From assembly GCF_000015865.1 (NCBI RefSeq), contig NC_009012.1, positions 1,240,001 through 1,304,000 of the forward strand: DNA of 64,000 nucleotides, read 5' to 3'. How positions within the stretch are numbered: position 1 is the first letter of the stretch; each line of letters starts with the position of its first letter. Origin of the DNA: Acetivibrio thermocellus ATCC 27405 (GTDB lineage: Bacteria > Bacillota > Clostridia > Acetivibrionales > Acetivibrionaceae). Under the pieces are notes generated by a model that ran no database searches, was not told the origin of the DNA, and worked only from the letters and a program-made list of their open reading frames with translations. Shown here piece after piece: positions 1-64,000 of this stretch. The translations under genes were made by a program, and so were the position numbers.

Positions 1-250
1 TACTTCCCAAATATCCGCCGCTGGATATCATAAAAGAAGGAAACCACCCTTGTGCGCCAACCATTGAGTCTCCCATTGACCCAAATGCAGCCTCGAAAGC
101 ATTTGAACCATAACCGAAAAGAAATGCAACAACAGCATGCCCCATCTTGTGAAATAACATGGATAAAACCCTAAACGGCTTAAGTATCACCTGATTCCAC
201 AACAAAACAACAGCAATAAGAATAGCAAGGTATTTCCCTATGGTTTTCAT
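1..250 (-). CDS. M50B-like membrane metallopeptidase homologue (5' part only)
   Basis: The gene starts at ATG 250 behind a GAGGTGG ribosome site and runs off the left edge, so only about 83 N-terminal residues are visible. They show one hydrophobic segment (residues 7-17), then HKMGHAVVAFLFGYG around residues 31-45. This resembles the HExxH-type zinc motif of the peptidase M50B-like family but has HKMGH in place of HEMGH, so the catalytic Glu is missing in the first motif. It may be a non-proteolytic relative. The rest of the protein is outside the window. Confidence 0.6.
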   Translation of the reverse strand, partial: MKTIGKYLAILIAVVLLWNQVILKPFRVLSMLFHKMGHAVVAFLFGYGSNAFEAAFGSMGDSMVGAQGWFPSFMISSGGYLGS

Positions 251-383
251 ATCCACCTCATAATTAATATAATTATTATTTTTATATAATATTATTGCAA
301 ACAAATTCTATATAAACTGTATTGCCGCATTAATAATGCAGCAATTTATTTACCAAGCTTATACATAAAATTATACATACACA

Positions 384-417
384 AAATAAAAAAGGAAAGA
401 GATTTCCCTTCCTTTTC
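384..417 (-). terminator. Intrinsic terminator downstream of the amidase gene
   Basis: On the minus strand a 10-bp stem (407-416 with 390-399) of AAAAGGAAGG/CTTTCCTTTT type is followed by a T-rich tail. It lies about 70 bases past the amidase stop. Confidence 0.6.
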
Positions 418-485
418 GATAAATTAAATTCATTTTGCAAATTTACTTCACAAGCCACAAGCCGTTTCTTCAAAAGCTACAACTG

Positions 486-1334
486 CTAATTCGGAATTAT
501 CATATAATTACCGTTTTCATCTTTTACCATGCCCATTTCATCAAGTGCCTTCATTACCGCATTTGCAAGAGCCTGCGCAGCTTTTTGCCTGAATGCGTCA
601 TCAGCAAGCTTTGCCCTGTCCGACGGATTTGAAATATAGGCAATTTCAGCTATTACCGCCGGCATTACGGTTTTTCGCAACACTACCAGATTGGGCCGTT
701 CAATTATACCGTTGTCCACGGTACCAAGAGCGTTTATCAATTCCTTCTGAACAATTGTGGCAAGTTTTTTACCGTCCATTTTGCTGTATCTGGGATTCGA
801 ACTGGGACAGTAAAGAGTCTCCGTACCCTTATATTCAGAATTATCAGGCAGGGAATTGCTGTGCACACTGATAAAAAGGGTTGCGTCAAGCCTGTTTGCA
901 AGTTCAACCCTCGGGTCAAGGTCAACAAACACATCCGTTTCTCTGGTATATACTACTTTGACTCCCAAATCCTCAAGAAGTTTTCCCAGTTTCAACGATA
1001 TATCAAGATTTATATCCTTTTCATACAAAGTGCCACTGTAGGCTCCCCAGTCTTCTCCTCCATGCCCCGGGTCAATCACCACAATTACCTCTTTAGGCTT
1101 AATCTCACCCGCATGGCTTGTCCCATCCGTATCACCAGCGTTTACAACTTCATTGCTATTATCAGTCAAATAATCATTTCCTCTGCCGGATCCTTTGGAC
1201 ACAATTTTGCTTCCAATACCTATTCCAACGACCGTCAGAATCAAAATCCCCATTACAAGAAGAATGATTCTCTTTGCTGGAGGAATATGCAAATAACGTT
1301 TTTGCATCTTTTTAACGACACTCTTTTTGTTCAT
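486..1334 (-). CDS. cwlD: N-acetylmuramoyl-L-alanine amidase, CwlD-like
   Basis: 282 residues. A membrane anchor (about 22-42) is followed by a polar linker and an Amidase_3 domain from about residue 83. Zinc and catalytic motifs are visible: DPGHGG (His91), Glu105 in YEKDINL, SVHSNS, and AEIAYISNPSD near the C terminus with the catalytic Glu. The family cleaves the MurNAc-L-Ala bond of peptidoglycan. CwlD with PdaA makes the muramic-delta-lactam of spore cortex, and a PdaA-like gene is present at 41519. The neighbouring gpr also fits a sporulation or germination role. The cwlD name is an inference; a vegetative Amidase_3 enzyme is the alternative. Confidence 0.85.
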   Translation of the reverse strand: MNKKSVVKKMQKRYLHIPPAKRIILLVMGILILTVVGIGIGSKIVSKGSGRGNDYLTDNSNEVVNAGDTDGTSHAGEIKPKEVIVVIDPGHGGEDWGAYSGTLYEKDINLDISLKLGKLLEDLGVKVVYTRETDVFVDLDPRVELANRLDATLFISVHSNSLPDNSEYKGTETLYCPSSNPRYSKMDGKKLATIVQKELINALGTVDNGIIERPNLVVLRKTVMPAVIAEIAYISNPSDRAKLADDAFRQKAAQALANAVMKALDEMGMVKDENGNYMIIPN

Positions 1335-1435
1335 AAACTTCCCCGCTTACAACCGTTTATATTGAAAATCATACTATCAAACCCTTCGCAAGTCAAATCA
1401 AAAACTTTGATTATTTTCCTGCAAAAGCAAAATAA

Positions 1436-1523
1436 AAAACTGTTTTTATACTAAGGACAACATAAAACTTGAATATTCAACATGCCAATTATGCTGTCCA
1501 TATTATCGTATAAAAACAGTTTT
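1436..1523. repeat. Large inverted-repeat element between gpr and the amidase gene
   Basis: Perfect 16-bp arms (1436-1451 and 1508-1523, AAAACTGTTTTTATAC and its complement) enclose 56 bases. Inside is a second GGACA/TGTCC pairing and a 12-base palindrome, TTGAATATTCAA. On the minus strand the outer arm runs into TTTTTTATTTTG, so it could end gpr transcription. It is much larger than a usual terminator. Confidence 0.6.
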
Positions 1524-1561
1524 ATTATAATATAAATTTTAATCGTAAAGCAGCCTGATTT

Positions 1562-2626
1562 CTACTGGACATACCGGTTGACATCGTTTAATGTAATACC
1601 TTGGTGAAGCGCAATATTAAGACCGTTAGCAATTACTTTTGCAATTCTGTCAACAACATCGTCAATTTCTTTCGGAGTTACCACAAGGTTGCCCACATAG
1701 GGCTGCAACACCTCTTGTATCAATTGATATTTTTCATTTCTGTCAATATTTTTAAGCATATTGTAAAAATGCGAATCTTCTTTTGCTTCTCTAATAAGGT
1801 TGTCTATAACGAGATCAATTGTGTCATTTGCCATGGTTGCCGCATCCACCACGGTCGGGACTCCGATTGCAATAACCGGAACTCCCAAAGTTTCTCTGGA
1901 AAGCTCCATTCTTTTGTTGCCGACTCCCGAACCCGGGGAAATTCCGGTATCCGCAATCTGAATAGTGGTATTCACTCTTTCCATTTTTCTGGAAGCTAAA
2001 GCATCTATCGCAATTACAACATCGGGTTTTACCCTGTCAACAATTCCTCTTACAATCTCACCCGTCTCTATACCGGTAATACCCAACACGCCGGGAGATA
2101 CCGCACACACCGGTCTTACCCCTTCATCAACCTGATCAGGAACATACTCAAGCAAATGCCTTGTGACCATAAGCCTTGAAACGACTTTCGGCCCCAATGC
2201 GTCCGGTGTGACATTCCAGTTACCCAATCCTATAACCAGAATTGTTGAGTCGTCTTTAAGATTCAATACACGTGTCAGTTCTTTGGCAAGAGCTTTGCAA
2301 GTCTCTTCGTACAATTCCTGGTCGTTTTCCTTGAGCCTGGGCACCTCAAGGGTGATATAATTACCCATCGGCTTTCCGATAGCCGCCTCACCGGTGGGTG
2401 ACGTTACCCTCACCCTGGTTATTCTTATATCTTCCGTACCGTCGTTTTCAACATCGACTCCCGGCGGTTCCCTTCTTTCGTTTTTAAACTCGTTTTCCTT
2501 CAAAAGCTCATGAGCTTCCAGCACAAGATCCGTTCTTATATTCCTTTCCACCCTGTAATCCTCCCTTATCCTTTTTGCCAAATGCAATATTTTCGAAAGT
2601 CCTATATATGCTCTATTTTTCCTCAA
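1562..2626 (-). CDS. gpr: Germination protease GPR
   Basis: 354 residues, the usual GPR length (peptidase family A25). The N-terminal region contains NIRTDLVLEAHEL, like the propeptide processing site and like the sequence GPR cuts in small acid-soluble spore proteins. The core has LVIGLGNWNVTPDALGP and the VVIAIDALASR segment typical of the family. GPR degrades SASPs early in germination to supply amino acids. The start is TTG 2626, with a stop just upstream and no clear ribosome site, so the exact start is uncertain. The gene lies upstream of the amidase gene on the same strand, separated by the inverted repeat. Confidence 0.93.
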   Translation of the reverse strand: MRKNRAYIGLSKILHLAKRIREDYRVERNIRTDLVLEAHELLKENEFKNERREPPGVDVENDGTEDIRITRVRVTSPTGEAAIGKPMGNYITLEVPRLKENDQELYEETCKALAKELTRVLNLKDDSTILVIGLGNWNVTPDALGPKVVSRLMVTRHLLEYVPDQVDEGVRPVCAVSPGVLGITGIETGEIVRGIVDRVKPDVVIAIDALASRKMERVNTTIQIADTGISPGSGVGNKRMELSRETLGVPVIAIGVPTVVDAATMANDTIDLVIDNLIREAKEDSHFYNMLKNIDRNEKYQLIQEVLQPYVGNLVVTPKEIDDVVDRIAKVIANGLNIALHQGITLNDVNRYVQ

Positions 2627-2721
2627 TAGTTAATAATAAATACCTGTATTTTAATTCACGGTGAACCAAAGTACTTTTCGTCCACTTTGTCTATATTTAT
2701 GTAAAAAATGCGAATTTGCCC

Positions 2722-2750
2722 TTGCATTTTCATTTATATCGTGTTAAAAT
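2722..2750 (+). promoter_or_regulatory. Sigma-A-type promoter for rpsT
   Basis: TTGCAT (2722-2727) and TAAAAT (2745-2750) are separated by 17 bases, 35 bases before the rpsT start. Confidence 0.65.
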
Positions 2751-2785
2751 ACTGTCTGTTAAATAACTCGCAGGAGGTGAAAAGG

Positions 2786-3055
2786 TTGCCAAATATTAAG
2801 TCTGCTATTAAAAGAGTGCGTATTTCAAAGAAAAAGACTCTTCAAAACAGCATGAGAAAATCAATACTTAAAACTAATATAAAGAAATGCAAACAAGCTA
2901 TCGCAAATAATGAGCCAAACGCTGTGGAAGCTCTCAAGCTTGCGATAAAGACTATAGATAAAGCAGCAGCAAAGAACATCATTCACAAAAACACCGCTGC
3001 GAGAAAAAAATCAAAGCTTGTAAAGGCATTGAACGCTGCCCTCAAACAACAATAA
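2786..3055 (+). CDS. rpsT: 30S ribosomal protein S20
   Basis: 89 residues beginning PNIKSAIKRVRISKKK, the classic basic S20 N terminus, and ending in the conserved HKNTAARKKSKL region. S20 binds 16S rRNA and acts in early 30S assembly. The start is TTG 2786, chosen because AGGAGG (2773-2778) sits 7 bases upstream and the S20 homology begins directly after it; the longer reading from 2708 crosses the promoter. A TTG start is common for rpsT. The gene is monocistronic and followed by two hairpin terminators. Confidence 0.97.
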   Translation: MPNIKSAIKRVRISKKKTLQNSMRKSILKTNIKKCKQAIANNEPNAVEALKLAIKTIDKAAAKNIIHKNTAARKKSKLVKALNAALKQQ

Positions 3056-3083
3056 AAACGTACTGGAAAGTACGTTTTTATAT
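3054..3083 (+). terminator. rpsT terminator
   Basis: Stem AAAAACGTACT (3054-3064) and AGTACGTTTTT (3069-3079) with a GGAA loop and a T-rich tail, directly at the rpsT stop. Confidence 0.9.
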
Positions 3084-3098
3084 TTAAGGCACGCTTTT

Positions 3099-3130
3099 AA
3101 AGCTCACGGGTTTTTCCCCGGAGCTTTTTT
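3099..3130 (+). terminator. Second terminator between rpsT and holA
   Basis: AAAGCTC-CGGG (3099-3110) pairs with CCCG-GAGCTTT (3117-3127), with one bulged A and a TTTTTT tail on the plus strand. It lies between the convergent rpsT and holA genes. Confidence 0.75.
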
Positions 3131-3140
3131 ATGCCGTTTT

Positions 3141-4151
3141 TTATTCAGCCGCCAAACTGCAGATTAATATTTCCACGGCCGTTCTGTCGTTTATCTGCCC
3201 CGTCTTTATCGAAAGATCCAGCTCAAGAGCTTGTCGTATTGCTTCCTTCAGTTTCTCCAAAGAAAAACAGTCGGTCTGCCGTACCATTTTTTTCGCGGCA
3301 TAAGGATTTATCCCCATCTTTGAACATGCTTCTTTTGCATCCATGCCCTTGCTGCACAAAAGCTTTAATTCCAACAACTGTTTTAATTGTTTTGCTATCA
3401 TAAACAAAATCTTTGGCATGGGTTCCTTTAAAATAATCATGTCATTTAAGAGCTTTAAAGCCAAATCAAGTTTTCTTTCGGCTATGGCGTCAATTAAATC
3501 AAATATTCTGCTTTTTATTGACTTTGTGCAAACCTTTTTTATACTATCTACGGTAACTTTCTGGCTTTCGCCCAAATAAAGAACAACTTTGTTTATTTCA
3601 TTTAATATTTCAGTCATTCCTTCCTCACATGTATCTATAAGGTATGATGCCGTATTTTCATCAATTGCCTTGCCGTAGGATTTGAAAACTTTAATGGCCC
3701 ATTTAACAAGTTCGGCCGGCTTTTGAAAAGGAAATTCCACCACCATACCGTATTTTTTCACGGCACTTGTTATTTTAAGTCTGTTATCAATATTTTCCTC
3801 ATAAAAAACAAGGCAGGTATGTTCAGGAATATTTTGTAAATACGTGATTAATTCATCATTTTTATTATTTGAGGAGCCTGACTTTTTTGAGTTAAACAAT
3901 TCCGACTTTTTAACAACAACCAGTTTTTTTTCCGCGAAAAACGGCATTGTCTCACATGCTTCAATAATCTTTGAAGCTTCCGCCTTTCCCTCTATCACTA
4001 TCTTGTTCAGCCCGGTTTGATCCCTGCTTAAAATAATTTCTTCTATTTTGCCCAGGTAAAATTTTTTCAGATATTCTTCTTCGCCGTAAAAAAGATAGAG
4101 TTTTCCCAGACTTTTGTTTTTTACTTCCAGTTTCAATTTATCTATACTCAT
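3141..4151 (-). CDS. holA: DNA polymerase III delta subunit
   Basis: 336 residues from ATG 4151, the usual HolA length. The N-terminal AAA+-like domain opens with KLYLFYGEEEYLKKFYL, the typical delta signature. A degenerate ATPase core follows, then the C-terminal helical domain ending in the SIKTGQINDRTAVEILI segment. Delta opens the sliding clamp within the clamp loader. Two equivalent starts exist, ATG 4151 and ATG 4169, because an 18-bp tandem duplication copies the GGGAGAG ribosome site and the start codon; see the separate repeat entry. holA is often next to rpsT, as here. Confidence 0.92.
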   Translation of the reverse strand: MSIDKLKLEVKNKSLGKLYLFYGEEEYLKKFYLGKIEEIILSRDQTGLNKIVIEGKAEASKIIEACETMPFFAEKKLVVVKKSELFNSKKSGSSNNKNDELITYLQNIPEHTCLVFYEENIDNRLKITSAVKKYGMVVEFPFQKPAELVKWAIKVFKSYGKAIDENTASYLIDTCEEGMTEILNEINKVVLYLGESQKVTVDSIKKVCTKSIKSRIFDLIDAIAERKLDLALKLLNDMIILKEPMPKILFMIAKQLKQLLELKLLCSKGMDAKEACSKMGINPYAAKKMVRQTDCFSLEKLKEAIRQALELDLSIKTGQINDRTAVEILICSLAAE

Positions 4152-4181
4152 TTTACTCTCCCGACTCATTTTACTCTCCCG
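4146..4181. repeat. 18-bp tandem duplication of the holA translation start
   Basis: Two identical 18-bp units (4146-4163 and 4164-4181). On the minus strand each reads CGGGAGAGTAAAATGAGT, so the ribosome site, start codon and second codon are all duplicated in frame. This gives a possible six-residue N-terminal extension. Confidence 0.95.
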
Positions 4182-4292
4182 AGGTTTTTGAAATTCTTCA
4201 ACAATATAGATTATATATCCCCTAAAGTATTTCTTCAAGCCGGGCCAAATTATAAGTTTGTCATTTTCTAAATTTTTTTCTTAAAAATTCTC

Positions 4293-4321
4293 TTGACTTA
4301 TATTCTGATTTCAATTATACT
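4293..4321 (+). promoter_or_regulatory. Promoter of the tRNA cluster
   Basis: TTGACT (4293-4298), 17 bases, TATACT (4316-4321), about 75 bases before the first tRNA. Confidence 0.75.
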
Positions 4322-4396
4322 ATTCATTGCCGTTACAAAAAGCCGTAAAAAAACGGACTTTATTATTACTTGTGGCAATATTTTTTATATGTGCAG

Positions 4397-4473
4397 GGGC
4401 CTTTAGCTCAGTTGGTTAGAGCAACCGGCTCATAACCGGTTGGTCCGGGGTTCGAGTCCCTGAAGGCCCACCA
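4397..4473 (+). tRNA. tRNA with CAU anticodon (elongator Met or lysidine-modified Ile2)
   Basis: 77 nt with CCA encoded. Acceptor GGGCCTT/AAGGCCC, D-loop TAGCTCAGTTGG, anticodon loop CTCATAA, T-loop GGTTCGAGTC. The anticodon stem ACCGG/CCGGT lacks the three consecutive G-C pairs of initiator tRNA. The GGNCCTT acceptor and the CTCATAA loop resemble Firmicute tRNA-Ile2 at least as much as elongator Met. The two cannot be separated by eye. Confidence 0.95.
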
Positions 4474-4487
4474 ACAACGAAAATCCT

Positions 4488-4563
<76 letters not shown>

Positions 4564-4616
4564 TATTTTCAGTTGAATTTTATAAATGTTGTAATAATGT
4601 TTTAAAGTTAACATAC

Positions 4617-4702
4617 GGAGGGATTCCCGAGTGGCCAAAGGGGGCAGACTGTAAATCTGTTGTCTTTCGACTTCGATGGTTCGAATCCATCTCCCTCCAC
4701 CA
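4617..4702 (+). tRNA. tRNA-Tyr (GTA)
   Basis: 86 nt with a long variable arm and encoded CCA, as expected for tRNA-Tyr. Acceptor GGAGGGA/TCCCTCC and anticodon loop CTGTAAA within CAGACTGTAAATCTG. Last gene of the cluster, followed directly by a terminator. Confidence 0.98.
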
Positions 4703-4706
4703 AAAA

Positions 4707-4738
4707 AACGGTTGGAGTATGAACTCCAACCGTTTATT
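4707..4738 (+). terminator. Terminator of the tRNA cluster
   Basis: A perfect 12-bp stem (4707-4718 with 4723-4734, AACGGTTGGAGT) with an ATGA loop starts four bases after the tRNA-Tyr CCA. Confidence 0.85.
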
Positions 4739-4774
4739 ACATCTGTTTTTGCTTTTTATCCTCATTTATTTGCA

Positions 4775-6175
4775 TCAGGCTTCAATTGAGTTGACAATTT
4801 CTTTAAATCTATTGCCCCTCTCTTCAAAATTCTTAAACATATCAAAGCTGGCGCTTGCAGGAGACAAAATTACTACGTCCCCGACGGAAGCAAAACGGTA
4901 AGCCACCTTAACGGCTTCCTCAAGAGAGGTACATTTTTTTATCGGAATATCGGAGCCTTTTCCCGACCTTTCCGTCTCATCCCTTAATACCTTTTCAATT
5001 TTCGGAGCCGTCTGTCCAATTAACACAAGGCACTTTACCTTTTCCGCAATTACCGGTCCTAAAGCATCATAAGGTATTTTTTTATCATAGCCTCCGGCAA
5101 TCAGAATTACTTTATCTTTAAATGAATTCAATCCTGCAATCGTTCTGGTGGGGCTACTTGCTATGGAATCATTGTAAAATTTTACACCGTTGATCTCCCT
5201 TACAAGTTCAATCCTGTGTTCAACCCCGGTAAAGGTGGTTGCAACTTTTCTTATGACATCCCTGTCGACACAGTCTATTACCGCGGCGGTGGCCGCAAGA
5301 AAGTTTTCAACGTTATGGACTCCCGGAATTACGATGTCACTTGCTTTAGCAATTTCAGTTTCAGTTTCTCCGTCTCTGAAAACCAGCATATCGTCTTTTA
5401 GCATAGCACCCTTTTCAAGTACGGTTTTTCTGCTGAAATAAACTACATCTCCTTTTGCCTCACCGGCAAATTCCCGGGTAATGTCATTGTCAAAATTAAG
5501 TACCAGCCTATCCTCCGCCGACTGGTATCTAAAAATATTCTTTTTGGCAGATACATACTCCTCCATGGATTTATGTACATCCAGGTGGTTGGGCGAAACA
5601 TTTGTCACAACCGCAACATTCGGGCTTTTAGTCATGGTGTGCAGCTGAAAACTGCTAAGCTCCAGGACAACTTTGTCCGTATCCTTTATCTCTTCAATTT
5701 TGCTGAGCAAAGGTATGCCTATATTTCCACCAAGCCAGCACTTATATCCCTGCTCTTTCAGCATGTTGTATATAAGCGTGGTGGTTGTGGTCTTACCGTC
5801 GCTGCCTGTCACGGCAAAAATTTCGGCCGGGCAAAGTTCAAAAAATACTTCCATTTCTGAAGTTACCTCAGTTCCTTCCTCCTTTGCGGCAAGAATCTCA
5901 GGTATATCATACCTCATACCAGGAGTCCTGAACAATATGTCAAAGCCTTTCAGATTGTCAAGATAACCTTCGCCCAGGCTATATTTAATATCCATTCCTT
6001 TAAACTGTTCCAATGTGGACTTAAGCTTAACCTCATCCGCTTTGTCGAAAGCCGTTATGTCCGCCCCAAGCCGGTACAAATATGAAATTAACGGAGTATG
6101 GCTGATTCCAATACCCAGTACGGCAACTTTTTTATTTTTAATTTTCTTTTTAAAGTCATTTAATTTGGTATTCAA
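4775..6175 (-). CDS. murD: UDP-N-acetylmuramoyl-L-alanine--D-glutamate ligase
   Basis: 466 residues. It adds D-Glu to UDP-MurNAc-L-Ala in cytoplasmic peptidoglycan precursor synthesis. The N-terminal Rossmann-like domain begins KKVAVLGIGISHTPLI. The central ATPase domain has the Mur ligase P-loop VTGSDGKTTTT near residue 120 and LELSSFQL. The C-terminal domain has GVEHRIELV, NDSIASSPTRT and ILIAGGYDKK. The start is TTG 6175, because GGAGG lies 7 bases upstream and the MurD homology begins there; earlier ATGs lack a ribosome site. The gene stands alone here, away from a dcw cluster. Confidence 0.95.
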   Translation of the reverse strand: MNTKLNDFKKKIKNKKVAVLGIGISHTPLISYLYRLGADITAFDKADEVKLKSTLEQFKGMDIKYSLGEGYLDNLKGFDILFRTPGMRYDIPEILAAKEEGTEVTSEMEVFFELCPAEIFAVTGSDGKTTTTTLIYNMLKEQGYKCWLGGNIGIPLLSKIEEIKDTDKVVLELSSFQLHTMTKSPNVAVVTNVSPNHLDVHKSMEEYVSAKKNIFRYQSAEDRLVLNFDNDITREFAGEAKGDVVYFSRKTVLEKGAMLKDDMLVFRDGETETEIAKASDIVIPGVHNVENFLAATAAVIDCVDRDVIRKVATTFTGVEHRIELVREINGVKFYNDSIASSPTRTIAGLNSFKDKVILIAGGYDKKIPYDALGPVIAEKVKCLVLIGQTAPKIEKVLRDETERSGKGSDIPIKKCTSLEEAVKVAYRFASVGDVVILSPASASFDMFKNFEERGNRFKEIVNSIEA

Positions 6176-6321
6176 AATATTTCCTCCATTTTTCATTTCA
6201 AGTATATTATATGTCCAAAAGCCATGTAAGATTATAAATAAAGTACTTCTTAGCAAATTCTTATATAAAAAATTTACATTATTAAAAAATTATATTATTT
6301 ATTATTAACTTATAATAATCG

Positions 6322-6861
6322 TTATAATCTCTTTCGATTATTGCGGTACATGTAATGCATCAAAGTTTTGTCAAATTTTCTTACCCACTTTTCCGATCCG
6401 ATTTTCTTGGAAAACTCTATACACTGCCTTAAAAAAATTTCTTCACTTTTTATCTTGCTGTTTAACATTCTTTCCTTTATTGACATGAAAGTACCGTATC
6501 GGTCGTAAAGAATAATGTTCTCACGACATATCATATATAAAAATGTTCCCACCATTTCATCTTTGTATAATATTTCCTCAAATATTTCGGGAGTGTAATT
6601 TAAAATATTGACATTCAGATATTTCTCACTTAAGAGTTCCAACTTGACAGTTTCATTAAACAATATAAATTTATCGAGAGGAGTGTCATTATTTGATAGG
6701 ACCAGAAATTCGTAAACGCTTTGTGAGGTTTTGTCGCCCTTTGCCCTGGCTCCGTATAAAACTATGCTCATTATTTTTACATCAACTTTTTCAGAGCACC
6801 GTTCCATTATGTCCAAAATGCGTTTTAGACCCCTGTCGTTTGTAAGACTTACGCTTCTCAT
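6322..6861 (-). CDS. Degenerate nucleotidyltransferase-fold protein
   Basis: 179 residues from ATG 6861, behind GGGAGGGG. The segment MSIVLYGARAKGDKTSQSVYEFLVLS (motif positions about 30-55) matches the layout of the MNT-type nucleotidyltransferase motif, GSxAxGxxxxxSDxDxxV. The two metal-binding acidic residues of SDxD are missing: the sequence reads SVYEF. The rest is helical and ends very basic (MYRNNRKRL). The fold assignment is inferred from this motif only. An inactive member or a binding or antitoxin-like protein is possible, but no HEPN partner gene is adjacent. I do not recognise it further. Confidence 0.5.
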   Translation of the reverse strand: MRSVSLTNDRGLKRILDIMERCSEKVDVKIMSIVLYGARAKGDKTSQSVYEFLVLSNNDTPLDKFILFNETVKLELLSEKYLNVNILNYTPEIFEEILYKDEMVGTFLYMICRENIILYDRYGTFMSIKERMLNSKIKSEEIFLRQCIEFSKKIGSEKWVRKFDKTLMHYMYRNNRKRL

Positions 6862-7142
6862 CCAAATGCCCCTCCCATAGTAATCAATCATGCAGACTTT
6901 TACTATACATAATCGTATAAAAAGCATAAAAGTCCGGACAAAAACAAAACATTTCGCAACAAAGCTCACAAAAACCGGGTACCTGTATCTCTTTATATAT
7001 TTTCTTTCGCATTGACAAAGTACAGTAATTTTTTATTATCTCATTGGAACAATTTACTCTATCCGACAGTTACAATATTATCATATTTTTTACGCTATGC
7101 CTAGACTTTTTTTAATTTTATAAAAAATATAAAAATTTCATC
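6862..7142. other. Non-coding AT-rich gap before tRNA-Leu
   Basis: About 280 bases between the divergent nucleotidyltransferase-like gene and the tRNA-Leu promoter. I see no convincing gene here. An isolated TTGACA at 7013 lacks a good partner -10 box. Confidence 0.5.
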
Positions 7143-7171
7143 TTGCATTATTTTATTTTTTATTGTACAAT
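7143..7171 (+). promoter_or_regulatory. Promoter of tRNA-Leu
   Basis: TTGCAT (7143-7148), 17 bases, TACAAT (7166-7171), with the tRNA starting 20 bases later. Confidence 0.75.
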
Positions 7172-7190
7172 ATCTATTGCATTCAGAAAT

Positions 7191-7277
7191 GCGAGGATGG
7201 CGGAACTGGCAGACGCGCTAGATTCAGGTTCTAGTGGCCGCAAGGCTGTATGGGTTCAAATCCCTTTCCTCGCACCA
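7191..7277 (+). tRNA. tRNA-Leu (CAG)
   Basis: 87 nt, class II with a long variable arm and encoded CCA. Acceptor GCGAGGA/TCCTCGC, D-loop TGGCGGAACTGGCAGACGC typical of tRNA-Leu, anticodon loop TTCAGGT in stem CTAGA/TCTAG. It is the last conserved gene before a small accessory patch. Confidence 0.98.
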
Positions 7278-7308
7278 AATAAACTGACAACCCTGACATC
7301 AGGGTAAT

Positions 7309-7345
7309 TAAAATAGCCTGCAGAAATGCAGGCTATTTTAATTTT
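7309..7345 (+). terminator. tRNA-Leu terminator
   Basis: A 14-bp perfect stem (7309-7322 with 7327-7340, TAAAATAGCCTGCA) with a GAAA loop and a TTTT tail. A smaller hairpin, ACCCTGA/TCAGGGT, sits just before it at about 7289-7305. Confidence 0.9.
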
Positions 7346-7416
7346 CTGTTTAAAAGGGTCGTAATAATGTCCGACTCTCTTGTCCTTTTGAAAAAATCAA
7401 AAAAACTTGATTTTTG

Positions 7417-7659
7417 ATGTTGACATTTAAGTTTGAATTTGATGTACTAAAATCAAGGGAAGAATTAAATATAAAAACAATAACAGTTACAAATCGGAAA
7501 GAAACCATTTTTACAGGGGAAAATTCACTGTATAAACTAACACATGAAGACCTCAGAAGTCTGATTTTCAAGGTTGCAGAAAAAATAAATGAAAGGAAAA
7601 CACTGAAGTCCGGGGATATAGATAAAATTTTCGAGGTTTTAAATACAGTTTTTGAATAA
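7417..7659 (+). CDS. Unknown small protein, possible gene remnant
   Basis: About 80 residues from ATG 7417, with charged beta-rich then helical composition. There is no recognisable motif and no ribosome site before ATG 7417 or TTG 7414, and the upstream bases form an AAATCAA/TTGATTT hairpin. The coding quality (an intact frame rich in Lys, Glu and Thr) suggests a real or formerly real gene. It may be the 3' remnant of a longer one. It opens the accessory patch after tRNA-Leu. Confidence 0.4.
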   Translation: MLTFKFEFDVLKSREELNIKTITVTNRKETIFTGENSLYKLTHEDLRSLIFKVAEKINERKTLKSGDIDKIFEVLNTVFE

Positions 7660-7720
7660 CAAGTTGCGGTTTCCCTAAAAAACGTACTGAAGAACCCAGA
7701 ATAAAATAGGGGGATTTGTT

Positions 7721-8050
7721 ATGACGTTGCAAGAAAGAATTGAAAAGTTCGAAAAAGAAGGCTGGAAATACGAACCTGAATTCAGACTTCATACCAGAGG
7801 AAATACAATAATACAGTTTATGGCACTGACAAAGGACGGATACTACAGAAAAATCCAGAGCGGCAAGATTGGCCCTGCTAAAAAGTATACGAGTGATGAG
7901 GATATTGAATTTATGAAAAATTCCTGGGGCGGTGCCCGTGAAGGAGCCGGGCGGAAACCAACCGGCAGAAAGAAAAAAGTATATTATGTTACAGATGAAG
8001 AAGATGTGCAAATCAGAGAATACCTGCAAAAACTCAGAAATAAACAATAG
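7721..8050 (+). CDS. Unknown protein with GGAREGAGRKP motif (phage/plasmid-type)
   Basis: 109 residues from ATG 7721, behind AGGGGG. The N-terminal half (MTLQERIEKFEKEGWKYEPE) is helical and polar. At about residues 70-82 it carries GGAREGAGRKPTGRKK, a basic Gly-rich motif seen in many small phage and plasmid proteins and thought to contact nucleic acid. A short C-terminal segment VTDEEDVQIREYLQKLR resembles the end of ribbon-helix-helix-like small proteins. The function is unknown. The motif and the position behind a tRNA suggest horizontal origin. Confidence 0.6.
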   Translation: MTLQERIEKFEKEGWKYEPEFRLHTRGNTIIQFMALTKDGYYRKIQSGKIGPAKKYTSDEDIEFMKNSWGGAREGAGRKPTGRKKKVYYVTDEEDVQIREYLQKLRNKQ

Positions 8051-8091
8051 TAAGGTTATTGGAAGACTTTAAGCCTAATCCAGAGTGACGG

Positions 8092-8160
8092 AACGACTCT
8101 TCCTCCGGTAATGCGGTGGCCCGGTCACAAGTCCGGGCGGGTAAGAAGGAGGCAGAAAGA
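8092..8160 (+). promoter_or_regulatory. Structured leader with possible ribosome-site sequestration and a two-codon ORF
   Basis: CCTCC (about 8101-8105) can pair with GGAGG (about 8147-8151), enclosing a CCCGG/CCGGG hairpin at about 8119-8138. The enclosed GGAGG precedes ATG CAA TAG (about 8162-8170), a complete two-codon reading frame. The same AGGAGGCAGAAA string recurs before the real start of the next gene at 8224. Confidence 0.35.
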
Positions 8161-8223
8161 ATATGCAATAGTTTAAAAATCTGGTTGTCGGTCACCCATA
8201 AAACCGCCATAAAGGAGGCAGAA

Positions 8224-8550
8224 ATGGCAAAGAGGTATTTAATATATCAAGAATTCTATTTCGCTGACATGGTAAGAGACGGCTGGATGGAATACATCAG
8301 CCCTGAAGTAGCAGCTTTATGTCCAACTGGAATTGGCGGTTGGTTCTCTTTTCTCAGAGAGGATGAGAACGGAAAAACTATTGACGAAATTCTGGACGAT
8401 TGGAAAAACAACTATGATTTTGTGAAGTACATTCTCAAGATAAAAAGATTCCCAATCAATGACAGAGAAGAAGTCATTAGAATATCTTATGTTGACGAGC
8501 ATGACGAGCTTTGTGAATGCATATATGTTTTAGAAAAAGAAACAGTATAG
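8224..8550 (+). CDS. Unknown acidic small protein
   Basis: 108 residues from ATG 8224, which has AAAGGAGG at the right distance. A longer in-frame reading from GTG 8116 exists but crosses a hairpin region. The protein is acidic and aromatic-rich (FYFADMVRDGWMEYISPEV, GGWFSFLREDENGKTIDEIL), with no signal peptide, membrane segment or motif I recognise. It resembles small phage-borne cytoplasmic proteins only in size and context. It is the third gene of the accessory patch. Confidence 0.5.
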   Translation: MAKRYLIYQEFYFADMVRDGWMEYISPEVAALCPTGIGGWFSFLREDENGKTIDEILDDWKNNYDFVKYILKIKRFPINDREEVIRISYVDEHDELCECIYVLEKETV

Positions 8551-8912
8551 AGAAGATGTCTTTCTTCTTATGATATAGTCAGGGATAAGCATTGTAGCAT
8601 AGGACATTGTTTTCATATACAAGCTCTTAGTCTGCGTCTTATTCATTCGTCAAGGTCTTTCATAGAGGTGTCCAAAACAAAAAGGAGCCTGTTACAGCTC
8701 CGGTATAGAAGATTGAATCTATATAAAAAGGTTTTTCACTGGTCATATAAAATATTATCTTAGAGTTTTTAAAAACTTATTAATAAATTATTAATAATTT
8801 ATAAATTTTATATGTTTTTTATATGTTATATATCAATCTTAAAATGGAACTTAAAAAAGCCATACCCTCTTCATAAACCGGAAGTGCCGTTCTTAACCGG
8901 TTCCATACCGGG
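8551..8912. other. Non-coding gap after the accessory patch
   Basis: No convincing gene in 362 bases. Visible features are a GGAGC/GCTCC hairpin at about 8684-8701 and very AT-rich small palindromes near 8780-8810. No copy of the tRNA-Leu 3' end, which would mark an attachment site, was seen. Confidence 0.5.
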
Positions 8913-10253
8913 TTATCTTTCATATTCAGAATCAATAGCCTTTTGGGCCTCATCTTTGAATTTTTTTACAAAATCTTCAACCGAAATGTTGTCTATTATA
9001 ATTTCTCTTGCTATTTTATTGAAAAGAAGATTATCAAAGGTAGGATACGCTTGATGCAACGATACCTTCCCTTTTTCAAGCATCATTCTCGCCGTATTCT
9101 TCTCTCCATCTGTGTCCAGAAATGTATTAATCCAGCTTTCGAATCCTACATTGTCATTATAGAAGGGAGATATTTCTTCAAAAACTTTAGCCACTTCTCT
9201 TGGGTGCTTTGCATATTTGGGCATTACATAAATTTTGCACTCCTGCTGAACAGGAACTATGTAATCGGAAGCTTTAGGTCCTTTTGGAAAAAATACAAAA
9301 CCAAAATCATCTTTCATCGTATTTTTGAGTTCCTGTCCGTCCCAGCCATGTCCAAAAAACATGGCAATATTGCCTTCTGAAAATTTTCGAGGAGCCTCAT
9401 ACCAGTCAGTTGGATCTTCAACAGGCGCCACAACTTTATATTTATTGTGCAAATCCTCAAAAAACTGAAGAGCTTCAATGGCATTTGGGTCATCAAGAGC
9501 ATAGATAGCTCTGCCGTTTTCATCAAAATTTATGATATTGGCATTGTTTGATAAAATAAGAGGAGAATAAAGATTATGACCTTGTATTGCCAATCCCCAC
9601 AGGTCATTCTCTCCGTCGCCGTCTTCATCTCTGGTTGCCATTTGAGCTATCTCAGCAAATTTTTCCCAAGTCCAATCTCCGTTCTCCTGAAGCATATACG
9701 GGTCAGGCAATCCCAATCTGTCAAACAACACTTTGTTGTAAAAAATCCCCGTTACAGTCCAGCAATAGTTCGTAAATCCGTATTGTTTTCCTTTATATCT
9801 TCCTATTTGCCTAATTATAGGGGGCCATTTCCGATCATTAAAGTCAAAGTAGTCGTCCACCGGAATTATAAGGTCTGATTCAGCAAGCACGGGAAGCGCC
9901 CTGGTCATTTCAAACAAAACAATATCGGCTATAGGTTCTCCTGATAATACTGATGAGGTAAATTTGCTTACAATTTGATCCCATGTAATGGTTATATATT
10001 CAATTTTGCAATTATATTTTTCTTCCGCTGCCTTGTGACGGGCTATTGAGCTTCTATCGTTTGGACTGGCGTCCCACCATTGAGCAATTCTAACGGTGTA
10101 ACCGCCCAGGTCAAAATCTTGCTGAGGTGTGCTGCTTATCTGAATTTGTGTATTTTCCTCTGCCTTCGCAGGCTTTTTAGAACATCCGGTAAAAAATATG
10201 TAAGCGAGCAAAACCGGAAAAACCAGCAACAACTTCACTGCGGTGTTTTTCAT
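8913..10253 (-). CDS. Extracellular solute-binding lipoprotein (family 1, sugar type)
   Basis: 446 residues from ATG 10253, with GGAAGGAGG upstream. The lipoprotein signal peptide ends at FFTGC (Cys24). The mature part has family 1 solute-binding features: SGEPIADIVLFEMTRALPVLAESDLIIPVDDYFD near the N-terminal lobe, NKVLFDRLGLPDP, and WTWEKFAEIAQMATRD. Such proteins hand sugars or oligosaccharides to ABC permeases at the outer membrane face. No permease or ATPase gene lies beside it, so its partner must be elsewhere or it acts as a sensor-type binding protein. The substrate cannot be told from sequence. Confidence 0.9.
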   Translation of the reverse strand: MKNTAVKLLLVFPVLLAYIFFTGCSKKPAKAEENTQIQISSTPQQDFDLGGYTVRIAQWWDASPNDRSSIARHKAAEEKYNCKIEYITITWDQIVSKFTSSVLSGEPIADIVLFEMTRALPVLAESDLIIPVDDYFDFNDRKWPPIIRQIGRYKGKQYGFTNYCWTVTGIFYNKVLFDRLGLPDPYMLQENGDWTWEKFAEIAQMATRDEDGDGENDLWGLAIQGHNLYSPLILSNNANIINFDENGRAIYALDDPNAIEALQFFEDLHNKYKVVAPVEDPTDWYEAPRKFSEGNIAMFFGHGWDGQELKNTMKDDFGFVFFPKGPKASDYIVPVQQECKIYVMPKYAKHPREVAKVFEEISPFYNDNVGFESWINTFLDTDGEKNTARMMLEKGKVSLHQAYPTFDNLLFNKIAREIIIDNISVEDFVKKFKDEAQKAIDSEYER

Positions 10254-10462
10254 ATGTATTCCTCCTTCCCGGAAATAGTAAAAAAACATTGAAGCAATAT
10301 ATAAAAGCCAAGCATTTGTCAGCAGTATAAGTCGCATATTGAATAGCACAAGTCCATAACTATATTTATACTATTATTATCGGTTTGACTAAATATAATT
10401 TTTAACAGCAAACACTCTTTTGTCCGGTTCACATCAATACCCCAAACAGCATTAATGAACGC

Positions 10463-10495
10463 AAAAAAAAAGACACTCAGAATTTCCAAGTGTCT
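10463..10495 (-). terminator. Terminator of the unknown gene at 10539
   Basis: AGACACT/AGTGTCT stem (10471-10477, 10489-10495), followed on the minus strand by a run of nine T. Confidence 0.85.
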
Positions 10496-10538
10496 GTTTT
10501 TGCGCTTAACACAATACTTACTTACAATCAGCTTCGGA

Positions 10539-11084
10539 CTAATTCTGTATAAAATTCTTTACTCTGTTGCTGTCTAAAGCCCTGCCAAGTTCATTGTCTA
10601 TCTCCAGAGCAGTATTAAATATGTACGTCAAACTGGACTGAAACCTGGAATATTCGCTTTTCATCGGAAGTACAGCCTTGAAAGAGGTGGCAAAAATCTG
10701 GATAGCCGTCATACATAGTTTAAGCTTAAGTATTCCAATATATGTATTTACTGGCTGAGCCACAGTCTCTTTCTTTATTCTTACATCTTCATTTTCGGGA
10801 AGAAAATCTGCCAATCTCTGTACCATCTTGTACGTCTTGAGCCTAATATTTTCATTCAAAATCCAAGGGGTTGTATCTCCCGGCTTTCCAAACAAATGTC
10901 TCGTTTCACTGTTAACCTGTTTTATCTCTTCCATTATCAAATGAACGATATTTTCCAGGTTTTTTAAGTAATCATCAACATTAGTAATACTGTCCAATTC
11001 ATTTATGCTTTTAAGCAGAGCATTGTTACAGACAGCTTCTGTAAAACCACCGGTATAAAGTCCTTCACTAAACAATCCTTCCAT
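10539..11084 (-). CDS. Unknown mostly helical cytoplasmic protein
   Basis: 181 residues from ATG 11084, behind GGGAGGG. There is no signal peptide or membrane span. It is predicted mostly helical with regular hydrophobic spacing (DDYLKNLENIVHLIMEEIKQVN; TYIFNTALEIDNELGRAL). I do not recognise the family. It is a single-gene unit with its own terminator, between the orphan binding protein and the rhomboid gene, and has AT-rich DNA upstream. Confidence 0.65.
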   Translation of the reverse strand: MEGLFSEGLYTGGFTEAVCNNALLKSINELDSITNVDDYLKNLENIVHLIMEEIKQVNSETRHLFGKPGDTTPWILNENIRLKTYKMVQRLADFLPENEDVRIKKETVAQPVNTYIGILKLKLCMTAIQIFATSFKAVLPMKSEYSRFQSSLTYIFNTALEIDNELGRALDSNRVKNFIQN

Positions 11085-11328
11085 TTTTCCCTCCCTACCG
11101 GTGCTTTCAAACGGACATACTTTGAAGTTTGCCCGGTTAAAAACACCAAATAAAAAATCAGTTTAATATTTTTTATTAATAAATACTCTTTTACATAAAT
11201 AATCAAATTAATTATATCATAAATAATCGTCACGCGATATAAAATATATTATAATTATTTATTTTATCAATTAAATTTTTGCTGAGAAGCAATAAGTAAT
11301 TGCAACATAATAAACAACTTTGCAAATC

Positions 11329-12864
11329 CTATTTAATTGTATTCAAAATACTTTCAACCTTATTCCTCAAACGAGGATCAATTTTTACGGCTTCCTCCAA
11401 CTCTTTTTTTGACATTTCAACATTTCCTGCATCATTATATATAATTCCGAGAAGAAAATGCCCGTTTGCAGGGTCGACCTCTGTCAGCATTTGTGCATGT
11501 TCTACCGCTTCGTCATATTTTCCCTGCTTGGCTTCAGACATAGCTAAATTCCACAAAGCATTGAATAATATGGCTTCATTCTTTGGGTGCATTTTAATTA
11601 TTTCCTCACCCAGCTTTTCGCTCTCAACCCAGTTTCGTTCATTGAGAAAACCGCTCATTAATTCCAACTTCTTTAAGGATTGGTTCTGAGTATTGGTAAA
11701 TCCGTAATAAAGCGACGTTGACAAAATCACAGCCGCTGCAACCATAAATACCGTTTTTTTCTTCAAAGACCTGCGGAAAGAAGGCAGTCCGACAACCCCC
11801 GAAGCCAAAAAGCCACCCAACAGGCCTCCAAAATGTCCGAAATTATCAATTCTGGGAACTGACAAACCATATACGATATTGATCAGAAGAGTCGTTAATA
11901 TGCCTCTGCCAAAACCTTTCTTAAACAGTTCCCGGTGCTCCGTCCCATAATAAATAAGAGCACCCAGCAAGCCAAATATTGCTCCTGACGCCCCTACTGA
12001 CGGCGCTATTGAAAAAATGAAGCTTACTATACTGCCCATAAGGCCGGCCATGAGATATATAAACAAAAACCTGCCTTTTCCCATTATCATTTCAACAGTA
12101 GTTCCGAGGACATAAAGGGAATAGGAATTTACAACAAGATGAGTAATTCCGTTGTGCAAAAACATGGGAGTCACAAACCTCCAATATTCTCCCATCATTA
12201 TATGAGTATTTTCCTTTGCTCCAAAATCCACCAACAGACTTGACGAATCAACACCCTTGGACCGCGCATAGATTTCTATCAAAAGCCAGACCAGAATGTT
12301 GACAGCTATGAGAACATAGGTTACCCAGGGTTTTTTGTCTTTTATCTCAATTTTGTATCCCTTTTCATTTTTCTTCGCCAATTCTTTAAAATCAACATTG
12401 CCGTAGTCACTGTCAAAATCATTGCTGAAAAAATATTGAATTTGATTATGAATACCGTAGGATATTCTGGGATATTCATAATACTTGGCAAACTCTTTTT
12501 TTTCAACATTTACACTTATGCAGCACAGGTAATTTCCGTTAATTCCTTCGTTATAATTTTCCGACGCTAAAATCTCCAGTTTATCCTCAGGCAAATCCGA
12601 TGAAAAGACAAAAACTTTGAAGTAGTAGGTATTGAATCTTTCTTTTATCTGCTCCTGCCTTGACCTTACCATTTCAAGTCCTGTTTTTATTTGTTCCGGT
12701 GTCAACAAATCACCGCTTACAATTTCTGCAACAACGTAACCTTCAGGACCGTACCTGTGAAGCATTGCCCGGTTGTCATCTATCACAACGTTTCCGTTTT
12801 CGTCGATGACAGGAAAATAATTTCCCCTCTCAATCAGTAATCTGCTCAGTGCCTTTATAATCAA
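11329..12864 (-). CDS. Rhomboid-family intramembrane serine protease with TPR tail
   Basis: 511 residues from TTG 12864, with AAAGGAG 8 bases upstream. Layout: an N-terminal soluble domain (about 1-175), at least six membrane helices with the rhomboid catalytic Ser in GASGAIFGLLGAL and the His in FGHFGGLLGGFLAS, and a C-terminal segment after the last helix with TPR-like repeats (EAILFNALWNLAMSEAKQGK; EVDPANGHFLLGIIYNDAG). The architecture matches GluP/YqgP of Bacillus, which cuts membrane proteins. The gene follows recX by 36 bases and is probably cotranscribed with it. Confidence 0.9.
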   Translation of the reverse strand: MIIKALSRLLIERGNYFPVIDENGNVVIDDNRAMLHRYGPEGYVVAEIVSGDLLTPEQIKTGLEMVRSRQEQIKERFNTYYFKVFVFSSDLPEDKLEILASENYNEGINGNYLCCISVNVEKKEFAKYYEYPRISYGIHNQIQYFFSNDFDSDYGNVDFKELAKKNEKGYKIEIKDKKPWVTYVLIAVNILVWLLIEIYARSKGVDSSSLLVDFGAKENTHIMMGEYWRFVTPMFLHNGITHLVVNSYSLYVLGTTVEMIMGKGRFLFIYLMAGLMGSIVSFIFSIAPSVGASGAIFGLLGALIYYGTEHRELFKKGFGRGILTTLLINIVYGLSVPRIDNFGHFGGLLGGFLASGVVGLPSFRRSLKKKTVFMVAAAVILSTSLYYGFTNTQNQSLKKLELMSGFLNERNWVESEKLGEEIIKMHPKNEAILFNALWNLAMSEAKQGKYDEAVEHAQMLTEVDPANGHFLLGIIYNDAGNVEMSKKELEEAVKIDPRLRNKVESILNTIK

Positions 12865-12900
12865 TTTCTTGTTCTCCTTTCAAAGGTTTAAAAAGCCAAT

Positions 12901-13521
12901 TTAATCCAAATGCGTTATCGTACGCAAAACTCTTTTTATATTTTCAAAATCAAACCCTCTGTGCAGTAAAAAAGAATATATTCTTTTTTGAATTTTAGGA
13001 TCTTTCATGTCATATTTGCCAAATTTTTTTCTTATCAACCGTTCTATCACAACGTCCTCGTCAAAATCCAGTTCACTTAAAACCTGGTCTGCAATTTCAT
13101 CAGACACGCCTTTTTGATTAAGTTCCCTCTTTAACATTTTTTTTGCTTTGGGTTTTAATTTTATTCTGTCATAGACATACTTCTGAGCATATATCAAATC
13201 ATTTATATATCCCATGGATTTTAATTCAGTCACAACATTTAAAATTACATCCTCATCATACCCGTCTTTTCGAAGCTTCTGCGAAAGCTCGGCTTCAGTC
13301 ATGTACCTGTAAGACAGGTATTTGACCGCCTTGTATTTTGCAGTCCTTTGACTTACTCCTTTTTTTATTTCTTCAATTTCATCACTTGACAACTCTTTTT
13401 TGTCATAAAGACATAATCTGAAATAATCTTCTTCCGGTATTGAAAAAGCATATTTTTCGTCTATAAAAACAGAAAGCATTCCGCGGTTTTTCGTATCCTT
13501 TTCCACTGAAGTAATCATCAT
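12901..13521 (-). CDS. recX: Regulatory protein RecX
   Basis: 206 residues from ATG 13521 (GGTGG upstream; ATG 13518 is equally possible). It has the triple-helix repeats of RecX, for example KAVKYLSYRYMTEAELSQKLRKDGYDEDVI and GYINDLIYAQKYVYDRI. RecX binds the RecA filament and limits its activity. The gene lies about 400 bases downstream of recA on the same strand, with recA's hairpin between them, so it is probably a separate unit with the rhomboid gene. Confidence 0.92.
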   Translation of the reverse strand: MMITSVEKDTKNRGMLSVFIDEKYAFSIPEEDYFRLCLYDKKELSSDEIEEIKKGVSQRTAKYKAVKYLSYRYMTEAELSQKLRKDGYDEDVILNVVTELKSMGYINDLIYAQKYVYDRIKLKPKAKKMLKRELNQKGVSDEIADQVLSELDFDEDVVIERLIRKKFGKYDMKDPKIQKRIYSFLLHRGFDFENIKRVLRTITHLD

Positions 13522-13934
13522 ATCTACCACCAGCACTCAACTTTCCGAAAATAGCAAAAAAATCCCTGCCGTATTTCAATTATACTATAAAGCAATTTAT
13601 AAAATCTACATATGCTGCAAAAATGAATTTCCATAAAACAAATCACAAAACAAATAAAATTCAACCATTTGCATCACAAAAAGAAAAAACAAATTTTTCA
13701 CAACATATTTTTTATAACACATAAAACAACAAAAAATCCAAAAACGCTGTGAAATTTTTGTGCGTAAAATTCCTATTACAAATATAAAAACATGTCAAAA
13801 TATTAAATAAAATATAATTAGGTACATATCCTGCGATATGCACCTAAACAAAATTCACTTTAAGTTATGCCCCGACGCAATCCGATCACATGAAATATCA
13901 ATTCCTGTAATATTGGCCAATTTCGTTTCCCAAA
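13522..13934. other. AT-rich spacer between recA and recX
   Basis: About 410 bases without a gene. It contains A-rich stretches with repeated ACAAAT/CACAAAA strings (13640-13760) and the recA hairpin. The recX promoter should lie here, but no good -35/-10 pair stood out. Confidence 0.5.
13817..13847 (-). terminator. Probable recA terminator hairpin
   Basis: TTAGGT-CATATC pairs with GATATG-ACCTAA around a CTGC loop, with one mismatch. On the minus strand TTATATTTTATTT follows. It lies about 90 bases past the recA stop. Confidence 0.6.
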
Positions 13935-14984
13935 TTATTCTTCATCTTCCAAATCCACTTCATCATCAGTATCAACCTGGGCATTAATACTCATTAGAAA
14001 TGTCTGGTTATAGTTTTCTCTAATCTTTGTCTCAATTTCCTTCGCTATTTCAGGATTTTCCTTCAGGAATTGCTTTGCATTCTCCCTTCCCTGGCCAATC
14101 TTCTGACCGTTGTAGGAGAACCACGCGCCGCTTTTGTTTACAATATCGAGATTTACCGCAACATCGAGAATATTGCCTTCCTTTGAAATACCCTGGCCGT
14201 AAATAATATCAAACTCTGCTTCTTTAAAAGGAGGAGCAACTTTGTTCTTAACAACTTTGACCTTTGTCCTGCTTCCTATTACCTCATTTCCCTGTTTGAT
14301 GGACTCAAGCCTTCTTACATCGAGTCTTACCGAAGCATAGAATTTCAAAGCCCGTCCGCCCGGCGTGGTTTCAGGATTGCCAAACATAACTCCTACCTTT
14401 TCTCTGAGTTGGTTAATAAATATTGCCGTCGTCCTGGATTTGTTGATAACACCGGCAAGTTTCCTTAATGCCTGGGACATAAGCCTTGCCTGAAGACCTA
14501 CATGGGAATCTCCCATTTCACCGTCTATTTCCGCTTTGGGAACCAAAGCCGCAACCGAGTCAATTACAATAACGTCAATCGCTCCGCTTCTTACAAGTGC
14601 CTCTGCAATTTCCAAAGCCTGTTCTCCGGTATCCGGCTGGGAAACAATAAGATTTTCTATATCAACTCCCAGGTTCTTGGCATACACAGGGTCCAAAGCA
14701 TGCTCCGCATCTATGAAAGCCGCCTCGCCGCCTGCTTTTTGCGCCTCGGCGATAATATGCAGAGCGACCGTCGTCTTACCCGATGATTCAGGCCCAAATA
14801 TTTCAACTATTCTTCCTCTCGGCACTCCTCCGACTCCCAAAGCTATATCAAGCCCTAAAGCACCGGTGGGAATGGTCTCTATATTCATGTGGGTGTTTTC
14901 ACCCAGCTTCATAACCGCCCCTTTGCCAAACTGCTTCTCGATTTGTCCCAAAACCATCTCCAGAGCTTTTTTCTTCTCAATCAT
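13935..14984 (-). CDS. recA: Recombinase RecA
   Basis: 349 residues, the normal length. It begins [21 protein letters not shown], with Walker [10 protein letters not shown] at about residues 65-73, Walker [23 protein letters not shown], loop L1 and the L2 region, and an acidic C-terminal tail ([12 protein letters not shown]). It catalyses strand exchange and triggers LexA self-cleavage in the SOS response. ATG 14984 has AGGAGG 8 bases upstream. It has its own SOS-type promoter. Confidence 0.99.
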
Positions 14985-15004
14985 TTAATCATCCTCCTAT
15001 ATAT

Positions 15005-15018
15005 CGAACATGTGTTCT
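15005..15018 (-). promoter_or_regulatory. LexA (SOS) box at recA
   Basis: CGAACATGTGTTCT matches the Firmicute LexA operator CGAACNNNNGTTCG in 9 of 10 fixed positions. It sits just downstream of the recA -10 box, over the expected transcription start. Confidence 0.9.
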
Positions 15019-15023
15019 TAATA

Positions 15024-15052
15024 ATTATACATTACCGCAATCATGTAGTCAA
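15024..15052 (-). promoter_or_regulatory. recA promoter
   Basis: On the minus strand TTGACT (15047-15052), 17 bases, perfect TATAAT (15024-15029), directly upstream of the LexA box. Confidence 0.92.
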
Positions 15053-15084
15053 TAACTTTTGAATAATTTTACACATAAAGAATT

Positions 15085-16662
15085 TCATTTTTTTACTATT
15101 TTTTTAAGCCTTGATAAAGCCATATCTTTAAAATACAATGCCTCCTCCACTTTAAGCACCAACACGGCAGCAAAATACACCAACACACCCAGGGCTATCT
15201 GAAAAATGAGGTTTAAAAGCTGCACAACCTTGGCTGAAGTATCCGGTACAAAAAAAGCATTCGTTATAAAAAGAACCATTCCCATTATCATTGCCGAAGG
15301 CACAACCTTAAAAAGAAATCTAAGAAGCCTGTCAATATAAATACCTTTCATTTTTCTGTTTAAAATACTCAAAAGCAGAAAAGCATTTACCGCACTGGCA
15401 AGGGAATAAGCAAGAGCCATTCCTGCAACCCCAAGATTTGTCATTTTATAAAACACAATACTTAAAAGTATGTTAATTATTATAGTGCTTCCTCCAACCA
15501 AAAGAGGAGTGAGTGTGTCATTAATCGCATAAAAAGCCCTGTTTGTCACAGTGACAATGGACTGGCTCAAAAGCGCAATGGAAAAAAACATCAGAACATT
15601 TGCCGCAACACTTACAGCCCCTTCGTCAAACCGGCTTGTAAATTTGAAAATAGTCCTGATTACCGGCTCTTTTAATACAATAAAGCCAACACCGGACGGT
15701 ATGGTAAAAAACAGCACGGTCTTTATACCTTTAATAAGAGTGTTTTTATACTCATCCACCTCTCCCTTTGCAATGTTTGAAGACAGTGAGGGCAGCATGG
15801 CAATACCCATGCCCTGGGCAAAAACACCGTATGGAAGCTGCCATGTTCTGTCCCCGATATTCAGTGCCGTTGCCCCGCCAACACCAAAGAGTGTTGCAAA
15901 GGTGCTGCTGATAACTGCATTTATCTGAACAATCGCCGAAGATATCAAAGAAGGTATGGCAAGCTTAAAGAGCTTTTTTGACCCCTCATGCTTCAAATAG
16001 AATTTAAATCTGTAAAGCTTAAGATTTTTAACGGCAAAGGACAGCTGGAACAAAAAATAAACCAGCGAGCTTAGCATTACTCCAAAAGCAACGCCTCTGA
16101 CTCCCCATCTGCTGACGCTGAATACAATTATGCTCAGAGCGCTTCCAATATTGTAAAGAGACGGTCCGTATGCCGCTGCCGCAAAACGGTTGTAGGAGTT
16201 CAAAACCCCATTGCAAAGTCCCGCCATCATAAGAAAAGCAACAGAAGGAAAAAGTATCCTTATAAGATCAACAGTAAGCTGTTTTTGGGCATCTGTTTCA
16301 AATCCTGCGCCAATCAGCGAAACCACCTGGGGTGCAAAAATTATTCCTAAAAAGCACACTGCAACCATGGCAACAATAACAGTGTTTATAAAAGTACCTA
16401 CCACTTTCCATCCCGTTTCTTCATCATCCCGGGCAATATAACCCGACAGAACGGGAATAAGGGCCGCAGACACCGCACCTCCTACCAGCATGTCATACAT
16501 CAGACCTGTAATTTTGAAAGCAACGGTATAAGCATCCCCTTCTTCATTAACTCCTATAAGGTTCGGCACAAGCATTTCTCTTACAAATCCGGTGATTCTG
16601 CTGACTATGATGGATGACATCACAATAAGAGCAGCGCCGGTAAGTTTTTTATTCTTCCCCAA
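15085..16662 (-). CDS. murJ: Lipid II flippase MurJ (MviN)
   Basis: 525 residues with about 14 hydrophobic spans. The N terminus has the family pattern ALIVMSSIIVSRITGFVREMLVPNLIG. It moves lipid-linked peptidoglycan precursor across the membrane. The start is TTG 16662, with GGGAGG 9 bases upstream. It follows cinA by 44 bases on the same strand and probably shares its transcript. Clostridia can have several MurJ/MATE-type paralogues, so its role as the main flippase is inferred. Confidence 0.92.
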   Translation of the reverse strand: MGKNKKLTGAALIVMSSIIVSRITGFVREMLVPNLIGVNEEGDAYTVAFKITGLMYDMLVGGAVSAALIPVLSGYIARDDEETGWKVVGTFINTVIVAMVAVCFLGIIFAPQVVSLIGAGFETDAQKQLTVDLIRILFPSVAFLMMAGLCNGVLNSYNRFAAAAYGPSLYNIGSALSIIVFSVSRWGVRGVAFGVMLSSLVYFLFQLSFAVKNLKLYRFKFYLKHEGSKKLFKLAIPSLISSAIVQINAVISSTFATLFGVGGATALNIGDRTWQLPYGVFAQGMGIAMLPSLSSNIAKGEVDEYKNTLIKGIKTVLFFTIPSGVGFIVLKEPVIRTIFKFTSRFDEGAVSVAANVLMFFSIALLSQSIVTVTNRAFYAINDTLTPLLVGGSTIIINILLSIVFYKMTNLGVAGMALAYSLASAVNAFLLLSILNRKMKGIYIDRLLRFLFKVVPSAMIMGMVLFITNAFFVPDTSAKVVQLLNLIFQIALGVLVYFAAVLVLKVEEALYFKDMALSRLKKIVKK

Positions 16663-16706
16663 ATTGTATATCCTCCCGGTTTTTTCTTTGTTTTTTAATC
16701 AGCATT

Positions 16707-17948
16707 TTACCCTTTCAGCTTCATTACATATCTTCTTACCATGTCAAAAGCATTAAGCACTGTAAGGTTTCTTATTCTGTTTCTGTTCCCGGCAAGCCTA
16801 AGTTCCCTTACCTCCGTCCCCAGGCTATGGGCCAGGGCAACATAAACCAATCCCACCGGTTTTTCATCAGTGCCTCCGTCAGGACCTGCAATACCTGTAA
16901 CCGCCAGCCCTATATCAGTTGAGGCGATTTTCCTTACACCTTCAGCCATCTCCATTGCAGTCCGGCTGCTTACGGCACCGTACTTTTCCAAAGTCTCAGG
17001 CTTAACCCCGAGGTTTTCCATCTTGGCTTCATTGCTGTAAGATACAATACCTCTGTTAAAAACCTTTGATATTCCGGGCACATCGGTAAGCCTTGCTGAA
17101 ATCAGCCCACCGGTACAAGATTCGGCAGTTGCTATTGTAATGTTGTTGTCAATAAGCATCTTTGCCGCCACATATTCCAGCTCTTCATCTTCCGTACTGT
17201 ATAATGCCTCTTTGAGTCTTGAAGCTATCTCATTTTGCAAAGGAAGTATTTCACGAAAGCCTTCTTCCTCTGTCCTGGCTTTTGTGGTAAGTCTTACGGT
17301 CACCTGCCCGTCTTTTGCATAAGTTGCTATGGTGACCCTGTCCTGTTTGTCAACTAAATCCATAATCATCTCTTCAAGCTGTGATTCCCCTATTCCAAAA
17401 ACCCTCAGATATTTTGACACTATCCTGTATCCTGATTTTTCCGCAAGGTAAGGAATAACGGTATCATCAAGCATCGGCATCATCTCCGGCGGAGGACCGG
17501 GAAGCATTACCACAATCTTTCCCTTATCTTCAATAATGCAGCCCGGGGCTGTGCCGCTGTTATTCTCAACCACTGTGCACCCTTCCGGAAGATATGCCTG
17601 CTTGACATTATTGTCCGTCATTTTTCGGTTTATCCTGGTAAAAAAAGTTTTAATCCTCTCAAGGCTTTCTTCGTGTAAAACAAGCTTTTTCCCCAAAACT
17701 TCCGCAACAGTCTCCTTTGTAAGGTCATCCTGCGTGGGGCCGAGTCCTCCGGTCATAATAACAAGGTCGCACCTTTCCAAAGCTGCAAGAAGACATTTTT
17801 TCAGCCGAACGGAATTGTCCCCCACCACACTGTGATAATACACATTCACACCAATGTCATTGAGCCTTTTGGATATATACTGGGCATTGGTATTTGCTAT
17901 CTGCCCCATTAAAAGCTCGGTTCCAACCGCTAATATCTCCGCATTCAT
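16707..17948 (-). CDS. cinA: CinA-family protein (competence/damage-inducible; NMN deamidase type)
   Basis: 413 residues from ATG 17948, the standard CinA length; an upstream in-frame extension is ignored because [16 protein letters not shown] is the conserved N terminus. The N-terminal MoCF-like domain has [15 protein letters not shown] and [12 protein letters not shown]. The C-terminal nicotinamide-nucleotide amidase domain has [20 protein letters not shown] and [11 protein letters not shown]. It probably works in pyridine nucleotide salvage. In many Firmicutes cinA is next to recA, as nearly here. It is transcribed divergently from ldh. Confidence 0.95.
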
Positions 17949-18113
17949 ATTGAAAGACCCCTTAAATTTAAACTTTTTGTAACTTATTATATCAATTAGT
18001 GTTATAAAATAAAAGGGAAAAAGAATTAAAATCAAAGGTTTCAAGAGCAGCCGTATCACCCGTAAAAGTTTCAGCCGATTCAACCTTTTTACACATAAAA
18101 CTTTCAAAAATTG

Positions 18114-18143
18114 ATGACTTACAATTATCAAGTAGGATATAAT
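18114..18143 (+). promoter_or_regulatory. Probable ldh promoter
   Basis: ATGACT (18114-18119), 18 bases, perfect TATAAT (18138-18143), 41 bases before the ldh start. Confidence 0.55.
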
Positions 18144-18184
18144 ATTACTAATGCTAAACAGTTATTGATAAAGGAGGAAGGAAT

Positions 18185-19138
18185 ATGAACAATAACAAAG
18201 TAATTAAAAAAGTAACCGTAGTTGGTGCAGGCTTTGTAGGTTCCACCACAGCTTATACATTGATGCTCAGCGGACTTATATCTGAAATTGTACTGATAGA
18301 CATAAATGCAAAAAAAGCCGACGGAGAAGTCATGGACTTAAATCACGGCATGCCTTTTGTAAGGCCCGTTGAAATTTATCGTGGTGACTACAAAGACTGT
18401 GCCGGATCCGACATAGTAATCATTACCGCCGGTGCCAACCAAAAAGAAGGCGAAACGAGAATAGATCTTGTTAAAAGAAACACGGAAGTATTCAAAAATA
18501 TCATAAATGAAATTGTAAAGTACAACAACGATTGTATTCTTCTGGTAGTCACAAATCCGGTGGATATTTTAACCTATGTAACTTACAAACTATCCGGATT
18601 CCCGAAAAACAAAGTAATAGGTTCCGGAACGGTTTTGGACACAGCCAGGTTCCGTTATCTTTTAAGCGAACATGTAAAAGTGGATGCACGAAATGTACAT
18701 GCTTATATTATTGGCGAACACGGTGACACCGAAGTTGCGGCCTGGAGTCTTGCAAATATTGCGGGAATTCCCATGGATCGCTACTGTGACGAATGCCATC
18801 AGTGCGAGGAGCAGATTTCCCGGAATAAAATATATGAAAGTGTTAAAAATGCAGCTTATGAAATCATCAGGAACAAAGGTGCAACCTATTATGCCGTAGC
18901 CCTTGCCGTAAGAAGAATCGTTGAAGCCATTGTAAGAAATGAAAACTCCATCCTTACCGTTTCAAGCCTTTTGGAAGGACAGTACGGACTTAGCGATGTA
19001 TGCTTAAGTGTTCCGACAATCGTGGGTGTAAACGGTATTGAGGAAATATTGAACGTGCCTTTCAACGATGAAGAAATTCAGCTTCTCAGAAAGTCCGGAA
19101 ACACTCTAAAAGAAATAATAAAAACACTAGATATATGA
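18185..19138 (+). CDS. ldh: L-lactate dehydrogenase
   Basis: 317 residues. The NAD-binding N terminus is [19 protein letters not shown], with Asp in [18 protein letters not shown]. The active site has [14 protein letters not shown] with the catalytic His near residue 178, plus [11 protein letters not shown]. It reduces pyruvate to L-lactate with NADH in fermentation; enzymes of this clostridial type are often activated by fructose 1,6-bisphosphate. ATG 18185 has AAAGGAGGAAGG upstream. Monocistronic, ending in a strong hairpin. Confidence 0.96.
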
Positions 19139-19139
19139 A

Positions 19140-19172
19140 AGTTCTCCTTTTCTTTTATGAAAAGGAGAACTT
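19140..19172 (+). terminator. ldh terminator
   Basis: A 13-bp stem, AGTTCTCCTTTTC (19140-19152) with its complement (19159-19171), starting two bases after the stop codon. Confidence 0.8.
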
Positions 19173-19178
19173 TCATTA

Positions 19179-19206
19179 TTGATAAATATATAAACTAGTA
19201 TATAAT
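19179..19206 (+). promoter_or_regulatory. Promoter of the moxR operon
   Basis: TTGATA (19179-19184), 16 bases, TATAAT (19201-19206), about 55 bases before the moxR-like start. Confidence 0.65.
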
Positions 19207-19259
19207 TTTAATATAAAACCTATTTTACATAATGGAAATTATCTATCGGGGGAGGAAAT

Positions 19260-20216
19260 ATGAACAATTCAGTGGAAATTTTAAATAAAATCGTGTCAAA
19301 TATTGAAAAAGTCATTGTTGGAAAAAAGAAAGCTATCGAGTTGATATTAATATCACTTATTTGCGATGGACATGTTTTGATTGAAGATGTCCCCGGTGTC
19401 GGAAAAACCAGTATTGTATCATCTCTTGCAAAGTCGGTAAATGCTTCTTTTAAAAGAATACAGTTTACACCGGATATTCTTCCTTCAGACATTACAGGAT
19501 TTACGATGTACAATCAGAAAGAAGGTAAATTCGAATATCATCCCGGAAGCATTATGAGCCAGATAATACTTGCGGATGAAATAAACCGAACATCTCCAAA
19601 AACCCAGGCAAGCCTTCTTGAAGCAATGGAAGAAAAACAGGTGACCGTTGACGGTGTGACATACAATCTTCCAAGGCCTTTTATGGTACTGGCAACTCAA
19701 AATCCCGTGGAGTATCTCGGCACCTATCCTCTTCCCGAAGCTCAGCTGGACAGGTTTTTTATGAAAGTTTCCATAGGTTATCCTGAAAAGTTTGAAGAAT
19801 CCGAAATACTGTCAAGATTTCACGACGAAAACCCCTTGGAAACCTTAAAACCTGTGGCGGACAGCAGCGATATACTGAATATTCAAAGCGAGGTTAAAAA
19901 AGTTTATGTTGACAGGTCCATCAACAACTACATAGTGGATATAGTAAGCCGGACAAGATTCCATTCGGAAATAAGTCTGGGTTCAAGTCCAAGAGGTTCT
20001 CTTTCTCTATACAGAGCCTCCCAGGCATGGGCTTTATACAATGAAAGAAACTTTGTAATTCCCGAAGATGTAAAGCTTATGTCAATACCCGTGCTTTCCC
20101 ACAGGATTATACTAAAGCAGGAAGCAAGGCTTAAGAAAATATCGCCTGAAGAAATAATTGATACCATAATAAAATCTGTTAATGTTCCAGCGGTGGATAA
20201 ATATGCAAAGAAATAG
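19260..20216 (+). CDS. MoxR-family AAA+ ATPase
   Basis: 318 residues from ATG 19260, behind GGGGGAGGAAAT. Walker A is GVGKTSIV at about residues 45-52. Walker B and sensor motifs are LADEINRTSPKTQASLLEAMEEKQVTVDG, LATQNPVEYLGTYPLPEAQLDRF (the MoxR signature) and SPRGSLSL. MoxR ATPases act as chaperone-like factors for the DUF58 and transglutaminase proteins encoded with them; the three-gene operon here is the common form. The target process is unknown. Confidence 0.95.
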   Translation: MNNSVEILNKIVSNIEKVIVGKKKAIELILISLICDGHVLIEDVPGVGKTSIVSSLAKSVNASFKRIQFTPDILPSDITGFTMYNQKEGKFEYHPGSIMSQIILADEINRTSPKTQASLLEAMEEKQVTVDGVTYNLPRPFMVLATQNPVEYLGTYPLPEAQLDRFFMKVSIGYPEKFEESEILSRFHDENPLETLKPVADSSDILNIQSEVKKVYVDRSINNYIVDIVSRTRFHSEISLGSSPRGSLSLYRASQAWALYNERNFVIPEDVKLMSIPVLSHRIILKQEARLKKISPEEIIDTIIKSVNVPAVDKYAKK

Positions 20217-21411
20217 AATCTTATATTCATTTTTATATGTTCTGTCTTTAATATTTATATATTTTTACGGCGGCAAAATCCCTTACATGCTGTTTTATAC
20301 CGTCTTGTTGCTGCCTTTTGTTTCCATAGCCATAACCTCCATTGCATTTGTCAGATTCAAATATGTTCAGGATATTGATAAGCGAAGTGTGGTAAAGGGC
20401 GAGGAAATAAACTACACCTTAAGCATACATAATGAGGATTTTTTCCTTTATCCTTACATTAAAATTAACTTTTTTAATAATGACACAATTTTTTCAAACC
20501 AATTTGAACCACAATGCTTTTCTCTCCTTCCTTTTAAGAAGAAAACCTTTAGCTACAAGCTTTGCTGCAAATACAGGGGAGACTTTTTCGTGGGGGTAAA
20601 GAGCATAGAATTTGAAGATTATCTGGGTATTGTAAAATTTGTTCACGAGCCCATTTCAATAAAAGAAATTACAGTGTATCCCCGTTTGATCAAGCTGGAC
20701 AGCCTGAAGCTTAAAACAGACTATTTGTCGGAATCCCATGCTCTGTCAAACAGCAGGTTTGAAAACACTCTGACCTTTTCCGACGTAAGGAAATACACCT
20801 ATGGTGACAGCATGAAGAAGATACACTGGAAACTTTCTTCAAAGATGAATGAGCTTCTTGTAAAAAACTTTGAAGGTTCGTCCCATGCAAGCTCCGCAAT
20901 TTTGCTGGATCTTAAGAAAAGCAACCGTTCCTTCGAAGAAAACTCGATAATTGAAGATATGCTTATTGAAGCCTCCATTGCCGTAATTTATTATTGCCTT
21001 GTCAACTGGATACCAATAAATTTTATATATTACAACAGTAAAGGTTTTAATACCATCGAGGCGAAAAACGCTTTGGAATTTAAAGAAATCTATGAAATTT
21101 TATCCGGCATCAAATTTGAAAATACCATGGATATAAAAGACGTCCTTAATATTTATGTGAAAAACAGTGTCTTGAAAAAAACTTCGATACTCCTTTTTAC
21201 GTCTAATTTGGATTATGGACTCTATGATGAGATTTACAAAACAAAACTAATGGGGTACGACATAAATTTAGTGTACGTTTGCCCGAAACATGTTGTAAAT
21301 ACCGCTTCTTTTGAAGTAAACAATATTTTAAACGAGCTTTTGGAAATTGGAGTCATGGTTTATAAAATACAAACCGAAGATGACATCAAAAATGTGCTGG
21401 AGTATAGATAA
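20203..21411 (+). CDS. DUF58-domain membrane protein
   Basis: 402 residues from ATG 20203, overlapping the moxR stop by 14 bases, with GGTGG just upstream (an in-frame ATG 20182 is less likely). Two hydrophobic segments are near the N terminus (about 7-45). The DUF58 core has TYGDSMKKIHWKLSSKMNELLVKNFEG, with the conserved HWK. A von Willebrand A-like fold follows (AILLDLKKSNRS). It is expected to pair with the MoxR ATPase and the transglutaminase protein next to it. Confidence 0.92.
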   Translation: MQRNRILYSFLYVLSLIFIYFYGGKIPYMLFYTVLLLPFVSIAITSIAFVRFKYVQDIDKRSVVKGEEINYTLSIHNEDFFLYPYIKINFFNNDTIFSNQFEPQCFSLLPFKKKTFSYKLCCKYRGDFFVGVKSIEFEDYLGIVKFVHEPISIKEITVYPRLIKLDSLKLKTDYLSESHALSNSRFENTLTFSDVRKYTYGDSMKKIHWKLSSKMNELLVKNFEGSSHASSAILLDLKKSNRSFEENSIIEDMLIEASIAVIYYCLVNWIPINFIYYNSKGFNTIEAKNALEFKEIYEILSGIKFENTMDIKDVLNIYVKNSVLKKTSILLFTSNLDYGLYDEIYKTKLMGYDINLVYVCPKHVVNTASFEVNNILNELLEIGVMVYKIQTEDDIKNVLEYR

Positions 21412-21444
21412 AACATTTTCGCAAAAAATGAGGTGATACAAAAG

Positions 21445-24117
21445 ATGGACGGCAAAAAAATTCTCGATTATCTGGCCGGTTTTGTTCTTGCGGCTTTAAT
21501 GAGTTTCAGCCTGGTTTATCCTCTTACCACCACGCTGGGTTTCCCTTATTCGTCTTTCCGTATTTTAGGGCTTGTAATCTTTATTCTGTTTATATATTCG
21601 GTGCTGTTTGCAAACAGAAACGTCTCAAGAATTTCTGTGCCTCTTGCAATAATTTCCATGGCAGCCGGCATTGTCTTTTTAGCGGTTAAAAAAGATTTGG
21701 CATATATCATCCAACCTTTTCAGTGGTTTACTAAATATATTTATGACGAAGCCATACTTCCGGACAATTACTATCCTCTTTTTATTACCGTGATTTTAGC
21801 GCTGTCGCTTACACTGCTTGTATTTATATTTACCATGAAAAAATTCAATTTTATAATCATTCTCTCAAGCGGAACAGCCATCTTTGTATCCCAATGGATA
21901 TTGAATTTTTTCGTGCCGTCCGCCTATATATCTTTTTACACCTTTGTCATTTCAATACTGGCATACTATCTTGTGCATATATACAGAAAAAAAAGCCTGG
22001 AAAATTCAAATAATGATTTTGCCTCCCCTTCGAAGTTCATACTGGGAATCGCTCCCATATGCGTCGTAATTGTCTTTCTGGCAAATTCAATACCTGTAAG
22101 GTCAAAACCTATTGAGTGGAAATGGCTGGATAACAAAATCAACAGCTTTTACAATCAGCTCGGATTTGGCACTCTCGGCAAAGGTTCCGCAGGTTTTGAT
22201 TCCGATTACTTTTCTTTTTATTCCACTGCCGGATTTGGAAATGACAGCAATTTAGGCGGAAACATAACACCCAACGATATAAAGATAATGGAAGTTACCA
22301 CCGATCGCAGCATCTACCTGAGGGGACGGGCATGTAATTTATATACGGGAAATAGTTGGTTGAATTCACAACCGGACAACATCCCTTTGGACGGCACAAA
22401 TAAAATGAGCTTTGATATTTTAGAAATGAAAACAGGCTTACCCCTCCTTGTCAACAAACTGAATCCGGAAAACAACACATACAAGCTTTCAGACACCGAT
22501 GGAATCATCCCCAACATTATTTCAAAACATAATGTCAAGGTAAAATATGAAAATGTGAGAACCAAATCCCTTTTTGTACCGCTTAAATCAGAAAACTTCA
22601 TTTTTCCGTCCAAAGTAGCTGATGCAGTATTAATAAACCAGGATGGAATACTTACCTCTAATAAATTCCTAAAGAAAGATTTCACCTATTCCTTTGAAAG
22701 TTATAGCCTAAATACTGTCAGCGAAGATTTCAAAAACCTTCTGAGACAAAGTATGCGCGGCCTGTACAGCGTTGAACTGAACAGACTTACAGATGAAATC
22801 TATGAACATTTGTACAGCGAATATTTAAAGGATCTGTTGGATGAAGCAGAAAGGATATACAATTCCGATCTTTTTATATTAAATAGATATTCAGTTCAAT
22901 TTCCAATAAAAAATATAATAAGAAATACTCCGGATAATATAACTTTAAGCGACCTGCTATATGAATACCTCGTTAATGTTTTCATAGATGAATTTAATCT
23001 CGACAGAGTTTTCGAGCGCGAAGATTTGGAAAGATATTTCCAAATGATCATTAACGAGCTTAACAATTCGGAGGACATAAAGAAGCTTGCGCAACTTAGG
23101 TCTTTAAGCTCCAATTCAGTCTATATTTACAACACTTATCTAAACATACCCTCCGAGCTTCCTCAGAGGGTAAAAGACCTTGCCGTTTCAATAACAGCCA
23201 ATGAAACCAATAATTTCGACCGGGCAAAAGCAATTGAAAAATATCTTTCTGCAAATTACGGCTACACACTGACTCCGGGAGATACCCCGCCTGACAGGGA
23301 TTTTGTGGACTACTTCCTTTTTGAACAAAAGGAAGGCTATTGTGTGTATTTTGCCTCTGCCATGGTAATCCTTGCACGCAGTATAGGGCTTCCGGCCCGT
23401 TATGTTGAAGGGTTTGTTCTTCCCGTGAGATCAAAAGACGGTGTCTATGAGGTTACAAACAAACAGGCCCACGCCTGGCCGGAGATCTACTTTGAGGGAT
23501 TCGGCTGGGTCTCTTTCGAACCGACTCCCGTCTATCAGCAAAACTCGTTTTACAGTTCCGGCAGCTTTAGGCCCAACATGAGCGGAATGCTTCCCCAAAC
23601 CAACGGCACAGGGCTTCAAAACCAAAACAATGATGAAGGCAACAAGCCCGACATGGCTCCCCAACCTGTCCAAAACCAAAATCCGTTTATCAATATCCTT
23701 TTGATTACGGCCGGGATACTTGCAGGTTTGGTTTCTTTTGTGTTGATTATCGTGGGTATCAATAAAATCAGAAAAAAACATTGGCTTAAATCCATTTTAA
23801 ACATGTCGCCCAAAGAAGCGGTAATAAAGTTATACGAAACATACCTTAATCACCTTTTATATCAATATATGCCTGTGCGTCCCGCGGAAACCCCTCTTGA
23901 ATATGCAAAGAGGCTCGACGATTATGGATATTTTGCTCCCAGGAAGTTTACTGATGTTGCATCCATATTCGTAAAAGCGAGATACAGTCAAAACGAGGTG
24001 ACCGAGGCAGACAGGGCAAGTGCTTTGGAATTTTACAAACCCATAGTTTTAAAAACACGAAGCTCCATGGGACGCCTAAAGTATTTCTTCCTGGCGCATA
24101 TACTTGGAAAGATATAA
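21445..24117 (+). CDS. Transglutaminase-like membrane protein (DUF3488/TgpA type)
   Basis: 890 residues from ATG 21445 with GAGGTGA 8 bases upstream. Several N-terminal membrane helices (about 1-220) precede a long extracytoplasmic region with a transglutaminase core: Cys in EGYCVYFASAMVILAR, His in QAHAWPEIYFEG, and GWVSFEPTP with Glu in place of the usual third-residue Asp, common in this subfamily. After another membrane helix (about 750-775) a DUF4129-like cytoplasmic tail follows (RPAETPLEYAKRL). It is the third gene of the moxR-DUF58-TGase operon; it may cross-link or cleave surface proteins. Confidence 0.92.
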   Translation: MDGKKILDYLAGFVLAALMSFSLVYPLTTTLGFPYSSFRILGLVIFILFIYSVLFANRNVSRISVPLAIISMAAGIVFLAVKKDLAYIIQPFQWFTKYIYDEAILPDNYYPLFITVILALSLTLLVFIFTMKKFNFIIILSSGTAIFVSQWILNFFVPSAYISFYTFVISILAYYLVHIYRKKSLENSNNDFASPSKFILGIAPICVVIVFLANSIPVRSKPIEWKWLDNKINSFYNQLGFGTLGKGSAGFDSDYFSFYSTAGFGNDSNLGGNITPNDIKIMEVTTDRSIYLRGRACNLYTGNSWLNSQPDNIPLDGTNKMSFDILEMKTGLPLLVNKLNPENNTYKLSDTDGIIPNIISKHNVKVKYENVRTKSLFVPLKSENFIFPSKVADAVLINQDGILTSNKFLKKDFTYSFESYSLNTVSEDFKNLLRQSMRGLYSVELNRLTDEIYEHLYSEYLKDLLDEAERIYNSDLFILNRYSVQFPIKNIIRNTPDNITLSDLLYEYLVNVFIDEFNLDRVFEREDLERYFQMIINELNNSEDIKKLAQLRSLSSNSVYIYNTYLNIPSELPQRVKDLAVSITANETNNFDRAKAIEKYLSANYGYTLTPGDTPPDRDFVDYFLFEQKEGYCVYFASAMVILARSIGLPARYVEGFVLPVRSKDGVYEVTNKQAHAWPEIYFEGFGWVSFEPTPVYQQNSFYSSGSFRPNMSGMLPQTNGTGLQNQNNDEGNKPDMAPQPVQNQNPFINILLITAGILAGLVSFVLIIVGINKIRKKHWLKSILNMSPKEAVIKLYETYLNHLLYQYMPVRPAETPLEYAKRLDDYGYFAPRKFTDVASIFVKARYSQNEVTEADRASALEFYKPIVLKTRSSMGRLKYFFLAHILGKI

Positions 24118-24144
24118 GATAATTTCAAAGCTTTACGATTTGTC

Positions 24145-24184
24145 AAGAGACTGTGGAGACTCTTTTAAGCCTCTACAGTCTCTT
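24145..24184 (+). terminator. Hairpin after the transglutaminase operon
   Basis: A 14-bp stem, AAGAGACTGTGGAG (24145-24158) with 24171-24184, one G-T pair. No good T run follows, so termination strength is uncertain. Confidence 0.6.
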
Positions 24185-24252
24185 AACTTAAGATTCTGCA
24201 ATAATTGCGATTTAGAAGGCAGTCATAAATTTTTATAAAAAAACAGTCTTTA

Positions 24253-24447
24253 TTAAAAGAAAGGTCTTTTGGGTATTATAATCATTGCAACAATATAAAT
24301 GATAATACCGCCGACAAATCCGGTCAAAACAGTGGCTATTACAGCAATAAGCCTTATGAGAGTCGGATCAATCTCAAAATATTCAGCAACTCCTCCGCAG
24401 ACTCCTCCAATTATTTTATCTGAATTCGAAAGATACAATTTTTTCAT
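24253..24447 (-). CDS. PspC-domain small membrane protein
   Basis: 64 residues. The PspC signature is complete: KKLYLSNSDKIIGGVCGGVAEYF, then DPTLIRLIAVIATVLTG and a hydrophobic span ending PKRPFF. Stand-alone PspC proteins in Firmicutes sit in the membrane and are linked to envelope stress, but the precise role is unknown. ATG 24447 has AAGGAGG upstream. It is a single gene between two transcription units. Confidence 0.92.
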   Translation of the reverse strand: MKKLYLSNSDKIIGGVCGGVAEYFEIDPTLIRLIAVIATVLTGFVGGIIIYIVAMIIIPKRPFF

Positions 24448-24529
24448 AAATATCCTCCTTCTTAATTATAAAAAATCAAAATCTTCCACAACACATAATA
24501 TACTACGTTAAACCTTTTGTTTTTGTCTG

Positions 24530-24558
24530 AAAAAAAACACCGGTTATTTCCCGGTGTC
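24530..24558 (-). terminator. glyA terminator
   Basis: ACACCGG/CCGGTGT stem (24537-24543, 24551-24557), followed on the minus strand by T7 or more. Confidence 0.9.
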
Positions 24559-24582
24559 TTGTCTTTTCGCTCAAGTCGGCTG

Positions 24583-25821
24583 TTACTGATACAAAGGATA
24601 TTTTTCGCATAGCATTCTTACTCTTTCCTTTACTTTCTCTTTCGAATTCTCATAATCCGTAATGGTGAGATTGATAAGATCCGCTATCTCAACCATATCC
24701 TCTTCTTTCATACCCCGTGCCGTCACCGCAGGTGTTCCTATTCTGATACCGCTGGTAACAAACGGACTTTCAGGGTCAAAAGGAATTCCGTTTTTATTTA
24801 CGGTAATGCAAACCTCATCAAGAATATGCTGAACGTATTTACCCGTAAGACCTTTATTTCTTAAATCAACCAGCATGAGATGGTTGTCCGTTCCACCGGA
24901 AACAAGGTCAATGCCTTTCTCCATCAAAGCGTTGGCAAGAGTTTTCGCATTTTTTACTATCTGCTGCTGATACTGCTTGAATTCATCGGTCAATACTTCG
25001 GCAAAGCTTACCGCTTTTGCCGCAATAACATGCATCAGAGGACCGCCCTGTATTCCCGGGAAAACAGCCTTGTCAATCATTTTTGCATGCTCATTGCCGC
25101 ACAATATCAGTCCGCCTCTCGGACCTCTCAAAGTCTTGTGAGTGGTGGTGGTAACAAAATGTGCATAAGGAACAGGATTCGGGTGCAGTCCTGCTGCAAC
25201 AAGACCTGCTATATGTGCAATATCCACCATCAAATATGCTCCGACTTCATCCGCAATATCTCTGAAAGCCTTAAAATCTATTATTCTTGGATATGCACTG
25301 GCTCCCGCCACTATAAGTTTCGGCCTGTGTTCCTTTGCAAGCTTTCTCACTTCGTCATAGTCTATTCTGCAGTCTTCCTTCCTTACTCCGTAGGATATGA
25401 CATTATAATATTTTCCGGACATGTTGACAGGGCTTCCATGGCTCAAATGCCCTCCATGGGAAAGATTCATTCCAAGAATCGTATCTCCGGGATTTAACAC
25501 TGCAAAAAACACAGCCATATTTGCCTGAGCCCCTGAATGCGGCTGCACATTCGCATGCTCAGCTCCGAATATTTTCTTTGCCCGTTCAATCGCAAGATTT
25601 TCAATTATGTCAACAAACTCACAGCCTCCGTAATACCTTTTTCCCGGATATCCTTCAGCATACTTGTTGGTCAGAGGTGTACCCATTGCTTCTATTACGG
25701 CTTTACTGACAAAATTTTCAGATGCAATAAGCTCTATCTTGTTTCTCTGACGATTAACCTCCAATTCAATTGCCTTCGCAACTTCGGGATCGATTTTTGA
25801 TATTTCATTCAAATTAAACAT
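24583..25821 (-). CDS. glyA: Serine hydroxymethyltransferase
   Basis: 412 residues. It interconverts serine plus tetrahydrofolate with glycine plus methylene-tetrahydrofolate, with PLP as cofactor. Visible motifs: [42 protein letters not shown], and the PLP lysine region [18 protein letters not shown] 25821 has AGGAGG upstream. Its leader carries a tandem glycine riboswitch and a terminator, so the enzyme is under direct glycine control. The folate enzyme FolD is encoded at 59554. Confidence 0.98.
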
Positions 25822-25884
25822 AAAAAAACCTCCTATATTAATAAAGGGAACAATAATTTACGGCCAATTGCACCAAAGGAATAG

Positions 25885-25912
25885 AAAAAAAGCCAAATCC
25901 AAAGGATTTGAC
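25885..25912 (-). terminator. Riboswitch-associated terminator upstream of glyA
   Basis: On the minus strand CAAATCC-TTT-GGATTTG (25894-25910) is followed by GCTTTTTTT, between the glycine aptamers and the glyA start. It is the likely expression platform. Confidence 0.8.
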
Positions 25913-25973
25913 CTCCGAAAAGACAGACAAAAAGGAAGTATCGAACTGTATACGTCCATAAAAAATAAAATTC

Positions 25974-26142
25974 CTTCTCTGTCCTTTTGCCTGAGAGATT
26001 TCTGAACAGTTCCCCAAAAACTGTTCATTTGCCCCTTCGGCGCCTTTACGGTCTCTCCAGAGGTGCGTCCGGCCATGGTCACAAAACCTGAAAGTATCAC
26101 TCCTTCGGTGCATTGGAACATCTCCAATGACTCTCCCATGAC
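25974..26142 (-). promoter_or_regulatory. Tandem glycine riboswitch (two aptamers)
   Basis: Read on the minus strand. Aptamer 1 (about 26139-26070) has GGGAGAGT, CACCGAAGGAGT and CTTTCAGG. Aptamer 2 (about 26062-25974) has GGAGAGACC, GCGCCGAAGGGGCAA, CTCTCAGGCAAAAGGACAGAG, which matches the glycine aptamer core almost exactly. It lies between a strong promoter and a terminator, and the next gene is glyA. Binding of glycine should set read-through; the direction (on or off) cannot be read from sequence with certainty. Confidence 0.95.
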
Positions 26143-26174
26143 AATCATCCGCTCATATTCAATTAACAAATAAA

Positions 26175-26204
26175 ATTATAATAAATTATTACCTACTATG
26201 TCAA
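26175..26204 (-). promoter_or_regulatory. Promoter of the riboswitch-glyA transcript
   Basis: On the minus strand perfect TTGACA (26199-26204), 18 bases, perfect TATAAT (26175-26180). Confidence 0.9.
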
Positions 26205-26253
26205 CAATTATTTTCGACAGATATTTCAATATCAATTTTATTGATTTTGCGGT

Positions 26254-27237
26254 TTATACAACCTTGTACAATTCATCCGAACCCGGCTCGGAAATGTCAA
26301 TAACTTGATTGTCTTCACAAACAAGTTTTCTACCCAAATCAGCCGTTATTTTTCCGATAACAGCGGCCTCTATACCGTTGTTTTCAAGCTCTTTCACAAG
26401 TTCCCGGCCGTTTTTGCAGGTTATTATCATACATCCGCTTGATATAAGCCTTAAAGGATCAATTCCATAAACTTTGCAAATCTTTTGTGTCTCATCTTTT
26501 ACGGGAACTTTGCTTTTATATATCACCGCTCCGGTTTCCGAGGCCTCAGTCACTTCCCATACAGCTCCAAGTATTCCGCCCTCGGTCACATCATGCATGG
26601 AATTTACACCAAACGTTCCTGCTATAATTCCTTCTTTTAGCACACTTACGTAATTTATGAAAGTTTTAGCCCTTTCCACCGCTTCTTTTCCAATTATATC
26701 TACAAGTTCCTTTTCTTTGTCGTGGGCTATAATGGCCGTTCCTTCAATACCCGCGGCCTTAGTCACAATAATGTCATCTCCCGGCTTTGCCCCTGATGTA
26801 GTAACCAGCTTGTCCTTTAATACCTTTCCCACCGCAGTGCTGATTATCACTATCCTGTTTACGGCAGTGGTAATCTCGGTATGTCCTCCTATGATATCAA
26901 CATTCAGAGAATTTGCCGTATCGACAATTTGGGTCATGACATTTTCAATATCCTTTTCTTTCGTACCCTCCGGCGCAAGAATTGTCATAAGAAGCCCCAA
27001 AGGCTCAGCTCCACACGAAGCAACGTCATTGCAGGATACATGCACTGCAAGACGCCCCACCTCGTTAACCGCACCTGTAATAGGGTCCGACGACAAAACA
27101 CAAACATCTTTTCCAAAATCTACGGCGCAGCAATCCTCCCCCACCTTCGGCCTTATAAGTATCTCTTTTCTGTTTGCTTTTATCTTGTTTATTATCAATT
27201 CCGTCAGCACACTGTTCGGAACTTTGCCTATATCCAT
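26254..27237 (-). CDS. HypE/AIR-synthase-related protein
   Basis: 327 residues from ATG 27237 with GGAGG 5 bases upstream. The N-terminal AIRS domain has VGEDCCAVDFGKDVCVLSSDPITGA, SCNDVASCGAEPLGLL and IIGGHTEITTAVNR; the C-terminal AIRS_C domain has SMHDVTEGGILGAVWEV. The family includes HypE, PurM, ThiL and SelD. HypE ends in a conserved PRIC-like Cys tail, absent here (the end is SDELYKVV), so it is not a standard hydrogenase maturation HypE. No hyp genes are nearby. The substrate is unknown. Confidence 0.85.
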   Translation of the reverse strand: MDIGKVPNSVLTELIINKIKANRKEILIRPKVGEDCCAVDFGKDVCVLSSDPITGAVNEVGRLAVHVSCNDVASCGAEPLGLLMTILAPEGTKEKDIENVMTQIVDTANSLNVDIIGGHTEITTAVNRIVIISTAVGKVLKDKLVTTSGAKPGDDIIVTKAAGIEGTAIIAHDKEKELVDIIGKEAVERAKTFINYVSVLKEGIIAGTFGVNSMHDVTEGGILGAVWEVTEASETGAVIYKSKVPVKDETQKICKVYGIDPLRLISSGCMIITCKNGRELVKELENNGIEAAVIGKITADLGRKLVCEDNQVIDISEPGSDELYKVV

Positions 27238-27378
27238 ATTTGCCTCCGTAAAAAGCTCACGCGTCAAATTTGCCAGCATGTAAACACATAAGTATGTAAA
27301 ACTTCCAAAAATATATTGATATAAATATATCATAATTTCAAATAAATATAAAGAATTAATCGGGCAAAAATAAAATTT

Positions 27379-28065
27379 TTATGCTTTCTCCTTTGCTTCT
27401 TTTGCTTCCTTAGCCAAATGATATTGCTCTCTGGTACTGTCAATCAAAGCTTTATTTTCTCTGGCCCCAGGAGAGCTTATTATCTTGTTGAACCAAAATA
27501 TCGCATCATCATAATTTCCCACACGCCGGCTAAGTTCTCCAATCATATACACACATGTGTGTTCATCAAGTTTTCCCACCGGGAAAGGTTCATTTTCGTA
27601 AGTTTCACGATAATACCTTAAAGCATGGTTTAAGAATTTTATCTCCTGCTGCTCATCTTTTTTCATTCTGTAAAGCCACGCAATTCTCAAACACACTTTT
27701 GCATATTCAATCGGTTTCGGACTGATTTTGCAAAGGTTGTAAAGTGCAAGTTTAAAAGCTTCTATGGCTTTGTCAACATCTCTTTCTCCACAGAAGCTTC
27801 TAGGTTTCCAATACTTTGAAATATTTTCTTTTACTATTTTTGCCTCTATCGGCGAAATGTTCTCGAACCTTTCCTGGAGCGCAGCATAACCACAGTGCTC
27901 ACAAACCCATACCTCATAAAAAAGAGGATTTACACTTTCATAATAGACGCAAAAATCCGAGTCCCGTGATGCAACCACACAGTCTTTCGATTTAACCTTT
28001 GTAACTTCAATTTTGTTTTGACACACCGGACATACCACACTCTTGTTATACAATGAATCAAGCAT
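27379..28065 (-). CDS. DUF2225 protein
   Basis: 228 residues from ATG 28065. The N terminus has CPVCQNK and WVCEHCGYAALQ, two CxxC pairs that probably bind zinc, and the family segment NPLFYEVWVC. The rest is a TPR-like helical array (KVCLRIAWLYRMKKDEQQEIKFLNHALRYY; MIGELSRRVGNYDDAIFWFNKI). The C terminus is a short KEAKEAKEKA stretch. The function of DUF2225 is not known; the zinc-TPR layout suggests a scaffold. It follows the VanW gene by 17 bases and is in one operon with it. Confidence 0.88.
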   Translation of the reverse strand: MLDSLYNKSVVCPVCQNKIEVTKVKSKDCVVASRDSDFCVYYESVNPLFYEVWVCEHCGYAALQERFENISPIEAKIVKENISKYWKPRSFCGERDVDKAIEAFKLALYNLCKISPKPIEYAKVCLRIAWLYRMKKDEQQEIKFLNHALRYYRETYENEPFPVGKLDEHTCVYMIGELSRRVGNYDDAIFWFNKIISSPGARENKALIDSTREQYHLAKEAKEAKEKA

Positions 28066-28082
28066 TAATCCATCCCTCTTTT

Positions 28083-29507
28083 TTATATAGTTTGTTCTTC
28101 CATAGCTTCTTCCTTTACAGTTTCTTCTCCGCCTTCCGTATCATTGCTGTCATAAGGCCCCACTCTTTTTAAACCTTGTACAGGTTTATAAATATCTTCG
28201 GATATTTTTTCCCTTTCAATAAGTCTATTATTTTCATAAGTTTCCCTGTATACTATCACCTTCAAACCTTGCACCGGCTCCCTTTCAATTTTCACTGCTC
28301 CTTTGGGCAGCGACTTGTCGACAATTATCTCATCTTCCGGAGGAGAAATACGTTCCACAACAACAGATTTCAGCCTTACATCATAATTTGAATTTCTTTT
28401 TGCTCCCAGCAGCTTTATATCTATCCTGTTTCCGACAACCGATGCACTTATAAGGCAGGCACGATCCGTATTGTTTCTGAATTTGAAGTCGATGTAGCCT
28501 TCCGATATTGTTGCGTCCTGACCTGGCTCCACATATCCCAAAGGCATTGAATGTTTTACCCTTTCAACCACCTCAAGCTTTGCCTTGAGTACTGCAACAT
28601 ACAATGTTGACGTAACCTGGCAAACACCACCTCCAACTCCTTCAATCAAGCGGCCTTTAACTATGACAGGTGCGTCTTTGTAACCATTTTCTTTTGTTCT
28701 TGACCCCAAAGAAGCATCCATGGAAAATGTCTCACCGGGAAGCAACACTGTGTTATTGATTCTTTCACACGCAAGTTTGATATTATGGCTTCTGTTGACA
28801 TTGGCTGAATTAAAAACAGTGGAAAAAGAGGAAATTACCTCTTCAATATGAGAAATATCCTTGTACATAATTTTCGGATAAACATTTGTGACTTCAAGTT
28901 CGAAAGGCGAGAAATCCCTCTTTATTAATTTATTTTCTAACAAACCAAGATTTTTGTCAACATCCACAAATCGCCCGATAATCTCTTTTTCAAACATAAT
29001 ATTGCCATTTTGGTAAGTTACCGTTGCATCTTTCGGATTTTCGTCAACTTGCTTTTTGATGCTGGTAATATATTCCTCAAGAAGAGGCCTTGAAAAGACA
29101 ACTTTCGCTAAAACGTTCTTTTTATCAGACTTTAAATTCCTTATGGTTTTAAGCCTTTTTAAAACACTGCCTTCTCTTCCTATTGAATAGGCTCTTTTTA
29201 TTGCATCATCCACAAGGAAATCGTAAGATATATCTGAAAGCCCGATCCTCCATGTCATGCCTTCATAGTTTAGCAAAAGACTATTTTCATATACAATCCT
29301 GTCAAGCTTTTTTTCCACTTTTTCTCTTGCCTCATCAACAGTCAATCCGGATACATCAATCCCTTCAACAGCAATACCGTCGTAAAAAGTTTTTCTGTTC
29401 AGAACAACTACCACATAAGTCGAAACTGAAGCTATTACAAGCAACAAAAGGCTTGCCGCAAATATTAAAATTTTAGTTTTGTTTTTCGAAAAAAAATCAA
29501 GCAACAT
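28083..29507 (-). CDS. VanW-family membrane-anchored protein (YoaR type)
   Basis: 474 residues from ATG 29507, chosen for AGAAGG 7 bases upstream (ATG 29513 is too close to it). One N-terminal membrane span (about 10-32) is followed by peptidoglycan-binding-like domains (YDGIAVEGIDVSGLTVDEAREKV) and a VanW domain with GGGVCQVTSTLYVAVL and HSMPLGYVEPGQDATI, then a G5-like C-terminal segment. The family is linked to vancomycin operons in some species, but in clostridia it is a common cell-wall protein of unknown action; nothing here suggests resistance. Confidence 0.9.
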   Translation of the reverse strand: MLLDFFSKNKTKILIFAASLLLLVIASVSTYVVVVLNRKTFYDGIAVEGIDVSGLTVDEAREKVEKKLDRIVYENSLLLNYEGMTWRIGLSDISYDFLVDDAIKRAYSIGREGSVLKRLKTIRNLKSDKKNVLAKVVFSRPLLEEYITSIKKQVDENPKDATVTYQNGNIMFEKEIIGRFVDVDKNLGLLENKLIKRDFSPFELEVTNVYPKIMYKDISHIEEVISSFSTVFNSANVNRSHNIKLACERINNTVLLPGETFSMDASLGSRTKENGYKDAPVIVKGRLIEGVGGGVCQVTSTLYVAVLKAKLEVVERVKHSMPLGYVEPGQDATISEGYIDFKFRNNTDRACLISASVVGNRIDIKLLGAKRNSNYDVRLKSVVVERISPPEDEIIVDKSLPKGAVKIEREPVQGLKVIVYRETYENNRLIEREKISEDIYKPVQGLKRVGPYDSNDTEGGEETVKEEAMEEQTI

Positions 29508-29627
29508 ATCCATACCTTCTATGTCCAATGATTTTACCCTTCAACTGAACATCTCTTTATATAGATATTGTTGCTTGTTAATATAATATTACATACATAT
29601 TTATTTAATTTTATTTTTTATTTACCT

Positions 29628-30806
29628 TTAATCCCTCGTTATCGTCAAAACCTCGGTATTTTCAACTGCCTTGTTTATCAATTCTTCCATGTTCAGCCTG
29701 CTTTCCGAAAGCTGTATTCTTTCCAGTTTCGGCTTGGTGGTGGGATGTTTTGCGACAAAAACCGTGCAGCAATCCTCATAAGGAAGAATCGATGTTTCAA
29801 AAGTACCGATTTTTTTGGCAATATCCACAACCTCGTTTTTATCCATACCTATCAAAGGACGGAAAACCGGAAGGCTTACCACGGCATTTGTAACCACAAG
29901 GCTTTGTATTGTCTGGCTTGCAACCTGTCCGACACTCTCTCCCGTCACCAATGCCAGAGCTCCGGTTTTATTAGCAATTATTTCTGCTATTCTCATCATT
30001 GCTCTTCGCATGATTATTGTCAATTCTTCATGAGGACATTTTTCGTTTATCTCCAGCTGAATCTCGGTAAAGGGAACAATATGAAGGTTAATTTTTTGGC
30101 AGTATGTGGCAAGAATTTTTGTAAGTTCAATAACCTTCTCCTTTGCCCTCTCACTGGTGTAAGGATAACTGTAAAAATGAACCGCCTCTATTTCCACACC
30201 TCTTTTTGCTATCATCCAACCGGCTACCGGGCTGTCAATACCTCCCGACAGCAAAAGCACAGCCTTTCCGTTGCTGCCAAGGGGCATTCCGCAAACTGCC
30301 TGTATTATCTCCGAGTAAATGTATGTAAACTCTCTTACTTCCACATATAAAATGAAATCAGGGTTTTTTACATCAACGCTAAGCTCAGGCACATTTCTTA
30401 AAATATATCCTCCCAGCTGCCTGCTTATCTCCGGTGAATCCATGGGAAAACGCTTGTTTCCCCTCTTGGTCTCAACCTTGAAAGTCTTGTACCCTTCCCG
30501 ATTTATGAGGTCCTTTACCATTTTTACCGAGTTTTCTTTTATGCACTCAAAATCCGAATCTATCTTCCACACCGGACTTACTGAAACAATTCCGAAAACC
30601 TTTGACAAAAGTTTTAAAGCCTCATCAAAATCATAGTTTTCTTCCAAGGGCTCAATGTATATTCTCGCCTGGGACTTTGTAATGCGCACCTTACCCAGCT
30701 TGTGAATGGCCCTTTTTATGTTGCTCATAAGCTTGTCCTCAAAAATAGGTCTGTTCAATCCCTTTAAAAGTATTTCACCATATCTTACCAAAATTACCTT
30801 CTTCAT
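29628..30806 (-). CDS. thiI: tRNA 4-thiouridine synthase ThiI
   Basis: 392 residues. It has an N-terminal ferredoxin-like and THUMP domain (to about residue 165), then a PP-loop domain with LLSGGIDSPVAGWMIAKRG. There is no C-terminal rhodanese domain, as usual in Firmicutes. It adenylates U8 of tRNA and inserts sulfur, which it receives from a cysteine desulfurase. The start overlaps the stop of the upstream desulfurase gene as ATGA, so the two are translationally coupled, and that enzyme is the likely dedicated sulfur donor. Confidence 0.96.
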   Translation of the reverse strand: MKKVILVRYGEILLKGLNRPIFEDKLMSNIKRAIHKLGKVRITKSQARIYIEPLEENYDFDEALKLLSKVFGIVSVSPVWKIDSDFECIKENSVKMVKDLINREGYKTFKVETKRGNKRFPMDSPEISRQLGGYILRNVPELSVDVKNPDFILYVEVREFTYIYSEIIQAVCGMPLGSNGKAVLLLSGGIDSPVAGWMIAKRGVEIEAVHFYSYPYTSERAKEKVIELTKILATYCQKINLHIVPFTEIQLEINEKCPHEELTIIMRRAMMRIAEIIANKTGALALVTGESVGQVASQTIQSLVVTNAVVSLPVFRPLIGMDKNEVVDIAKKIGTFETSILPYEDCCTVFVAKHPTTKPKLERIQLSESRLNMEELINKAVENTEVLTITRD

Positions 30807-31966
30807 CTTCTTCCTCCACGTTTTATTCTTATTTTTGGCAAAATATCTTTTATGGCTTCCACGGTTTTTATTATATCCTCTTCGTTGTTAAACGACGAAA
30901 AACTGAATCTAATCGCCCCTTCAATTATTTCAGGCTTGATTCCCATTGCCCTCAGCACATGGCTTAAAACCTGCTTTCTGGAAGAGCAGGCTGCTCCTGT
31001 CGATACAAATATGTTCTTCGTCTCCAAATGGTGCAAAAGCACCTCAGCACGGACATTGGGGAAAGCAGCATTCAAAATATAAGGTGATGATCCTTCGGGA
31101 GATACTATCACCACATCCTCAACCTCTTTTTTCAGCATATCCAAAAGCATGCTTTTTAACTTCTCACAATATTTTGAACTTTCTTCCATTTTCCTGAAGG
31201 TAATGTCCACCGCCGCTCCAAAACCACAGATTCCGGGAACATTTTCAGTACCGGACCTGAGTTGGCTCTCCTGCCCCCCGCCGAAAATAATCGGTTTTAG
31301 TTTAATGTCCCGGCGGGTATATAAAGCCCCAACTCCCTTGGGCCCGTGAATCTTGTGAGAGCTCATGGTCAAAAGGTCAATTCCTTGTTTTTCAGGAGCA
31401 ATTCTTATCTTTCCGTACGCCTGAACCGCATCAACGTGAAGAACTATATCTTTGTTTATACTGTTTTTTACCTCCACGATTTTATCAATGGGTTGAACCG
31501 CTCCCGTCTCATTGTTAATGTAAATCACGCTTATAAGAGAAGTTTCTTCATTTATTTTTTTTCGCAGGTCATCAACAATCACTATGCCGTTTTTGTCCAC
31601 ATCTATAAAATCAACTTTGTAACCATGTTGGGACAAGTTGTTAAAGACCTCCAGGACAGAAGGATGCTCAATCTTTGTCGTGATAATGTGCTTTCCCTTC
31701 CTTGGATTTGCAAAAAGGTATCCTGCAATGGCAAGGTTGTTTGCCTCGGTTCCGCCGGAAGTAAAATAAATCTCATCCCTTGACACTCCCAAAGATTTTG
31801 CAACAATTTCCCTTGCATTTCTCACCATTCGTTCGGCTTCAATACCTTTGGTGTGCAGAGAAGATGGATTGCCGTAAACTTCCCTGCTTATATGATTTAC
31901 AAAGTCTATAACCTCATCATACGGCCTCGTAGTGGCACTGTTGTCAAGATAAATTTCCCTGCTCAT
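30803..31966 (-). CDS. Cysteine desulfurase (IscS/NifS family)
   Basis: 387 residues from ATG 31966, behind AAAGGA (the TTG at 31981 lacks a usable ribosome site). The N terminus is EIYLDNSATTRPYDEV. The PLP lysine lies in TMSSHKIHGPKGVGALY, the substrate-binding part is GGGQESQLRSGTENVPGI, and the catalytic Cys is in STGAACSSRKQVLSHVL. It releases sulfur from cysteine. It is directly coupled to thiI, so it belongs to the NifZ/IscS-type desulfurases that serve tRNA thiolation. A wider Fe-S role is not excluded. Confidence 0.95.
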   Translation of the reverse strand: MSREIYLDNSATTRPYDEVIDFVNHISREVYGNPSSLHTKGIEAERMVRNAREIVAKSLGVSRDEIYFTSGGTEANNLAIAGYLFANPRKGKHIITTKIEHPSVLEVFNNLSQHGYKVDFIDVDKNGIVIVDDLRKKINEETSLISVIYINNETGAVQPIDKIVEVKNSINKDIVLHVDAVQAYGKIRIAPEKQGIDLLTMSSHKIHGPKGVGALYTRRDIKLKPIIFGGGQESQLRSGTENVPGICGFGAAVDITFRKMEESSKYCEKLKSMLLDMLKKEVEDVVIVSPEGSSPYILNAAFPNVRAEVLLHHLETKNIFVSTGAACSSRKQVLSHVLRAMGIKPEIIEGAIRFSFSSFNNEEDIIKTVEAIKDILPKIRIKRGGRR

Positions 31967-32099
31967 TTTAATCCTTTCCAAGTCTCCTTTAATTCATATT
32001 TTATTCTACCTAAGTCAAATTAAGACTTATCACTTCTAAATATTCTAACACACTATATATAGTTTAACCAATAAAATCTTCATTTTCAAAGAAAATATT

Positions 32100-32130
32100 A
32101 AAAAAGTCCTTCCTCAACAGCGGAAAGACT
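32100..32130 (-). terminator. Terminator downstream of the PilZ gene
   Basis: On the minus strand AGTCTTTCC/GGAAGGACT (one mismatch) with a TTTTTT tail, about 110 bases past the stop of the PilZ gene. Confidence 0.65.
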
Positions 32131-32166
32131 AATATCTCCTAAATCTGACAAAATATCCACTATAAA

Positions 32167-32202
32167 CTTGATTAAAATCAATAGTCTTGATTAAAATCAA
32201 TA
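32167..32202. repeat. Short 17-bp direct repeat
   Basis: CTTGATTAAAATCAATA occurs at 32167-32183 and again at 32186-32202, a 19-base period, between the PilZ stop and its terminator. Confidence 0.85.
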
Positions 32203-32241
32203 ATTAAGAAGAATTTCTTTTAATTAATCTGTAATCTAAGA

Positions 32242-32904
32242 TTATCTGTAATCCGAATCAAGCCATTTCAAATAGTGATAAAGACACTTTAAATTGTTTT
32301 CCGATATGCCCCGGATTTCAATGCCATATTCGTAATAGTCGTTTACTTTGTTTTTCCTCACAACAGCTCCGCTAAAGACAAGTTTGTTCGTTCTGTCCAG
32401 CAAAATCTCCACTTCAAGAACATCTTCCGTTGTAAGCTGTTCATTGCAATTAATTTTTATACCGCCGGAACTCATGTTTTTCACAACTGCAAAAACAAGC
32501 TTGGAAGTCCCGCACACTCTGATATTGGCCATAAGACTTACATAAAATCTCTCATGCTTGCGCAAATCTTTCAATTTTTCAACTTTGTTTATCTTCACAT
32601 CAATGATCAGGGGATTAATATCATAAACGTGGTTGATATTTCCGTCCATTACAAAAAGATCTTGAGTATTGGAATAGTTTACGACAACGTGGTCACCCGG
32701 AAAGAAAAGTGTCTCTTTTAAAACGTCTTTTGCCTCAACTTTTATACTGTCGTCAGTTTTCCCGAGAACTTCGGCATTTATGTACTCGAACATTTTAAAA
32801 TGCTTTATATCAACTCCAGAGCCAAGTTTAACGACTTTCGCAGGATTCCTGTTACCCAAGGCATTAAACAGCCCGGTGCCCCCGTCCAGATTATACCTTG
32901 CCAT
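32242..32904 (-). CDS. PilZ-domain protein (YcgR-like, c-di-GMP receptor)
   Basis: 220 residues from ATG 32904 with GGAAGGAG 7 bases upstream. An N-terminal YcgR-like beta domain (about 20-105) is followed by a PilZ domain. Both c-di-GMP binding signatures are intact: RKHERFYV (RxxxR) and NMSSGGIKI (NxSxxG). Such proteins change motility, secretion or envelope functions on binding c-di-GMP. The target is not encoded next to it. The gene is back to back with a c-di-GMP-I riboswitch on the other strand, about 360 bases apart. Confidence 0.92.
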   Translation of the reverse strand: MARYNLDGGTGLFNALGNRNPAKVVKLGSGVDIKHFKMFEYINAEVLGKTDDSIKVEAKDVLKETLFFPGDHVVVNYSNTQDLFVMDGNINHVYDINPLIIDVKINKVEKLKDLRKHERFYVSLMANIRVCGTSKLVFAVVKNMSSGGIKINCNEQLTTEDVLEVEILLDRTNKLVFSGAVVRKNKVNDYYEYGIEIRGISENNLKCLYHYLKWLDSDYR

Positions 32905-33266
32905 ATCTCCACTCCTTCCGAGTTGAATTCCAAGCATCAATGTGACTACTTGGAAAATTTCTATTTCAGATTATGATAAATAAGCTTTGCATCCACGCTT
33001 GCCCCAAGCATTGATTCAAAGAAAACAAAACTGTCTGGAATGTTTGTTAATAGGATAAACAATTAGAGAAAAACCTTTATATAATTAATTATAGCATTAA
33101 TTATTTTCAAATTACAGTCCATTATTTAATTTTTTAAGAATAGTAATATTTTATAAAAAAATCGTAAAATAGTACTTGAAACCCTTTATTTTTTAAAAAT
33201 GCTGTGCTATAATAAAAGTAAGTTCAATATTTCCTCCCGAAAAAGGTATAAGGAGATATAAACTGT
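32905..33266. other. Divergent regulatory region between the PilZ gene and the c-di-GMP riboswitch
   Basis: About 360 AT-rich bases without a gene. It must hold the PilZ promoter (minus strand) and holds an extended -10 promoter for the riboswitch transcript (plus strand). Confidence 0.6.
33205..33213 (+). promoter_or_regulatory. Extended -10 promoter of the riboswitch transcript
   Basis: TGC-TATAAT (33205-33213; the hexamer is 33208-33213), about 50 bases before the aptamer. The -35 region (TTTATT) is poor, but the TGn extension compensates. Confidence 0.6.
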
Positions 33267-33375
33267 GACTTATGAAACAGGGCAAAATCATCGAAAGGTG
33301 ATGACGCAAAGCCATGGGTCTACTGTTTTAAAACAATGTTTTAAAGCTATGATCGCCAGGCTGCCATTAAAAGTC
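33267..33375 (+). promoter_or_regulatory. Cyclic di-GMP-I (GEMM) riboswitch aptamer
   Basis: The conserved GEMM-I core is plain: ACAGGGCAAA, a P2 stem ATCATC-GAAA-GGTGAT with the GNRA loop, GACGCAAAGCC, and the 3' strand ATGATCGCCAGGCTGCC. P1 can form between GACTT (33267-33271) and AAGTC (33371-33375). It is read on the plus strand, but the next gene on that strand is more than 10 kb away; recO lies opposite and is convergent. The aptamer has its own promoter and terminator. Confidence 0.92.
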
Positions 33376-33402
33376 CTGTTTATACTCTTCAAAATAAATG
33401 TA

Positions 33403-33445
33403 AAGGAAATAAGTCAGGTATATTTCCTTATACCTACTTTTTTTT
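33403..33445 (+). terminator. Terminator/antiterminator platform of the c-di-GMP riboswitch
   Basis: GGTATA-TTTCCT-TATACC (33417-33434), followed by TAC and eight T, is a terminator. AAGGAAATA (33403-33411) can instead pair with TATTTCCTT (33421-33429), which would break the terminator. The T run overlaps the recO stop codon at 33444-33446. Confidence 0.8.
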
Positions 33446-34199
33446 AGCATTTTATCCTGTCAAGAGTCTTGATAAAATCCAGCTTGGTGTAGTTTTTTTC
33501 AAGTCTTTCTTTCATATACCGTTGTGAAACTTTGCCAAGTTCGTCCAACACACTCTCCGATACCTCAAAACTGAACAAATTGCTCATTTTACTGTGCACT
33601 ATGTAATTTAGTGCCTTTGCGGCACCTTCGGAAATTTTTAATGCTCCTTTATCATTTTCAAGGCATTTGCTGCACAAAAATCCGCATTTTAAGAAACTGA
33701 AATACATACTGTCAAAAACGGTGCTGCCACATTTTATACAGCTGCTCACCCACGGCGCATATCCCATTGTTGAAAGAAGTCTTATTTCAAACACTCTTAC
33801 TATTTGCAGCGGCGACCTGTCTGTTTTCGAAAGCATGTACAATGAGTTTAAAAAAAGCTGCAACAACCTGGATGCAGGCTGATTTTCCAAAATTACATCA
33901 TTTACTATATCCATCATATGGGCAGCATATGTTAATCTTTCAAGATCATTTCGGATATCATAAAAAGACTCAATAACATCACAGCTATTGACGGTATACA
34001 TGTCTTTGCCTTTAAAGAGAACAAATTCGCTGTAGCATAATAATTGTGTCCCTGCAACCAGGTGACTTTTCGGTCTTCTTGCACCTTTTGCCAAAGCGGA
34101 TATCTTGCCTTTATTCTTGGAAAATATTGTTATTATTCTGTCAGCTTCCCCCGTATTAACTTCTTTTATAACTATCCCTGAAGTTTTTAAATAATTCAT
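33444..34199 (-). CDS. recO: DNA repair protein RecO
   Basis: 251 residues. The N-terminal OB domain has KTSGIVIKEVNTGEADRIITIFSKNKGKISALAKGARRPKS. The C-terminal helical domain includes a four-Cys zinc site (CIKCG and CSKC at about 157-186). RecO loads RecA on SSB-coated DNA in the RecFOR pathway. ATG 34199 follows yqzL by 15 bases. Last gene of the yqfC-recO cluster; its 3' end meets the riboswitch transcript head-on. Confidence 0.95.
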   Translation of the reverse strand: MNYLKTSGIVIKEVNTGEADRIITIFSKNKGKISALAKGARRPKSHLVAGTQLLCYSEFVLFKGKDMYTVNSCDVIESFYDIRNDLERLTYAAHMMDIVNDVILENQPASRLLQLFLNSLYMLSKTDRSPLQIVRVFEIRLLSTMGYAPWVSSCIKCGSTVFDSMYFSFLKCGFLCSKCLENDKGALKISEGAAKALNYIVHSKMSNLFSFEVSESVLDELGKVSQRYMKERLEKNYTKLDFIKTLDRIKC

Positions 34200-34214
34200 T
34201 TTCTTTCTATCCTT

Positions 34215-34358
34215 TTAATGATGAGTAGTTGCAACCTCATCCCTTGTTATCTCATTTTCTCTTGCGGCCTTGGTTTTTTCCTCTATTTCTTTAAAAAACA
34301 TATATGTTGTAATATCTCCTGTATTTTCAAAAGCCTTCCATGCAAACTCTTTCAACAT
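34215..34358 (-). CDS. yqzL: YqzL-family small protein
   Basis: 47 residues from ATG 34358, with GGGGGA 8 bases upstream. The sequence starts MLKEFAWKAFENTGDITTYM and continues FFKEIEEK, then a polar tail ending in HH. This is the YqzL pattern (aromatic W-K-F, T-G-x-I-x-T-Y). YqzL is a tiny Firmicute protein of unknown function that is normally encoded between era and recO, exactly as here. Confidence 0.88.
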   Translation of the reverse strand: MLKEFAWKAFENTGDITTYMFFKEIEEKTKAARENEITRDEVATTHH

Positions 34359-34506
34359 AAATGTATTCCCCCTTATTGTCCTTGATAATAATTAGGTTAC
34401 ACTAAAAATTTATTTGTATACTTGGAAATTTATCATCATGGTTTTCATCCGGGAACCACACTTATGCAACAGCATGAATGCTGTTTTACACAAGAGTTTC
34501 ATGCAT

Positions 34507-35400
34507 CTATTTCTTATATCCCAGAGTCTTTAACATAAATTCATTATTCCTCCAGTCAGGTTTTACTTTAACCCACAACTCCAAAAATACCTTTGTGCCA
34601 AAAAGTCCTTCTATTTCCGCTCTTGAAAGGCTTCCTATTTTCTTTAGCATTTTGCCTTCTTTGCCGATTAAAATTCCTTTGTGACTTTCCTTTTCGCAGT
34701 AAATAGTAGCCTGAATATCGAGAATGTCCTTGTCATCTCTTTTCTTGAAGGTTACAACTTCAACACCCACACCATGGGGTACTTCATCGCTGAGAAGATG
34801 CAGAATCTTCTCTCTTATAAGTTCTGCGGCTATTACCTTTTCAGGCTGGTCGGTTATCATATCGTCGGGAAAATATTTAGGCCCCTCCGGCAAAACTTTT
34901 TTGATTTCGTTTTTTACAACTTCCACGCTCTCATACTCAAGAGCAGAAATGGGTATGATCTGGGAAAATTCCATAGTGTCCTTGTAGGCCGCTATTATTG
35001 GCAGTATCTGTTCTTTTTCCACAAGGTCAATCTTATTTATAAGGCAAAATACAGGAGTCTTTAAATTTTTAAGCTGCTCTATAATATATAAGTCTCCCGG
35101 TCCCGGCTGCGGACAAGTTGCCTCGACCAAAAACAGCACCAAATCAACCTCATTTAGGGAATCCAGGGCAATGTTAACCATGAAATCCCCCAATTTTGTT
35201 TTTGGTTTATGTATACCGGGAGTGTCAATATATATTATCTGATAATCCTCACCTGTGTCTATAGCCCGTATAGTGTTTCTGGTTGTCTGGGGCTTGTCAG
35301 ACATAATTGCAATTTTTTCTCCGGTAAACTTGTTCAGCAAAGTGGATTTACCTACGTTTGGCCTGCCCACTATTGAGACAAAGCCTGATTTAAAAGCCAT
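34507..35400 (-). CDS. era: GTPase Era
   Basis: 297 residues from ATG 35400, with GGAGG 8 bases upstream. G motifs: GRPNVGKSTLLN (G1), DTPGIHKPKTKLG (G3), NKID (G4), SALE (G5). The C-terminal KH domain has ILIGKEGKMLKKIGSLSRAEIE. Era binds 16S rRNA 3' end and the 30S subunit in assembly. Member of the conserved phoH-ybeY-cdd-era-recO block. Confidence 0.97.
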   Translation of the reverse strand: MAFKSGFVSIVGRPNVGKSTLLNKFTGEKIAIMSDKPQTTRNTIRAIDTGEDYQIIYIDTPGIHKPKTKLGDFMVNIALDSLNEVDLVLFLVEATCPQPGPGDLYIIEQLKNLKTPVFCLINKIDLVEKEQILPIIAAYKDTMEFSQIIPISALEYESVEVVKNEIKKVLPEGPKYFPDDMITDQPEKVIAAELIREKILHLLSDEVPHGVGVEVVTFKKRDDKDILDIQATIYCEKESHKGILIGKEGKMLKKIGSLSRAEIEGLFGTKVFLELWVKVKPDWRNNEFMLKTLGYKK

Positions 35401-35455
35401 ATACTCAACCTCCGGTGTCAAAATTTTAAAATGTCATATTTTAAAACCGCCAATT

Positions 35456-35842
35456 TCAAAACTTGAAAAAAGCATTCGGTAAAAGCTCTCCGAGCCTAAA
35501 AACCGTAAATTCTCCATTTTTATTGCCGCAAATCACTTTTGTGTCATCATCACCAAATTCTCTTAGCACCTGCCTGCATATACCGCACGGAAAAGTATAC
35601 TCATCACTGTCGCTGGATATGGCCACAGCTGCTATTTCGCGTTCGCCTTCGGAAACAGCCTTGAAAACAGCCGTTCTTTCCGCGCAGACGGTGGCACCAA
35701 AGCTTGCGTTTTCAATATTCACTCCCGTGAAGACTTTGCCGCTTTTGGCAAGCACGGCAGCACCGACTCTGAATTTGGAATAGGGAGAATAGGAATTCTT
35801 TTTTATATCTTCAGCCATAGCTAAAAGCTTTCTGTCGTCCAT
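35456..35842 (-). CDS. cdd: Cytidine deaminase
   Basis: 128 residues from ATG 35842, with GGAGG 5 bases upstream. Zinc and catalytic motifs are CAERTAVFKAV (with Glu) and PCGICRQVLREF, plus SPYSKFRVGAAV near the N terminus. It deaminates cytidine and deoxycytidine to uridine forms in pyrimidine salvage. It follows ybeY by about 215 bases; in Bacillus dgkA fills this gap, but here no gene is present. Confidence 0.97.
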   Translation of the reverse strand: MDDRKLLAMAEDIKKNSYSPYSKFRVGAAVLAKSGKVFTGVNIENASFGATVCAERTAVFKAVSEGEREIAAVAISSDSDEYTFPCGICRQVLREFGDDDTKVICGNKNGEFTVFRLGELLPNAFFKF

Positions 35843-36057
35843 TTTTGCCTCCAAAACATTTCAAAATATATTATAAATTATATCTTTAACTTATATATCT
35901 TTATCTTAAAAATATTTTTCCCAATATTTTATTGACCCTGGTTTTAATTTTATCGGCAATATTTTATTTCCAAATTAACAAAGTTTATAATTCCAAATTC
36001 CCATTTTGTTCATAATCCCAATTTCCTATTTCTAAAACTTCTCTCAATGACTCTCTA

Positions 36058-36546
36058 TCAGTTTCTTTCAAGATTTAAGCTTTTTAGTATGGCTTCCTGT
36101 TTTTCAAACATTTTTTTCTCCCGCTCCGGGGTATCATGGTCATAGCCCAAAAGGTGAAAAACACCATGGGTTAACAAAAATATCAGCTCCCTTTCAAAGG
36201 AATGCCCGTATTCCATGGATTGCTCTTTTGCCTTTTCCATGGAAATCAATATGTCGCCCAAAATGATTCGTCCTTCGTCCAAATCAAAATCTCCCTGACT
36301 TGATTTTATCACTCCGTCATACATATCTACAATAGGAAATGACAAAACATCCGTCGGTTTGTCAATATTTCTTTGCTCATAGTTTATCTCTCTTATTTTT
36401 TCATTGTCCGTAAGAATTATACTTACTTCATAAGGATACTCAAACTTTTCATGTTCAAGACACATTTTTATAGCTTTTTCCATAAGCTCAAGAATTTCAT
36501 CCGTAATCTCAATTTTATCCTGTATGTTTTCAATGAATATTTCCAT
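36058..36546 (-). CDS. ybeY: Endoribonuclease YbeY
   Basis: 162 residues. The metal site HGVFHLLGYDHD (HxxxHxxxxxH-type) lies near the C terminus, with RNIDKPTDVLSFPIVD in the middle. It acts in 16S rRNA 3' maturation and ribosome quality control. ATG 36546 has AAGGGG upstream. It lies about 100 bases after the pgpH-like gene in the same orientation. Confidence 0.96.
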   Translation of the reverse strand: MEIFIENIQDKIEITDEILELMEKAIKMCLEHEKFEYPYEVSIILTDNEKIREINYEQRNIDKPTDVLSFPIVDMYDGVIKSSQGDFDLDEGRIILGDILISMEKAKEQSMEYGHSFERELIFLLTHGVFHLLGYDHDTPEREKKMFEKQEAILKSLNLERN

Positions 36547-36646
36547 ATGTTTTCCCCTTTTTGTCTCCTTCCGGTTATTTTACTAATCTCTTTTTTATCA
36601 GTCTCTTTTTATTTAAAATTTTTATGAAGTCATTTCTTAAAAACAC

Positions 36647-38848
36647 TTATTCCAGAGACTCAGTCTTCGGGTTTTGGTCCTTTTGCTCATTCTCATTGTT
36701 GACATCCTCAACACTGTCTTCTTTTTTCTTTATATCAGGATACTCCTCTCTGGAATGAAATACCCCGCTAAAGACCTTCATAAACGCTTTTGCTATACTG
36801 TCAAGATCTTTTAATGTAAGACTGCAGTTGTCAAGCTGCCCGTCGTCCAGCTTGTCCTTGATTATTTTTCTTATGAGTTCTTCAATTTTGGCTTCGGTCT
36901 TGTCAGGCATTGACCTTACGGCCGCTTCAACGGAGTCTGCCAGCATAACCACTGCGGCTTCTTTTGTCGTAGGCTTTACTCCATCGTATCTGAAATTTTC
37001 CTCTTCGACATTCTCCAGTTTTTCGGTCGTTTTGGCCTTATGATAAAAATATTTCACAAGAGTGGTTCCGTGATGCTGTAAAATTATGTCTCTTATAGGA
37101 AGAGGTATTTTATATTTTTTGGCCATTTCATTGCCGTCATGAATATGGGATGTGATGACAAGAGCACTTAAATTTGCGGTCATGTCGTCATGGGGATTGC
37201 CGCTCATTTGATTCTCCATAAAGAAATTGGGCCTTTTAAGCTTTCCGATATCGTGAAAATAAGCTCCAACCCTGGCAAGCAGAGCATTTCCGCCAATGGC
37301 TTCAGTAGCAGCCTCCGCAAGGTTTCCAACCATCAAGCTGTGATGATATGTTCCCGGTGCCTCCATAAGCAGTCTTTTTAAGAGAGGCTGGTTGGGATTG
37401 GCAAGCTCCAGAAGCCTTAAAGGTGTAATTACGTTAAACGTGCTTTCAAGAAACGGCAAAAGTCCAATTGTAATTACCATTGACATTATTCCGTTTGCAA
37501 ACACCAGGGCACATTCTTTAAGCAAAATTTCCCATCCGGTTTTGTACATAATATTTATGGCGGCAACTAAAAGCACATTAATTGCGGAAACAATAATTCC
37601 CGCCAGAGAAAGCCGGTTTCTTTTATTTGCCTTGGAGACTATAAAGGCGGAAAAAGTTCCTGTTACAAGGGCCATATAGATAAACTTGAAATCATTGTTT
37701 ATCATCAGGGATATTGCCACGGTCAGAACAACATTGACCATGATGGCAAGCCTCAAATCAAGCAAAATGGATATAAGCATTGTTGCTATGAATATGGGTA
37801 TAATCAAAGGAGAATACTCATGAACCCATCTTGCAATAAAAAGTATCATAAGAATGACAACCGACAGCAAAATCAAATCGGTTCTGTTGTAATATACTTT
37901 TTTGCAGAAATTATGCATATACAAAATCAGAAGCAGGGACAAGAAAAGTATTATTGCCAGTATTCCTCCTGCAAAAGCAAAATCGAACCTGCTGGTTGTT
38001 TCAAGAAGATTTAAGTCTTCCAAAACCTGAAGCTTGTCCTCAGTTACTATATCACCGGCACTTAAAATCTTTTGTCCCTTTTTAATTGTCTCAATATTTC
38101 TGGGGTCATTATAAGCAGCATCTCTTCTTGCCTTTGTAAGTTCTTCATCAATAGTCCTGTTGGGTTTTAAAACAAAATCCGAAACCGTAAGGCCGACATT
38201 CTTAAGTTCATATTTTATTTCACTGTTAAAAATGGCGTCTTTTAGCTCGTTTTTCCTTTCTTCAAGATTGTCCTCGGTTATATCCTTCCTCATTATGTCA
38301 TTGACTTTACTTCGAATTACAACCTCAAGACTGTTTATATCCTCTTCACCGGCATTTGATATAAGGTAGTCAATCTGGGCATCTTCAAGTTTTATGCCAA
38401 GCTCGCCGATACTCTCCACAAACGCCGCTTTTGTCTCGCTCAGCGCATTTGAAGCAAGTTCTTCATAGCGGCGGCTGCCGGTGATTGAAGAAATTTTCGA
38501 CTTATAGGTGTTTTGGGCATCATTAATGAGAAAAAACAGTTTATCAACCAGATTTATTACTTCTATAGGTGCATTCGGTATATCCCTCATAACCGGCGAA
38601 ACTTGCGAAGCAGCTTTTTTTGCATTTTCCTCAGTCTTTACAGTATTTACTATGTCCCTTGGAGAAATGATGTCATATTCCGATATTGCACCCAAAGTAA
38701 CTCTGTATTTTCTCGGAGTTGCACCGTTTAAAACTATGAGAAATGCAAGAACAATTGCTGCAGCGGCAATAAAAAGCCTCTGAATGCGTTTATTCTTGTA
38801 AAATGCTTTTTTACTGCCGTTATTGCTCCTATCCTTGTCTTTTGTCAT
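36647..38848 (-). CDS. pgpH: 7TM-HD family c-di-AMP phosphodiesterase (PgpH/YqfF type)
   Basis: 733 residues. An N-terminal membrane helix precedes a large extracytoplasmic domain (about 45-290; 7TMR-HDED type), a block of about seven membrane helices (about 295-480), and a cytoplasmic HD domain with ETMEAPGTYHHSL-like context: YHHSLMVGNLAEAATEAIG, YFHDIGKLKRPNFFMENQ and DMTANLSALVITSHIHDG. PgpH of Listeria and YqfF of Bacillus hydrolyse c-di-AMP. Position between phoH and ybeY is the usual one. The C terminus is an acidic, disordered tail. Confidence 0.94.
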   Translation of the reverse strand: MTKDKDRSNNGSKKAFYKNKRIQRLFIAAAAIVLAFLIVLNGATPRKYRVTLGAISEYDIISPRDIVNTVKTEENAKKAASQVSPVMRDIPNAPIEVINLVDKLFFLINDAQNTYKSKISSITGSRRYEELASNALSETKAAFVESIGELGIKLEDAQIDYLISNAGEEDINSLEVVIRSKVNDIMRKDITEDNLEERKNELKDAIFNSEIKYELKNVGLTVSDFVLKPNRTIDEELTKARRDAAYNDPRNIETIKKGQKILSAGDIVTEDKLQVLEDLNLLETTSRFDFAFAGGILAIILFLSLLLILYMHNFCKKVYYNRTDLILLSVVILMILFIARWVHEYSPLIIPIFIATMLISILLDLRLAIMVNVVLTVAISLMINNDFKFIYMALVTGTFSAFIVSKANKRNRLSLAGIIVSAINVLLVAAINIMYKTGWEILLKECALVFANGIMSMVITIGLLPFLESTFNVITPLRLLELANPNQPLLKRLLMEAPGTYHHSLMVGNLAEAATEAIGGNALLARVGAYFHDIGKLKRPNFFMENQMSGNPHDDMTANLSALVITSHIHDGNEMAKKYKIPLPIRDIILQHHGTTLVKYFYHKAKTTEKLENVEEENFRYDGVKPTTKEAAVVMLADSVEAAVRSMPDKTEAKIEELIRKIIKDKLDDGQLDNCSLTLKDLDSIAKAFMKVFSGVFHSREEYPDIKKKEDSVEDVNNENEQKDQNPKTESLE

Positions 38849-38891
38849 AATAATTGTTCTCCTCCAGTCAGGAAAGCTGCTTTAACCCCTT

Positions 38892-39893
38892 TTAATTGGT
38901 TTCCTTGCTTTCCTTTTTGCCCTTTTCCTTCTTTTCCCTATCATATCTTTCATATGCCTGGATAATTCTTTGAACCAATTCATGTCTTACCACGTCCATG
39001 TCCGACAAATGGACAAAAGAAATACCCTTTACGTCCTTTAACACTTTCATGACCTCAACAAGCCCTGACTTTTTTTCCCCCGGAAGGTCTATCTGGGTAA
39101 TATCACCGGTAATAACGGCTTTTGAACCAAACCCTATTCGCGTAAGAAACATTTTCATCTGCTCCGGAGTGGTATTTTGGGCTTCATCAAGTATAATGAA
39201 TGAATCGTCCAAAGTTCTTCCTCTCATGTATGCAAGGGGCGCAACTTCTATCATGCCTTTTTCCAGATATTTATGATATGTTTCGGCTCCCATCATTTCA
39301 TAAAGAGCATCATACAAAGGACGTAAATACGGATCCACCTTGTTTTGCAAATCGCCCGGCAAAAATCCCAGTTTTTCACCTGCTTCAACCGCAGGTCTTG
39401 TAAGAACTATCCTGTTTACTTTCTTGTTTCTGAAAGCATTAACCGCCATGGCCACGGCAAGAAATGTCTTTCCCGTGCCTGCCGGTCCTATGCCGAATAC
39501 TATGTCATTTTCTTTTATTGCATCCACATAAACCTTCTGTCCATGGGTCTTCGCCTTTATCTGCCTGCCTCTTGCGGTAAGGCAGACAAAATCCGCAGTG
39601 AAACCTTTTATCTTATCCAACTGGTTTTCTTCAGCCAACTGAACGAAATAACTCACATTCTGCTTTGAGATGATATCACCTTGCGCCGCCATGGCAATAA
39701 GCCTTTGAAGAACCGTCTGGGCCTTGTATACTGCGTCACTGTAGCCCACAACTCTTATTTCGTTGTCCCTTGAAATAATTTTTACATTAAAAGCGTCCTC
39801 AATTATATTAATATTTTCGTCAAAGTTCCCAAAAAGGTTCATAGCATGTTCAATCCTGTCAAATTCCAAAGAAACTTCCACAAGACTTTCCAA
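38892..39893 (-). CDS. phoH: PhoH-like ATPase
   Basis: 333 residues from TTG 39893, two bases past the yqfD stop, with AGGAG upstream. The N-terminal KH-like part is followed by an ATPase core: Walker A GPAGTGKTFLAVAMA, PAVEAGEKLGFLPGDL, Walker B SFIILDEAQN, and TGDITQIDLP. It ends in a basic charged tail. PhoH proteins are RNA-linked helicase or nuclease-like ATPases of unclear job; they sit with ybeY in most Firmicutes. Confidence 0.95.
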   Translation of the reverse strand: MESLVEVSLEFDRIEHAMNLFGNFDENINIIEDAFNVKIISRDNEIRVVGYSDAVYKAQTVLQRLIAMAAQGDIISKQNVSYFVQLAEENQLDKIKGFTADFVCLTARGRQIKAKTHGQKVYVDAIKENDIVFGIGPAGTGKTFLAVAMAVNAFRNKKVNRIVLTRPAVEAGEKLGFLPGDLQNKVDPYLRPLYDALYEMMGAETYHKYLEKGMIEVAPLAYMRGRTLDDSFIILDEAQNTTPEQMKMFLTRIGFGSKAVITGDITQIDLPGEKKSGLVEVMKVLKDVKGISFVHLSDMDVVRHELVQRIIQAYERYDREKKEKGKKESKETN

Positions 39894-41090
39894 TCATTCT
39901 CCTCCATTCTCTTTTGCTACTCCAATATCCTCCAGGCATTCTATAATAACATCCGCAATAATTTCCCCATTTTCATTCTCAATAAAATTAACCCTTTTGT
40001 CAACTATCGTGGCACCTTCGGGGATATTTTCCGCGGCTTTCCTGTATGCAATGCCTGCGGCATTCTCTTTTGCATCTTCCAAAGAAATATCGGCCTCCAC
40101 CAAATCATTTTCATAATATCTTTCAATAACAAGCCCAAAGGGCAGAACAAATTCTTCACCTATTGAAAGATTCTTTTTTATTTCCACCTTTTCAAAATCT
40201 TTAAAATCTATCTCTTTATGAAACAAATTAATTTTTTTCGAAAACAAAACCAAAGTTACATTGTCCTTTTTTCTGCCGGTCCTTATTTTTTCAACGGCTT
40301 TAAGCTCTACCGGCTGCCTTCCTTCATACCATGTCCTGGCAAGAACTTCCGCCATCGCATGCACTCTTTTTGGGTTGTCTTCAGCTCCCTTTATCGGTAT
40401 GCTTCCCGATACAAGAAGCTGTCCCTTTTTTACCGTGTCTCCCTCCTTGACCTGCGCCTGGCCAATCTTGACAATGACGGACTTTATTACGCCGTCCTTC
40501 TTGGCCACAATATCGCAGGGCACATTCAAAGGTATAATCGAAGGACGCTTGACACCCTCGGCCACTTCCACTTTTACTTTTGTACCTCTTACCAGCACAT
40601 TCACATAGGAAAGCCCGTCTATGTCCAAAATCACACCGTTTGCAACTTCCTCGGGGTTTATCCTGTATTTAAGCACTCCGGGCTTTACCCCGTATTTTTC
40701 AAGGCATTTTAAAATACCGTCCGTTTCAATCTTTTTATTACCGACAACTTCAACACTCCACACAAAGGATGTCATTATATAAAATAACACAACAAATACT
40801 GCGGCACCAAGTAAAAAAGTTTTCCTGTGCCGGTATCTGTTTAGCAAAAAAGGCAAGCCTCTTTTTTCAAGTATCTTTACCCTGCAGCCCGTCTTTTTTG
40901 CCACGGGCTTTAACATCTTAAAGCCCCGGATGCTGACTTTGAGCGTCATTTTGCTGTTTCTGTCCCTTTGGATATCCCACAGCAAAATTTGTCTTCTGGT
41001 ACATATATTCACAAACTTCTCCAGGAAATATCCTTCAACAAATATAATAACATATCCTCTTATATAATTCCATAGCCTAAATATCAACAT
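39894..41090 (-). CDS. yqfD: Sporulation protein YqfD
   Basis: 398 residues. One membrane helix (about 90-110) is followed by the YqfD extracytoplasmic domain with VEVVGNKKIETDGILKCLEKYGVKPG and VAKKDGVIKSVIVKIGQAQVKEGDTVKKGQLLVSG. It is a sigma-E-controlled sporulation protein in Bacillus, needed for proper forespore development. It is directly followed by phoH (no gap) and preceded by yqfC. Confidence 0.94.
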   Translation of the reverse strand: MLIFRLWNYIRGYVIIFVEGYFLEKFVNICTRRQILLWDIQRDRNSKMTLKVSIRGFKMLKPVAKKTGCRVKILEKRGLPFLLNRYRHRKTFLLGAAVFVVLFYIMTSFVWSVEVVGNKKIETDGILKCLEKYGVKPGVLKYRINPEEVANGVILDIDGLSYVNVLVRGTKVKVEVAEGVKRPSIIPLNVPCDIVAKKDGVIKSVIVKIGQAQVKEGDTVKKGQLLVSGSIPIKGAEDNPKRVHAMAEVLARTWYEGRQPVELKAVEKIRTGRKKDNVTLVLFSKKINLFHKEIDFKDFEKVEIKKNLSIGEEFVLPFGLVIERYYENDLVEADISLEDAKENAAGIAYRKAAENIPEGATIVDKRVNFIENENGEIIADVIIECLEDIGVAKENGGE

Positions 41091-41105
41091 TTATACTCCC
41101 CCGAG

Positions 41106-41423
41106 CTACTTTAGAAATTCCAGGGAAAGGATTTCTCCGTCTATCATAAGATCCTCCGACGTAATTTCTTTGATAATCAGACCTTCACCGGTAACTCTTA
41201 TGATTCCCTTCCCCGTATTTACCCTTATTCTGCTGTTGTCATATTCAATAATTCCTTTGTAATTTTCTACAATAAGATTTTTGTTTCCGAACATTGTTAT
41301 CTTCGGCAAATCCAATACAATCTCTTTCGGCAGTTCCAACAGTTCCGCCATCTTCTCCTTAAGATTTATTTTTTGTTCTTCCTCTTTTCGTTTTTTGGCA
41401 GATTTCTTTCTTTTTCCGGGCAT
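41106..41423 (-). CDS. yqfC: Sporulation protein YqfC
   Basis: 105 residues. A basic N-terminal part (PGKRKKSAKKRKEEEQKI) is followed by the YqfC core: ELLELPKEIVLDLPKITMFGNKNLIVENYKGIIEYD and GLIIKEITSEDLMIDGEI. The family is of unknown function, expressed in sporulation, and always beside yqfD. It is 15 bases before yqfD. Confidence 0.92.
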   Translation of the reverse strand: MPGKRKKSAKKRKEEEQKINLKEKMAELLELPKEIVLDLPKITMFGNKNLIVENYKGIIEYDNSRIRVNTGKGIIRVTGEGLIIKEITSEDLMIDGEILSLEFLK

Positions 41424-41518
41424 AAATCTTCTCCTTCAAAAAACATTTTTCACCAGTATTAAATTTATGCTTCCCAAAATGTATTAATTCCGACACCCAA
41501 AACCCTTTAAAACCGAAA

Positions 41519-42481
41519 TCATTTCTCAAGTATAAGGTCATTTACGTCTCCAAACTCAAATCCTCTTTCCCTGGCTCCCTTGATAATCATATCAAGGGCA
41601 TCCGCATTGTCCTTTGACACTGCATGCAAAAGCAGCACCGCACCGTTGTGAAGATTGTTCATAACCTTATCGTAAGCATATTGCGGACCTCTTATTTTAT
41701 CCCTGTGCCAGTCATCATAGGCAAAACTCCAAAACAGATTGGTATAGCCCAACTTCTGCGTTATGGCAAGGGTTCTTTCGCTGTATTCGCCCTTCGGCGG
41801 TCTTAAAAATTTCATGTTGATACCGAATTTTTCATGAAAGGCTCTGTCAAGCCCCAGGATTTCCTCTTCAAGTTCTTTGTCTGAAAGGCTCGGAAGGCTG
41901 GGATGATGTACCGTGTGATTTCCCACCACATGACCCTCTTCTACCATTCTTCTCACCAAATCCTCATGCTCATTTAAATAAGGCCCTGTTATGAAAAATA
42001 CAGCTTTCACATTGTTGTCCCGAAGAACGTCAAGAATCTTTGAAGTGTAGCCGTTTTCATATCCTTCGTCAAAAGTAAGGTATATTACCTTTTTGGAGGT
42101 ATCACCCAAATAGACGCCCCCGTATTTTGCCAAAAGCTCCGGTGCCCCGGGATCTGCCTGCGGTGTTTCGCCGTAACCTTTTCTTAATATTCCCCAGCGC
42201 AGAACCTTGTTGCTGTAGCCCCCGCTGACAGGAATCGCTTCCACTTCCGCAAAAACATCCTCATATTCTTCATAAGGCACCTCGTCTATCACCCCGTCAC
42301 TTAACATTCCGGTGATCTCCGTTGTAAAATCCAGATTCTCAAGGCGCACCGAGAATACTCCGCCCATGTCCGGCAGCTTGAGATTTTCCTGCTCTCTTGT
42401 CGCCAAAAATCTTATTGACAAAAGTAAAGCTAACATTATTGTTAGAACAATCGCTCCTCTGATTACTCTTCTTTTTATCAT
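41519..42481 (-). CDS. Polysaccharide deacetylase, PdaA-like
   Basis: 320 residues. An N-terminal membrane anchor (about 8-26) is followed by a NodB-type domain with the PdaA variant VIYLTFDEGYENGYTSKILDVL, GNHTVHHPSL (metal His pair), FLRPPKGEYSERT and a C-terminal LLLHAVSKDNADAL. PdaA deacetylates MurNAc after CwlD action to make muramic-delta-lactam in cortex. Most NodB enzymes have TFDDGP, but PdaA proteins have an altered motif of this kind. Both PdaA- and CwlD-like genes are in this window. Confidence 0.88.
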   Translation of the reverse strand: MIKRRVIRGAIVLTIMLALLLSIRFLATREQENLKLPDMGGVFSVRLENLDFTTEITGMLSDGVIDEVPYEEYEDVFAEVEAIPVSGGYSNKVLRWGILRKGYGETPQADPGAPELLAKYGGVYLGDTSKKVIYLTFDEGYENGYTSKILDVLRDNNVKAVFFITGPYLNEHEDLVRRMVEEGHVVGNHTVHHPSLPSLSDKELEEEILGLDRAFHEKFGINMKFLRPPKGEYSERTLAITQKLGYTNLFWSFAYDDWHRDKIRGPQYAYDKVMNNLHNGAVLLLHAVSKDNADALDMIIKGARERGFEFGDVNDLILEK

Positions 42482-42509
42482 TGTACAAGCCTCCCAATAA
42501 AAACACTGC

Positions 42510-42555
42510 AGGCCTTAAATAATGTACTTAAAATATAGTACAAAATTTAAGGCCT
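42510..42555. repeat. Inverted repeat between the PdaA-like and DUF881 genes
   Basis: 11-bp perfect arms AGGCCTTAAAT (42510-42520) and complement (42545-42555), with inner GTAC pairs. No clear T tail either way, so it may be an operator or processing hairpin. Confidence 0.5.
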
Positions 42556-42713
42556 ACAATATTTATACATTGGATTTTCCAAAAAAATAACCTGTTCTTC
42601 CGCTCTAAAAAATTTTATTATAAAAAATTTTTTAACAAGCAAAAGCTTTCAAGCTTTTAAAACAAAAGGAGGCAACAAATGCCCCCGCTCTTTCCCAAAC
42701 GGCGGATAAAATA

Positions 42714-43415
42714 TCATAACGGAGTAAGGAGGTTGTACTTTAACACCGACCCGTCGTCCCTGACTTTTGGTATCGTAATCTTGTCCACTTTGGTGATGCT
42801 GATTTTGTATCCGAAACTGTCTCTGAAAATCTCCACCACGCCTCCCAGCATGTTCAGCGCATAATCAAGTTTTTCCGGATCGGCAATGGCTTTTACAACA
42901 TATGGGGGGAATATTTGCCTTCCGTTTATAACCATGTACGGATCCGCGTATCTGATCTCCGTCATCGCCACAATGCGTTCACCGTTTATTGATATGGCCT
43001 GCGCCTCTGCGGCTCTAAGCTCATTGACGAGTTTCAATAAGTCAATGTCATACACTTTCTGATAATCATACTCTCCGTCATCCAAAACTATCTCAACACC
43101 GGGACCCTGAACATCAACCAGACCGGCAAGCATTCTGGCCCTTGTAAGCTGCTCTTTTATACTTTCTTCAATCTGTTTATTGTTTCCCGCCGCATCGATA
43201 TACTGCGCCAACTGTTTTTCCAATTCCTCGTTTCTGGCACGCAGATTCTCGTTGTTCTTTTTTTCCTCCAGAAGTTCTTTCTGAAGGTCGTACAGGTTTT
43301 TTGTCTGACTTGCCGACACTCTTTTGTTGCTCTCGATGCTTTTATACTGCCATGACAACATGATACCCAATATAATACATATTATGGTAATTGATATATT
43401 TCTTGAAAATTTCAT
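42714..43415 (-). CDS. DUF881 protein (second of pair)
   Basis: 233 residues. An N-terminal membrane helix (about 7-25), a coiled coil (about 35-75), and the DUF881 domain with DVQGPGVEIVLDDGEYDYQKVYDIDLLKLVNELRAAEAQAISINGERIVAMTEIR. Its ATG overlaps the stop of the upstream paralogue (TAATG). The family is common in Firmicutes and Actinobacteria near division or cell-wall genes, function unknown. It is similar to its neighbour, so the pair came from duplication. Confidence 0.9.
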   Translation of the reverse strand: MKFSRNISITIICIILGIMLSWQYKSIESNKRVSASQTKNLYDLQKELLEEKKNNENLRARNEELEKQLAQYIDAAGNNKQIEESIKEQLTRARMLAGLVDVQGPGVEIVLDDGEYDYQKVYDIDLLKLVNELRAAEAQAISINGERIVAMTEIRYADPYMVINGRQIFPPYVVKAIADPEKLDYALNMLGGVVEIFRDSFGYKISITKVDKITIPKVRDDGSVLKYNLLTPL

Positions 43416-44128
43416 TACTCGACCACCTCCAAGCCGCTGACTAAATCATCAATATCTCCGCCATATTTTGGTATTACTATATCCTTCGCCATCCGAACTT
43501 CAAATTTTTTGTTAAACATTTGAAACTCACCGGCAATAGGACTGTTTACAAGCGCTTCATAGAGCTTTTTGGGATCACCTATTGCCTTTATTTCGTACGG
43601 GACCGGATACCGGTTTCTGTTGATACGCACCGTAGGTCCCAAACAAATTATTTCGCTTGTAGATATAATCCTCTCATTGTTAACCGATATGGCCTGCGCT
43701 CCTGCTTTTTTAAGTTCGTTTAAAACTTCCATTATTTCCACGTCATGCACAACATAATACTCAAGTTTTCCTCCATACTGCTGCGGAGCATCCGCCAAAT
43801 ATACAATCACTCCGTTTCCCACCACGTCAGTAAGACCTGCCACAAGTTTTGCTTTCTCCCACTCTCTGGCAAACTCATCGTCATTTTTTCGTTCCATGAA
43901 CATTTTAATGTACTCATCCTGCTTTTTAATGTTCTGGTCGATTTCCTCCCTAAGTTTGCTTCCTTTGAGCTTTTCAGTTTTTATTTCATTTTGGAGGTTC
44001 TCAATCTGATAAGCAATAGAAGGTTTATTCTTCTTGGAATTCAAAACGCTTCTAAACTGGACTGATAAAAGTATTCCAAAAACCAAAAACAAAAGCGCCA
44101 AAATATAGCTTTTATCATTTTTTTTCAT
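43415..44128 (-). CDS. DUF881 protein (first of pair)
   Basis: 237 residues from ATG 44128, with GGAAG upstream. Same layout as its neighbour: a membrane helix (about 7-25), a coiled coil, and DUF881 with DVVGNGVIVYLAD, EVLNELKKAGAQAISVNNERIISTSEI. It diverges from the unknown gene at 44358. Two DUF881 copies in tandem are frequent in clostridia; B. subtilis YlxW/YlxX are related. Confidence 0.9.
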   Translation of the reverse strand: MKKNDKSYILALLFLVFGILLSVQFRSVLNSKKNKPSIAYQIENLQNEIKTEKLKGSKLREEIDQNIKKQDEYIKMFMERKNDDEFAREWEKAKLVAGLTDVVGNGVIVYLADAPQQYGGKLEYYVVHDVEIMEVLNELKKAGAQAISVNNERIISTSEIICLGPTVRINRNRYPVPYEIKAIGDPKKLYEALVNSPIAGEFQMFNKKFEVRMAKDIVIPKYGGDIDDLVSGLEVVE

Positions 44129-44357
44129 ATCCCAGCTTCCTTTTCCCCATTGTAAAATAAAGCTTTTTACGTTTATAAAAAACATTCAATAATTTAATTC
44201 TACATTAAAAACACACTATTTCAAGTACCAATATATAAATTTCTTATTATATAACAACAAATCTCCAATAATGATACAATAATTAAATTCTGGTTATACT
44301 AAATAAATCAAATTAAACAATTAACAATCTAAGTTTAATATATCGGAGGTGTATTTA

Positions 44358-44987
44358 ATGCTTTGGAGCCTGCTTATGCCAAAGCTTGTTTTCAGAGACA
44401 TCAGCGTATCCTTTGATAATGTTTTGGACGTTGCAAAAGCCTCTAGCGGCGGACAGAGGGATGTAAATTTTCTTAAATTTCTTGTGGACAGCAAACTTCT
44501 TGTACAGGAAGAAGCTATTCTTGCCAGAACGATTACAGACTTTAAAGAAGAAACATACATGCAAAAATACAAAAAAATGCGGGATGAAAGCACCAGACAC
44601 TATCTGTGCAGAGCAATACTGACAGAAGAATTGGACAAACTCGGAATCGACGTGGTGCCCGGGACAGACGTCGGAAACATGAACATACTTCGGGCCAATG
44701 CAAACTATGACATTGCCGCAAAAGACTTAAGCTTTATCATGGATATAGGCTTTACCCCCGCAAGAAACTTCTTCAGAGGACTCACAGACACACGGGTAAA
44801 ATATTATCTCGTTACCACATATTTTGACGACTACATGGACGACATAATATTCTGCTGCCTCAAAAGAGCAGATGATGAAGCTTTTCTTGATGCCGTAAAA
44901 GATTACGAAGACGGTTTTAAAATGTTTATTCCCGAAGATTCTTTATCCGCAGGAACCGAAAATTTTGATACCGACACCCTTCCTTAA
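44358..44987 (+). CDS. Unknown cytoplasmic protein
   Basis: 209 residues from ATG 44358, with GGAGGTG 6 bases upstream. There is no signal peptide or membrane span. It contains MLWSLLMPKLVFRDISVSFDNVL, then helical and acidic segments with many Asp and Tyr (YYLVTTYFDDYMDDIIFCCLKRADDEAFLDAVKDYEDGF). I do not recognise a domain. The product is well-formed (strong ribosome site, good codon pattern), so it is a real gene. It opens the plus-strand part of the region before the sugar nucleotidyltransferase. Confidence 0.75.
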   Translation: MLWSLLMPKLVFRDISVSFDNVLDVAKASSGGQRDVNFLKFLVDSKLLVQEEAILARTITDFKEETYMQKYKKMRDESTRHYLCRAILTEELDKLGIDVVPGTDVGNMNILRANANYDIAAKDLSFIMDIGFTPARNFFRGLTDTRVKYYLVTTYFDDYMDDIIFCCLKRADDEAFLDAVKDYEDGFKMFIPEDSLSAGTENFDTDTLP

Positions 44988-45050
44988 AACTATTCACAAT
45001 CTTAAGGGCAAAATTTGCTCCGATTTTTTCAGCATTAATTTTCTCAACCT

Positions 45051-45080
45051 TTGCTTTTGTGTTGTTTTTTGTGGTATATA
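45051..45080 (+). promoter_or_regulatory. Possible promoter of the unknown gene at 45124
   Basis: TTGCTT (45051-45056), 18 bases, TATATA (45075-45080), about 40 bases before the start. Confidence 0.45.
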
Positions 45081-45123
45081 TTAAATGTTAGTATAGTTAC
45101 AAGCAAGCGGAAGGGTGGTTTTA

Positions 45124-45441
45124 ATGTTCTATCAGATAAGGTACCAAACAGGTGAAATTGAGGATATGGTCGCGGAAATGAAAAAAGGCAACATCCCGTG
45201 CATGGATGTTGACAATATGGATGAATTCAACTGGGTGGTAAAGAAACTGGAAGAATATAATATTTACCTTGCGAAAAATATTCCTTTTGACAAAAATGCA
45301 AGGGACAGGGTAAAAGAGCCGGAATTTGAATTCAGAGCGGCTTTTTCGTCAAGCAAAGACTCGGAAGACAATCTTATGTATATTGACTTTTATTTTGAGC
45401 CTTATGTGGAAAAGGACTATGATCCCATATTCGGAGACTGA
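45124..45441 (+). CDS. Unknown small acidic protein
   Basis: 105 residues from ATG 45124, behind GGAAGGGTGG. Acidic, with many aromatic residues (FYQIRYQTGEIEDMVAEMKK; MYIDFYFEPYVEKDYDPIFGD at the end). No membrane span and no motif I recognise. It has a possible promoter and a good terminator, so it is probably a free-standing gene. Confidence 0.7.
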   Translation: MFYQIRYQTGEIEDMVAEMKKGNIPCMDVDNMDEFNWVVKKLEEYNIYLAKNIPFDKNARDRVKEPEFEFRAAFSSSKDSEDNLMYIDFYFEPYVEKDYDPIFGD

Positions 45442-45451
45442 TAATCTTAAA

Positions 45452-45476
45452 GGGGCGTCAAAGCCCCACTTTTTTA
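45452..45476 (+). terminator. Terminator after the gene at 45124
   Basis: GGGGC/GCCCC with GTCAAA loop (45452-45467), followed by ACTTTTTT. It lies between convergent genes and may act weakly in both directions. Confidence 0.85.
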
Positions 45477-45500
45477 ACCAAAACGCTTGTAAATCGTCTG

Positions 45501-47963
45501 TTATTTCTGACTTATCTCTCTTACTTTATTGACGTAGAAATTCGTAAGTTCTTCTGCAAATTCAGCGGAATAACTTTCGCTTTTAATTCTGCAGACGGGC
45601 TGTTCGGCATCAGGCAAAACCAATACCCATCCGCCGTCTTTGAATATCTTTACTCCTTCAAGGGTTTCAATGCTTTGTCCCTCATTTTCCTGGATAATCT
45701 GTCTTATTACTTTTCCTTTTACGTTCCACGAACATTCAACCTCTTTTTCGCTTACATAGAAATCCGGTATCATGTTTACAAGGTCGGAAAGACTGTAGTT
45801 TTCCGATTTCATGAAATCAAGAATTTTCACCAGTCCGGCAATGGCATCAAAATGCAGCGTAAACTGTTCATACACATTTTCCTTTGTTTCGTTGCCAAGC
45901 ATCTTGTTCATAATATCCTGAGGAGACGTTTTCGTTCTTATTACCTTGCCGTTGTTTTGCTCTGCCAGTTTGTCCACAACCGAGCTTGTGGAAATCGGCA
46001 CCACCACTGTTCCGCCCTGAACGGTTTTAAACACAATCAATGAAATAAGGGCCGTAAACATGTCATCCGATACAATCCGGCCATTATTGTCCACCAGCAT
46101 CATTTTTTCAGAAGTATCTTCAATTGACACACCTAAATCGTAGTTTCCCATTTTTATCATGTCGGTAAAATAGGTCATTTCCGCAGATTTATTGCCATTT
46201 CTCATTGTTTTGGCATTACGCAAATCAAGCGAAGTTTTTTCTACCGTACAGCCAAAAGTTTCAAGCAAATTGCCCACTGTTTCGAGAATGAAACCGGACA
46301 AAGAATTAAGAGCTATACGATAACCGAAGTCTTTTGACCGGGTGTTGTTTATTATATTTCTCAAGTAGTATTTGGTATAGTCAGGTATTACTTCAACATC
46401 TTTTATGGCCTCTCCCTCACATCTGCTGAAGTCTTCCCTCTGGAAAGCATTCTCAATTTTTCTCTCCACTTCTCTTTTTATATTGCTGCCGTTTTTGTCC
46501 AAAAAGTCCACGGTAAGCCGGCCGAAATTTGTGCTTGACGTGCTTATATGAATTCCTCCGTCAGCTCCGTAAAACCTTACTGCGGATCTTGCAACTGGCA
46601 AATGGAGGACTCCAAAGTCCAAAACCTTAAGTCCTGCGGAAAGCAGCCCCGACATAAAAGACATCTTCAGCATTTTGGCAGCGGCCGAGTCGTCAGAGCT
46701 TACCCCTATTTTACCCTTGCCCTTAAAAATAGCTCCGTAGGCAGCACCAAGCTTTGAAGCATATTCCGGAGTAATATCCACATTTATTTCTCCGGCAACT
46801 CCCCTGAAACCAAATATGGAACGGACAAATTTTGAACCCCATACAAGGTTTGAATTTACCTCAGTTCCTCCCTCCACAATCTTGTTAGGCCATATTTTAA
46901 TGCTGGGCTTTATCACCGCATTTTTTCCTATTTGAGTATCATCACCTATAACGGAATTTTCAAAAGCAAAAACCCCTTCTTTGATATTGACCTTGCTGCA
47001 AACTACGGTACCTCTCAGTTGGGTATTGGTTTCAAGCACGTTGTTTTTCCAAAGAATGCTCCTCTTTATACCACTCCTCTCACCAATAATATTATTGTCT
47101 CCCAAAACGGAATAACTGCCGATAACAGAATCTTTCTTGATCCGGGTATTTGCTCCAATAACACAGGGCTCTTCAATAACAACGTTTTCCTCTATTACGG
47201 TTCCTTCTCCCACCCATACTCTGTCTTTTATTTTATTTCCCGGTATGTTTATTTTCACTTTGCCGTCCAGAACATCCATATGGGCTTTGCTGTATGCCAT
47301 GAGGTCTCCTATGTCGCACCAGTATTCATCGGTGATGTATCCATACATGGGTTTATTTTCCTTAAGCAGCATAGGAAACAAATCCTTGCTGAAATCAAAC
47401 ATTTCATTTTTGTTAAAATATTTTAAAACCTCAGGAGACAGTATATAGATACCGGTATTTACAGTATCGCTGAACACTTCGCCCCAGCTTGGCTTTTCCA
47501 AAAACCTTGTTATTCTGCCGTTTTCATCGGTAACAACAACGCCGTATTCCAAAGGTATGTCGACCTTTTTCAGTACCAGCGTTGCCATCGACCCTTTGCT
47601 GTAGTGGTACTCTACCGCCTTTCCCAAATCAATATCAGTCAAGGCATCTCCACTTATCACCAGAAATGTATCATCCAAAAATTCTTCGGCGTTTTTTACA
47701 CTTCCCGCCGTTCCCATCGGTTTATCTTCCACATAATATCTAAGATTTATACCAAAATCACTTCCATCTCCAAAATAGTCCTTTATCATATCCGGTAAAT
47801 ATTGCAAAGTAACTGCAATATCCGTAAATCCATGTTTTTTCAGAAGTTCAATAATATGCTCCATAACAGGTTTGTTGACAACAGGTACCATTGGTTTTGG
47901 CCTGTTACACGTAAGCGGTCTAAGTCTGGTACCTTCTCCTCCCGCCATGATGACAGCTTTCAT
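45501..47963 (-). CDS. Sugar nucleotidyltransferase-hexapeptide-phosphomannomutase-like fusion
   Basis: 820 residues from ATG 47963. Domain 1 (about 1-230) is an NTP-transferase: [34 protein letters not shown], with DALTDIDL. Domain 2 (about 245-370) is a left-handed beta helix with hexapeptide repeats ([22 protein letters not shown]). Domain 3 (about 380-820) is phosphomannomutase-like, but its active-site loop, normally ITASHNP, reads ISTSSTN, so phosphotransfer is doubtful. Such fusions are annotated as mannose-1-phosphate guanylyltransferases. Likely role: nucleotide-sugar supply for surface glycans. Confidence 0.9.
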
Positions 47964-48333
47964 TCTATTCATCCTTTCATAAATTTCTTGCTGAACTTTA
48001 AAAAGCATACAAATTTCTTGACTGTAATTTTCCTTGACTATAAATCTCGTTTTTATATTTAAAGCTTTTGTAAAAGCGGCAAGTTTAATTCGTTTTAATT
48101 TTAATCAGCTTTGTTATTTTTTGTTTTCTACTTTAAAATCTTAACCGGGCTCTTTTATTATGCTCCTTTGAGCATGAAATATTTCATATTACCTGACTCG
48201 ACTTTAAATACCAGTATTTTTTCAAAACATTCATCAAATAATAAAAAACCACTGCAGGTTATGTTTTTTAAACATCACCTGTCAGAAATTATTAACAAAA
48301 AATATAATGTTTATTATGAACGGAGGAATAGTC
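47964..48333. other. Divergent promoter region with a long palindrome
   Basis: 370 bases without a gene between the sugar nucleotidyltransferase and the CBM-like gene. A near-perfect palindrome CAGGTTATGTTT/AAACATCACCTG (48255-48281, one mismatch) lies just before a TATAAT (48303-48308), so it may be an operator for the CBM-like gene. Confidence 0.5.
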
Positions 48334-48657
48334 ATGCCAAGAAGCACCAAAGTAAACAACGATTATATGTCCAACGGTATTACCATAAAGCCTGCTGTTC
48401 CCACCGCAGGAGAGAATTTAACCGTCATGTACGACGGTCTTCTTTCCAAAAGCGGTGCATCCCATGTATATGCCCATGTAGGTTTTGACAGAGACTGGAA
48501 ACATGTTTATGACTATCCTATGAAAAGGACTTCAATAGGATTTGAGGCAACAATACCGGTTATGGAAGCCGACACCCTGAACATCTGCTTCAAAGACTGT
48601 GCAAACAACTGGGACAACAACTCAGGCGCAAACTATACTTTCGATATATCCAAATAA
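48334..48657 (+). CDS. Free-standing carbohydrate-binding module (CBM25/53-like)
   Basis: 107 residues from ATG 48334, with GGAGG 7 bases upstream. The beta-sandwich pattern fits a starch-type CBM: PTAGENLTVMYDGLLSKSGASHVYAHVGFDRDWKHVYDYPM, then FEATIPVMEADTLNICFKDCANNWDNNSGANYTFDI, with the typical NWDNN ligand loop. There is no catalytic domain and no signal peptide, so it is cytoplasmic or released in another way, for instance on spores. In CBM25 proteins this fold binds alpha-glucan; glycogen is a possible target. Confidence 0.8.
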   Translation: MPRSTKVNNDYMSNGITIKPAVPTAGENLTVMYDGLLSKSGASHVYAHVGFDRDWKHVYDYPMKRTSIGFEATIPVMEADTLNICFKDCANNWDNNSGANYTFDISK

Positions 48658-48697
48658 AAACCCCGTCTTCCATTCTCTCCTAAAGTTTTAAAATCAG

Positions 48698-48726
48698 GCA
48701 GGGAGGACAATCTCCCTGCTTTTTTA
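48698..48726 (+). terminator. Terminator of the CBM-like gene
   Basis: GCAGGGAG/CTCCCTGC (48698-48705, 48712-48719) with a TTTTTT tail. Confidence 0.92.
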
Positions 48727-48866
48727 TTAAAATTTTCATAAAGCAAAGTAAAAAAGCAAACGTAAAAAACCCGATGTCTTAAATTTTAGTTATCTGCTGT
48801 AATGCCGGACGGTCAGGAACAATTTCATTCTTTGCTTAATATAATAAAGGAAGGAGGTACTGCCAT

Positions 48867-49334
48867 ATGATGTTCTATAACCGCAGAATGTACATAAACA
48901 GGTATCCCGTACCACAAAACCAAATCGCCGCAAACGATTCGGAAGAAGTTCAAAAAGACAGTGAAACAAAAAGAGATGATAATACGGAAGACAATAAAAA
49001 ATTGATACTCGATGCCTTCAAAAGCATTAATGACACTCTTATGGAAAACATTAAAGAACTCAACCGTTTAATCAGCAAACTTGCTGAAAGGGTTGAAAAT
49101 TTGGAAAACCAAATATTTGCGCTGGAATCTCAAATTGAATCTGAGAAATCAGGCAGAAACCAAATACCACAGTCAGAAATTTCAAACATCACAACAGAGC
49201 TGGAGCTTCTAAAAAGAAATTCTTCCGTCATACAACCGGAAGAAAACAAAGAACCCAGCAACAAACCGATAATGCCCGGATGCGGATTTTCGGCAATTAC
49301 CCCGGAATATCTAAGAAGCCTCTATAAAAGGTGA
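48867..49334 (+). CDS. Unknown coiled-coil protein
   Basis: 155 residues from ATG 48867 (or the ATG three bases on), with AAGGAAGGAGG upstream. The N terminus is MFYNRRMYINRYPVP, the middle is polar, and a coiled coil runs about 45-115 (LILDAFKSINDTLMENIKEL and LISKLAERVENLENQIFALES). The C terminus has a PGCGFSAITPEYLRSLYKR motif. It is cytoplasmic. The Tyr/Arg-rich N terminus resembles spore coat peptides, but no family was recognised. Good terminator after it. Confidence 0.7.
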   Translation: MMFYNRRMYINRYPVPQNQIAANDSEEVQKDSETKRDDNTEDNKKLILDAFKSINDTLMENIKELNRLISKLAERVENLENQIFALESQIESEKSGRNQIPQSEISNITTELELLKRNSSVIQPEENKEPSNKPIMPGCGFSAITPEYLRSLYKR

Positions 49335-49342
49335 TGTTGTTT

Positions 49343-49372
49343 AAAAAGTCTTGAAAAAGACTTTTTCTTTTA
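49343..49372 (+). terminator. Terminator of the coiled-coil gene
   Basis: AAAAAGTCTT (49343-49352), GAAA loop, AAGACTTTTT (49357-49366), T-rich tail. Confidence 0.9.
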
Positions 49373-49497
49373 TTGATTAATTTCTAACATCCAGCCTGAT
49401 TTTTAAAACAAAAATATAGGTAACATAAAACTATTAAATGAATACTATGTATCAGAAGCAAAAATTATTACTACAATAAGAAAGGGGTCTTGTTTTT

Positions 49498-49755
49498 ATG
49501 AAATATCAGGAGGATTTCTTCGGAACAAAAACTGAACTTGCAGATTTCGTAAAAAAAGTGGTTCCTGAACTGTTCGCAGGAAAATTGACAGTAGAAGGAA
49601 AAAATGTAGTAATTCCTTCCGACCGTCAAGTTGATTACAAAATCAAGTACAGTGAAGACGAAGAAGGCGCAGCTGTCACTCTTAAAATTTCCTGGGATTT
49701 TGAAACCGCAACCGAGGAAGAGGAAGAGGAAGGAATAGAGCTGGATGTAGAATAA
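49498..49755 (+). CDS. Amphi-Trp domain protein
   Basis: 85 residues from ATG 49498. Begins KYQEDFFGTKTELADFVKKV, followed by GKLTVEGKNVVIPSDRQVDYKIKYSEDE and AAVTLKISWDFE, the family pattern. Ends in a run of Glu. Amphi-Trp proteins (TIGR04354) are small and of unknown function; they occur in bacteria and archaea. ATG is behind AAAGGGG. It is a single gene with its own terminator, in front of the cotS-like genes. Confidence 0.8.
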   Translation: MKYQEDFFGTKTELADFVKKVVPELFAGKLTVEGKNVVIPSDRQVDYKIKYSEDEEGAAVTLKISWDFETATEEEEEEGIELDVE

Positions 49756-49768
49756 TCGGCTTTTTCCT

Positions 49769-49806
49769 GGAAAGGGGGTTTTCCCCCTCTTTCCATAACT
49801 TTTTTC
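49769..49806 (+). terminator. Terminator after the amphi-Trp gene
   Basis: GGAAAGGGGG/CCCCCTCTTTCC with TTTT loop (49769-49794), then ATAACTTTTTTC. Confidence 0.88.
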
Positions 49807-49869
49807 ATTTACAGAATTTTATTTACAGCAGGCTCCTATTTATTTTTTTGAAGGAGGATGTATACCAAC

Positions 49870-50919
49870 ATGCCTATAAACCATGAACCCCTTTTTGATG
49901 TGCTTTCACAATATGATATAAAGGTCGTCTCGATAAGAAATGAAAGCTACAAGGATAAAAAAGGTGTTTGGTGGATACAAACCCCTGATGAATACAAAAT
50001 TCTAAAAAAGATATCAAATTCGGAAGACACTTTTAAATATATATTGAGTGCTGCGGAGCACCTAAGAAAAAACGGAGTAAATATTCCTGCTGTATACAAA
50101 ACAAAGGACGGAAAAGACTATGTGAATATTAACGGAACCTGCTACGTTTTATATGAGGCGGTTGAAGGCAAAAATCCTTCATATAATTCACCTGAAGACT
50201 TCAGGGCGATTGTCAGAGAACTTGCCGGATTTCATGCCGCATCAGTGGGATTTTCGCCTCCGGACAACACAAAACCAAAAATTCATCTGGGTAAATGGGT
50301 TGAACAATACACAGAACAAGTGGAAGACATGAACAGGTTCTATCAAACCGAACTTGAGAAAAGCGAAAACGACAGAATAGGAAAAGTAATTATCGAAGAG
50401 TTTCCCGCCTTTTATGAAAGGGCAAAACAAGCGATTGAAGGATTGAAGGGAAAAGAATACCAAGACTGGGTTGAAAAAGTCAAAAGCCGGGGCGGGCTTT
50501 GCCATCAGGATTTTGCAGCTGGAAATCTTTTAAAAAATCCTTCGGGAAAAATTTTTGTTCTCGACACGGATTCAATTACCATAGACATTCCGGCACGGGA
50601 TATAAGAAAGCTCCTTAACAAAATCATGAAGAAAAACGGAAAATGGGATTTGGAAATTCTTCGCAAGTTTATACGAATTTATCAATCAGAAAATCCATTG
50701 AGTTTTTCCGAATGGACGGTTGTAAAGTTCGACCTCATGTTCCCTCATCTGTTCCTGGGAGCTATGAATAAATTTTATTATAAAAGAGACAAAGAATGGA
50801 GTTTTGAAAAGTATCTGAAAAGAATAAATGAAATGACCGCTTTGGAAAAGACCATTACACCTGTTTTGGAAAACTTCGACTCCATTGTTTATGAAGAGAT
50901 TAATCAAAGGAAGGACTGA
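49870..50919 (+). CDS. CotS-family spore coat kinase-fold protein (first)
   Basis: 349 residues. AAGGAGG (49851-49857) is 12 bases before ATG 49870 and touches ATG 49858, so 49870 is preferred. Aminoglycoside-phosphotransferase/CotS fold: a Lys in YKILKKI, a catalytic loop CHQDFAAGNLL (HxDxxxxN) and a metal site LDTDSI. The kinase residues look intact. CotS of B. subtilis is an inner coat protein; its substrate is not settled. It starts an operon with a second CotS, a CotSA-type glycosyltransferase and an SDR protein. Confidence 0.88.
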   Translation: MPINHEPLFDVLSQYDIKVVSIRNESYKDKKGVWWIQTPDEYKILKKISNSEDTFKYILSAAEHLRKNGVNIPAVYKTKDGKDYVNINGTCYVLYEAVEGKNPSYNSPEDFRAIVRELAGFHAASVGFSPPDNTKPKIHLGKWVEQYTEQVEDMNRFYQTELEKSENDRIGKVIIEEFPAFYERAKQAIEGLKGKEYQDWVEKVKSRGGLCHQDFAAGNLLKNPSGKIFVLDTDSITIDIPARDIRKLLNKIMKKNGKWDLEILRKFIRIYQSENPLSFSEWTVVKFDLMFPHLFLGAMNKFYYKRDKEWSFEKYLKRINEMTALEKTITPVLENFDSIVYEEINQRKD

Positions 50920-50924
50920 GAAGC

Positions 50925-51962
50925 TTGAATGAAGTTGGCAAAAACCCAAACATGGATTTGAGTAAGCTTGCAAGTTCTGTATTGGAAGAGTATGGAATCG
51001 AACCGGAAAACATTAGTGTAGTTCAAAGTGCAAATATAAAAACCGTATGGAGAATAAAAACGAAGGACCGTGAACTGTGTCTCAAAAGATTGAAACATCC
51101 ATTAGACAAAGCTCTCTTTTCCGTAAACGCCCAGGATTTTATATACAATCATGGCGGAAATGTCGCGGGAATAATCCGGGATAAAGAAGGAAATCTTATT
51201 CATTCTTTCAACGACCAGCTGTTCGTTGTATATGAATGGCTTTACGGAAGGGATTTGTCCTTTGTCAATGCTGATGACTTAAAATCCGCCCTGCACGGCC
51301 TTGCCAAATTTCATATTGCGTCAAAGGGTTATGTCGCCCCGGAAGGTGCCAAAGTCTCTTCCAAGCTCGGCAGGTGGCCTGAACAGTACAAATCCATGGC
51401 AGACAAACTTTCTTCCTGGAAAGAAGCATCCCTGGGAAAACCTGCTTCAGCTTCTGTCAATGCTTATCTCAAAAATGTTGACGAAATGCTTGATATCTGC
51501 CATCGGGCCATGGAGCTTTTAAATGCCTCAAAATATGCCGAGTTGGCAGGTGAAAATTCCAAATCGGCTGTTTTATGCCATCAGGATTACGGCAAGGGAA
51601 ATGCACTTTTTACAGACAATGGTGTTTATGTCATAGATCTTGACGGAGTAACCTGGGACCATCCTGGACGGGATCTTCGAAAAATAATCGGCAAGCTGTC
51701 GGAGAACAGAGGAGCCTGGTCTTTGGATCAAATCGAAAAAATCCTTGACTGGTACAGCGAAATAAATCCTCTTTCCACCGCAGACAGGGAACTTATTTAT
51801 ATTGACCTTATGTACCCCCACTGGTTTTTTGGCCTTGTTAAAAACATTTTCAAGAACAATAAAAGCGAAAGTCCGTCAAAGATTGAAAAAACAGCAAGGC
51901 TGGAAACTTCCAAAGTACCATTGCTTGCCGAAAAGCTTCGGGATATAAAATCGCAGGGCTAA
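50925..51962 (+). CDS. CotS-family spore coat kinase-fold protein (second)
   Basis: 345 residues from TTG 50925, behind AAGGAAGG, 5 bases after the first CotS gene (ATG 50952 is an alternative start). Same fold and motifs: Lys in ELCLKRLK, CHQDYGKGNALF catalytic loop, YVIDLDGV metal site, DHPGRDLRKI. It shares layout with the first copy but is well diverged. Two coupled CotS genes next to a CotSA gene suggest a coat-glycan assembly role. Confidence 0.9.
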   Translation: MNEVGKNPNMDLSKLASSVLEEYGIEPENISVVQSANIKTVWRIKTKDRELCLKRLKHPLDKALFSVNAQDFIYNHGGNVAGIIRDKEGNLIHSFNDQLFVVYEWLYGRDLSFVNADDLKSALHGLAKFHIASKGYVAPEGAKVSSKLGRWPEQYKSMADKLSSWKEASLGKPASASVNAYLKNVDEMLDICHRAMELLNASKYAELAGENSKSAVLCHQDYGKGNALFTDNGVYVIDLDGVTWDHPGRDLRKIIGKLSENRGAWSLDQIEKILDWYSEINPLSTADRELIYIDLMYPHWFFGLVKNIFKNNKSESPSKIEKTARLETSKVPLLAEKLRDIKSQG

Positions 51963-51978
51963 AAAGGGGGGTGATAAA

Positions 51979-53271
51979 ATGAAAATCGCCTTGATATGCA
52001 CCGAGAAACTTCCCGTTCCTCCGGTCGCGGGAGGCGCGGTTCAGCTATATATAAGCGAAATATTGCCATATTTAAAAGAACGTCACAATATAACAGTTTT
52101 TTCTAAAATTCATCCCGGACTTTCCCCGGATGAAGTGGTCGACAATGTAAGATATATCCGGGTACCGGCCGCCAATGCTTCGAAGTATGTAAAGAATGTA
52201 AAAGACCTACTGGATGAGAGTTTTGAACTGATACACATTTTCAACCGCCCGAAGTGGGTACTGGACTTTAGTGAAAAACTTCCTTCGGCAAAGTTCAGCC
52301 TTAGTCTTCACAATGAAATGTTTTTGCCGGATAAAATACCTTATGAAAAGGCTGTTGAATGTATAAACAGAGTTGAATTCATAAACACGGTGAGCAAGTT
52401 CATAGCCGACGGTGTAAAACAGCTTTATCCCATGGCAGAAGACAAGTTAAGAGTGGTTTACTCGGGAGTCAACATTGAAAAATACAAGCCCAACTGGTCA
52501 CCGGAAGGAATTTGCAACAAAGAGCTTCTGAAAAAGAAGCTTGGAATAGAAAACAAGCGGGTAATACTTCATGTCAGCAGATTAAGTCCAAAAAAAGGTA
52601 CCCATATAGTTCTGTCTGCCATGAAAAAAGTTATGGACTGTTTTGATGATGTTGCTTTGGTAATAATCGGGAGCAAATGGTACGGTAAAAATGAAGAAGA
52701 TGATTATACAAAGCAATGCAAGGCCCTTGCAGAACAATTAAGCGGTCCGGTTGTTTTTACAGGCTTTATTCCTCCGTCTGAAATTCCGCCTTATTATAAC
52801 GTGGGTGATATATTTGTATGTGCATCCCAGTGGAATGAGCCCCTGGCAAGGATACATTATGAGGCAATGGCTGCGGGCCTCCCCATTATTACAACCGACC
52901 GGGGCGGAAATGCAGAAATATTCGAAGACAATGTCAACGGCATTATAATAAAGGACTACAAAAATCCGGACTCTTTTGCCGACAATATAATCTATCTTCT
53001 GAACAATCCTCATACAGCCCTGGAAATGGGCAAAAAAGCTTTTGAGTCCGCACTCTCCAGATTCACCTGGAAGAAAGTGGCGGATGAGGTTTTGGCTCCA
53101 ATCCAAAACTTCGACCAAAGAATAACTGTTAATGACAATAAAACACAGAGTGGCCTGGCAAAAGAAAATATAATTGAAGAAGATATAATGAAAGAAAATA
53201 ACGATGAAAAAGCAACGGAAGAAAAAAGCACAGAAGAGATTGAAACTTTTTTCGACGACACAAATTTTTAA
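51979..53271 (+). CDS. CotSA-type glycosyltransferase (GT4)
   Basis: 430 residues from ATG 51979, behind AAAGGGGGG. N-terminal lobe: CTEKLPVPPVAGGAVQLYISEILPYL; C-terminal lobe: ILHVSRLSPKKGTHIVLSAM, the E-x7-E motif in EPLARIHYEAMAAGLP and TDRGGNAEIF. A GT-B fold of CAZy family GT4. The last 45 residues are a polar, acidic extension (KENNDEKATEEKSTEEIE). In B. subtilis cotSA lies next to cotS and the product sits in the spore coat. The sugar donor is unknown. It is 16 bases after the second cotS-like gene. Confidence 0.92.
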   Translation: MKIALICTEKLPVPPVAGGAVQLYISEILPYLKERHNITVFSKIHPGLSPDEVVDNVRYIRVPAANASKYVKNVKDLLDESFELIHIFNRPKWVLDFSEKLPSAKFSLSLHNEMFLPDKIPYEKAVECINRVEFINTVSKFIADGVKQLYPMAEDKLRVVYSGVNIEKYKPNWSPEGICNKELLKKKLGIENKRVILHVSRLSPKKGTHIVLSAMKKVMDCFDDVALVIIGSKWYGKNEEDDYTKQCKALAEQLSGPVVFTGFIPPSEIPPYYNVGDIFVCASQWNEPLARIHYEAMAAGLPIITTDRGGNAEIFEDNVNGIIIKDYKNPDSFADNIIYLLNNPHTALEMGKKAFESALSRFTWKKVADEVLAPIQNFDQRITVNDNKTQSGLAKENIIEEDIMKENNDEKATEEKSTEEIETFFDDTNF

Positions 53272-53342
53272 AATAAAGCCGGATAAATTCTTTAAGCTAA
53301 GAAAGCACAGATTTCGGCTTTCTTGACAAGGGAAGTGATTTT

Positions 53343-54329
53343 ATGAAAGTAATGCTTGTTACAGGCGGAGCAGGTTTTGTAGGAAGCAACTTTATACGCT
53401 TTTTTCTCAGAAGAAACAAAAATTTTATTATCATAAACATGGATAATTTAAGCTCCACATCAAACCTGGAAAACGTAAAAGATTTGGAAAAGTCGCCCCG
53501 ATACCATTTTGTAAAGGGCAGTATAACAAACCATGAACTTGTAAACTATGTTATTAAAAGGCATAGACCCGACTGTATAATTAATTTTGCATCAGAATCA
53601 AGCCTGGATAATTGCGCAAACAATCCGCTAAATTTCACACAGACCAACGTCCTCGGTACGCAGACGCTGCTTGAAAGCGCCCGTTATTTCTGGGGAAAAA
53701 ACAAATTTCAGGGCAACCTCTTTATTCAAGTGTCAACCGGTGAGGTATATGGGAGCACACCGGCAAATGATGTATTTTTCAGTGAGGAAGCACCGCTTTT
53801 GTCTGACAATCCGTTTTCAGCTTCCAAAGCCGGAGCAGATATGCTGGTAAAATCCTATACGATTACCTATGGTTTTCCGGCAATAATAACCCGGTGCTGC
53901 CCAACTTACGGACCTTGTCAGCATATTGGAAATTTTATTCCGAAATGCATAATAAATGCGCTTTCGGATAAACCCATTACGGTCTGTGAAAACAAAGTGC
54001 GGGAGTGGATATATGTACTGGACCACTGCATAGCTCTTACAAAGATTTTGTTTTACGGCCGGACAGGTGAAATCTACAACATCTCCTCCGGCAACGAAAT
54101 ATCGGACTTTGACGTGGCAAAAAAGATTCTCGGACTTGTCGGCAAGCCCGACAGCGCAATTGAAAAGGCAGATGACAGTTCTCTTCCAACCAAAAGATGT
54201 ATTCTTAACAGCTACAAACTGAAAAGCAATTTGAATTGGAGTATCAAGTTCAAACTAGAAGAAGGATTAAGGGAAACCATCTTATGGTACAAGCAAAATC
54301 CGGATAGGTGGAAAAATGTAGAATTATAA
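53343..54329 (+). CDS. NAD-dependent epimerase/dehydratase-like SDR, catalytic Tyr lost
   Basis: 328 residues from ATG 53343. The Rossmann motif TGGAGFVGSNFIRFF and TNVLGTQTLLESAR are typical of dTDP-glucose 4,6-dehydratase-like SDRs. Active-site positions differ: the YxxxK motif reads FSASK (Phe for the catalytic Tyr), the usual STDEVYG reads STGEVYGS, and AESHVD reads SESSLD. So it probably binds NAD and a nucleotide sugar but cannot perform the normal hydride chemistry. It follows the CotSA-type gene by 71 bases and ends the set. Confidence 0.88.
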   Translation: MKVMLVTGGAGFVGSNFIRFFLRRNKNFIIINMDNLSSTSNLENVKDLEKSPRYHFVKGSITNHELVNYVIKRHRPDCIINFASESSLDNCANNPLNFTQTNVLGTQTLLESARYFWGKNKFQGNLFIQVSTGEVYGSTPANDVFFSEEAPLLSDNPFSASKAGADMLVKSYTITYGFPAIITRCCPTYGPCQHIGNFIPKCIINALSDKPITVCENKVREWIYVLDHCIALTKILFYGRTGEIYNISSGNEISDFDVAKKILGLVGKPDSAIEKADDSSLPTKRCILNSYKLKSNLNWSIKFKLEEGLRETILWYKQNPDRWKNVEL

Positions 54330-54373
54330 AAGTCAGACCTCTGTAAAAATTTTAATCTTAAATAAAATTTTAA

Positions 54374-54399
54374 AACCCCATCCGATTTCAGATGGGGTT
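54374..54399 (+). terminator. Bidirectional hairpin between the SDR and DUF3343 genes
   Basis: AACCCCATC/GATGGGGTT (54374-54382, 54391-54399) between convergent genes. T runs are modest on both sides. Confidence 0.7.
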
Positions 54400-54406
54400 A
54401 CAATAA

Positions 54407-54670
54407 TTAATACGATATTTCATGGTAGTAGTATCTATCGGGCCTTACAACCTCTTTGTAAAGTTTCAATCCTTGCAGGTTAAAACGTCTCAGCAGTTCT
54501 ATTGCCTTTGGAAGCTCATTTTCTTTAAATCTTACTCCTATATTGCACAAATCTATCATTATTTCTCTGGGCATGTAAGTTATTTCACAGGTCTTCATAC
54601 CCTCGCTCTTCATTCTGTGCTCCAAAAGAAAAGCATGTGTTCTTGACTCCAAGCCGACATAATAATACAT
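54407..54670 (-). CDS. DUF3343-like small protein
   Basis: 87 residues from ATG 54670, behind GGAGTGG. MYYYVGLESRTHAFLLEHRMKSEG, then TYMPREIMIDLCNIGVRFKENELPKAIELLRRFNLQGLKLYKE. This fits DUF3343, putative Se/S carrier-like proteins; the family often has a conserved Cys, here in DLCNIGV. No selenium gene is near. The assignment rests on pattern memory. Confidence 0.65.
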   Translation of the reverse strand: MYYYVGLESRTHAFLLEHRMKSEGMKTCEITYMPREIMIDLCNIGVRFKENELPKAIELLRRFNLQGLKLYKEVVRPDRYYYHEISY

Positions 54671-54699
54671 CCAAACCACTCCACAGGCAGTAAAACACA

Positions 54700-54725
54700 C
54701 AGAACTGCAGCTTATTGCAGTTCTG
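54700..54725 (-). terminator. Hairpin downstream of the Cys-rich protein gene
   Basis: A 10-bp perfect stem CAGAACTGCA/TGCAGTTCTG (54700-54709, 54716-54725). On the minus strand TGTGTTTTAC follows, a modest T run. Confidence 0.65.
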
Positions 54726-54738
54726 CGCGTTTTATGGC

Positions 54739-55479
54739 TTATTCACTTCTTTGATCCAACGGATTCCATTTCTGATCCGGGAAGAACTTCGTCGGGAAAG
54801 GCGTCTTTGTTCTGTCATTAAAAGTCTTGCAGTTCTGTACGGCCGGATTGACCTGTTCCGGCGGAACCGGGCAATATCCGTAAGAAGGAATAAGAAGCTG
54901 TACAACGCACTCACATTTAACAATAAAGAATACACCGATATCCAGAGAAAGTACTCCTGTATTGGGATTAATCACGTCATTAAAGGCTTCGGCCAAAGCT
55001 TCAACCTTTATCATGGTTCCGTCCGGATCCTTGGTCTTGGTCGGACCCTCCCAGAAGTCATCATTGGACTTGATTACTCCGACCTGTGCAATGCAGGACG
55101 GGCAGTAGATTTCATTTACCGTAAGGTTAAACGTTGCCTCATCGGTCTGGGAAAGTTGTTCAGAACCGTCAGAATAGTGTATTTTATACCTTATCTTTAC
55201 AAACAGTTTCAGTTTCTTGTAACCGGGTTTTGTTAAAGAATCCGTTTTTGATATTACCTTTACTTCAACAATGTCAAAGTCAGTTGCGCCTTCAAAGGCA
55301 AAGACAGAATGGCAGTGGTCTCCGCCTTTTTTCAAGCATACCGTTCTTGTTACGCAGTCTCTCAGGGCAACCTGGTCAAATACCTTTGGCACCTGTACGC
55401 ATACCAACTCAGTTGGTGGCGGAAAGCATTCAGGATTCAAAATCTGACCGGCCTCAATTTTAGGTCCATGTGCATGCAT
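54739..55479 (-). CDS. Unknown Cys-rich protein, spore-surface candidate
   Basis: 246 residues from ATG 55479, with AGGAGG 8 bases upstream. There is no signal peptide. It contains about 12 Cys (RDCVTRTVCLKKGGDHCHS, YCPSCIAQVG, KCECVV, YGYCPVP). The middle has beta-like repeats (VEVKVISKTDSL; KKLKLFVKIRYKIHYSDG). Cys-rich proteins without a signal peptide near spoVS and cot genes are often cross-linked coat or exosporium proteins; this is inference. I do not recognise the family. Confidence 0.7.
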   Translation of the reverse strand: MHAHGPKIEAGQILNPECFPPPTELVCVQVPKVFDQVALRDCVTRTVCLKKGGDHCHSVFAFEGATDFDIVEVKVISKTDSLTKPGYKKLKLFVKIRYKIHYSDGSEQLSQTDEATFNLTVNEIYCPSCIAQVGVIKSNDDFWEGPTKTKDPDGTMIKVEALAEAFNDVINPNTGVLSLDIGVFFIVKCECVVQLLIPSYGYCPVPPEQVNPAVQNCKTFNDRTKTPFPTKFFPDQKWNPLDQRSE

Positions 55480-55636
55480 AGCGTAATCCTCCTTTTAACA
55501 TAATTCCTTATACCGATTTACAGATTTATAGTTCCTAAGTTATTTATCCATCTTTTTATCGTAAGATTTATCTACACTATCAGTATATTAAAAAATAAAA
55601 AAAGGGTTACACTTTGCGCGCATTATGGTTTTAAAG

Positions 55637-55660
55637 TAAACGTAAAACTAAACGTAAAAC
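55637..55660. repeat. Perfect 12-bp tandem repeat
   Basis: TAAACGTAAAAC occurs twice in a row (55637-55648, 55649-55660), upstream of the Cys-rich protein gene and beyond the spoVS terminator. It could be a regulator site. Confidence 0.85.
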
Positions 55661-55680
55661 TACTGGACTTATGCAAAATT

Positions 55681-55721
55681 GCATAAAAAAACTGCCCAAA
55701 AAAGGGCAGTATTTTTTATGC
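55681..55721 (-). terminator. spoVS terminator (long stem)
   Basis: GCATAAAAAAACTGCCC pairs with GGGCAGTATTTTTTATGC with one bulge around an A6 loop. The T run on the minus strand fits spoVS. A neighbouring palindrome, ATGCAAAATTGCAT (55671-55684), overlaps its end. Confidence 0.85.
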
Positions 55722-55750
55722 AAGGATAATATCTTTTTATTTTTAAGACA

Positions 55751-56017
55751 TTATCTTCTTCTCGGCTCCACAATAAGTTTCATTGCTGTTTTTTGAACGC
55801 CGTCAATCTCAACATCGGTAAAAGCCGGGATGCAAATCAGTTCAATTCCCGATGGGGCAACAAAACCTCTTGCTATAGCTATCGCCTTTATAGCTTGATT
55901 CAACGCTCCGGCACCAATTGCCTGAATCTCAACTGTCCCATTTTCTCTCACAAAGCCCGCCAAAGCACCTGCTATGGAATTTGGATTGGATTTTGCTGAA
56001 ACCTTTAAAACACTCAT
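55751..56017 (-). CDS. spoVS: Stage V sporulation protein S
   Basis: 88 residues. SVLKVSAKSNPNSIAGALAG, then GTVEIQAIGAGALNQAIKAIAIARGFVAPSGIEL, the fully conserved SpoVS core (Alba-like fold). Needed for normal stage V coat and cortex formation. AAAGGGGG is about 8-15 bases before ATG 56017. It follows ymdB and rny in order, as in Bacillus. Confidence 0.97.
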   Translation of the reverse strand: MSVLKVSAKSNPNSIAGALAGFVRENGTVEIQAIGAGALNQAIKAIAIARGFVAPSGIELICIPAFTDVEIDGVQKTAMKLIVEPRRR

Positions 56018-56182
56018 GGTTTTTTTTACCCCCTTTTTTTACATACAAAAACCACGACTAAAGACAAGTTAACTCTGACAAAATATATCCAAGCGTATAT
56101 TAATTTAATTCTACATAAAATCAGAAATTCCTCTTTTTTAGTTAATATTTAGTAATATTGCAGCACTGCAAAACTTTTTTAA

Positions 56183-56965
56183 TCAAACCTCCAGTATCTC
56201 ATATATTCTTTCTATACCGGTCGTCTTACCGGTTTTTTCATCAATCTCCAAATACACGGCATTAAACTGAACCCGGCCGGTCGCCACTTCAAACCTCACA
56301 GGCATATGCGTGAGAAACTTCTGAATTACAATTTCCCTGTTCACACCTATAATGCCGTCATAAGGTCCCGTCATTCCAACGTCGGAAATAAATGCGGTAC
56401 CGAAAGGCAAAATTCTTTCATCGGCAGTCTGAACATGGGTGTGGGTTCCCAACACACAACTTACTCTGCCGTCAAGATACCATGCCAGCGCACATTTTTC
56501 CGAAGTTGCCTCTGCATGCATATCCACAATGATTACCTTGCAATTGTTTTTCAGATACTCCAATTCCCTTTCCGCAGCCTTAAACGGACAGTCTATGCTG
56601 TCCATGTATATTCTTCCCATAAGGTTAAGGATACCTACTTTGCCGTTTTCGCCACAAATAACGGTCGAGCCTCTTCCGGGAAGTTCAACCGGGTAGTTTG
56701 CCGGCCTCACAATATTGCTGTCGGAATCAATAAAATTCATTATTTCTTTTTTTGACCACGTATGATTTCCCAATGTTATTGCATCAATTCCATATTTATA
56801 CAATTCCTGGGCCACTACATAGGTAATTCCGCTTCCTCCAGCCGCATTCTCACCGTTGGCAATGCAGAAATCTATCTGCCTTTCCTTCTTCAGTTTCTGT
56901 ACCATTTCTTTGGCGGCTTTTCTGCCAGGATTGCCAAAAATATCCCCTATAAACAGAATTTTCAA
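56183..56965 (-). CDS. ymdB: YmdB-type metallophosphoesterase (TIGR00282)
   Basis: 260 residues. Motifs: MKILFIGDIFGNPGRKAA (Asp), ANGENAAGG (Asn-His type), TLGNHTWSKKE, DMHAEATSEK, VLGTHTHVQTADE. YmdB hydrolyses 2',3'-cyclic nucleotides in B. subtilis and affects biofilm and sporulation choices. ATG 56965 has GGAGG upstream. It lies 125 bases after rny and 165 bases before spoVS, in the conserved order. Confidence 0.95.
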   Translation of the reverse strand: MKILFIGDIFGNPGRKAAKEMVQKLKKERQIDFCIANGENAAGGSGITYVVAQELYKYGIDAITLGNHTWSKKEIMNFIDSDSNIVRPANYPVELPGRGSTVICGENGKVGILNLMGRIYMDSIDCPFKAAERELEYLKNNCKVIIVDMHAEATSEKCALAWYLDGRVSCVLGTHTHVQTADERILPFGTAFISDVGMTGPYDGIIGVNREIVIQKFLTHMPVRFEVATGRVQFNAVYLEIDEKTGKTTGIERIYEILEV

Positions 56966-57042
56966 ATCATATCCTCCATTTCTAACCTATGGCAACGCAA
57001 TATGTACTTAATTTTATTCTATACCCGTAAACTCTTAAATAA

Positions 57043-57072
57043 CACAAAAAGCGTGAGTCCACGCTTTTTGTG
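57043..57072 (-). terminator. rny terminator
   Basis: A 13-bp perfect stem CACAAAAAGCGTG (57043-57055) and complement (57060-57072), AGTC loop. It lies between rny and ymdB. Confidence 0.8.
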
Positions 57073-57089
57073 CAGAAAATATCCAAAAT

Positions 57090-58664
57090 CTATTTAGCAT
57101 ATTCTATATACCTGGTCTCCCTGATAACATTCACTTTTATCTGTCCGGGATAATCAAGCTCATTTTCAATCCTTTTCACAATATCTCTTGCAATCAATGC
57201 AATATCTGAATCCGATACATCCTCAGGTTTCACCATGATACGAATTTCTCTACCTGCCTGAATAGCAAAACACTTATCAACACCGTCAAAAGAATTCGCA
57301 ATTTCCTCAAGCTTCTCCAATCTCTTGATATATGATTCAAGAGTTTCCCTTCTTGCTCCGGGCCTTGCAGCCGAAATAGAATCCGCAGCTTGTACAAGCA
57401 CCGCTATGATGGAGGTGGCTTCTACATCGCCATGGTGCGAAGCAATTGCATTGACAACTTCATTGGATTCTTTATACTTTTTAGCAATGTCAGCTCCAAT
57501 CGTAACGTGTGACCCTTCAACTTCATGGTCAACGGCCTTGCCGATATCGTGCAGCAAGCCTGCCCTCTTTGCAAGATTAACATCAACTCCAAGCTCTGCC
57601 GCCATCAAACCAGCCAAACGAGCCACTTCAATGGAATGGCTCAAAACATTTTGGCCATAGCTTGTTCTAAACTTAAGCTTACCAAGCAATCTGACAATCT
57701 CAGGATGCAATCCATGGACTCCTGTTTCAAATGTGGCATTTTCCCCTTCCTGGCGAATAGTGTTTTCAACTTCTTTCCTGGCTTTTTCAACCATTTCTTC
57801 AATTCTTGCAGGATGAATTCTCCCGTCAAGAATGAGCTTTTCGAGAGTAATTCTCGCTATTTCTCTCCTTATTGGATCAAACCCGGAAAGGATAACGGCT
57901 TCAGGCGTGTCATCAATAATGAGGTCGATTCCCGTAAGCGTTTCGAGGGTCCTGATATTTCTTCCCTCGCGGCCTATTATTCTACCCTTCATCTCATCAT
58001 TCGGAAGTGGAACAACAGAAACGGTAACTTCAGATACGTGATCAGCCGCACATTTTTGAATCGCCATGGCAATAATATTCTTTGCCCTGATCTCTGCCTC
58101 TTCTTTAGCCTTTGCCTCAATGTCCTTAATTAGGATTGCCATTTCATGTTTTACTTCATTTTCAACATTTTTCAGCAGGACTTCTTTTGCCTCGTCAACA
58201 GACAGCCCGGATATTCTTTCAAGCTCGGCCACCTGTTGTCTTTGTGTCTCAAGTGTCTGTTCATAAAGTTCCTGAATCTCTTTCGTCTTTTTATTAAGAA
58301 GTTCTTCTTTTTGTTCCAAGGATTCGACTTTTCTGTCAAGAGCCTCTTCCTTTTGAACAAGTCTTCTCTCCAGACGCTGGATTTCATTTCTTCTTTCCTT
58401 AATTTCTCTATCGAGCTCCAACCTGCTTTTATGAATCTCTTCCTTTGCCTCAAGCAGTACTTCCCTTTTTTTAGCTTCCGCAATTTTTTGAGCTTCGCTG
58501 ATTATTCGCTCTGCTTCCTGTTCAGCACTGCCAATTTTGGCTTCTGCTTTTTTCTTTCTAAATTCAATACCTTTTCGGTAACTTATTACTGAAGCAATAA
58601 TTGAAGCAATTATTGCAATTACTATACCTGTCAGCAATCCACCAAGATAAGCTATAGCACACAC
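57090..58664 (-). CDS. rny: Ribonuclease Y
   Basis: 524 residues, the standard length. An N-terminal membrane helix (about 8-27), a long coiled coil (about 30-175), a KH domain ([19 protein letters not shown]) and an HD domain ([20 protein letters not shown]). It starts bulk mRNA decay from the membrane. The start is uncertain: GTG 58664 directly follows AAAGGAG with almost no spacer, and no better in-frame start lies near. It heads the rny-ymdB-spoVS set. Confidence 0.97.
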
Positions 58665-58781
58665 CTCCTTTATTCAGTTTTCAATGGTCAGTTCCAAATA
58701 TTCAAAATCCATAAGCACTTACTTACGTACTTTTTCATTTTAATCTTTTTTATATTTTATGTCAAGAATCAATTAGGCCCG

Positions 58782-59459
58782 TTAGCTTTCTTCTCCGGTA
58801 ACAACACTTATTCCGTCCTTCATTTCCACCCGATACCATCGATCTGCCATTTCACTGAGATGCCTGTTGTGCGTTACCATTATTACCTGCCTTTGGAACA
58901 TATGTGTTACCTGTTTTAAGAACTCTGCCACATGGGTAATATAATCATCGCTCACATGTTTGGCAGGTTCGTCCAAAATAATCGGACCTTTAATTTCCAG
59001 GTTGCTGCATTCCAGCATGGCAATCCTTATGGCGAGGGAAATTATATCAATCACCCCTCCGCCTCTTGCTTCCTGCGGTTTTGTCTTTATCTGCGTCCCA
59101 CCGAAGTTGCTCACAACATAAAACTCCGCCTCAGGTCTTCCTCTTACCTCATTTATTTCAATTTTAAACTCGATATTGGAGTCAAATATGTACTGAAGGC
59201 AATGAGTTACCAATGATTCAATCTGTACCCTTGACTGTTCTCTTGCGTATTCTGACACCTTTTGAAGAAGAAGTCTCACTTTCTCCAGAACATCTATGTT
59301 ATAAAGTGCTTTTCTAAGCTGCGTCCCCAATGAAGTTTTCTGCTCCGTAAGCTGGTCCATCTTACCCTTTTGATTGTAGTAATACATTTTTGCCTTTTCA
59401 TATCGTTGTTTGAAGTTTTCAATATTACTGCGGTATCTCGCAAGGGTACCTGGCTCCAC
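58782..59459 (-). CDS. C-terminal half of an SMC/RecF-like ATPase, no Walker A
   Basis: 225 residues from GTG 59459; a stop lies about 20 codons upstream in frame. N-terminal coiled coil (about 10-75), then the ABC-type signature region EARGGGVIDIISLAIRIAML, Walker B and D-loop IILDEPAKHVSDDYI and the H-loop VIMVTHNRHL. The Walker A part that should come first is missing, and 94 bases upstream folD ends. It is either a remnant of a larger ATPase or a partner-dependent half-protein. The start has only a weak ribosome site. Confidence 0.75.
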   Translation of the reverse strand: MEPGTLARYRSNIENFKQRYEKAKMYYYNQKGKMDQLTEQKTSLGTQLRKALYNIDVLEKVRLLLQKVSEYAREQSRVQIESLVTHCLQYIFDSNIEFKIEINEVRGRPEAEFYVVSNFGGTQIKTKPQEARGGGVIDIISLAIRIAMLECSNLEIKGPIILDEPAKHVSDDYITHVAEFLKQVTHMFQRQVIMVTHNRHLSEMADRWYRVEMKDGISVVTGEES

Positions 59460-59553
59460 ATTTTCAACCTGCCTTCCTTGTTTAATTCTTCTTAATTCCT
59501 TCTTATTTTCTTCTTATCCCTTTCTTATTTCTCCATTCCACTTCTCCATTTTA

Positions 59554-60411
59554 TTACTTCATTTTTGCCTGAAGCTTCGCCGCTTTTACGGTATTTTTCA
59601 TCAGCATGGCAATGGTCATCGGTCCCACACCGCCGGGTACCGGAGTTATAGCCGATGCCACGCGGCTTGCCGACTCATATTCCACATCTCCCACAAGCTT
59701 TTTGTTTTCCAGACGGTTAATCCCGACGTCAATCACCACTGCGCCTGGCTTTATGCTGCTTCCCTTTATGAACTCGGGTTTGCCGACGGCTACAACAAGT
59801 ATATCGGCTCTTTTGCACACTTCATCAATATTTTGCGTCCTGGAATGGCACACGGTCACAGTGCCGTTTTGAGCCAGCAAAAGCATTGCCATGGGCTTTC
59901 CCACAATATTGCTTCTTCCCACAACGACACATTCCTTGCCGGTAATATCAATACCGCTTTCCTTTATCAGCTCCATCACACCTGCCGGCGTGCACGGAAG
60001 AAAATCAGGATTTCCAATCATAAGTTTTCCCACATTTACCGGATGAAAAGCATCCACATCCTTTGACGGATCTATGGCGTAAATAACCTTTTCCTCATCA
60101 ATGTGCTTCGGCAGCGGCAATTGCACAAGTATTCCACTGACCTTGTCATCTTTGTTAAGCTTGTGTATAAGCTCAATCAGCTCCTCCTGGGTTGTGTTTT
60201 CCTCAAGGGCATATTCAAAGGACTCAATACCTATTTCAGCACAAGCCTTTTTCTTTGAATTGACATATACCCTTGATGCAGGGTCATTACCCACAATTAT
60301 TACGGCCAGTCCCGGATTAATATTGTTCTTTTTTAAATCTTCGACCTCAATCTTTAACTCTTCCTTTATTTTTGTTGACAATTCTTTTCCGTTTAATACT
60401 TTAGCCTCCAT
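59554..60411 (-). CDS. folD: Bifunctional methylenetetrahydrofolate dehydrogenase/cyclohydrolase
   Basis: 285 residues from ATG 60411, behind GGAAAGG. Motifs: [14 protein letters not shown] (Tyr and Lys of the active site), [45 protein letters not shown] and [15 protein letters not shown]. It converts methylene-THF to formyl-THF. It links with glyA in one-carbon metabolism. It is downstream of the radical SAM gene on the same strand. Confidence 0.97.
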
Positions 60412-60519
60412 TTTGACCAACCTTTCCAAAACAATTTGTTGTTAATACAGCTTTCACCAAGAATTTCTTCAACTTTATCATTTTATTTTATTCTTATTAA
60501 CTTGTCAAATTCTTTCAAC

Positions 60520-62439
60520 TTATCTTGAGCTCTTTCTTCTGCTTTTTCCGGCTTTTTTTAATTTTCTTTTTGAGCTGTCTTTTTTCAAATTGTTTTTTGA
60601 AAGATTAGCCGGAGGCTTTATGAGGCATTTCCTGCCGTAACCGATTAAATCCTCTCTGTGGGCAAGTTTTAAAGCCTCATACACCAGCTTGTAGTTTTCC
60701 TTCCTTCTAAATTGCAAGAGAGCCCTTTGCATTGCCTTTTCCTTCGGCGACCTTGGAACATACACCTTTTTCATCGTCCTTGGGTCCAGCCCGGTATAAA
60801 ACATGCAGGTGGACAATGTCCCGGGCGTGGGATAAAAATCCTGTACCTGCTGAGGCGTGTAATTTATATCCCTCAGGTACTCGGCAAGCTCTATCGCCGC
60901 ATTAAGGTCGCTTCCCGGATGACTTGAAATCAAATAGGGAACAAGGTACTGTTCCTTGCCTATTTTTCTGTTTATCTCATAAAACTTTTTGACGAATCTG
61001 TCATACACCTCCCTTTGGGGCTTTCCCATCTTCTCAAGCACCCGGTCCACCACATGCTCCGGCGCAACTTTAAGCTGCCCGCTGACATGATGCCGGCAAA
61101 GTTCGACAAAGAAATCGTCGTTTTTATCCAGCATCAGATAATCATATCTTATACCCGAACGAATAAAAACCTTTTTTATTTCCGGTATTTCCCGAAGCTT
61201 TCTTAAAAGCTCCAGGTATTCGCTGTGGTCAACTATAAGGTTTTTGCAAGGCTTGGGGTAAAGGCATTGCCTTTCCTTGCACGCACCGGAAATTTCCTGC
61301 TTTTTGCAGGCCTTGTTCCTAAAGTTGGCCGTGGGTCCTCCCACATCGTGAATATAGCCTTTAAAGCCCGGAAGCCATGTAAGCTTTCTTGCCTCATTTA
61401 TTATTGAAGCCTGGCTGCGTTTTTGAATTATCCTGCCCTGGTGGAAATTCAACGCGCAAAAGGAACAACCGCCATAACAGCCTCTGTGGCTTGTTATGCT
61501 GAACTGTACCTCCTCTATGGCAGGAACTCCGCCGTCTTTGTCATAGACAGGATGATAAGTCCTTTCATACGGAAGAGAATATATCCTGTCCATCTCCTTT
61601 TCGGAAAGGGGATAAGCCGGCGGATTCTGAGCCACAAACCTGTCACCGTGAGGCTGCACAAGAACGCTTCCGGTGTAAGGGTCCTGCTCATTGTACTGAA
61701 TCATAAAAGCCTCGGCATATTTTCTTTTGCTCGTGGACACCTCTTCAAATGACGGAAGCAGAATATAACCTTTTTCCGGCTTGTCTTCCGAATTATCAAT
61801 AAATTTTCTCAACTCTCCATGCAAGTCCTCTTTTCTTGCCAGAAAAGCGGTTCCCCTTACATTCTGGATCTTCTTTATCGGCACTCCCATGGAAAGATAC
61901 CGGGCAATCTCAAGTATCGGTTTTTCTCCCATTCCGTAAATTAAAAGGTCAGCTTTCGAGTCAACTAGAATGGAACGTCTGACCCTGTCATCCCAATAAT
62001 CATAATGGGCAAATCTCCTCAGGCTTGCCTCAATCCCGCCGATAATCACCGGCACATCCCTGAAAAGCTGCCGCGCTTTGTTGGTATATACAATCACCGC
62101 CCTGTCCGGCCGTCTGTGGCTTTTTCCTCCCGGACTGTACAAATCATCGCTTCTTGGCTTTTTACTCGCAGTATAATGGTTTACCATGGAGTCTATTACT
62201 CCCGATGATATAAGCACGGCCAAACGTGGCTTTCCCAATGCCAGAAAGTCATCGTCCTTTCTCCAGTCCGGCTGGGCGACAATCCCCACCCTGTAGCCTT
62301 CACTTTCCAAAAGTCTCGTTATTATGGCATGCCCAAAGCTGGGATGATCCACATACGCATCTCCGCTGATATAAAGAAAATCCAGTTCATCCCATCCTCT
62401 GTTTTTCATATCTTCCCTTGTTATAGGTAAAAAAGCCAT
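60520..62439 (-). CDS. YgiQ-family radical SAM protein
   Basis: 639 residues. N-terminal part: [34 protein letters not shown]. Radical SAM cluster [22 protein letters not shown] (CxxxCxxC) near residue 320, [34 protein letters not shown] and a basic Lys-rich C-terminal tail. The family is widespread (UPF0313), of unknown reaction. ATG 62439 is at a ribosome site GGGAGTGG. It is between ftsK and folD. Confidence 0.93.
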
Positions 62440-62530
62440 TGCTCCACTCCCAGTTCACCATGCTATCTCAATAAATTATCCAATTAATATCTTTTATACT
62501 ATTCTTCTAATATTTTTTACTATTCTTCTG

Positions 62531-64000
62531 CTATTCTTCACTTTTCATATTCATTTCGTGCAACTGCTGTTTTGTTATAAGCACCTGCCTTGGTTTGCTT
62601 CCCTCAAAGGGACCGACAATTCCCCGGGCCTCCATCTGGTCAATTATCCTTGCCGCCCGGGCATATCCCACTTTGAACTTTCTCTGTATCAAGGATACCG
62701 ACGCCTGTCCGGCATCAACCACAAGCTCTATTGCCTGGGGAAGAAGCTCGTCATTGTCACCGGGGTCGCTGTTTTTGTTTTCTTTTTCACTGTTTATCTC
62801 GTCAATAATACTTTCATTATATTCTGCATTCCCCTGGGATTTTATATACTCCACAACTCTCTCAACCTCGCCGTCGGATACAAAAGCTCCCTTGACCCTT
62901 ATAGGCTTTGACGCACCCACAGGATAAAAGAGCATGTCTCCCTTTCCTAAAAGCTTCTCCGCCCCGGCCATGTCAATTATGGTCCTGGAGTCCACTTGAG
63001 AAGACACCGCAAATGCAATCCTCGAAGGTATATTTGCCTTTATTACGCCGGTAATCACATCCACCGACGGTCTTTGGGTTGCTATCACAAGATGCATTCC
63101 TGCCGCCCTTGCCATCTGTGCAAGTCTGCAGATCGCATCTTCAACATCGTTTGGAGCCACCATCATCAAATCCGCCAGCTCATCGATTATTATAACAATA
63201 TGGGGTAAAATTTCCGTCTCGCCGTTTTTGGCAAGCAGTGCGTTATATCCTTTAATATCCCTGACTCCTCTGTCCGCAAACAGCTTATACCTGTTTACCA
63301 TTTCCTGTACGGCCCAGTTCAGCGCTCCCGCGGCCTTTTTCGGGTCCGTCACCACAGGTATAAGGAGGTGGGGTATTCCGTTGTATATACCAAGCTCAAC
63401 AACTTTTGGGTCCACCATTAAAAGTTTTACCTCATTTGGCGATGCCTTAAACAAAAGACTTATAATAAGACTGTTGATGCACACACTCTTTCCGGAGCCT
63501 GTGGCACCGGCAACAAGAAGATGGGGCATCTTGGCAATATCCGCCACCACATTCTGCCCGGATATATCTTTTCCCAAGGCAAAAGCAAGTTTTGAGTTGT
63601 ATTCTTTAAATTCTTTGGAATCCAAAACATCCTTTAAAAATACCGGGACCACTTCTTTGTTTGGAACCTCGATACCAACTGCGGCTTTTCCGGGAATAGG
63701 AGCCTCTATTCTGACTCCCGATGCTGCAAGGTTCAGGGATATATCATCAGAGAGACTTACGATTTTGCTGACCTTCACCCCGGGACTGGGCTGAAGCTCG
63801 TAGCGGGTAACCGCAGGTCCCACACTGACATTTACAACCTTTGCATCCACACCGAAGCTTTTCAAAGTCTCCTCAAGTTTCTTTGCACCCTTTAAAGCAG
63901 AGTTTCTATAGTTTTCGGCATTTCCGAGACTCATCTTGTTGTCATCCAAAAGTCCTGTATGGGGATACCTGTATTCAACATTGTCCTGCATCTTTGATGA
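62531..64000 (-). CDS. ftsK: DNA translocase FtsK/SpoIIIE, C-terminal part
   Basis: About 490 residues visible; the reading frame stays open past the right edge (codons for SSK precede the first Met in view), so the N-terminal membrane domain lies outside. Seen: FtsK alpha/beta core, Walker [15 protein letters not shown], Walker [14 protein letters not shown], and the C-terminal gamma winged-helix domain ([35 protein letters not shown]), which reads KOPS/SRS-type DNA sequence. It pumps DNA at division or into the forespore. Confidence 0.97.

Follow-up and report, generated by a model that had tools for sequence, protein, structure and literature searches.

The window analysed here is a stretch of 64,000 nucleotides of the Acetivibrio thermocellus ATCC 27405 genome, which is a single contig of 3,843,301 bases with four c-di-GMP-I aptamers and ten GGDEF domain matches. 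An Rfam scan of the window places one of these aptamers on the plus strand in the gap between a divergent PilZ-domain gene and recO (Table 1), scoring 75.5 bits (gathering score 35, E 5.1e-13). An earlier reading made from the sequence alone had proposed a c-di-GMP-I riboswitch at this position, and the scan bears that identification out. It had also pointed to the absence of a plus-strand gene behind the element, and this too holds: there is none 3' of the element in the window, recO is convergent, and the eight-T run overlaps the recO stop codon. The sole plus-strand open reading frame across the element (33265-33447, 60 aa) was rejected as a gene, as it is not preserved in relatives. As a class, c-di-GMP riboswitches are known as cis leaders of genes. 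Canonical c-di-GMP-I leaders have been described in C. difficile (PMC3649979, excerpt), and riboswitches are said to lie nearly always in line with the gene they control (PMC7266159, excerpt).

Table 1. Parts of the predicted RNA unit and its neighbouring genes, in coordinates of the window
Feature	Coordinates	Strand	Basis or remark
Extended -10 promoter TGcTATAAT	33205..33213	+	Sequence; TGnTA(T/C/A)AAT in 42/42 aligned copies
Predicted transcript start	about 33221	+	Prediction
Predicted stand-alone RNA, ~225 nt	33221..33445	+	Kept from promoter to T-run; identity drops outside
S block CAATATTTCCTCCC, C-rich, candidate anti-ribosome-binding-site seed	33225..33238	+	Same in 13/13 subfamily-A copies
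K strand GGTATAAGGAGATATAAA	33245..33262	+	Partner is P1' (aptamer state) or T (long-range state)
GACTTAT	33267..33273	+	Partner is AAGTC of P1' or ATAAGTC at 33409-33415
c-di-GMP-I aptamer	33271..33368	+	RF01051, 75.5 bits; stem covariation in family
P1' strand AAGTCCTGTTTATACTCTT, 3' side of aptamer-closing helix	33371..33389	+	Its CTGTTT has a second possible partner in aptamer core AAACAG
H strand AAGGAAATAAGTC, alternative local partner of T	33403..33415	+	Antiterminator of the sequence-only reading; missing in distant copy L023
Local hairpin AGGTATA/TATACCT	33416..33435	+	Terminator of the sequence-only reading; not family-wide
T strand TATATTTCCTTATACC	33419..33434	+	Partner is K or H
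T-run, predicted 3' end of terminated RNA	33438..33445	+	At least 6 T in 8 in 41/42 copies
recO, convergent neighbour	33444..34199	-	Pfam RecO_N + RecO_C
PilZ-domain gene, divergent neighbour	32242..32940	-	Pfam PilZ

The element is one of many. A DNA search with positions 33140-33520 gave matches in 32 of 60 relatives; many of these are restricted to the aptamer, and a clear group covers the body through the T-run, often two or three times per genome. With a sequence-only family model built from 42 aligned copies, we find in the order at least 44 matches that score 96 bits or more, spread over 19 of 58 genomes, and the next match scores 62 bits. The window's family has 13 carriers among 14 genomes (the exception is 55% complete); all five genomes of a second family and the sole genome of a third also carry the unit, with up to three paralogues per genome. 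In a sample of 391 genomes of the class, the top score outside the window's family is 57.9 bits; genomes of the second and third families are not among the matches listed in that search, presumably because they were not drawn. The order and class counts are lower bounds, since filters are stricter in searches that span over 40 genomes. When named genomes were scanned with an exact pattern, 32 stretches matched, with titles from Acetivibrio, Herbivorax, Pseudobacteroides and clostridial or Bacillota MAGs, and the relatives represented include Acetivibrio straminisolvens and A. mesophilus.

Conservation in these copies extends from the promoter to the T-run and ends there. The extended -10 motif TGnTA(T/C/A)AAT, which the sequence-only reading had assigned to the element as its own promoter, is present in 42 of 42 aligned copies as against 17 of 1635 background windows, and a run of at least six T in eight lies 3' of the unit in 41 of 42. 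Outside the unit, block identity drops to 0.38-0.50 in subfamilies A-C. These counts refer to alignment A1, whose 42 copies exclude L024 and L048 (aptamer only), L001-L003, L023, L054 and L080; the promoter count likewise excludes L080, and L023 is included in alignment A2. Four further copies rescanned with RF01051 score 71.8-76.9 bits. Promoter, aptamer, switching strands and T-run are thus kept in two families and partly in the third, and we regard the element as almost certainly a conserved stand-alone RNA. Its sequence suggests a dedicated RNA gene with a c-di-GMP-I aptamer at its core, and Acetivibrionales carry several such paralogues. In two species the copies (L014 and L017) have about 45 nt extra between P1' and H, which could fold as a hairpin of its own.

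Within this body, the K strand has two alternative partners. It can pair over a distance of about 160 nt with T (arms 33244-33260 and 33419-33435, 17 nt, 94% complementary), and this K:T pairing is contained in the minimum-energy fold of 33225-33450 (z -5.41; none of 200 shuffles equals it), with its first 11 pairs formable in all 42 aligned copies. It can also close the aptamer by pairing with P1', where 93.5% of cells are paired and one pair is altered on both sides in three copies. T in turn has a local partner in H (33403-33411 with 33421-33429), paired in 90.5% of cells over 42 copies, so that the antiterminator hairpin of the sequence-only reading stands. The terminator hairpin that it set against this one is present in the window copy (arms 33416-33422 and 33429-33435 by inspection), but a local fold that pairs at least four residues just before the T-run is found in only 11 of 42 copies, and a local hairpin therefore cannot be the general mechanism. 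Of the two mutually exclusive hairpins once proposed, then, the antiterminator is conserved and the terminator is not, and the third and longer pairing, K:T, had been overlooked.

The substitution patterns in these helices differ in what they can tell. RNAalifold recovers the aptamer stems together with K:T from the 42 copies and reports 13 pairs with changes on both sides, all in aptamer stems; the aptamer fold appears to be maintained by selection, in keeping with membership of the aptamer class. In the 42 main copies K:T does not covary, because 12 of its 16 pairs never vary. In the distant copy L023, one K:T pair has changed on both sides from U-A to C-G and one A-U has become G-U; the double change is a single event, which 23 of 500 shuffles match. 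K:T also holds one constant G-U pair, as would be expected if K and T must each serve two partners: the G of K faces C in P1' in 36 of 42 copies, and the H residue opposite the U of T is A or G in 41 of 42.

Folding also bears on the ligand pocket. The aptamer core AAACAG can form six of six pairs with CTGTTT of P1' in 39 of 42 copies, and this pairing, seen in the free fold, would disable the pocket in the model. In constrained folding that excludes ligand energy, the aptamer state averages 10.7 kcal/mol above the long-range state, and the bound state is the more stable of the two in 4 of 42 copies. We consider it probable that the exchange between K:T and K:P1' is the switch. As for its ligand, a G is invariant in 42 of 42 copies at the aptamer position matched to G20, which we take to be G20 in Vc2 numbering, and this residue is the sole pointer to c-di-GMP over c-GAMP as the putative signal. 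A G20A variant is described in PMC6274999 (excerpt).

Near its 5' end the RNA carries the C-rich block S, whose core is identical within each subfamily (A 13/13, B 8/8, C 11/11, D 4/4, E 3/3). The unpaired fraction of S is 0.83 in the free fold, 0.85 in the long-range fold and 0.61 in the bound fold. S appears to resemble the complement of a ribosome-binding site, that is, of a Shine-Dalgarno (SD) sequence plus start codon: for five of nine block types the complement reads as a purine stretch followed at 3-9 nt by ATG (null mean 1.2, p 0.0018), and for six of nine (p 0.025) if GTG and TTG starts are also allowed. The likeness was noticed first and tested afterwards, and so it is suggestive only. 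We rejected the notion that S is a mere partner of K, given that shuffled S was clearly outdone in only two of three A copies, out of 14 representatives in all (0.01, 0.02 and 0.13 for the A copies, 0.13-0.74 for the others). In subfamilies C and D, S starts with TTGTAC, a motif also present or nearly so near the -35 position (e.g. L062, L075-L077), and part of S may therefore be an operator.

Target searches with the complements of S did not converge on a convincing target common to genomes for A, B or C. The A complement, searched in four genomes, gave 127 matches in genome G000 against 43 for the control, with targets judged among the matches listed, 30 loci; the B complement gave 18 against 25 and no convincing shared target; and the C complement, searched in six genomes, gave 73 against 16. 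Among 63 fetched loci of these 73 there was no orthologous target pair across genomes, and similar proteins were found only within one genome. We claim no match as a target, since ordinary SD sequences would by themselves produce such an excess over the control. Among the matches inspected, the start region of a KtrB/TrkH-like gene, which the A complement matches with one mismatch and, in both G000 and G004, truly upstream of the gene, is the best lead for subfamily A, in two species. A BioH-like gene is matched by the C complement with two mismatches in the same two genomes and has a TTG start farther down. A primase-like gene is shared by G000, G004 and G005, but there the match lies inside coding sequence with 205-220 codons open upstream. 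Neighbouring genes were likewise rejected as targets of S: among background start regions, the median rank is 0.37 for pilZ and 0.46-0.75 for the others, and pilZ falls in the top 1% for two of 13 A copies (L014 and L017) and not for the other 11.

Taken together, we lean slightly towards reading the unit as a c-di-GMP-gated stand-alone RNA that is switched by the K:T/K:P1' exchange, acts in trans through S and is active at low c-di-GMP. At low c-di-GMP, K would pair with T, GACUUAU with AURRGUC, and the core AAACAG with CUGUUU; the long K:T helix would abut the U-tract, and the RNA would terminate as an sRNA of about 225 nt whose single-stranded S could pair in trans with target mRNAs at their ribosome-binding sites. 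With c-di-GMP high, the aptamer would fold, P1' would capture K and T would revert to H. The helix before the U-tract would then be gone and S less accessible, so that termination, sRNA activity or both would fall. For the individual parts, action in trans through S seems to us a little better than an even bet on sequence grounds, and for the sign of the response, with the RNA active when c-di-GMP is low, we see an even chance. The sequence-only reading had offered a trans-acting short RNA as one of three options, and of these it fits best, even though the searches above yielded no convincing shared target.

The sign is also where the most serious rival lies. Binding of the ligand might instead cause termination through a local hairpin (e.g. 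33416-33435), with the terminated RNA acting at high c-di-GMP. The window copy does have such a hairpin, which forms in its modelled bound state, and Cd1 is described as a transcriptional OFF-switch (PMC9262584, excerpt). Against this stand the low count of copies, only 11 of 42, in which a local fold reaches the stretch before the T-run, and a copy that has no aptamer and retains K:T. On balance we judge this opposite sign unlikely, if a good deal less so than the alternatives below; the extra local hairpin could terminate in the bound state, which makes the sign of the response least certain for the window copy itself. The aptamer-less copy, L054 (2970-3084; 1394669-1394783 of the genome that the window comes from), is of C type and still has promoter, S, K, P1', H, T and tail, and its minimum-energy fold is K:T. 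This natural deletion suggests a separate use for the RNA body, and under our preferred reading of a gated RNA, this paralogue in the window's own genome would be a constitutive version.

The genomic context of the copies bears on what, if anything, is controlled in cis. Applying one neighbour rule mechanically to all copies, and counting ORFs from 80 aa upwards, we find that 36 of 43 copies are followed by an opposite-strand ORF and seven by a same-strand one. The same-strand exceptions are four D copies, at 460-653 nt, and three with ORFs of 115-122 aa, one of which was scanned and has no Pfam match. All 32 canonical c-di-GMP-I loci, by comparison, are followed by a same-strand ORF, within 500 nt in 31 cases (Fisher 1.9e-14 for the strand contrast, in which the copies are homologous and not independent). 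The 43-copy set includes L054 and L080, and a further copy, L064, lacks a downstream ORF on its contig. As canonical loci we used a subset of the canonical matches, 32 loci from the same search sets, mostly one per genome, in which L001 and L002 form a tandem ahead of one gene.

The comparison of the recO-PilZ gap in relatives, proposed at the outset, places 13 of 13 subfamily-A copies there. Other subfamilies lie elsewhere: B faces Tad-pilus-like genes or a LuxR-type response regulator, and C has a downstream gene that varies and, in 10 of 12 loci, radical-SAM and LigB/AMMECR1 genes on its upstream side. Two species have a c-di-AMP riboswitch some 2.5 kb away from the subfamily-C RNA (L054, 5524-5654; L062, 5624-5754, minus strand). 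These neighbourhoods bear on the possibility that c-di-GMP governs read-through into the convergent gene, here recO, in the manner of the AspocR riboswitch of Listeria (PMC8079631, excerpt). The prevalence of convergent next ORFs (36/43) and the constancy of recO in subfamily A (13/13) would fit such antisense control. However, the convergent gene varies between and within subfamilies while the RNA is constant: the same body faces unrelated genes, Tad-pilus-like, LuxR-type, hydrolase-like and others, and identity beyond the T-run is only 0.38-0.50. Antisense tuning of recO, yqzL and era, as first suggested, is thus not supported as the conserved function, and we hold antisense control in general to be improbable; with recO facing all 13 subfamily-A copies, the window copy is where it could still apply.

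We think it very improbable that the element is a riboswitch controlling in cis a small gene or leader peptide overlooked by gene calling. K does resemble a ribosome-binding site, an ATG follows 3' in 42 of 42 copies with a 9-10 codon frame in most, and sense ORFs lie downstream of L023 and of the four D copies. Yet that ATG frame is dictated by the aptamer sequence, the SD-ATG spacing is 12-16 nt by inspection, and a GTG frame varies in length and is missing in many copies. L023 is the most distant copy, from the third family; its element (1500-1655, plus strand) lacks the H strand, and an ilvD-like sense ORF, identified by eye, begins at 1833 on the plus strand about 180 nt past the T-run, so L023 itself may be a cis element. 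L080 (about 2964-3193, minus strand; second family, on the recO side) has no TATAAT and no T-run, retains K, the aptamer and T, and looks like a decaying copy. Such losses in L080 and L054, and the lack of a sense gene in the window, are what a relic of a lost target gene would show, but with at least 44 copies conserving promoter, aptamer, platform and tail, with the whole unit kept in two families and partly in a third, and with paralogues present, that earlier suggestion is contradicted and the least probable of all.

Our preferred reading of a gated stand-alone RNA has partial parallels among known systems. The family shares the aptamer sequence and structure of RF01051 (GEMM-I), well above the gathering score, and differs in that most copies are without a cis gene, whereas canonical loci precede a sense ORF in 32 of 32; control of a same-strand downstream gene is not what characterizes the family. 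The riboswitch-containing sRNA of DebRoy 2014 is reportedly named EutX. Like SreA/SreB, Rli55 and AspocR, this response-regulator-sequestering sRNA is a riboswitch RNA whose action is not confined to the gene downstream of it (PMC8383071 and PMC8079631, excerpts). SreA has its own downstream operon, while the family here is gene-less and multi-copy and does not lead operons in cis. Rli55 and EutX respond to vitamin B12 and work by sequestering a protein, and the predicted ligand here is c-di-GMP. AspocR, likewise a vitamin B12 riboswitch, is similar in lying opposite in strand to its neighbour gene (PMC8079631, excerpt); in our family that neighbour is not fixed, recO being constant only within subfamily A.

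For the switch, the closest comparison is with pilM (c-GAMP, ON) and Cd1 (c-di-GMP, OFF), whose aptamers are homologous to those of the family and illustrate that related aptamers can follow either logic (PMC9262584, excerpt). In pilM the aptamer and terminator folds are mutually exclusive, as we propose here (same excerpt). Both pilM and Cd1 precede genes, and here the 5' strand of the aptamer helix doubles as an arm of the proposed terminator helix. On the side of the seed, RsaE is one of the C-rich Gram-positive sRNAs that bind ribosome-binding sites, and those known to us are without an aptamer. LhrC, another, has an unpaired C-rich block complementary to the SD, like S (PMC8383071, excerpt); for our family the complementarity of S to ribosome-binding sites is a likeness in sequence, and yields candidate targets only. 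A search of the open-licence literature found no trans-acting or stand-alone c-di-GMP riboswitch and no report of this element, which is a weak negative.

We put at about even the broader proposition that Acetivibrionales possess a gene family of c-di-GMP-sensing sRNAs, trans regulators gated by one switch body in which each paralogue has its own anti-ribosome-binding-site block. If this is true, the c-di-GMP signal is converted directly into a free-standing regulatory RNA in cellulose-degrading clostridia, hosts that are of industrial interest, and a set of gene-less c-di-GMP-I RNAs would give the second messenger a direct RNA route to distant mRNAs. The paralogues form a natural test set, as they share the switch body and differ in their 5' blocks, and a natural aptamer deletion is among them. 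The Rfam scan of the window also gave a Type-P5 twister ribozyme match at 8079-8136 on the plus strand (39.5 bits against a gathering score of 37.6) and tandem glycine riboswitch aptamers at 25977-26148 on the minus strand (48.9 and 42 bits).
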